This document shows positions 1 to 24,524 of a stretch of 24,524 nt of DNA, piece after piece. Position 1 is the first letter of the stretch; each line of letters starts with the position of its first letter. The notes beneath the pieces were generated by a model. The model was given only the letters and a program-made list of their open reading frames with translations, was not told the origin of the DNA and did no database searches. Location: the IMG/VR virus record IMGVR_UViG_3300030109_000339, positions 1-24,524 of that record, one strand, 5' to 3'. This DNA is from a virus. The translations under genes were made by a program, and so were the position numbers.

Positions 1-1095
1 AGCGATGATTTCCGTGATATATTTCCTGATGTAAAACTAGCTGCCGATGCTAAAGCATCTGGCAGATGGTCTACGAACAAAGGTGGAGAATATTATGCCG
101 TTGGTGTTGGAGGTGCTTTGGCTGGACGAGGTGCTGATTTGCTCATTATTGACGATCCTGTTTCTGAACAAGATGCTTTAAGTCCTACGGCACTTGACAG
201 TATTTATGAATGGTATACATCTGGACCAAGACAAAGATTGCAACCTGGAGGCTCTATCATTATAGTGATGACACGTTGGGGGATTAAGGATCTCACAGCA
301 AGAGTGTTACAGAAACAAGCTCAAGGGGGTGCAGACAAATGGGAAGTAGTAGAATTTCCAGCGATATTTCCAGAGACTGGAAACGTACTTTGGCCAGAGT
401 ATTGGAGCAAAGACGAATTAGAAGGCGTGAAAGCCTCGATACCCGTAGGCAAGTGGAACGCCCAGTATATGCAAAATCCGACAGCCGAAGAAGGTGCGAT
501 AATTAAAAGGGAGTGGTGGAATGTTTGGAATCGTAGTGAGCCACCTGCCTGTTCCTATATCATACAGTCATACGACACGGCTTTTACTAAGAATGAGCGT
601 TCTGATTATAGTGCTATTACTACTTGGGGTATTTTTACTCCCATCGAGGGTGAAGGAGATGCCATCATCTTGCTTGATGCCGAGAAAGGCAGATGGGATT
701 TCCCAGAACTTAAACTTAAAGCACAAGAACTGTGCGAAGCATATGATCCTGACATGATTCTCATAGAACAGAAAGCAAGTGGTACGCCACTTACTCAAGA
801 GTTGAGAAGAATGGGTGTTCCCGTTACGCCCTTTACACCAAGCAAAGGTGCAGATAAGTTTGCTCGTATGAACGCCTGTGCTCCAGTGTTTGAGAGCGGT
901 ATGGTGTATAGACCTGATGCTAATTTTGCAGAAGAGGTTGTGGAGGAATGTGCAAGTTTTCCACATGGCGACCATGATGACTTGGCAGATTCGATGACAC
1001 AGGCTATACTAAGATTTAGGCAAGGTGGTTTTATCACTACGCCAGACGATGAAGAGTTTGAGCCAAACTACAGAAGAAAGATGGAGTATTATTAA
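1..1095 (+). CDS. terL: Terminase large subunit, 5' end outside window
   Basis: This is the ATPase/nuclease motor that packages DNA through the portal. The frame is open from base 1, so the gene begins upstream and 364 residues are visible. Seen: a Walker B-like strand ending LLIIDDP (visible residues 47-53) after a GRGAD motif, and a MTRW segment at about 90-93 that fits the ATPase coupling region. The C-terminal RNase H-like nuclease is marked by an Asp in SYDTAF (about 192), a Glu in ILIEQKASG (about 256) and the HDDLADS motif (about 325-331). This is the acidic residue pattern known for TerL nucleases. Walker A must lie upstream of the window. The TAA stop shares its last base with the next ATG. 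The 118 TTG is an internal codon, not a start. Confidence 0.95.
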   Translation, partial: SDDFRDIFPDVKLAADAKASGRWSTNKGGEYYAVGVGGALAGRGADLLIIDDPVSEQDALSPTALDSIYEWYTSGPRQRLQPGGSIIIVMTRWGIKDLTARVLQKQAQGGADKWEVVEFPAIFPETGNVLWPEYWSKDELEGVKASIPVGKWNAQYMQNPTAEEGAIIKREWWNVWNRSEPPACSYIIQSYDTAFTKNERSDYSAITTWGIFTPIEGEGDAIILLDAEKGRWDFPELKLKAQELCEAYDPDMILIEQKASGTPLTQELRRMGVPVTPFTPSKGADKFARMNACAPVFESGMVYRPDANFAEEVVEECASFPHGDHDDLADSMTQAILRFRQGGFITTPDDEEFEPNYRRKMEYY

Positions 1096-1388
1096 TGACA
1101 ACAAAAGATCCCCTAAAAAGTGTAGCTAAAACTATTCAGACAATTGCTAGTGGCAAAACTGGCATTAAATCAGTTGATAAACAGAAGAAGAAAGATGCCT
1201 TGCTTACAAAGAATTTGAAAAAACTAGCAAAAAGGACTAAAGTTAAAGCAAAGCCACAAAAGCTTGATATTACTCCAGACTCAAAAAGTCCGTTTAGTAT
1301 TCAAAAGCAAACAATTATGATGAGTGGTGGAGGCGAAGTAATTAATATGACTAAATCAAGAATGGTTAATCCAGAGACAGGAGAGTAA
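1095..1388 (+). CDS. Small Lys-rich hypothetical protein between terminase and portal
   Basis: A 97-residue basic protein, function not recognised. The first two-thirds are rich in Lys (KKK and KKLAKR clusters) and predicted helical or disordered. The C-terminal part carries an MMSGGGEV motif and ends NPETGE. The Gly-Gly-Gly element followed by Lys/Met resembles tails of other small proteins in this window (genes at 1390, 11900, 13028). No transmembrane segment or signal peptide is evident. Its ATG overlaps the terminase TAA by one base (TAATG), so it is probably translationally coupled to terL. A DNA- or capsid-associated role would be a guess from charge and position only. Confidence 0.7.
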   Translation: MTTKDPLKSVAKTIQTIASGKTGIKSVDKQKKKDALLTKNLKKLAKRTKVKAKPQKLDITPDSKSPFSIQKQTIMMSGGGEVINMTKSRMVNPETGE

Positions 1389-1389
1389 T

Positions 1390-1818
1390 ATGAATAAAGA
1401 TGAAGCTTTTGAAAAATTTTTAAAATTAGAAAAACAACTTTATGATGAAATAGATAGAAAAGTCCCTGGATCTTCAAGAGATTCTTTGAAAAGAATGGAT
1501 AAGTTACGATCACAAATAAGAGAAATACTGCCTCTTGTAAATCAAAAGAAAGATGGTGGATTAGCAGAAGCCATTGATAAAGTGAAAAAAGAAGATGCCG
1601 TTAAAATGGAAGCTGGTGGTGATCCAGCTAATGCTCTCAAGGGTGGTCAAAAGAAATTAGATAAGAACAAAGACGGCAAGATTTCTGGAGAAGACTTTGA
1701 AATATTAAGAAACATGAAATTTGGTGGTTCTGTCAAACCTGTCAAAATGGGTGGTGGCGGTAATGTTTGTAAAGGCATGGGTATCGCAAGAGCAGGTGGC
1801 AAGTTTAAAATTAGATAA
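1390..1818 (+). CDS. Hypothetical protein with single EF-hand loop and Gly-rich tail
   Basis: A 142-residue protein of unknown function. The N-terminal 70 residues are charged and likely helical. Residues 91-102 read DKNKDGKISGED, an EF-hand/dockerin-type calcium loop with acidic or Asn ligands at positions 1, 3 and 5, Gly at 6, Ile at 8, and Asp rather than the usual Glu at 12. The C-terminal 30 residues are Gly/Lys-rich (KMGGGG, then GIARAGGKFKIR), a tail type I recall from marine-phage small proteins. It starts one base after the preceding stop and ends two bases before the portal ATG. Calcium binding is an inference from the motif. A lone EF-hand could also serve in protein-protein contact. 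Confidence 0.75.
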   Translation: MNKDEAFEKFLKLEKQLYDEIDRKVPGSSRDSLKRMDKLRSQIREILPLVNQKKDGGLAEAIDKVKKEDAVKMEAGGDPANALKGGQKKLDKNKDGKISGEDFEILRNMKFGGSVKPVKMGGGGNVCKGMGIARAGGKFKIR

Positions 1819-1820
1819 TT

Positions 1821-4220
1821 ATGGCAATTGAAAAAGTAAATGGTGTAGAAAACACAGAGCAACCACAAGGTATTCAAGTTTCTTTACCTGAAGCAGAGAT
1901 TACTCCAGGTGTAACTGAACTTGATGATGGCTCTGCCATTATTGGTGAAATGCAACAAGAAATACAGGCAACAATGCCAGTTCCTTTTGATGCTAACTTA
2001 GCTGAATTAATTGAAGATGGTGATTTGGGTGTTATTTCAAGCGATTTAGTTGGTGCCATTGATGACGATATATCTTCAAGAAGAGATTGGGAAGAACAGT
2101 ATAAAGGTGGATTAGAATTACTTGGAATGAACTATGAAGACAGAGCAGAACCTTTTGAAGGTGCTTCTGGAGTAGTTCATCCTTTATTAGCAGAAAGCGT
2201 TACACAGTTTCAGGCACAAGCGTACAGAGAGATGTTACCTGCAAGTGGACCTGTTAGAACACATATTGTTGGTGCAGAAAGTCCAGAACTTTTAGCACAA
2301 GCAGAGCGTGTTAAAAATTATATGAATTATCAAATAACTTACGAGATGGAAGAATATGATCCTGAGTTAGATCAAATGTTATTTTATCTTCCCGTTGTAG
2401 GTTCAGCATTTAAAAAAGTTTATTTTGACCCTTCTATGCAAAGGGCTGTTTCAAAGTTTGTTCATGCAGAAGATTTAATTGTGCCATACAATGCAACAGA
2501 CTTACGATCATCTTCACGCATAACTCATGTAGTCCGTATGGGCAAAAATGAGGTTAGGAAGTTACAACTTCAAGGGTTTTATAGAGATATAGATTTACCC
2601 TCATCAGATAGTGGAGGTACCAATTATGATGAGGTCAAAGAAACAATAGACGATATTCAGGGTGTAGGAAAAGGCACAAGCGATAATGAAGAAATAACAT
2701 TATATGAAATTCACACAGATTTAGATTTAATTGGGTTTGAAGATATTGGTCAAGACCAAGAACCCACTGGATTAAAAATGCCCTATGTCGTCACAATAGT
2801 GGAGAAATCTGGTGAAATATTATCGATCAAACGTAATTTCAATGAGGGTGATCCGTTCCGTAGGAAGATCCCTTATTTTATTCATTATAAGTTCTTACCT
2901 GGTCTTGGGTTTTATGGCTTTGGTCTTACTCACATGATAGGTGGGCTATCAAGAGCTTCAACATCAATACTTAGACAACTCATTGACGCAGGTACTTTAT
3001 CAAACTTACCTGCAGGATTTAAAGCAAGAGGTGCAAGGATTAGAGATGACGAAACTCCGCTAAATCCTGGCGAGTTCAGAGATGTAGATATGGTTGGCAT
3101 GGATTTGCGTCAAGCAATTATGCCGTTGCCATTTAAGGAGCCATCTCAAACCTTGTATTCATTACTTGGAACGCTTATCGACTCTGGTAGACGCTTTGCA
3201 TCAATGGCTGACATGAAAGTTGGCGAGATGCAAGGCAACGCACCAGTTGGTACAACTATGGCTATTATGGAACGTGGCACAAAGGTAATGTCTGCAATTC
3301 ATAAACGCTTACACTACTCACAAAAGATAGAGTTTAAGTTACTTGCACGTTTATTTGCTATGGATGTTCCTATGTACCCTTATCAAGTACCAGGAGCACC
3401 ACCAGAGATTAAACAAACAGATTTTGATGACAGAATTGATATACTTCCTGTTTCAGATCCAAATATATTTTCAATGTCACAACGTATTGCTTTGGCACAA
3501 ACACAGTTACAATTAGCACAAAGCAATCCAGATATTCATGGGCCAAATGGAATGTACCAAGCCTATAGAAAAATGTATGAAGCGTTAGGGGTTACGAACA
3601 TAGAGGCTGTGTTGCAACCTCCCCCACAGCCAATGCCCATGAATCCAGCGAAAGAAAATCAAGAGGCATTAAAGGGTGGTAGTCTTCAAGCTTTTCCAGA
3701 ACAAAATCATCAAGCACATATTACAGCTCATTTAGCTATGATTAGCACACCCGTTGCACAAGCTAATGCTGCAATACTTATGACATTACAAGGACACATA
3801 TCAGAACACATAGCAATGATGTCTGAACTACAAGCACAACAAGAAGTCATGGCTGCTGTTCCACCAGAGCAACAAGCAATGATGCAACAAGACCCTAATG
3901 CAATGCAACAAATGGCTACACAAGTGGCTTCAAGAAGTGCTGAGTTAGCAGCAGAAATACAAGAGCAATATGCACAAGCGTTAACACCACCACCAAGTGA
4001 AGACCCGCTTGTAACAATTAGAAAACAAGAGTTAGCGTTAAGAGGACAAGAAATTGCACAGAAACAAGACCAGTTTGAACAAAAGCAAACATTGGATAAA
4101 GAAAAAGAAAGAAATGATGTTTTACTTGATCAACAAAGATTAGATCAACAAGAAGAAATAGCGGCACAAAGAGATCAAACAACTCGTGATGTAGCTGCTA
4201 TGAGATCAATGAAAGGATAA
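1821..4220 (+). CDS. Portal protein (P22-like, long)
   Basis: This 799-residue protein should form the dodecameric portal at one capsid vertex, the docking site for terminase and later for neck proteins. Recognition rests on overall resemblance to the large P22-type portals of marine phages: an acidic N-terminus, a wing/stem region with SSRRDWEEQYKGGLELLG at about residues 86-103, the segment GASGVVHPLLAES, and a central region with conserved FLPGLGFYGFG. The last 160 residues are rich in Gln, Ala and Met and predicted helical, as expected for a C-terminal barrel or coiled coil. It lies directly after the terminase block. The length is at the upper end for the family, mostly because of this tail. 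Confidence 0.9.
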   Translation: MAIEKVNGVENTEQPQGIQVSLPEAEITPGVTELDDGSAIIGEMQQEIQATMPVPFDANLAELIEDGDLGVISSDLVGAIDDDISSRRDWEEQYKGGLELLGMNYEDRAEPFEGASGVVHPLLAESVTQFQAQAYREMLPASGPVRTHIVGAESPELLAQAERVKNYMNYQITYEMEEYDPELDQMLFYLPVVGSAFKKVYFDPSMQRAVSKFVHAEDLIVPYNATDLRSSSRITHVVRMGKNEVRKLQLQGFYRDIDLPSSDSGGTNYDEVKETIDDIQGVGKGTSDNEEITLYEIHTDLDLIGFEDIGQDQEPTGLKMPYVVTIVEKSGEILSIKRNFNEGDPFRRKIPYFIHYKFLPGLGFYGFGLTHMIGGLSRASTSILRQLIDAGTLSNLPAGFKARGARIRDDETPLNPGEFRDVDMVGMDLRQAIMPLPFKEPSQTLYSLLGTLIDSGRRFASMADMKVGEMQGNAPVGTTMAIMERGTKVMSAIHKRLHYSQKIEFKLLARLFAMDVPMYPYQVPGAPPEIKQTDFDDRIDILPVSDPNIFSMSQRIALAQTQLQLAQSNPDIHGPNGMYQAYRKMYEALGVTNIEAVLQPPPQPMPMNPAKENQEALKGGSLQAFPEQNHQAHITAHLAMISTPVAQANAAILMTLQGHISEHIAMMSELQAQQEVMAAVPPEQQAMMQQDPNAMQQMATQVASRSAELAAEIQEQYAQALTPPPSEDPLVTIRKQELALRGQEIAQKQDQFEQKQTLDKEKERNDVLLDQQRLDQQEEIAAQRDQTTRDVAAMRSMKG

Positions 4221-4223
4221 ATT

Positions 4224-4475
4224 ATGGTTAGTTCTATTAGAGAAAAAATATGGCAAGTTGAAAAAGAGAAGAAAAGGCAAAGAAGATTAGCAAAGGAGCA
4301 AGGTCATGCCGTTGAAGAAAGGCAAGAGCCAGAAAACAATCAGCCAGAATATAAGGAAGTTGAGGTCAGAAAAGTATCCGCAGAGACAAGCAATAGCGAT
4401 AGCGTTGTCAACGGCGGGGAAATCAAAGTCAACAAGCCAAAAAAGAAAGCGAAGAAAACCCGTAAAAAAACGTGA
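4224..4475 (+). CDS. Small charged protein, overlaps next gene out of frame
   Basis: An 83-residue protein of unknown function, strongly charged: a basic N-terminus, an acidic middle and a Lys/Arg tail ([11 protein letters not shown]). It begins four bases after the portal stop with AAAGGA about six bases upstream of the ATG, so it should be translated. From base 4306 to its stop, 170 bases are also read in another frame by the next gene, which looks conserved. Only the first 27 residues are coded by DNA not shared with that gene. The shared part of this protein may be a by-product of the neighbour's sequence. Possible alternatives are a short leader peptide or a coupling ORF. Confidence 0.55.
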
Positions 4476-4539
4476 CGGCGGCATAATTAAAAAGTTTTCT
4501 GAAATAGCAAAACCACAAAAATTCAAGGGGATATTTTAA
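4306..4539 (+). CDS. Conserved small basic phage protein ([11 protein letters not shown] family)
   Basis: A 77-residue, very basic protein. The N-terminus [19 protein letters not shown] and the following [13 protein letters not shown] match a pattern I recall as widespread in marine phages and some large algal viruses, with no established function. AAAGGAG at 4292-4298 lies seven bases before the ATG and is the strongest argument for this start inside the preceding gene. Its stop shares one base with the next ATG. It is likely a soluble helical protein with a Lys/Arg-rich disordered C-terminus. Nucleic-acid binding is plausible from charge only. Confidence 0.8.
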
Positions 4540-5021
4540 TGCTCGATCCCGCTTCAATTGGCATAGCCATTACAGCCGCTAATACGGCATTTAACGCCAT
4601 AAAACGTGGCTTTGCCGCAGGCCGTGAAATTGAGTCTATGGGAAAAGACCTGTCACGCTGGATGGGAGCCGTTTCAGATGTTGAGAATACTGAAAAATCT
4701 GCTAAAAATGCCTCACCACTTAGAAAACTATTTAAAGGAAAAGAAATAGAAGCCTCGGCTATTGAAGCTTTTACAGCTAAAAAAAAATTTGAAGCACAAC
4801 GACAAGAACTTAAATCATTTTTAAATTTCCACTACGGAGCTAATTCGTGGAATGAGATTTTGCAAATGGAAGCTGAGATTAGAAAAAGACGAAAAGAAGA
4901 GATTTATGAGAGACAAGAATTTGTAAGAAAAATTTGGGAATGGATTGGTTTGACAATTCTTGTCATAACTGTAATTGGATTTATAATATTTCTTGCATGG
5001 TTATATAAGGAAAAAAGATAA
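4539..5021 (+). CDS. Single-pass membrane protein, conserved in marine phages
   Basis: A 160-residue protein. Residues 1-30 are an Ala/Ile-rich amphipathic segment. Residues about 31-130 are charged and helical, with SRWMGAVSDVEN at 40-51. Residues about 134-156 form one strong transmembrane helix followed by a short basic tail (YKEKR), which suggests a large cytoplasmic N-terminal domain and a C-terminal anchor. I recall this architecture as a common marine-phage hypothetical. AAGGGG lies about 8 bases upstream of the ATG. It sits ahead of the holin with other membrane genes, so a lysis or membrane-associated role is possible, but I see no diagnostic motif. Confidence 0.8.
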   Translation: MLDPASIGIAITAANTAFNAIKRGFAAGREIESMGKDLSRWMGAVSDVENTEKSAKNASPLRKLFKGKEIEASAIEAFTAKKKFEAQRQELKSFLNFHYGANSWNEILQMEAEIRKRRKEEIYERQEFVRKIWEWIGLTILVITVIGFIIFLAWLYKEKR

Positions 5022-5098
5022 TGAAAGATAATACTTTTATTTATTTAACACTTGGAATTTGGTCAATGGCTTTTATTTTAGGATTAACGATAGGATGA
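5021..5098 (+). CDS. 25-residue single-helix membrane microprotein
   Basis: A very short ORF with ATG overlapping the preceding TAA by one base and TGA overlapping the next ATG (ATGA). It encodes MKDNTFIYLTLGIWSMAFI then LGLTIG. Nearly all of it after residue 5 is a hydrophobic helix long enough to cross a membrane. The exact end-to-start overlaps on both sides, matching the packing of the whole operon, are the main evidence that it is a gene. An AAGGAAA stretch at 5008-5014 can serve as ribosome-binding site. It could be a holin-like or antiholin-like peptide, or simply a coupling peptide. Confidence 0.55.
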   Translation: MKDNTFIYLTLGIWSMAFILGLTIG

Positions 5099-5421
5099 CA
5101 CAGAAAAGATTACAAAAACAATCTATTTATGCAGATTATGACGAAGATGGTGATGGCATTGTTTCTGATGCAGAATTAAACCATGCTAAAGAGATTAAAG
5201 AAACGGAAACAAGATTAAGAAAAAATTTAGCACAACTTAGAATGGCTAGATATACATTAATATTTATGGGATTATACGCAATATTTTTAGCTTCGCCTTG
5301 GTGTTCAGACGAGAAATTAAAAGGACTTGCTGCAGTTACAGATTTAATATTTTTAAGTGGTGCTGGTATTGTTGGTACATACATGGGTACGAGTGCGTAT
5401 ATGCAAAAGAATGGTAAGTAA
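5095..5421 (+). CDS. EF-hand membrane protein, two TM helices
   Basis: A 108-residue protein from the ATG at 5095. An in-frame TTG at 5059 exists, but it lies inside the upstream microprotein gene, whereas 5095 makes the usual ATGA overlap. Residues 16-27 (DEDGDGIVSDAE) are a perfect EF-hand loop: Asp at 1, 3 and 5, Gly at 6, a hydrophobic residue at 8, Ser at 9 and Glu at 12. Hydrophobic helices lie at about 53-69 and 78-98, joined by a short loop with Cys70. The likely topology is a short N-terminal calcium-binding segment and a membrane hairpin. Two-helix hairpins are also a holin (class II) shape. Calcium-modulated membrane action is conjecture. Confidence 0.75.
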   Translation: MTQKRLQKQSIYADYDEDGDGIVSDAELNHAKEIKETETRLRKNLAQLRMARYTLIFMGLYAIFLASPWCSDEKLKGLAAVTDLIFLSGAGIVGTYMGTSAYMQKNGK

Positions 5422-5706
5422 ATGGCAAAAAAAGATCCAAAAGTTGGTACAGGAAAAAAACCTAAAGGTTCAGGTAGAAGACTTTATACTGACGAAAATC
5501 CAAAAGATACTGTTAAGATTAAATTTGCAACTCCTGCTGATGCTCGTGCAACAGTTAGAAAAGTTAAGCGTATTAGCAAGCCTTATGCTCGAAAAATTCA
5601 AATCCTTACTGTCATGGAACAAAGGGCAAAAGTAATGAAAAAAACAGAAGTTGTTAAGATAGCTAAAAAAGCAAAAGAAGCGTTAAAAAAAACTAGAAAA
5701 ACATGA
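5422..5706 (+). CDS. Conserved small basic protein (GTGKKPKGSGRRLYTDENP family)
   Basis: A 94-residue Lys-rich protein. The N-terminal third holds the segment GTGKKPKGSGRRLYTDENP (residues about 9-27) followed by KDTVKIKFATP. I recall this segment from marine phages and, with less certainty, from algal giant viruses, without a proven function. The rest is helical and basic, with an AKKAKEALKKTRKT tail. It starts immediately after the stop of the EF-hand membrane protein and its TGA overlaps the next ATG. It is probably cytoplasmic; nucleic-acid binding is possible from charge. Confidence 0.8.
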   Translation: MAKKDPKVGTGKKPKGSGRRLYTDENPKDTVKIKFATPADARATVRKVKRISKPYARKIQILTVMEQRAKVMKKTEVVKIAKKAKEALKKTRKT

Positions 5707-5900
5707 GTGCATTTTTATTAACTTGTTTTTTAAATATGAATATTGATGCGAGAATTTACTTTAAAGATGTAAATAATTGTCTGTATTATGCTGAAAAACT
5801 TACAGAGCAATCTGTGCAAGTACCAGAAAAGGTTGAAAGTTATAAATGTATGTGTAAACTTGTGCAATATATAGATGAAAAAAGAACTAAAGTGTATTAG
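5703..5900 (+). CDS. Small Cys-containing hypothetical, possibly exported
   Basis: A 65-residue protein starting at an ATGA overlap with the preceding gene. The first 13 residues are hydrophobic (SAFLLTCFLNMN) and look like a weak signal or membrane-insertion segment. Four cysteines (C8, C26, C49, C51) could form disulphides if exported, and C8 in LLTC resembles a degenerate lipobox. It lies directly ahead of the holin, where many phages place spanin or lysis-accessory genes. Nothing in the rest (ARIYFKDVNNCLYYAEKL) identifies it. The function is unknown. Confidence 0.65.
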   Translation: MSAFLLTCFLNMNIDARIYFKDVNNCLYYAEKLTEQSVQVPEKVESYKCMCKLVQYIDEKRTKVY

Positions 5901-5909
5901 GAGGTAGCA

Positions 5910-6317
5910 ATGTTAACAGCTTTAATAGGTCCAGTCAGTAAACTGGTTGGAAAATTTATAGAAGACAAAGATCAAAAAAATAAATTGGCACATGACCTGG
6001 CAACGATGGCAGAAAAACACGCCTTACAGCTTGCAAAAGGTCAAATCGAAACGAACAAAGAACAAGCGAAACACCCTTCATTATTCGTTGCAGGAGCTCG
6101 TCCAGCGATTATGTGGATCTGTGCTCTAGGGTTATTAACTCAGTTTTTTATCATGCCTATTGCAGAATGGGCAACAGCTATATGGATGCCAGAGGTAACT
6201 TTGCCTAGCCTAGCCACGGGTGAACTTATGACGTTAACCCTTTCATTATTAGGATTGGGAGGAATGAGATCTTTTGAAAAGTCAAAAGGTGTAGCTAGGG
6301 AGAACATGAAAAAATAA
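5910..6317 (+). CDS. Holin, gene-transfer-agent-type 3TM family
   Basis: A 135-residue membrane protein that would permeabilise the inner membrane to trigger lysis. A charged amphipathic N-terminal half precedes the segment HPSLFVAGARPAIMWI and a helix at about 66-88, then a second helix at about 104-119 with SLLGLGGMRSFEKSKG. The ARPAIMW and GLGGMRSFEK elements are what I recognise as typical of the holins first described beside Rhodobacter gene transfer agents. AGGAGG at 5899-5904 gives a strong ribosome-binding site. No endolysin is visible next to it, so the muramidase gene must lie outside the window. Confidence 0.85.
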   Translation: MLTALIGPVSKLVGKFIEDKDQKNKLAHDLATMAEKHALQLAKGQIETNKEQAKHPSLFVAGARPAIMWICALGLLTQFFIMPIAEWATAIWMPEVTLPSLATGELMTLTLSLLGLGGMRSFEKSKGVARENMKK

Positions 6318-6361
6318 CACAAGATCTATTCAGACATTTAAGAATACATACGAGTCATAAA

Positions 6362-6478
6362 ATGAAAATAATATTATGTGAAAGATGTAAGATTGCACTG
6401 CGTAAAACAGAACTCGATGACATTTATAGGTGTCCTATGTGTTTGACAGTTCAAGAAATAAAGGATAAGGAAGAATAA
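6362..6478 (+). CDS. Mini zinc-ribbon protein (two CxxC knuckles)
   Basis: A 38-residue ORF: MKIILCERC at its start, then RCPMC after a 14-residue spacer. The two CxxC pairs (C6/C9 and C24/C27) form a classic zinc-ribbon or rubredoxin-like knuckle arrangement. Its TAA overlaps the next ATG by one base. The ATG at 6362 has no clear ribosome-binding site. The same frame is open upstream to 6299 and would add 16 residues back to an ATA codon that overlaps the holin stop (see findings). Such small zinc ribbons often bind nucleic acid or RNA polymerase; which applies here cannot be told. Confidence 0.65.
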   Translation: MKIILCERCKIALRKTELDDIYRCPMCLTVQEIKDKEE

Positions 6479-6669
6479 TGGATGGCGTGAAGGTAGCACA
6501 AACTTTATTAAAGAACATACGTCAAAGAAGAGATGAATTAATTCAATCTTTGGCAGATGGTTCGATATCTTCAATAGAAGATTATCGGTTCATAACAGGT
6601 CAAATACGAGGACTGACTTGGTGTGAGGAAGAAATTAGAACCTCGATGAAAGGTATAGACGATGAATAA
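6478..6669 (+). CDS. Small helical hypothetical protein
   Basis: A 63-residue protein starting on a TAATG overlap and ending eight bases into the next gene. The sequence is almost wholly helical and charged: heptad-like N-terminal part LLKNIRQRRDELIQSLADG, then the conserved-looking YRFITGQIRGLTWCEEEI. I recall similar 60-70-residue proteins preceding capsid genes in marine phages, with no assigned function. A coiled-coil dimer is likely. No membrane segment is present. Confidence 0.75.
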   Translation: MDGVKVAQTLLKNIRQRRDELIQSLADGSISSIEDYRFITGQIRGLTWCEEEIRTSMKGIDDE

Positions 6670-7138
6670 AAAACTTTATGTGCCAGATAGATTATTGGCA
6701 AAAAAACAGATTAATCCAGTTCCACCAGCTATAGGAAAAGGATTTGGTCAAGATAAAGAACCCAACAAAAATGAAGATGATCCATCAAAAATAGATTCTT
6801 CTGTGATTGACAGATTACCTCAACCAACTGGTTATAGAATATTAGTTGTTCCATATTATCCAAAAGAAAAGACAAAAGGGGGGATTTACATACCAGATGC
6901 AACACGAGACAGAGAATCATTTGCAACAGTTGTTGCATATGTTGTAAAAATGGGCCCTGACGCTTATAAAGACAAAGATAAATTCCCAACTGGAGCATAC
7001 TGTTCTGAGAAAGAATGGGTACTTATGGGAAGATATGCTGGAAATAGGTTCAAAGTGGAGGGTCTTGAGTTAAGGCTTATAAATGATGATAATATTATAG
7101 CGAAAATACTTGATCCAACAGATGTTTCTTATGTATAG
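6662..7138 (+). CDS. groES: GroES-like co-chaperonin (Cpn10)
   Basis: A 158-residue protein whose residues about 52-150 fit the GroES fold: RLPQPTGYRILVVPYYP at the first strand, the mobile-loop segment KGGIYIPD (72-79) matching the GGIVL loop that docks on GroEL, then a GP turn (98-99) and C-terminal strands LRLINDDNIIAKI. A charged, Pro-rich extension of 50 residues precedes the domain, unlike the 95-residue bacterial GroES. By analogy with T4 gp31, it likely caps host GroEL while the phage coat protein folds. Its place just upstream of scaffold and capsid fits that. The start overlaps the previous gene. Confidence 0.85.
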   Translation: MNKKLYVPDRLLAKKQINPVPPAIGKGFGQDKEPNKNEDDPSKIDSSVIDRLPQPTGYRILVVPYYPKEKTKGGIYIPDATRDRESFATVVAYVVKMGPDAYKDKDKFPTGAYCSEKEWVLMGRYAGNRFKVEGLELRLINDDNIIAKILDPTDVSYV

Positions 7139-7149
7139 TGGAGGTAATG

Positions 7150-8073
7150 ATGAATGAAGCACAAGAAAAAATTGTAGAGCAACAAGCTCCTGAAGAAAAT
7201 GTAATTGTTGATATTGAAGAGTCAGAAGAAAAAAAAGAAGAGACTCCAAAAGTTCAAGCAAAAGAAGAAGAGCGAACAGAAGTTCGTTCTGAACAACCAG
7301 AAGATGAACTAGAGAATTATTCTGAAAATGTTCAAAAACGTATAAACCAATTAACAGCCAAAAGAAAACAAGCTTTGGAAGAGGCTGATGCTGCTTTTAA
7401 ATATGCAGAAGAACAAAAGAAAAAGAATGATCAGTTGCAAAAACAGCTATCACAACTTAATTCTGGTTACACTTCTGAGTTTGGAAACAGAATAGAAGCA
7501 CAAACCGCACAAGCAAAAAAACTTTATAAGGAGGCTTTTGATGCTGGAGATGCTGAAAAAATGTCTGAGGCAAGTGACCTCATGGCTAAACTCGCTATTG
7601 AGAACGAAAGACTCAGAATACAAAAACTTAGAACCGAAACTGAAGGAACTAAAAAAGATGAGGGACAATCTGAAACCCCAAAGAGGCAGACCCCGCAAAA
7701 ACAAGAGTTAGATCCAAAGTTACAAGGTTGGCTTGATAAAAATTCATGGTTTGGCAAAGACATGGTTATGACAAGAGGTGCTCAAGCCATACATGAACAA
7801 GTTGTTGCTGAAGATGGAATAGACCCATCTACAGATGAGTATTATATGGAAATTGATAAACGTATGAGAAAAGAATTTCCACAAAAATTTCAGAGTGACA
7901 GAAAAGTCGCCCAGACTGTTGCACCTGTGAACGGCAAAGCCGTTTCTAATAGTGGGCGGAAGAAGCAAATAGAACTAACCCCTGGACAAGTTGCGTTTGC
8001 TAAAAAAATGAGAATACCTTTGGAGCAATATGCTAAAGAGGTGGCTAAAATTGATTCCAGGAAAGGAGCCTAA
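7150..8073 (+). CDS. Scaffolding protein
   Basis: A 307-residue protein from the ATG at 7150, which lies five bases after GGAGG (7140-7144). An ATG at 7147 and a GTG at 7138 are in frame but too close to or overlapping that site. The N-terminal 60 residues are very acidic. Residues about 60-165 are a long Lys/Glu/Gln coiled coil. The C-terminus is basic with KKQIELTPGQVAFAKKM, matching the pattern of an acidic helical body and a basic coat-binding tail seen in phage scaffolds. It is placed between the co-chaperonin and coat genes. It should be present in proheads and removed before or during packaging. Confidence 0.85.
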   Translation: MNEAQEKIVEQQAPEENVIVDIEESEEKKEETPKVQAKEEERTEVRSEQPEDELENYSENVQKRINQLTAKRKQALEEADAAFKYAEEQKKKNDQLQKQLSQLNSGYTSEFGNRIEAQTAQAKKLYKEAFDAGDAEKMSEASDLMAKLAIENERLRIQKLRTETEGTKKDEGQSETPKRQTPQKQELDPKLQGWLDKNSWFGKDMVMTRGAQAIHEQVVAEDGIDPSTDEYYMEIDKRMRKEFPQKFQSDRKVAQTVAPVNGKAVSNSGRKKQIELTPGQVAFAKKMRIPLEQYAKEVAKIDSRKGA

Positions 8074-8074
8074 G

Positions 8075-8527
8075 ATGGTAGATAGAGCTAATCGAGAGTC
8101 TGCAACTCGTGAAAAACAGGAAAGAAAACAAGCTTGGAGACCACCATCAGTTTTAGATGCTCCACCAGCACCTGTAGGATATAAACACAGGTGGATTAGA
8201 GAACGTGTTATGGATTATGATGATAAAGCAAATATCCATAAACGACAAAGAGAAGGATATGAATTAGTGCGTGCAGAAGACTATCCAGATGCAGATTTTC
8301 CCGTGATTGATGAAGGCAAAAATGCTGGAGTAATTGGTCAAGGAGGACTTTTATTAGCACGGATTCCAGAAGAAATTGTTGAAGAAAGAAATAAATACTT
8401 CATGGATAAAACCAATACACAGATGGAGGCTGTTGATAGAGATTTGATGAAAGAGTCAAATCCTGCGATGCCAATATCTAAAGAAAGGAAGTCTCAAGTC
8501 GCTTTTGGTGGCAAGAGGCAAAGTTAA
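8075..8527 (+). CDS. Head-associated hypothetical protein
   Basis: A 150-residue protein from the ATG at 8075, nine bases after GAAAGGAG. An in-frame upstream ATG at 8030 lies within the scaffold gene and has no such site. The N-terminus is basic and disordered (ATREKQERKQAWRPPSVLDAP), followed by GYKHRWIRERVMDYDD and GYELVRAEDYPDADFPV, then a helical, charged C-terminus. I recall this protein beside the coat gene in many marine phages, unassigned. It is likely a minor head or assembly protein. No catalytic motif is seen. Confidence 0.8.
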   Translation: MVDRANRESATREKQERKQAWRPPSVLDAPPAPVGYKHRWIRERVMDYDDKANIHKRQREGYELVRAEDYPDADFPVIDEGKNAGVIGQGGLLLARIPEEIVEERNKYFMDKTNTQMEAVDRDLMKESNPAMPISKERKSQVAFGGKRQS

Positions 8528-8552
8528 TAAAATTCTTACTTAGGAGTTAAAA

Positions 8553-9137
8553 ATGGCAAATCAAGATGCTGCTTTTGGCATGAGACCAGTTAAGATGATA
8601 GGGGGAGCTCCCTACACTGGTGGTCAAAGCCGATATAGAATCGCTGCCGATTACGGAACTGCTATTTTCCAAGGTGACATGGTAATGCAAGTCACAGGAG
8701 GTGGTATTGAAGTTCATGCCGATGGCGGAACTGTTCCAATAATTGGGGTGTTCAATGGTTGTAGGTATACAGATCCTACAACGAAAAAGGAAACTTTTTC
8801 AAACTTTTACCCTGCAAGCACAAATGCGTCAGATATTGAAGCTTTTATTATAGACGATCCGAATGTTGTCTTTGAAGTTCAAGCTGATGCCGCATTTCCA
8901 GTTGCAGATTTATTAGGTAACTTTGATATCGTATATACAAGTGCAGGTTCTACTGTAACTGGTATTTCTGGTGCAGAGTTGGATGTAACAACAGGTGCAA
9001 CAAACACTAATCTTCCGATCAAAGCGATAGATATATCACAAGATCCAGAGAACAGTGATGTTGGGTCAGATGCCACTAATGTCTTAGTTGTGATTCAAAA
9101 TCACATCTTTGGTGTTAAGGGTGCAGGATTAGCGTAA
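8553..9137 (+). CDS. Capsid decoration-like structural protein
   Basis: A 194-residue, beta-rich, Gly/Ala/Thr-rich protein immediately upstream of the coat gene, preceded by TAGGAG. The N-terminus MANQDAAFGMRPVKMIGGAP, the FQGDMVMQVTGGG strand, GVFNGCRYTDP and the C-terminal DISQDPENSDVGSDATNV fit a family I recall as a conserved marine-phage head protein of about 190 residues. A decoration (cement) or head-fibre role is inferred from position and composition. It is not the coat itself, since the next gene fits that better. Confidence 0.8.
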   Translation: MANQDAAFGMRPVKMIGGAPYTGGQSRYRIAADYGTAIFQGDMVMQVTGGGIEVHADGGTVPIIGVFNGCRYTDPTTKKETFSNFYPASTNASDIEAFIIDDPNVVFEVQADAAFPVADLLGNFDIVYTSAGSTVTGISGAELDVTTGATNTNLPIKAIDISQDPENSDVGSDATNVLVVIQNHIFGVKGAGLA

Positions 9138-9150
9138 GGGAGATTAGATT

Positions 9151-10062
9151 ATGGCTATATCAAGAGCACAACTCGTAAAAGAGTTAGAACCTGGTCTTAA
9201 CGCTTTATTCGGCATGGAATATGATCGTTATGATCAAGAGCATACTGAAATTTATGAAACAGAATCTTCTGATAGAGCTTTTGAAGAAGAGGTAATGTTG
9301 AGTGGTTTCGGCAATGCTGCAACAAAATCAGAAGGTGCTGGTGTAACCTTTGATTCTGCAAATGAAGTCTATACTTCAAGATATACAATGGAAACTATTG
9401 CGTTAGCTTTTGCCTTAACAGAAGAAGCAATGGAAGATAATTTGTATGACCAACTTGGAGCAAGATATACAAGAGCATTAGCAAGGTCAATGGCACACAC
9501 AAAGCAAGTCAAATCTGCTGCTACATTAAACAATGCGTTTAATTCAAGCTTTACAGGTGGTGATGGCAAAGAGCTTTGTGCAACAGACCACCCATTAGGT
9601 GGCGGTGGTACGTTTAGAAACGAGCCATCAACTGCAGCAGATCTTAATGAAACATCATTAGAAAATGCTCTTATTGACATTTCAAACTTTGTTGATGAGA
9701 GAAATATGATTGTTGCTTTAAGAGGAATGAAACTAATTATTCCACCTGCATTGCAATTTGTTGCAGACAGACTGCTTGAGTCAACTTTAAGAGTTGGCAC
9801 TTCTGACAATGATTTAAACGCAATTAAAAATATGGGTATGTTGCCAGAGGGTTATACAATTAACCACTTCTTAACAGACACAGATGCGTTTTTTATCAAA
9901 ACAGATGCACCTAATGGATTTAAATATTTTGAAAGAATCCCATTAAGTACAAGCATGGAAGCTGATTTCGATACAGGCAACATGAGATATAAAGCTAGAG
10001 AGCGTTATGCCTTTGGTTTTTCAGATCCTCGTGCTGTCTTTGGTTCACCAGGAGCCGCATAA
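9151..10062 (+). CDS. Major capsid protein (HK97-fold type)
   Basis: A 303-residue protein read as the coat that builds the icosahedral shell. It has a helical N-terminal segment (LVKELEPGLNALFGMEYDRY), the E-loop-like stretch with TKSEGAGVTFDSANE, an A-domain region with MKLIIPPALQFVADRLL, and the C-terminal KARERYAFGFSDPRAVFGS, which matches the ending of gpT-like and related HK97-fold coats. It follows scaffold and decoration genes and is closed by the only strong terminator in the window, as expected for the most abundant product. GGGAGAT lies ten bases ahead of the ATG. It is short compared with the P22 coat (430 aa). Confidence 0.9.
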   Translation: MAISRAQLVKELEPGLNALFGMEYDRYDQEHTEIYETESSDRAFEEEVMLSGFGNAATKSEGAGVTFDSANEVYTSRYTMETIALAFALTEEAMEDNLYDQLGARYTRALARSMAHTKQVKSAATLNNAFNSSFTGGDGKELCATDHPLGGGGTFRNEPSTAADLNETSLENALIDISNFVDERNMIVALRGMKLIIPPALQFVADRLLESTLRVGTSDNDLNAIKNMGMLPEGYTINHFLTDTDAFFIKTDAPNGFKYFERIPLSTSMEADFDTGNMRYKARERYAFGFSDPRAVFGSPGAA

Positions 10063-10081
10063 AAATAATTACATATTTTTT

Positions 10082-10109
10082 AAGGGGTCTATGCAGACCC
10101 CTTTTTTTT
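10082..10109 (+). terminator. Intrinsic terminator after the capsid gene
   Basis: A perfect nine-base-pair stem (AAGGGGTCT and AGACCCCTT) with a four-base ATGC loop, followed by a run of T through 10109, lies 20 bases after the coat stop codon. GC-rich base pairs in the stem and the uninterrupted T tract make this a textbook Rho-independent terminator on the + strand. The upstream flank has T rather than A residues, so it is not bidirectional. Confidence 0.92.
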
Positions 10110-10173
10110 GTGTATACTTAAATTACCTTGACGAAGAATTAACTTCGACATTGGCCAAGACAAGGAGATTGAC
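10110..10173 (+). promoter_or_regulatory. Leader between terminator and next gene, possible promoter
   Basis: This is the largest gene-free gap in the window, 111 bases in all including the terminator. After the T tract it holds TATACT at 10113-10118, which could be a -10 element but lacks a convincing -35. It also holds an inverted repeat CGAAG/CTTCG (10132-10147, six-base loop) and the perfect palindrome TTGGCCAA (10151-10158). AAGGAG at 10162-10167 is the ribosome-binding site of the next gene. A promoter here would explain expression beyond the terminator. Partial read-through is the alternative. Confidence 0.3.
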
Positions 10174-10803
10174 ATGGCTAACACAACCTTTTCAGGTCCA
10201 GTCCGTTCTAAGGCTGGATTCAACGTAATTAATGAAGACAGCACAAGTGGTGCAATTACGGAAACTGGATTTTCAGTTAACTCAACTGGACAACTTATTT
10301 CTTTAGGAACCAGAAAGATACAAACATTCGCTATAAGTTTAGCTGATACTAATGCAGCTTCAGTGACGTATGGAGATAATGATGTTCTTGTAGAACTTGG
10401 TGCTTTGAATACAGATCATCCAGATGCTTTAGTAACTGCTAGTAAGTTTTTTATTCACAAAGTAGTTCTTGGTATAACAACTGCTGCTGCTAGTGATGCA
10501 CAATCTTTAGCAAATTTACAGTTAAGTGCGACTTCTGGTACTGCGACTAATGCTGCAATATCATCTGGCACAGAGATTGTTGGTGCAGGAGTAACTTCTT
10601 TTAATCCAAGAATATCTGCAACAGACTCAGTAACAGAAGTAGATATAGATTTAGATGCAACCGCTGGTACGTTTCATGTGTTTACACCAAATATAAGTGC
10701 AGCTATAGCTAGTAAAAATCTTTACTTAGGTGCGGGTGCTGCTTGTGATGCTGCTTTAACCGCTTTCCGTGGCACTCTTGAAATAGAATACTCAGTTTAC
10801 TAA
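10174..10803 (+). CDS. Structural protein, head or tail decoration-like
   Basis: A 209-residue beta-rich protein with Ala/Thr/Ser-rich composition and no membrane segment. The N-terminus MANTTFSGPVRSKAGF and the repeated hydrophobic/Thr strands resemble a common marine-phage virion protein. It starts six bases after AAGGAG and is the first gene beyond the capsid terminator. The C-terminus LEIEYSVY is strand-like. Function within the particle is unassigned; a decoration, fibre-base or neck protein is possible from position. Confidence 0.75.
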   Translation: MANTTFSGPVRSKAGFNVINEDSTSGAITETGFSVNSTGQLISLGTRKIQTFAISLADTNAASVTYGDNDVLVELGALNTDHPDALVTASKFFIHKVVLGITTAAASDAQSLANLQLSATSGTATNAAISSGTEIVGAGVTSFNPRISATDSVTEVDIDLDATAGTFHVFTPNISAAIASKNLYLGAGAACDAALTAFRGTLEIEYSVY

Positions 10804-10815
10804 TAGGAGAGTAAT

Positions 10816-11217
10816 ATGGCAGACGCAGTTACCTCTCAAACCTTAGTTGATGGTAATCAAATCGCTGTTTTGAAGTTTACTAATATATCTGATGGCTCTG
10901 GCGAAGATGCAGTAAAAAAAGTTGATGTTTCTGCATTATCAACAAATGTTCGTGGTGAAGCTTGTACAAAAGCTACAATTGAAAAAATGTGGTGGCAATG
11001 CAATGGAATGAAAGTAAAAATTTTATTTGACGCTTCAACAGATGATTTTTGTATAGAGCTTGGTGAGAATCAAAGTGGACATCACGATTACACATCATTT
11101 GGAGGTTTGATTAATCCTGCTAGTTCTGGTGTAACTGGTGATATTATGTTTACAACAGTAGGGCATAGTTCAGCAGATACTTACACTGTAATAATGCAGA
11201 TTAGAAAGAGCTATTAA
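10816..11217 (+). CDS. Small structural protein (MADAVTSQTL family)
   Basis: A 133-residue beta-rich protein. The segments VLKFTNISDGSGEDAVKKVDVS, WWQCNGMKVKILFDAS and SSGVTGDIMFTT match a conserved marine-phage structural protein family as I recall it. It is preceded by TAGGAGAG and directly follows another structural gene. No catalytic motif or signal is present. It is likely a virion component, possibly a small decoration or neck protein. The stop overlaps the next ATG by one base. Confidence 0.75.
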   Translation: MADAVTSQTLVDGNQIAVLKFTNISDGSGEDAVKKVDVSALSTNVRGEACTKATIEKMWWQCNGMKVKILFDASTDDFCIELGENQSGHHDYTSFGGLINPASSGVTGDIMFTTVGHSSADTYTVIMQIRKSY

Positions 11218-11501
11218 TGGCTAGAAGGCAAGATAAACAGCCTCCTAAAACTAAAAAGTATTTCCGTTCCACCAAGAGTGGAGCGGGAATGACTAAAGCG
11301 GGTGTTGCAAGATATAGACGTGACAATCCAGGCAGTAAATTAAAAACTGCCGTAACAGGTAAAGTTAAAAAGGGAAGCAAGGCAGCTAAAAGAAGAAAGT
11401 CCTTTTGTGCAAGATCAGCAGGTCAAATGAAAAAGTTTCCAAAGGCAGCCAAGAATCCAAACAGTAGGTTAAGACAAGCAAGAAGAAGATGGAAGTGTTA
11501 A
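11217..11501 (+). CDS. Basic protein of the DUF6321-like family
   Basis: A 94-residue protein, about one-third Lys/Arg. The segment MTKAGVARYRRDNPGSKLKTA (25-45) and KKGSKAAKRRKSFCARSAG (51-69), with a final RRWKC, match a small domain I recall as DUF6321, known from phages and large DNA viruses; I cannot confirm the name here. Two cysteines (C64, C94) are conserved in my memory of the family. It starts on a TAATG overlap. It is the first of five consecutive small basic genes. DNA compaction or packaging help is plausible but unproven. Confidence 0.8.
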   Translation: MARRQDKQPPKTKKYFRSTKSGAGMTKAGVARYRRDNPGSKLKTAVTGKVKKGSKAAKRRKSFCARSAGQMKKFPKAAKNPNSRLRQARRRWKC

Positions 11502-11502
11502 A

Positions 11503-11661
11503 ATGAGAGCGAATGAAGTTTTAAAATTATTAGAAAAGCACGAATCTGAGTGTAATAGACGTTATGAAAAAATAGAAAAAAGTCTTGATAAATTAGATTT
11601 AAAAGTTTGGGGTTTAGCTGTTTTAATTGTTATAACGCCATTTTTACATAAGTTTATTTAA
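11503..11661 (+). CDS. 52-residue coiled-coil plus TM protein (XhlA-like shape)
   Basis: A short ORF one base after the previous stop. Residues 1-34 form a charged amphipathic helix with heptad leucines and isoleucines (VLKLLEKHESECNRRYEKI). Residues about 35-52 are a hydrophobic C-terminal helix (VWGLAVLIVITPFLHKFI). A helix followed by one C-terminal membrane anchor is the plan of XhlA/haemolysin-type lysis accessory proteins and of some phage membrane adaptors. The resemblance is in shape only. Tight spacing on both sides supports a real gene. Confidence 0.6.
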   Translation: MRANEVLKLLEKHESECNRRYEKIEKSLDKLDLKVWGLAVLIVITPFLHKFI

Positions 11662-11682
11662 ATGGTTATGGGGAGGTCTCAA

Positions 11683-11823
11683 ATGGCACAACAAGTGTCA
11701 AAGCCTCCGCAGAAAAGGAAGTTTAATGTCAAGAGGAAGAGGAAAATCAATTGTAAACGACCTAAAGGATTTTCTGAAAAAGCACATTGTGCCGCTAAAA
11801 AAAGGAGAGGTCGTAAGAGGTGA
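11683..11823 (+). CDS. 46-residue basic protein (CKRPKGFSEKAHC motif)
   Basis: This starts at the ATG six bases after GGGAGG (11671-11676); an in-frame ATG at 11662 lies upstream of that site. The product is extremely basic, and its C-terminal half INCKRPKGFSEKAHCAAKKR carries a Cys pair spaced C-x11-C. I recall this motif from small proteins of marine phages and giant algal viruses. The last 98 bases are shared out of frame with the next gene. It could be a tiny nucleic-acid-binding protein. Confidence 0.65.
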   Translation: MAQQVSKPPQKRKFNVKRKRKINCKRPKGFSEKAHCAAKKRRGRKR

Positions 11824-11896
11824 ACCGATTAAAGTATGTTTAAAATGCAAAAAAAAAGAGTGGATGTGCACTTGTTGGAAATTATCAAGGAGATAA
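11726..11896 (+). CDS. 56-residue Cys-cluster (zinc-binding-like) protein, nested start
   Basis: It begins inside the previous gene at an ATG six bases after AAGGA (11715-11719) and ends three bases before the next ATG. The N-terminal half is helical and basic (MSRGRGKSIVNDLKDFLKKH). The C-terminal half holds KVCLKCKKKEWMCTCWK, a C-x2-C-x6-C-x-C cluster well suited to one zinc ion. The clean fit of start and stop to neighbouring sites and the meaningful cysteine spacing argue for a real product despite the overlap. Its role is unknown. Confidence 0.65.
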   Translation: MSRGRGKSIVNDLKDFLKKHIVPLKKGEVVRGEPIKVCLKCKKKEWMCTCWKLSRR

Positions 11897-11899
11897 ATT

Positions 11900-12181
11900 A
11901 TGCCTAAAGACGCTTGTTATCGTAAAGTAAAAGCTAGATATAGGGTTTTTCCATCAGCTTATGCTTCAGGAGCCATCGCAAAATGCCGAAAGGTAGGAGC
12001 AGCCAACTATGGTAAAGGTGGTAAAAAAGCAAAGAAAAAAGCTATGGGTGGTGTAGTAGAAATGAAAAATGGCGGAAATGTGTCAAAGGGTAAAGTTAAA
12101 CGACCATCTAAAAATCCTAATATTGCAAGGGGTTGTGGTGCAGTTATGAGCAATAGAAGAAAAGTAACAAAGTTTAGATAA
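11900..12181 (+). CDS. Conserved small basic protein (FPSAYASGAIAKCRK motif)
   Basis: A 93-residue protein. The N-terminal 38 residues, with DACYRKVKARYRVFPSAY and SGAIAKCRKVGAANYGKGG, are strongly reminiscent of a small domain common in marine phages and large DNA viruses. Two or three cysteines (C6, C29, C79) are present. The C-terminal half is Gly/Lys-rich with AMGGVVEMKNGGNVSKGK and ends RRKVTKFR, like the tail of the EF-hand protein near the portal. AAGGAG lies seven bases ahead of the ATG. Function is unproven; the basic composition fits nucleic-acid contact. Confidence 0.8.
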   Translation: MPKDACYRKVKARYRVFPSAYASGAIAKCRKVGAANYGKGGKKAKKKAMGGVVEMKNGGNVSKGKVKRPSKNPNIARGCGAVMSNRRKVTKFR

Positions 12182-12462
12182 TGGCTGTGAGAAAAACAAA
12201 AGCTGGTTTAGCTCTCAAACGATGGTTTAAGGAGGACTGGAAAGATGTTAAGACAGGTAAAAAATGTGGTCGTCAAAAGGGTGAGAAGCGTGGTACGCCT
12301 TATTGTCGTCCAAGTAAAAGGATTAGTAAGAAAACTCCGAAAACTGCTTCGGAGATGTCTGCCTCAGAAAAAAGAAAACGTATCGCACAAAAGAAAAGAT
12401 TAGGTCAACCAGCTGGTAAGCCAAGAAGAGTAGCTGCAGCTAGGCGTAGGAAGACAAAGTAA
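12181..12462 (+). CDS. Conserved small basic protein (RWFKEDW..CGR..CRP motif)
   Basis: A 93-residue protein starting on a TAATG overlap. The core LKRWFKEDWKDVKTGKKCGR (12-31) is followed by KGEKRGTPYCRPSKRISKK and TPKTASEMSASEK. This layout, with two Cys in CGR and YCRP contexts and a TPKT motif, is one I recall from many phages and some giant viruses; a DUF5872-like name is possible, but I am unsure. The C-terminus is a disordered Arg/Lys tail (RRVAAARRRKTK). It groups with the adjacent basic proteins. Confidence 0.8.
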   Translation: MAVRKTKAGLALKRWFKEDWKDVKTGKKCGRQKGEKRGTPYCRPSKRISKKTPKTASEMSASEKRKRIAQKKRLGQPAGKPRRVAAARRRKTK

Positions 12463-13037
12463 TGGATGAGTATAAAAATCTTGAGGATCATATTTGTGAA
12501 GAAATTCGTGAATGGTCAAGATTTGCATTAGAAAAGCCAAACAAAAATTATAACAATCTTCCATCTTGTCCTTTTGCAAAAACAGCTTGGAAAGACAAAA
12601 AAGTAAGCTTTGCATTTAAAAACACCAGTTCATATTATTGTTTAGATACTTTGATAGATTGTTTTAAAGATAACAAAGATTTAATAATTATTGTTGATAT
12701 GTGTTTTGAAAATAATGAAAAATTTCATAAACATTTAAGTGATGTAAATGAAAAAATTCAAGAAGGCAAATACAAACAAAAAGATATTTGGTTGATGGGA
12801 TTTCACCCTAACGATGATGTAAATGAACTTATTGATGACGGCACATTTGCAAATATTGTTAAGGAAGAATATGCTTTGATTTTCGTACAACGATTAACAA
12901 AGTTACAAGAAAGTGCAAATAAATTGAAGAAACTTGGATATTATGATAAATATTATAATGAGTACAATGTTGAAGATATTTATGAGCAAAGACAACAATA
13001 CTATAACAAACTTAAAAGGAGTGAAGTATGGCAATGA
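12462..13037 (+). CDS. Hypothetical cytosolic protein with CPFAKTAW motif
   Basis: A 191-residue soluble alpha/beta protein. It differs from its neighbours in being acidic and rich in Tyr, Asn and Asp. Visible features are a PSCPFAKTAWKDKKVSF segment (34-50), an IIIVDM strand followed by a charged helix, the WLMGFHPNDD segment (about 110-119), and a helical Tyr/Gln-rich C-terminus. Cys36 with PFA resembles a conserved patch I recall from marine-virus hypotheticals. I do not recognise a function. It starts on a TAATG overlap and its end overlaps the next small gene by ten bases. It may be a non-structural accessory gene embedded in the virion operon. Confidence 0.7.
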   Translation: MDEYKNLEDHICEEIREWSRFALEKPNKNYNNLPSCPFAKTAWKDKKVSFAFKNTSSYYCLDTLIDCFKDNKDLIIIVDMCFENNEKFHKHLSDVNEKIQEGKYKQKDIWLMGFHPNDDVNELIDDGTFANIVKEEYALIFVQRLTKLQESANKLKKLGYYDKYYNEYNVEDIYEQRQQYYNKLKRSEVWQ

Positions 13038-13189
13038 GTCCTAGAAAAATGAAAGCATCTGGAATTAAAAAAATGAGAGGTGGTGGCATGGCTATGAAAC
13101 CAAAAAAAATGCGTGGCGGTGGAATGGCTAAGAAAATGCGTGGTGGTGGAATGGCTATGAAGAAAATGAAAAAAGGTGGTAAAGCCTAA
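13028..13189 (+). CDS. 53-residue Met/Gly/Lys repeat protein
   Basis: A short ORF starting seven bases after AGGAG (13017-13021) and ending on a TAATG overlap with the next gene. Residues 16-46 hold three repeats of K-M-R-G-G-G-M-A (beginning at 16, 28 and 37) separated by Lys-rich linkers. The protein is about one-quarter Lys and one-quarter Met, with no hydrophobic core, so it is expected to be disordered and cationic. Similar Gly-triplet/Met/Lys tails occur in several other small proteins here. I recall such repeats from marine phages without function. Confidence 0.65.
   Translation: MAMSPRKMKASGIKKMRGGGMAMKPKKMRGGGMAKKMRGGGMAMKKMKKGGKA
13073..13165 (+). repeat. Three in-frame imperfect repeats coding KMRGGGMA
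   Basis: Imperfect direct repeats begin at 13073, 13109 and 13136. Each codes Met-Arg-Gly-Gly-Gly-Met-Ala followed by a Lys-rich spacer of variable length. The DNA of units two and three is nearly identical (ATGCGTGG, then GGTGGAATGGCT), while unit one uses AGA for Arg. This pattern suggests recent duplication of units two and three. Confidence 0.85.
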
Positions 13190-13857
13190 TGACCACTTCA
13201 AGCTCTACTGACTTTAATTTAGATGTAGCTGAGTACATTGAAGAGGCTTTTGAGAGATGTGGCTTAGAGGCTAAAACTGGTTATGATTTGCAAACTGCTA
13301 GGCGTTCTTTAAATATTATGCTTGCTGAGTGGGCAAATCGTGGCCTTAATCAATGGACTATTGAGCAAAGAACTCAAGCATTGACATCAAATGATTCAGA
13401 GTACAGCTTGTCAACAGATATAATAGATATTTTATCAGTGGTTGTAAAAAGAAGTGGCACGGATTTTAGCATGACTAGAATTAGCAGAGATACCTTTCTT
13501 AATCTACCAAACAAGACATCAACAGGTAGACCAACACAATATTTTTTGGATAGACAAATAACTCCTAATCTAAAATTATACCCAACACCCGAAAACAGCA
13601 CAGATGTTATTGTCTTTGATGCTTTAACAAGGATGCAAGACGCTGATACGCAAGTTAACACTCTTGAGATACCCTTTAGATTTATACCTTGTCTAACAGC
13701 TGGATTGGCTTATTATATAGCTATGAAAAGAGCACCCGATAGAATACAACTTCTTAAATCTGTGTATGAAGAAGAGTTTGAAAGAGCGATGGCTGAAGAT
13801 AGAGATAGATCAGCATTTAATGTAACACCCAAACTTGATTATTATAGGGTTGGATAA
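13189..13857 (+). CDS. Head-tail adaptor (P22 gp4-like)
   Basis: A 222-residue protein expected to sit under the portal and start the neck. The N-terminal segment, with VAEYIEEAFERCGLEAKTGYD followed by TARRSLNIMLAEWANRG, is the helical region I recognise from P22 gp4-type adaptors in marine podoviruses. A beta region with NLKLYPTPENSTDVIVF and a C-terminal helical part (AYYIAMKRAP to YRVG) follow. T7 gp11-like adaptors have comparable layout and are the alternative. It is the first gene of the neck block after the basic-protein cluster. Confidence 0.7.
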   Translation: MTTSSSTDFNLDVAEYIEEAFERCGLEAKTGYDLQTARRSLNIMLAEWANRGLNQWTIEQRTQALTSNDSEYSLSTDIIDILSVVVKRSGTDFSMTRISRDTFLNLPNKTSTGRPTQYFLDRQITPNLKLYPTPENSTDVIVFDALTRMQDADTQVNTLEIPFRFIPCLTAGLAYYIAMKRAPDRIQLLKSVYEEEFERAMAEDRDRSAFNVTPKLDYYRVG

Positions 13858-14171
13858 TGCCTTTTGCTAGTGGTAAATATGCTTATAGAATATCAGATAG
13901 GTCTGGTTTTAGGTATCGTATTAAAGACACAAGAAAAGAGTGGAATGGTTCAGTAGTAGGTAAAGACGAATATGAAGAAAAGCACCCACAATTAGAGCCA
14001 GTAAGATCAACGCCTGACGCTGAGGCAATTCAAGATGCAAGACCAGATATTAAAGATGATAACAAAAAGTTTATATTGTACACTAATACTGGTTTAGGCA
14101 ACTTGGGAACTTTATTAACAACATTTAGTGCCACAACTTCTGTTGGAACAGTTACAGTGAGTACATCATGA
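13857..14171 (+). CDS. Small neck-associated hypothetical protein
   Basis: A 104-residue protein beginning on a TAATG overlap. The N-terminus is distinctive: FASGKYAYRISDRSGFRYR, then EWNGSVVGKDEYEEKHPQLEP. This fits a conserved marine-phage protein I recall between adaptor genes; the function is unproven. The C-terminus is Thr/Ser/Gly-rich and strand-like (TTFSATTSVGTVTVSTS). It ends four bases into the next ATG (ATGA). It is likely a minor virion protein at the head-tail junction, by position. Confidence 0.75.
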   Translation: MPFASGKYAYRISDRSGFRYRIKDTRKEWNGSVVGKDEYEEKHPQLEPVRSTPDAEAIQDARPDIKDDNKKFILYTNTGLGNLGTLLTTFSATTSVGTVTVSTS

Positions 14172-14815
14172 GTTTTACATTAACAACACTTACAGCTTCA
14201 GTACAAGAATGGACGCAAAATGACGAAAGTACATTTGTTGCTGAGATACCATTTTTTATTAAAAATGCAGAAGAAAGAATATTTAAAGTTGTTGACTTAG
14301 AATATTTTAGAAAAAATGCCACAGGTACTATGACAAATGGCAATAAATTTTTACAAAAACCATCAGATTGGTTAGCAAATTTTTCTTTGTCTTTTGTAAA
14401 CTCTAGTAGTGAAAATGTTTTTTTATTACAAAAAGATGTAAACTATTTACAAGAATTTCATCCTAATCCAGCCACAACTGGAACTCCAAGGTTTTACGCT
14501 TCTTTTGATGTAGATAATTTTATCGTTGCACCAACACCAAATAGTAATTTTACTGTTGAGGTGCATTATTATTATAGACCAACTTCATTGACAACAGATG
14601 GTTCTGGCTCAACGTGGATTAGCACAAATGCACCAGATGCTTTGTTATATGCAACTCTCATAGAAGCATACACATTTATGAAGGGTGAAAATGATTTATT
14701 ACAACTTTATACAGCTCGTTTTACTGAGGCCATTAGTAGATTAAAAATATACGCAGAGGCTAAAGAAAACACAGATGCTTATAGGGAGGGATTAGTAAGA
14801 GTTCCAAATCAATAA
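14168..14815 (+). CDS. Conserved neck/adaptor structural protein
   Basis: A 215-residue protein very common in marine phage genomes as I recall it. It has an N-terminal helical part, then FIKNAEERIFKVVDLEYFRK, a beta-rich middle with EVHYYYRPTSL, and a C-terminal helical block with APDALLYATLIEAYTFMKGE then YTARFTEAISRLK. The helix-barrel-helix layout matches small adaptor or stopper proteins of the neck. Assignment as an adaptor comes from the family pattern and position between gp4-like and tail genes; the exact role is inferred. Confidence 0.75.
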   Translation: MSFTLTTLTASVQEWTQNDESTFVAEIPFFIKNAEERIFKVVDLEYFRKNATGTMTNGNKFLQKPSDWLANFSLSFVNSSSENVFLLQKDVNYLQEFHPNPATTGTPRFYASFDVDNFIVAPTPNSNFTVEVHYYYRPTSLTTDGSGSTWISTNAPDALLYATLIEAYTFMKGENDLLQLYTARFTEAISRLKIYAEAKENTDAYREGLVRVPNQ

Positions 14816-14827
14816 AAAGGTAGCAAA

Positions 14828-15547
14828 ATGAAAAATAAAAGTGTTGCTATTGTCGCATTAGGCAATAGTTGTGCCGAATACATGATGGCAAAAATTAGAA
14901 GTGAAAAGTTTGATGAAACATGGGCTATCAACTCTGTTTCTTCTGTAATATTTCACGATAAAATGTTTATGATGGATCCTCCATCAAGATTTTTGGATAC
15001 TCCAAATGCAGGTAAACAAACAGATGTAATGTCTGAAAGATTGAAAAAGAAATTAGGCATACCTATTTTTTCTTGCACGTTAGATGAAAGATGTCCTGAT
15101 GTTGTGGAATACCCATTAGAGAAGGTTCTTAAAAAAACTGGTTATGCTTATTTAAATAATACTGTTGCCTATGCAATAGCTTATGCAGTAGCACAAGAGG
15201 TAAAAGAATTACATTTATATGGTATTGATTTTACTCACAAAAATGTTGCTTTTGCAGAGGCTGGTAGAGGTTGTTGTGAGTTTTGGTTGGCTATAGCTAT
15301 ATCAAAAGGAATTAAAATTAACATTGCTTACAATTCATCTTTGTTAGACACTAATGTGCCAGATGATGAAAAGCTTTATGGATATCATAGATTAGAAAAT
15401 CCTCTAATATCAAGTGTATCTGAGGGTAGTTTAGTAATTAAAAGAAAATCAAAATTAGAACCACCAGAACCTTTAGACTCTCATTCTAATTTAATAGGAA
15501 GAGAGGATATACCTGGAGTAAGTTACGAGGAGAAAAAAGATGTTTAA
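14828..15547 (+). CDS. Rossmann-like protein, possibly glycosyltransferase-related
   Basis: A 239-residue soluble alpha/beta protein. It opens with a strand and a Gly-Asn-Ser turn (SVAIVALGNSCAEYM, 5-19) and has a WAINSVSSVIFHDKMFMMD segment (32-50). It then has NNTVAYAIAYAVAQEVKELH leading to a strand YGIDF (131-135). The G-[NP]-S start and the late hydrophobic-YGIDF strand recall sialyltransferase CST-I and DUF115/Maf-type glycosyltransferase-like folds. The similarity is in motif layout only, and no nucleotide-sugar site is proven. It overlaps the next gene by eight bases. I recall it as frequent but unassigned in marine phages. Confidence 0.6.
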   Translation: MKNKSVAIVALGNSCAEYMMAKIRSEKFDETWAINSVSSVIFHDKMFMMDPPSRFLDTPNAGKQTDVMSERLKKKLGIPIFSCTLDERCPDVVEYPLEKVLKKTGYAYLNNTVAYAIAYAVAQEVKELHLYGIDFTHKNVAFAEAGRGCCEFWLAIAISKGIKINIAYNSSLLDTNVPDDEKLYGYHRLENPLISSVSEGSLVIKRKSKLEPPEPLDSHSNLIGREDIPGVSYEEKKDV

Positions 15548-16319
15548 ATTGTTAACAGAAAAGGATGTAAGTTTTTTATCTTATAATATTAGAAAAAATT
15601 GTTGTGATCAAATGAATATGACACCAGAGGAAATAATCGACAATACAAATTTATGGATGGAGCCGTGTGTCCCCAGTAGTAGTTCATGGTTTCAATCATT
15701 AAAAAAAGCTACAAATTATTTTAATCCTTTAACTGTTTTTGATTATATGAAGAAAAATAATATGGCTGTTGCAAGTGCAAAAAAGCCAGACTACAATCGC
15801 TCCACAATGAAAACTTGTCCAGGAATAACAGGTTTATTTAAATCAACAATACTTTTAAAAGCTCCTATAGATATTGATATTTTTATTAAAGATGAGGGAC
15901 AGGACAGTTTTATTATTAATAAATCATTGTTTCCTGCAATGTTGGAAATACAAACTCACTCTAATAATCAGTTTTCTTCTGGTAGTGACAGATTCAAAGA
16001 TTACAGAAACTTAAAATTTTGTTATCCTTTCAAAGTTTCATCATCACACTCATATATATTTACATCACCTTATTGGCACAATGAATTACCTTTTGATGTA
16101 CCACCAGGTGGATGTTTTAATGTATATAAAGAACATAGTGATTTACAACTCAATGTGTTATATAAGATGGATACGACTAAACAAATAAACGAAATAAATA
16201 TAAAGAAAGGCACTGTTTTAGGATATATGGTATTCTCTCATCCCGTAAAACTTAAAGTAAATAAAAATTTAAAACAAAACGTAGTATTCACTCATTTTAA
16301 AAATGGAGCAGTCTCATAA
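15540..16319 (+). CDS. Hypothetical protein, beta-rich with CPG and PPGG motifs
   Basis: A 259-residue protein starting inside the preceding gene. The N-terminal 90 residues are mixed. Residues 93-115 read CPGITGLFKSTILLKAPIDI and mark the start of a beta-rich domain with YPFKVSSSHSYIFTSPYW (162-179), VPPGGCFNVY (187-196) and INIKKGTVLGYMVFS (219-233). The last elements look like a jelly-roll or cupin-like barrel, but no metal-binding His cluster is evident. I recall the pattern in marine-virus hypotheticals. It is tightly coupled to the Rossmann-like gene, so the pair may act together. The function is unknown. Confidence 0.65.
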   Translation: MFKLLTEKDVSFLSYNIRKNCCDQMNMTPEEIIDNTNLWMEPCVPSSSSWFQSLKKATNYFNPLTVFDYMKKNNMAVASAKKPDYNRSTMKTCPGITGLFKSTILLKAPIDIDIFIKDEGQDSFIINKSLFPAMLEIQTHSNNQFSSGSDRFKDYRNLKFCYPFKVSSSHSYIFTSPYWHNELPFDVPPGGCFNVYKEHSDLQLNVLYKMDTTKQINEINIKKGTVLGYMVFSHPVKLKVNKNLKQNVVFTHFKNGAVS

Positions 16320-16606
16320 TGTTTAATGTCAATGTATCACAAGTAGGCAGTGTTAATATTAAAACTTCAAATGGAGGAGGCTTAACTAATGAACAGATAG
16401 CTGATCTTGCTGTTGATAAGATTGCAAGTATTTCTGATCAAGCTCCACCACACATAAGACAACAAGCTAAAGTGTTTAAAGAGCACCTTAAAATAATTTT
16501 ATACCATTATCTTATCTTGGCAAGAAAGGAAGAGCGTGCTACAATCATTCAAGCCTTGCGATCAAGTGGTCAAAAGGAAACGGCTGAATATATAAGGAGA
16601 CTCTAA
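16319..16606 (+). CDS. Small helical hypothetical protein
   Basis: A 95-residue protein on a TAATG overlap. A short beta N-terminus (FNVNVSQVGSVNIKTSNGGG) is followed by an all-helical body: NEQIADLAVDKIASISDQAP, then QQAKVFKEHLKIILYHYLIL and a C-terminus QKETAEYIRRL. I recall the APPxIRxQA-like segment and EYIRRL end as conserved in marine phages, unassigned. No membrane helix is convincing; the LKIILYHYLIL patch is likely an amphipathic core helix. It may be a chaperone or minor tail component. Confidence 0.7.
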   Translation: MFNVNVSQVGSVNIKTSNGGGLTNEQIADLAVDKIASISDQAPPHIRQQAKVFKEHLKIILYHYLILARKEERATIIQALRSSGQKETAEYIRRL

Positions 16607-16607
16607 T

Positions 16608-17072
16608 ATGGCTATAACCCAAGCAATGTGCAACGCATTTAAAAAAGAACTGATGCTTGGCACACATAACTTTGCCACTAATGGCAATGCTTTTAAACTA
16701 GCACTATATGCAGAAGGTGGTGGTGGTAAATCTAGTACAACTGCTACTTTAGGTCATGGAACAACAGCTTATACAACAACTGGCGAAATTGCTAACAGTG
16801 GTAGTTACAGTGCTGGTGGTGGAGCTTTGACTAAAGTTGCTCCGTCTGTTGCTAGTTCAACTTCTTCGGCAACTGCATTTACAGATTTTGTTGATTTAAG
16901 TTTTACAACTGCAACAATTACTGCAATGGGTGCATTAATATATAATGACACTAGCAGTGATAAAGCAGTATGTGTGTTAGATTTTACAAATAATAAAACA
17001 TCAACATCAGGCACATTTACAATACAATTTCCAACAGCAGACGCATCAAACGCTATTATTAGAATAGCCTAA
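16608..17072 (+). CDS. Beta-rich virion protein (MAITQAMCNAFKKEL family)
   Basis: A 154-residue protein one base after the previous stop with AAGGAGAC upstream. The N-terminus MAITQAMCNAFKKELMLG, the NAFKLALYAEGG strand, a Gly/Ser/Thr-rich middle and the C-terminal TFTIQFPTADASNAIIRIA fit a very common marine-phage structural protein, in my recollection. It is placed just before the adhesin genes. It is probably a tail or fibre-associated virion protein; the exact part of the particle is unknown. Confidence 0.75.
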   Translation: MAITQAMCNAFKKELMLGTHNFATNGNAFKLALYAEGGGGKSSTTATLGHGTTAYTTTGEIANSGSYSAGGGALTKVAPSVASSTSSATAFTDFVDLSFTTATITAMGALIYNDTSSDKAVCVLDFTNNKTSTSGTFTIQFPTADASNAIIRIA

Positions 17073-17082
17073 TAAAAGGCTA
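17065..17082 (+). promoter_or_regulatory. Small hairpin covering the adhesin ribosome-binding site
   Basis: TAGCCT and AGGCTA form a six-base-pair stem with an AATAAA loop. The 3' arm includes the AAGG of the only ribosome-binding site of the 1066-residue adhesin (ATG at 17087), and the 5' arm covers the end of the preceding gene. Ribosomes finishing the upstream gene would open it, a usual coupling arrangement. The stem is weak and may be chance. Confidence 0.3.
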
Positions 17083-17086
17083 ACCA

Positions 17087-20000
17087 ATGGCGAACATTAC
17101 TGGTTGGGGTCGAGGTGCATGGGGTGAAGGAGCGTGGAACGCTCCCATACCTGTTGTTGTATCTGGAATAGAGCAAGTTACCAATGGAGAATTTGACTCT
17201 GATACTACTGGCTGGTCAACCAGTTCTAATTCTAGTGCCTCTGTCAGTGATGGTATTGTTACAATTACTGCAAATCAGTATCACACTTTTAGTCAAAATT
17301 TAACTTTAGACGCTGGTAGAAGCTACACAATATCAGTTTTAGTAACGGCTGAAACAGGCAGTTTTTTTGTTGCTATCCACGATGGGTCTAGTGTAACAGA
17401 TTATGCAAATGTAGCTGTTGGGACAACTACTCTTACTTTCACGGCAAACAGTGGTACAAATCAACTTAGATTATACCCTTATTCCTCTGGCACTGGTCAT
17501 GTTTTATCAGTTGATTCAATTTCTGTTAAAGGTGCTGTTGAAACTGAAGGCACGACATCAGTAGGAACTGTAACTGCACTTCCTGCAATTACAGTTGCAG
17601 TAACGGGTGTTGTTGGAACTACTGCTGTTGGCAGTGAAACTGTAGCCACAACACAAACTGTAGCATTTAGTGTTACTGGCGTTTCTGGCACAACTTCAGT
17701 TGGCAGTGAAACTGTAGTCCCACAATGCGTAGTTAGTGCAAGTGGTCATCAAGCCGTTGGTAATCCAGACTTAGCTGGAGCATTTCATGCCGAATGGTTT
17801 GTGCCTACTGATAGTAATGATCCTACAGTAAAAGTCATTTCCTATGAGGCAACCACAGAAGTATTTTCAGATGGATCTTCGTTAGGAACAATTTCTTCTG
17901 CTGGGGGTACTTTAGATGTCGCTGCTTCTAATTATGAAAATAAGTTAATATCGGCAGATAAGCCGATAACACTACAAAATACTAACAATGAGTCAACTGG
18001 TGTTCCAACTTCTTGGGCTGGAACTTCTTTTGGTTTTTTCAATTCTCGTACTGGTTTTATACTACAAATGAGAGCTTTGTATGGAACGGCAGAGGTTAAA
18101 ATATTTAAAGATGGTTCTTTAAATGCAACAATTTCTGTTGGTAGTACGTCAACTACAACTCAAACTTATGCTGACGATTCGAGTGATCCACAATACACAG
18201 TCTTTTCTGATTTACCTATTATTGTTTTCAAAACTGGTAATGCAGATTTAAGCACAGATACAAGACCAGCTTTTCCTGCAACCACAGACTTTTTATATGG
18301 CATAGCGAGTGGGAGTGCACAAGCTGTTAGAGTTGATGGATATGGAGAAACTGCAACTAGCTTTACAAGATTTGACAGTAATGGTGGTTCAAACAGTAGC
18401 ACTATTAGCACAACGAATGGTAGTTTTGCAAATGGCACTGATTTTACTGGACCTACAAATAGGTATCAAACAGCGTCAAGTTCCTCTGGTTTTTCAATAG
18501 CTGATTCAGATGGTGGAGAAAAAACATCATTTATTGCAGAAGGCTGTTTTGCACATGAGTTTAGATTAATAGAAGCAGCAGAGTTTGTTTGTTTTATGGG
18601 AGCACCAGGAACAAATGGTCGTAACATACAAGTTTTTAATTCAAGTGGAAATTTAGTTGATACAGTTCAATTAGCCACAAGCGATACAGGATCTGATTTT
18701 CCTACAAATTTTCAACTTATTAGTAATTCTACAACGGATAGTAATCTTACGGGATCAGCAAAAAGTTATGATTTAACTGCTGGAATGAGGTTTGTTTCTG
18801 AAGTTCCAGTAGGTGCTATTCTTGAGGATGATAGTGCAGACAATGAAGAGAATCTTTTTGGACTAAGAAATTTTGCTGGATTTATGACAGGAACTTCGGT
18901 TGTTGGTGTCACTGGCGTTGAAGGAGTATCTTCCGTTGGCGATGAAGCTACAATACCTCAAGGCGTATTTACTGCATCAGGTGTAGTAGGAACAAGTGCA
19001 GTGGGAACTGCAACGGCTGCTCCTCAAACAGTTGTTTCTCTTACATCTGTAGTTGGAACAACAGCACTTGGAAGTGAGGCTACAACGGGACTTGCAACAT
19101 TTTCAGTCACTGGCGTTGAAGGCACTGGGCAAATTGGAGATGAAATAGCCTTTTCTAACGTAGTTGTTGTTGAAACTGGGTTGACTGGCACGACTGGATT
19201 AGGAAGTGTAACAGCCTTACCTTCAATAACATTTGAAGCCTCAAGTCAAGTTGGCACGACTGGATTAGGCACTGTAACAGTTTTACCTTTAATAGAATTT
19301 TCCGTCACTGGAGTTGCAGCCACTACATCATTAGGCACTGCAACAGCCTTACCTTCAATAACATTTGAAGCTGCTGGATTTGCAGCCACTGGTTCAGTTG
19401 GTGACGTATTAGCTGCTGGTGGAGCTAAAGTTACTGAAACAGCTTTAACTGGAACTGTTAATATTGGTGACGAAGCCGTAAGTGGTGACGCTAATTTATC
19501 TGTCACGGGTGTGTCCGCTACTGGAGGTATAGGTAATACAGATACTGGAACTATTACTTTTACCATTACAGTAGCCTCTAAATCATCATATGACTCTGGT
19601 AGTAGTAACGCCTATTATATAAACGGAGTTGAACGTCCAGTTTTGACATTGGTTGAGGGTAAAACTTATAGGTTTGATCAAAGTGATTCTTCAAATGGCA
19701 CAGGTGGAGCACACCCTCTACGTCTTTCTACAACTGCAAATGGAACACACGCAAGTGGTTCAGAATACACAACTGGTGTAACAACATATGGAACACCTGG
19801 AAGTTCTGGTGCTTATACAGAAATTACTGTGGCTAGTGATGCTCCTACGTTATATTACTACTGTACTAACCATAGTAATATGGGTAACACTGTCTTTACT
19901 TCTGATTCGATTTTTAACGTAACAGGTGGCTCAACTGTTGTTCCAAGTGCGGCTACAAGTACAAGTGCAGTGGGAACAACTACTGTTCTTACAGTCACAC

Positions 20001-20287
20001 CAGTAAATGTAACAACAGTTGTTGGAACAACGTCTTTGGGCAATGAATCTATTTTAGCAATCAACAACATCAGTATAACTGGAGTTGAGGCAACTGGAGC
20101 ACTAGGAATTATAAATTTATACGGACTTATTGCCAATGAGACTTCTGTAAGTTATACTGAGGTCACAGGTGCAACAACAAGTTATACTGAGGTCACGGGC
20201 ACAACAACAAGTTATACTGAGGTCACAGGTGCAACAACAAGTTATAGCACGATAAGTCCATCACAAAGTCCAGAATGGGCAGCATGA
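17087..20287 (+). CDS. Modular tail adhesin with repeats and cupredoxin-like domain
   Basis: A 1066-residue tail protein, probably surface exposed and host- or glycan-binding. In order: a WGRGAWGEGAWN motif (7-18); a domain at about 28-147 resembling CBM4/9-type carbohydrate-binding modules (VTNGEFDSDTTGWSTS start); about 20-residue repeats of the form VTGVxGTTxVGxxTV (about 150-215); a large non-repetitive domain (about 218-598); about ten more repeats (about 603-815); a cupredoxin-like domain (about 825-940) with His876, Cys926, His929 and Met932 placed like a type-1 copper site; two further repeats; and a C-terminal TSYTEVTGAT tandem array. AAAAGG lies seven bases ahead of the ATG. Confidence 0.8.
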   Translation: MANITGWGRGAWGEGAWNAPIPVVVSGIEQVTNGEFDSDTTGWSTSSNSSASVSDGIVTITANQYHTFSQNLTLDAGRSYTISVLVTAETGSFFVAIHDGSSVTDYANVAVGTTTLTFTANSGTNQLRLYPYSSGTGHVLSVDSISVKGAVETEGTTSVGTVTALPAITVAVTGVVGTTAVGSETVATTQTVAFSVTGVSGTTSVGSETVVPQCVVSASGHQAVGNPDLAGAFHAEWFVPTDSNDPTVKVISYEATTEVFSDGSSLGTISSAGGTLDVAASNYENKLISADKPITLQNTNNESTGVPTSWAGTSFGFFNSRTGFILQMRALYGTAEVKIFKDGSLNATISVGSTSTTTQTYADDSSDPQYTVFSDLPIIVFKTGNADLSTDTRPAFPATTDFLYGIASGSAQAVRVDGYGETATSFTRFDSNGGSNSSTISTTNGSFANGTDFTGPTNRYQTASSSSGFSIADSDGGEKTSFIAEGCFAHEFRLIEAAEFVCFMGAPGTNGRNIQVFNSSGNLVDTVQLATSDTGSDFPTNFQLISNSTTDSNLTGSAKSYDLTAGMRFVSEVPVGAILEDDSADNEENLFGLRNFAGFMTGTSVVGVTGVEGVSSVGDEATIPQGVFTASGVVGTSAVGTATAAPQTVVSLTSVVGTTALGSEATTGLATFSVTGVEGTGQIGDEIAFSNVVVVETGLTGTTGLGSVTALPSITFEASSQVGTTGLGTVTVLPLIEFSVTGVAATTSLGTATALPSITFEAAGFAATGSVGDVLAAGGAKVTETALTGTVNIGDEAVSGDANLSVTGVSATGGIGNTDTGTITFTITVASKSSYDSGSSNAYYINGVERPVLTLVEGKTYRFDQSDSSNGTGGAHPLRLSTTANGTHASGSEYTTGVTTYGTPGSSGAYTEITVASDAPTLYYYCTNHSNMGNTVFTSDSIFNVTGGSTVVPSAATSTSAVGTTTVLTVTPVNVTTVVGTTSLGNESILAINNISITGVEATGALGIINLYGLIANETSVSYTEVTGATTSYTEVTGTTTSYTEVTGATTSYSTISPSQSPEWAA
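17530..20115 (+). repeat. Array of about 60-bp coding repeats in the adhesin
   Basis: Three blocks (about 17530-17750, 18895-19545 and 19920-20115) code degenerate copies of VTGVxGTTxVGxxTV. Some copies remain near-identical in DNA: a 29-base segment at 19211-19239 recurs at 19343-19371, 132 bases later. The blocks are interrupted by a large unique domain and by the cupredoxin-like domain. Recombination between copies could alter domain content. Confidence 0.8.
20151..20246 (+). repeat. Tandem 30-bp repeats, 3.2 copies, at adhesin 3' end
   Basis: Units begin at 20151, 20181 and 20211, each 30 bases and starting GTTATACTGAGGTCAC, with a partial fourth unit (GTTATA) at 20241. Units one and three are identical, and unit two differs at three bases. 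Each codes SYTEVTGATT in frame, so changes in copy number would keep the frame. Confidence 0.95.
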
Positions 20288-20302
20288 TAAAGGAAAAGTA
20301 AT

Positions 20303-21514
20303 ATGGCTAGTACATTTGTAAATAATCTTAGACTTGAAGAAATGGCGACTGGAGAGCAGTCGGGTAACTGGGGTACAAAAACAAACACCAATTTAGAACT
20401 TATAGGTGAAGCATTAGGTTTTGGCACAGAAGGCATAACAACAAACGCAGATACTCATACAACCACAGTTGCAGATGCTTCTACTGATCCTGGTAGAGCT
20501 ATGTTTATTAAATACACTGGAACATTAGATTCTGCTTGTACTATTACTATAGCACCAAACACTTTAAACAGAGTTCATATTATTGAAAACGGAACAAGTG
20601 GTTCACAAAATATAATTATATCACAAGGATCTGGAGCTAATGTTACAATAGCACCAGGCACTGCAAGAGTTGTTTACTTAGATGGTGCAGGTTCTGGTGC
20701 AGCAGTAGTAGATGCTTTTGCACATTTAGCTGTAGCTGATCTTACTGTAGATGATGACCTTACAGTCACTGATGATCTTACAGTCACTGATGATTTAAAT
20801 GTTGGAGATGATGTAAATTTAACCTCAGACGGAGCTATTGTATCTTTTGGTGCTAATTCTGAAATTGCATTAACTCATGTGCATGATACTGGATTGCTTT
20901 TGACAGACACTGGAGGAACACCAACACTACAATTACATGATTCAGACGAGGCTGTTTTATCAGACGGCACAAACTTAAAATTAACCTCTGGTGGTACAAC
21001 ATTTACAATACCTAACTCTGATGGTTCTGACGGACAGTTTTTAAAAACAGATGGATCTGGAGCACTTTCTTTTGGTACAGTAAGCACGACCACAGCCTTA
21101 GATGACATAGCAACAGGTGATGCGGCATCTACATTAGCAACATCCGCAGGTAATATAACTATTGATGCTCAAGGCAATGATACTGATATTATATTTAAAG
21201 GTACAGATGGATCCTCTGATACAACATTTCTTACAATAGATGGTAGTGAGGCAGGATTAGCAACATTTAATGCAGGAGCGGTATTTGGTGGAGCAATATT
21301 ACCAGCCGCAGATGACACACATGATTTAGGATCTTCTTCAAAACAATGGAGAGATATATACACTGGTGATATAAATTTAAATAACACTAAAACAAGAGAT
21401 AATGAAGTAGATGGCACTAGAGGCTCTTGGACAATACAAGAAGGTTCAGATGATTTATTTTTATTAAATAGATTAAATGGTAAAAAATATAAATTTAAAT
21501 TAGAGGAGATGTAA
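20303..21514 (+). CDS. Tail fibre protein
   Basis: A 403-residue beta-rich protein. The N-terminus has the conserved tail-attachment-like segment VNNLRLEEMATGEQSGNWGT followed by TNTNLELIGEALGFGTEG, which I recognise from many marine-phage fibres. The middle is a shaft of strand repeats, including LTVTDD units. Near the C-terminus are DDTHDLGSSSKQWRDIYTGD and a charged end with GKKYKFKLEEM, the usual finish of these fibres. A trimeric fibre projecting from the tail is likely. It lies between the adhesin and other fibre-like genes, with GGAAAAG ahead of the ATG. Confidence 0.8.
   Translation: MASTFVNNLRLEEMATGEQSGNWGTKTNTNLELIGEALGFGTEGITTNADTHTTTVADASTDPGRAMFIKYTGTLDSACTITIAPNTLNRVHIIENGTSGSQNIIISQGSGANVTIAPGTARVVYLDGAGSGAAVVDAFAHLAVADLTVDDDLTVTDDLTVTDDLNVGDDVNLTSDGAIVSFGANSEIALTHVHDTGLLLTDTGGTPTLQLHDSDEAVLSDGTNLKLTSGGTTFTIPNSDGSDGQFLKTDGSGALSFGTVSTTTALDDIATGDAASTLATSAGNITIDAQGNDTDIIFKGTDGSSDTTFLTIDGSEAGLATFNAGAVFGGAILPAADDTHDLGSSSKQWRDIYTGDINLNNTKTRDNEVDGTRGSWTIQEGSDDLFLLNRLNGKKYKFKLEEM
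20741..20812 (+). repeat. 18-bp direct repeats in the tail-fibre shaft
   Basis: Four 18-base units in tandem at 20741, 20759, 20777 and 20795 code LTVDDD, LTVTDD, LTVTDD and LNVGDD. Units two and three are identical in DNA. In-frame units like these allow fibre length to change without a frameshift. Confidence 0.9.
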
Positions 21515-21515
21515 T

Positions 21516-21875
21516 ATGGCTTTAATTGTTGGTGGCACTACAGTAACTGGTACACAAACTTTAGACGCAACAAAATTAACTGGTGATTTACCAGCAATAA
21601 GTGCTGCAAATTTAACAAGTGTACCTGGTTCTACCGCATCATCTTGGAAAAACGTAGGCTCTTATGTTTTCGCAATAATGATTCTTCCGAAAAATGGAGA
21701 CACAACGCAAGCAGCTAATACCACATATCGATTTTGGGCAGCTAATGCAGCTGGTGCTTATAGCTCTAGTTCCTCTGCAAACTTTACCAGCAGTGGAACT
21801 TGGAGAACTATGGGATATACAAATAGTTATAATTATGATGCAAACAATACAACACTTTGGCATAGGATATCTTAA
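21516..21875 (+). CDS. Short fibre-like tail protein
   Basis: A 119-residue protein one base after the fibre stop, with GAGGAG about 9 bases upstream. The N-terminus MALIVGGTTVTGTQTLDATK, then LTGDLPAISAANLTSVPGST, is a pattern I recall at the head of many marine-phage fibre tips and short fibres. The C-terminus is Ser/Asn/Thr/Tyr-rich (FTSSGTWRTMGYTNSYNYD) and ends abruptly at WHRIS. It could be a separate tip protein, or the cropped remainder of a longer fibre. Its variable C-terminus is a candidate receptor-binding surface. Confidence 0.7.
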   Translation: MALIVGGTTVTGTQTLDATKLTGDLPAISAANLTSVPGSTASSWKNVGSYVFAIMILPKNGDTTQAANTTYRFWAANAAGAYSSSSSANFTSSGTWRTMGYTNSYNYDANNTTLWHRIS

Positions 21876-21877
21876 AA

Positions 21878-22135
21878 ATGACAATAAAAATAAAAATAAA
21901 TGGTGCAACTTTAGTTGATGCAAAAAACCCAAAATGGATGGATGAGGAAAAGACCTGCATTGTTTTAGAATGTAAATTTTCTCATTATGCTGATATGGGA
22001 TTGACGGATAATGATGGTTACTACGAATTTGGTGCAACTCCCGATGATGTTGAAGAGCATGGCAGACAAATATATGAAAAAGCAAAAGCAGGGGATTATG
22101 GAACTGTTGCAGATTATGTAGCACCAGAGGAATAA
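21878..22135 (+). CDS. Small acidic protein next to fibre genes, possible assembly factor
   Basis: An 85-residue acidic protein. It has N-terminal strands (TIKIKINGATLV), a CIVLECKFSHYADMG strand, then TPDDVEEHGRQIYEKAKAGDYG and a short acidic end. I recall similar ORFs directly after fibre genes in marine phages, where fibre-assembly chaperones usually lie, but no direct match to a chaperone family is visible. The ATG is two bases after the previous stop, with only a weak ribosome-binding site, so translation is probably coupled. Confidence 0.65.
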   Translation: MTIKIKINGATLVDAKNPKWMDEEKTCIVLECKFSHYADMGLTDNDGYYEFGATPDDVEEHGRQIYEKAKAGDYGTVADYVAPEE

Positions 22136-22141
22136 TAAATT

Positions 22142-22708
22142 ATGCCAATAACGTCTTTAAAGTTCAGACCAGGTATTAACAAAGAAACAACGTCTTATAC
22201 GAACAAAGGTGGGTGGAACGATTGTGATAAAGTTCGTTTTCGTTTTGGTTACCCAGAGAAACTTGGTGGTTGGGAAAAATATTCACCAAACACTTTTCTT
22301 GGAGTCTCTCGATCTTTACACGCTTGGGCAAATCTGCAAGGAAATGAGTATTTAGGTGTTGGAACAGAAATAAAATTTTATATTGAAGAGTCACAAAGTT
22401 ACAATGATATCACGCCACTAAGACGAAAAGTGCTTAATGGTGAGGTCGTGTTTGATATAAATGGCAATGCTATTGCCTTTGCCGTGACTGGCGTAACAGG
22501 AACCACGGGTCTTGGAGAAGAAGTGATAAACGCACAATCTAATGATACATTAGCTCCAGCTTTACCAACTGGTGTGAGTTCGACTGGAGAAATTGGCACT
22601 GTTACATTTAACTTAGAAAATCCTGCAATGGCTAGTGCGTTGGGTGAAGTTACTATTGAAACGACCAATGGAGACGTAACTGTAACCGATTTTAGGAATG
22701 AATCTTAA
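22142..22708 (+). CDS. N-terminal part of tail hub/tube protein, ending in adhesin-type repeats
   Basis: A 188-residue protein. Residues 1-95 have the conserved start of P22 gp10/T7 gp12-like tail proteins as seen in marine phages: LKFRPGINKETTSYTNKGGW, RFRFGYPEKLGGWEKY, LGVGTEIKFYIEE and YNDITPLR. From about 110 it changes to VTGVTGTTGLG and PTGVSSTGEIGTVTF, which are repeats of the neighbouring 1066-residue adhesin. The stop is in a TAATG that starts the next gene, which looks like the continuation of the same family. The gene therefore appears divided at a repeat insertion. Confidence 0.75.
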   Translation: MPITSLKFRPGINKETTSYTNKGGWNDCDKVRFRFGYPEKLGGWEKYSPNTFLGVSRSLHAWANLQGNEYLGVGTEIKFYIEESQSYNDITPLRRKVLNGEVVFDINGNAIAFAVTGVTGTTGLGEEVINAQSNDTLAPALPTGVSSTGEIGTVTFNLENPAMASALGEVTIETTNGDVTVTDFRNES

Positions 22709-24524
22709 TGGCAATTACTTTTATAACTGCAACTGATAGCACAACTGTAACTGTAAATGATGAGTCTCATGGTGCGTTGGTGGGAGATTTTGTTACATTT
22801 GCAAATGCTAACACTGGTAATTCAACTTTAAACGCACAACTGGACATAGAACATGAAATACAAAGTGTTCCTACAAGAAACACTTACACAATAACTTTAG
22901 CATCAAATGCTGCTGCTGCACTGTCTAGTGCGGGCTCAGTTAATGCAGATTATCAATTAAACATAGGCATAAATACAGTTGTTCCAGGAAGTGGTTGGGG
23001 TGCAGGACCTTGGAATGGTGAGTTAAACACAACGACTTTATCTACAACTTTAGCAGAGGAACTAGAGAAAGATGAAACGGCAATAGATGTTACAGATGCT
23101 ACAGGTATTGCAAGCACTGATGTCATTCAAGTAAGAGGGGAGCTTATGCTTGTTACAAATGTAAGCACTAATACCTTAACTGTTACAAGAGGGCATGGAG
23201 TCACAACTCAAGTAAATGACGAGGCAGGTGTTGGAACTCCTGCAACTATTACTCCTAACACAGTTCGTTTAGCTTTAGGTAATGCCGCAGCAAGTGATGA
23301 TTATGTTACTTTGATTAATGGTAGTGATTTAACTTCAGACACTTCGGCAACTACAGTGACTGTAGACTCAACTGCATCATTTGAATCAAGTGGTTTTTTA
23401 AAAATAGAAGATGAAATAATACAGTATACAGGTAAAACAAGCACAACTTTTACTGGTTTAATTAGAGGTAGTGCAGGCACAACAGCTACAACTCATGCTG
23501 ATAATGTTGCGGTCTTTGAGGCTAGTGGTGGAATTGGTATAGAGGCAACTGAAACAGCAGGCACGGGTGGCACTTTACGTTTATGGTCACAAGATAATTT
23601 TGGTGAAGATTTAATCTTTAATGAACGAGATGGTGCTGTTTTTTATTGGGACAAAACATTGGGACTTACTTCAAGAGCACAAAATTTAATAGAACTGTCT
23701 GATCAAGCACCAACAAAATCAAGAAAAGTTATAGTGTCTGAAAGAGATCGTCATGTTATTTGTTTTGGTGCAAATCCAATAGGTCAAACTGCACAAGACA
23801 GATTGTTAATTAGATTTAGTTCGCAAGAAAACCCATTTCTCTGGACTCCTACTGCAACCAATACTGCTGGTGACTTAAGAGTAGGTTCTGGTTCTGAAAT
23901 TATTACGGCAGTTAAAACAAGACGAGAAATGATTGTATTGACTGACACTTCTGTGTTTTCAATGCAATTTATCGGTCCACCTTTTACTTTTGGTATTAAT
24001 CAACTTGCTAGTAACATTACTGTTCGTGGGTTTAATAGTGCTGTTGCCGTAGGTGACGCTGTTTTTTGGATGGGATATGATCGTTTTTATATTTATGATG
24101 GTCGTGTTCAAGTTATCCCTTGTTCTGTTAGAGATCATGTTTTTCAAGATTTTAATGAAACACAAACTGATAAAATATATGCAGGTGTAAACTCAGCTTT
24201 TGGAGAAGTGTTTTGGTTTTACCCATCACAAACAAATTCTCTATCAAATAATGGCACTGGCGAAAATGACAAATATGTGGTTTATAATTACGACCAAAAA
24301 ATTTGGTATGTCGGTAGTCTTGCACGGAGTTCTTGGATAGACAGAGGTGTATATCAATACCCAATGGCAACAGACTCTAATCTTGTCTACAACCATGAAA
24401 AAGGTAATGACAATGATGGCACTGCGTTTACATCATTTATAGAATCGAGTCCTATAGACATTCAAGATGGAGATCAATTTGTATTTTTAAGACGAATGTT
24501 ACCTGATGTAAGTTTTGACAATAG
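22708..24524 (+). CDS. C-terminal part of tail hub/tube protein (P22 gp10/T7 gp12-like), runs off window
   Basis: An open frame from the ATG at 22708 to the end of the window with no stop (605 codons seen). The N-terminal MAITFITATDSTTVTVNDES then SHGALVGDFVTF is normally internal in relatives as I recall them. Then come a GWGAGPWNG motif (about 94-102) and two copies of a 45-50-residue beta module (about 120-170 and 212-262). The hub body follows: LRLWSQDNFGEDLIFN, WTPTATNTAGDLRVGSGSEI, MQFIGPPFTFGIN and DKYVVYNYDQKIWYVG. It is likely a propeller-like tail nozzle or hub protein. In-frame TGA at 22699-22701 prevents any start further upstream. Confidence 0.85.
   Translation, partial: MAITFITATDSTTVTVNDESHGALVGDFVTFANANTGNSTLNAQLDIEHEIQSVPTRNTYTITLASNAAAALSSAGSVNADYQLNIGINTVVPGSGWGAGPWNGELNTTTLSTTLAEELEKDETAIDVTDATGIASTDVIQVRGELMLVTNVSTNTLTVTRGHGVTTQVNDEAGVGTPATITPNTVRLALGNAAASDDYVTLINGSDLTSDTSATTVTVDSTASFESSGFLKIEDEIIQYTGKTSTTFTGLIRGSAGTTATTHADNVAVFEASGGIGIEATETAGTGGTLRLWSQDNFGEDLIFNERDGAVFYWDKTLGLTSRAQNLIELSDQAPTKSRKVIVSERDRHVICFGANPIGQTAQDRLLIRFSSQENPFLWTPTATNTAGDLRVGSGSEIITAVKTRREMIVLTDTSVFSMQFIGPPFTFGINQLASNITVRGFNSAVAVGDAVFWMGYDRFYIYDGRVQVIPCSVRDHVFQDFNETQTDKIYAGVNSAFGEVFWFYPSQTNSLSNNGTGENDKYVVYNYDQKIWYVGSLARSSWIDRGVYQYPMATDSNLVYNHEKGNDNDGTAFTSFIESSPIDIQDGDQFVFLRRMLPDVSFDN

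Follow-up and report, generated by a model that had tools for sequence, protein, structure and literature searches.

Fission of a tail nozzle/hub gene at a repeat-bearing insertion site in uncultured marine short-tailed phages

The nozzle, the ring protein through which DNA leaves the tail, is a central component of all short tails, and the solved nozzles found here are all single chains. In the window analysed here (the whole stretch of 24,524 nucleotides of IMG/VR record IMGVR_UViG_3300030109_000339, from a group of uncultured marine short-tailed phages), the corresponding gene lies in two cistrons, with adhesin-like repeats at the join. The locus raises the question of whether a nozzle gene is genuinely divided, and how its two products might form one hub. 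A first-pass annotation, made from the letters alone, had reported two open reading frames (ORFs) in different frames, overlapping through TAATG, and both ORFs exist as described. The features of the locus are as follows.

17087..20287, + strand: adhesin-like protein with related repeats (tail fibre PHROG 30742 in its C-terminal part; repeat alignment)
22142..22708, + strand: first cistron, nozzle/hub N-chain, 188 aa (PHROG 3287 positions 6-123, N-core profile, dN/dS of the core)
22475..22705, + strand: repeat tail of the N-chain, degenerate VTGVxGTTGLG-type, adhesin-related (alignment, dN/dS)
22694..22697, + strand: Shine-Dalgarno-like AGGA, 10 nt 5' of the second ATG (sequence; sites in other junctions)
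22706..22710, + strand: TAATG overlap, stop of cistron 1 and start of cistron 2 (sequence; identical in contig L001)
22708..24524, + strand, continuing past the window end: second cistron, nozzle/hub C-chain (PHROG 3287 positions 107-369)
22708..22959, + strand: small beta-barrel domain opening the C-chain (weak PF12195 match, residues 7-77, below cut-off; alignment)
23041..23526, + strand: two small RG..GT..H modules 3' of the barrel, the first identified by eye (PHROG 2885 match, residues 207-273)
23584..24522, + strand, running beyond the window: main propeller/platform core of the nozzle (PHROG 3287, E 1.6e-52; C-chain model against nozzle structures)

Family and fold of the two parts

In the first cistron, residues 1 to about 93 are the N-terminal core of the family and the repeat tail follows; the C-chain comprises 605 aa within the window and 683 aa in L001, a different IMG/VR contig. 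One family, PHROG 3287, matches both ORFs, the first at positions 6-123 and the second at positions 107-369 (E 1.6e-52), and both parts are homologous in sequence to the podovirus nozzle/hub family of P22 gp10, SU10 gp17, and T7 gp12. A family profile search retrieves 9nwi_Y (Pa223, E 1.9e-26) and 8zkk_O (VP1, E 5.2e-14). The fold agrees with this assignment. An AlphaFold2 model of a single-chain relative, L124, made with 89 family members (pLDDT 87.7, pTM 0.87), has the full-length propeller and platform fold, with Z scores of 22.9-32.2 against nine podovirus nozzles; the best matches are Pa223 (9nwi_Y, 32.2), VP1 (29.0), the SU10 nozzle (28.7), and P22 gp10 (25.3). By sequence and fold, the divided gene belongs to the nozzle/hub family, as the earlier gp10/gp12-like assignment had proposed. 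The genomic context is that of a tail module, with two SU10_adaptor matches (13189 and 14168) and a portal homologue at 1821. The two SU10-type adaptor genes (13189-13857 and 14168-14815) are different from each other, and since both have counterparts in cultured relatives, the pair is normal for the group.

The L124 model aligns with seven-bladed WD proteins over its residues about 42-515; a break near residue 94 therefore falls within the propeller. It follows about the first sixth of the chain (about 94 of 636 residues in L124), not the N-terminal third that the annotation had assigned to the first gene. The model of the window C-chain matches nozzle structures more weakly than L124 does (Z 20.7, with a high rmsd; pLDDT 72, pTM 0.47, large low-confidence inserts). 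It aligns from about nozzle residue 90 onward (P22 91-472, VP1 99-518, SU10 from 527 or 531), and the C-chain alone aligns to about 203 residues of the WD protein 8a98_Sg, compared with about 274 for L124. Because of the pTM of 0.47 and the low-confidence inserts, the argument that the C-chain misses a blade is weak taken alone.

Divided and single-chain relatives

A scan of IMG/VR yields 80 close loci, and the two parts are separate ORFs in all 79 that hold both. Cultured homologues (HTVC023P, HTVC027P, CRP-901, DSL-LC04, 023Pt_psg01, and MinM2) have single genes. After further scans the set comprises 445 loci (240 single, 185 divided, and 20 partial), counted as loci and not as independent viruses, some being one contig retrieved twice. 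In every divided locus having both parts, the N-core and the C-core are adjacent. The view that the family is one uninterrupted chain thus holds for relatives outside the group but fails for the closest ones, 79/79 of which are divided. The annotation had also held that homologues all divided at this site without the repeats would speak against its proposal; the close homologues are indeed all divided, yet they carry repeats. Division is accordingly old and conserved, and seemingly arose twice, rather than being the recent local accident that had been suggested.

Errors that break a single gene by an indel do occur in this family. In L333, for example, considered as a candidate division, two overlapping frames encode one and the same peptide, and both repeats and a start are lacking. 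It is a plain frameshift in a single-chain hub gene, probably an assembly error, which contrasts with true division and is excluded from the divided set. That the window join is a sequencing or assembly error of this kind is scarcely conceivable, as L001 is identical over the join (1 mismatch in 6817 bases, outside both genes), 79/79 relatives are divided, and the junctions combine three frame relations with a conserved start site.

The only two matches in bacterial genomes, L445 and L446, are MAG contigs labelled Woesebacteria and Rickettsiales whose single-chain hub genes belong to this phage family; they are probably phage contigs binned into MAGs. As both are single chains without the array, they give no pointer to the host.

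Division is constantly linked to a repeat array. About 77 C-terminal residues of the first ORF are degenerate VTGVxGTTGLG-type repeats, in line with the tail of about 75 residues noticed at first reading and likened to the adhesin at 17087. The alignment score of the tail against that adhesin is 78, whereas 1000 shuffled tails have a mean of 50 and only one reaches 78. At the DNA level, exact matches between tail and adhesin gene are only 10-11 bases, none being longer than 11, and a recent copy of the adhesin DNA is rejected on this ground. Of the suggestion that recombination through the repeat split the gene, the constant link of repeats with division fits, but long DNA identity to the adhesin is absent. 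The adhesin itself has four tandem SYTEVTGATT-like units at about 20150-20260, followed by SQSPEWAA at its end.

In single chains the N-core continues directly into the small beta-barrel, for example as DITPL-ATAITGATFTSTNGSSTVTVN in HTVC023P. The second ORF of the window begins at the barrel, with MAITFITATDSTTVTVN, which in the alignment is the point where N-core and barrel meet in single chains. Between N-core and barrel, 44/44 true divided clusters have an insert of 82-252 aa with adhesin-like repeats, and 123 of the 156 single-chain clusters have 5-12 aa. The remaining single chains have either a different insert of 57-83 aa, mostly an RG..GT..H module, or the array of the L175 group, in which like repeats of 107-113 aa stand unbroken at the same place. 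Since the L175 group keeps its array in a single chain, the array does not compel division. In L187 and its kin, and in L304-L327, the break lies within the array; both chains bear repeats in L187 and its kin and in L312-L326. The natural reading of this series is that the array was gained, then broken inside, and then broken at the barrel edge; separate gains of the array in different lineages may also have occurred. As regards the classification, recognition of linker repeats by regular expression was too noisy, and a barrel profile was used instead. Because the automatic 'array' label for single chains also takes in RG modules, the true single-chain array clusters, six in number (L175, L373, L374, L376, L377, and L440), were chosen by reading.

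The position of the RG..GT..H module (PHROG 2885/4406-like) in the hub differs by phage (the window, L083, L081, L085, and L171): it lies before the barrel in CRP-901, within it in HTVC023P, and after it in 023Pt_psg01 and, twice, in the window. The modules after the barrel are missing in most close relatives of the window. The module looks like a mobile domain.

Start of the second chain, selection, and number of fissions

The 78 distinct junctions have stop-to-start distances of -1, +1, +3, +7, +10 and others (-1 to +11) and cover all three frame relations. Of these junctions, 67 have an SD-like site 4-16 nt 5' of the start, compared with 27% at other ATGs of the same genes; by a stricter 4-base match the figures are 49/78 and 10%. 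In the window, no slippery heptamer of the form X XXY YYZ is present at 22641-22715, and a TGA at 22699-22701 ends the C frame 6 nt ahead of its ATG. These features bear on the alternative that one protein is made across the join by programmed frameshifting or stop readthrough. ORFs that abut or overlap by a few bases would suit such a product, as would the one junction type where only one stop separates two parts in the same frame. It is nevertheless very improbable: programmed frameshifting goes with a slippery site and a fixed frame relation and neither is found, the gaps range from -1 to +11, the TGA leaves only 6 nt in which to shift, L019 has tandem stops (TAA TAA ATG), and the SD-like sites are conserved. 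The SD-like sites, the lack of a slippery heptamer, and the closed C frame together indicate that the second chain starts on its own beside the end of the first, and the two chains may be translationally coupled in the true sense. An intein or intron between the parts is rejected, as gaps of -1 to +11 bases leave no space for one.

Pairwise dN/dS in the window clade is 0.089 for the N-core, 0.084 for the C-core, 0.19 for the barrel, and 0.57 for the repeat tail. The low values in both cores indicate that both parts are maintained as working proteins, while the tail changes fast. Equal purifying selection is, however, also expected if the two chains acted apart. It could be, for instance, that the C-chain alone is the nozzle and the N-chain has turned into a separate adhesin or decoration outside the hub, a role to which its fast-evolving, adhesin-like tail would be suited. 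This arrangement is unlikely, because the N-core retains the family residues under a constraint close to that of the C-core, the two cores are adjacent in every divided locus with both parts, and the C-chain alone would lack the first propeller strands.

In a C-core tree of 169 rows, the divided genes then in hand form one clade (50 rows, SH-aLRT 100). In a tree of N-core plus C-core with 200 rows, built after later scans, 42 of the 44 divided clusters group together as a clade (SH-aLRT 100), and L328 and L331 make up a small second divided lineage that branches among single chains. With 58 rows, the hypothesis that all divided genes share one clade is rejected by an AU test (p 0.0176). Division has thus probably arisen twice, the second lineage being independent. 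These trees lack outgroup rooting, which would leave room for a reversed history in which two genes are ancestral and single chains are later fusions. That history is extremely improbable, as P22 gp10, SU10 gp17, VP1 gp16, and Pa223, all of them solved relatives from outside the family, are single and align end-to-end with L124, and the divided genes are tips among single chains. The core tree of the clade implies 17 or more changes of junction type, compared with a mean of 23.8 and a minimum of 18 in shuffles. These changes hint at frequent exchange of a cassette of tail and junction, but do no more than hint, as the tree within the clade is poorly resolved.

A proposed two-chain nozzle subunit and known systems

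Gene fission itself is established, as are the common family of the two parts, the conserved division, the link to repeats, the start signal, and selection on both cores. The view of the annotation that the two chains must co-assemble is a sound inference. We interpret the locus as a fixed fission at a repeat-bearing insertion site, by which two coupled proteins jointly form a single beta-propeller hub whose variable repeat tail is free, and give this reading as a whole a probability of roughly four in five. It would have come about as follows: A propeller loop that accepts added domains, after the N-terminal platform and first propeller strands, may have gained an array of adhesin-like repeats, within which or directly after which a stop and a new start may then have become fixed. 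The N-chain would end in a free repeat tail and the C-chain would open at the beta-barrel, initiated from its own SD-like site near the stop of the N-chain so that both products are made together. The chains would fold onto each other and complete a single subunit of the tail ring, a seven-bladed propeller. The likely gain is that a long, fast-changing surface appendage need not exit and re-enter the propeller at adjacent points; the ring position (a hexameric ring on the adaptor in the nozzle/hub family), the surface exposure, and the benefit of the tail are predictions of this scheme. Tentatively, one may go further and imagine an obligate two-protein nozzle subunit, one blade region of its propeller supplied in trans by a short protein with an exchangeable fibre-like repeat tail, with at least two fissions serving to release from the ring a fast-evolving appendage for host contact.

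In these phages a core part of the short tail is divided stably, and seemingly repeatedly, inside its propeller and always at a repeat array. The loci offer a natural series for how a gene of a large symmetric machine undergoes fission, from the insertion of repeats through a break within them to a break at the domain edge, with the L175 group as the surviving single-chain intermediate, and predict a split propeller that folds in trans. Automatic annotation would label the first gene as an unrelated small protein. No report of a divided nozzle/hub was found in the literature searched, which covers the field in part.

Several known hubs can be compared with the window. P22 gp10 and T7 gp12 have the same overall fold (P22 Z 25.3; T7 by Foldseek, E 2e-15), but they are single chains, and the repeat tail is absent at this place. 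Pa223 (9nwi_Y) and VP1 gp16 (8zkk) come closest both in sequence (E 1.9e-26 and 5.2e-14) and in fold (Z 32.2 and 29.0), yet they are single chains of 512-521 residues without a large insert at the site. The hubs of HTVC023P, HTVC027P, CRP-901, DSL-LC04, and MinM2 are true homologues in the same tail neighbourhood, with capsid proteins 55-72% identical to that of the window, but each is one gene of 622-731 codons. SU10 gp17 (PDB 7z47, 7z4b; PMC9509320) is alike in its platform and propeller fold (Z 28.7 for the whole L124 model), and SU10-type adaptor genes are also present in the window. In SU10, the nozzle domains that become extended during infection form an insertion between blades 2 and 3 (PMC9509320). 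As judged from alignment ranges, not per residue, the break of the window lies in the region that matches this insertion (in SU10 it takes up the residues from the end of the N-core to about 527), so that large domains are inserted in the propeller at a matching site in both. SU10 gp17 is, however, one chain with four Ig-like nozzle domains, whereas the window has a repeat array and a barrel, and the chain is cut there.
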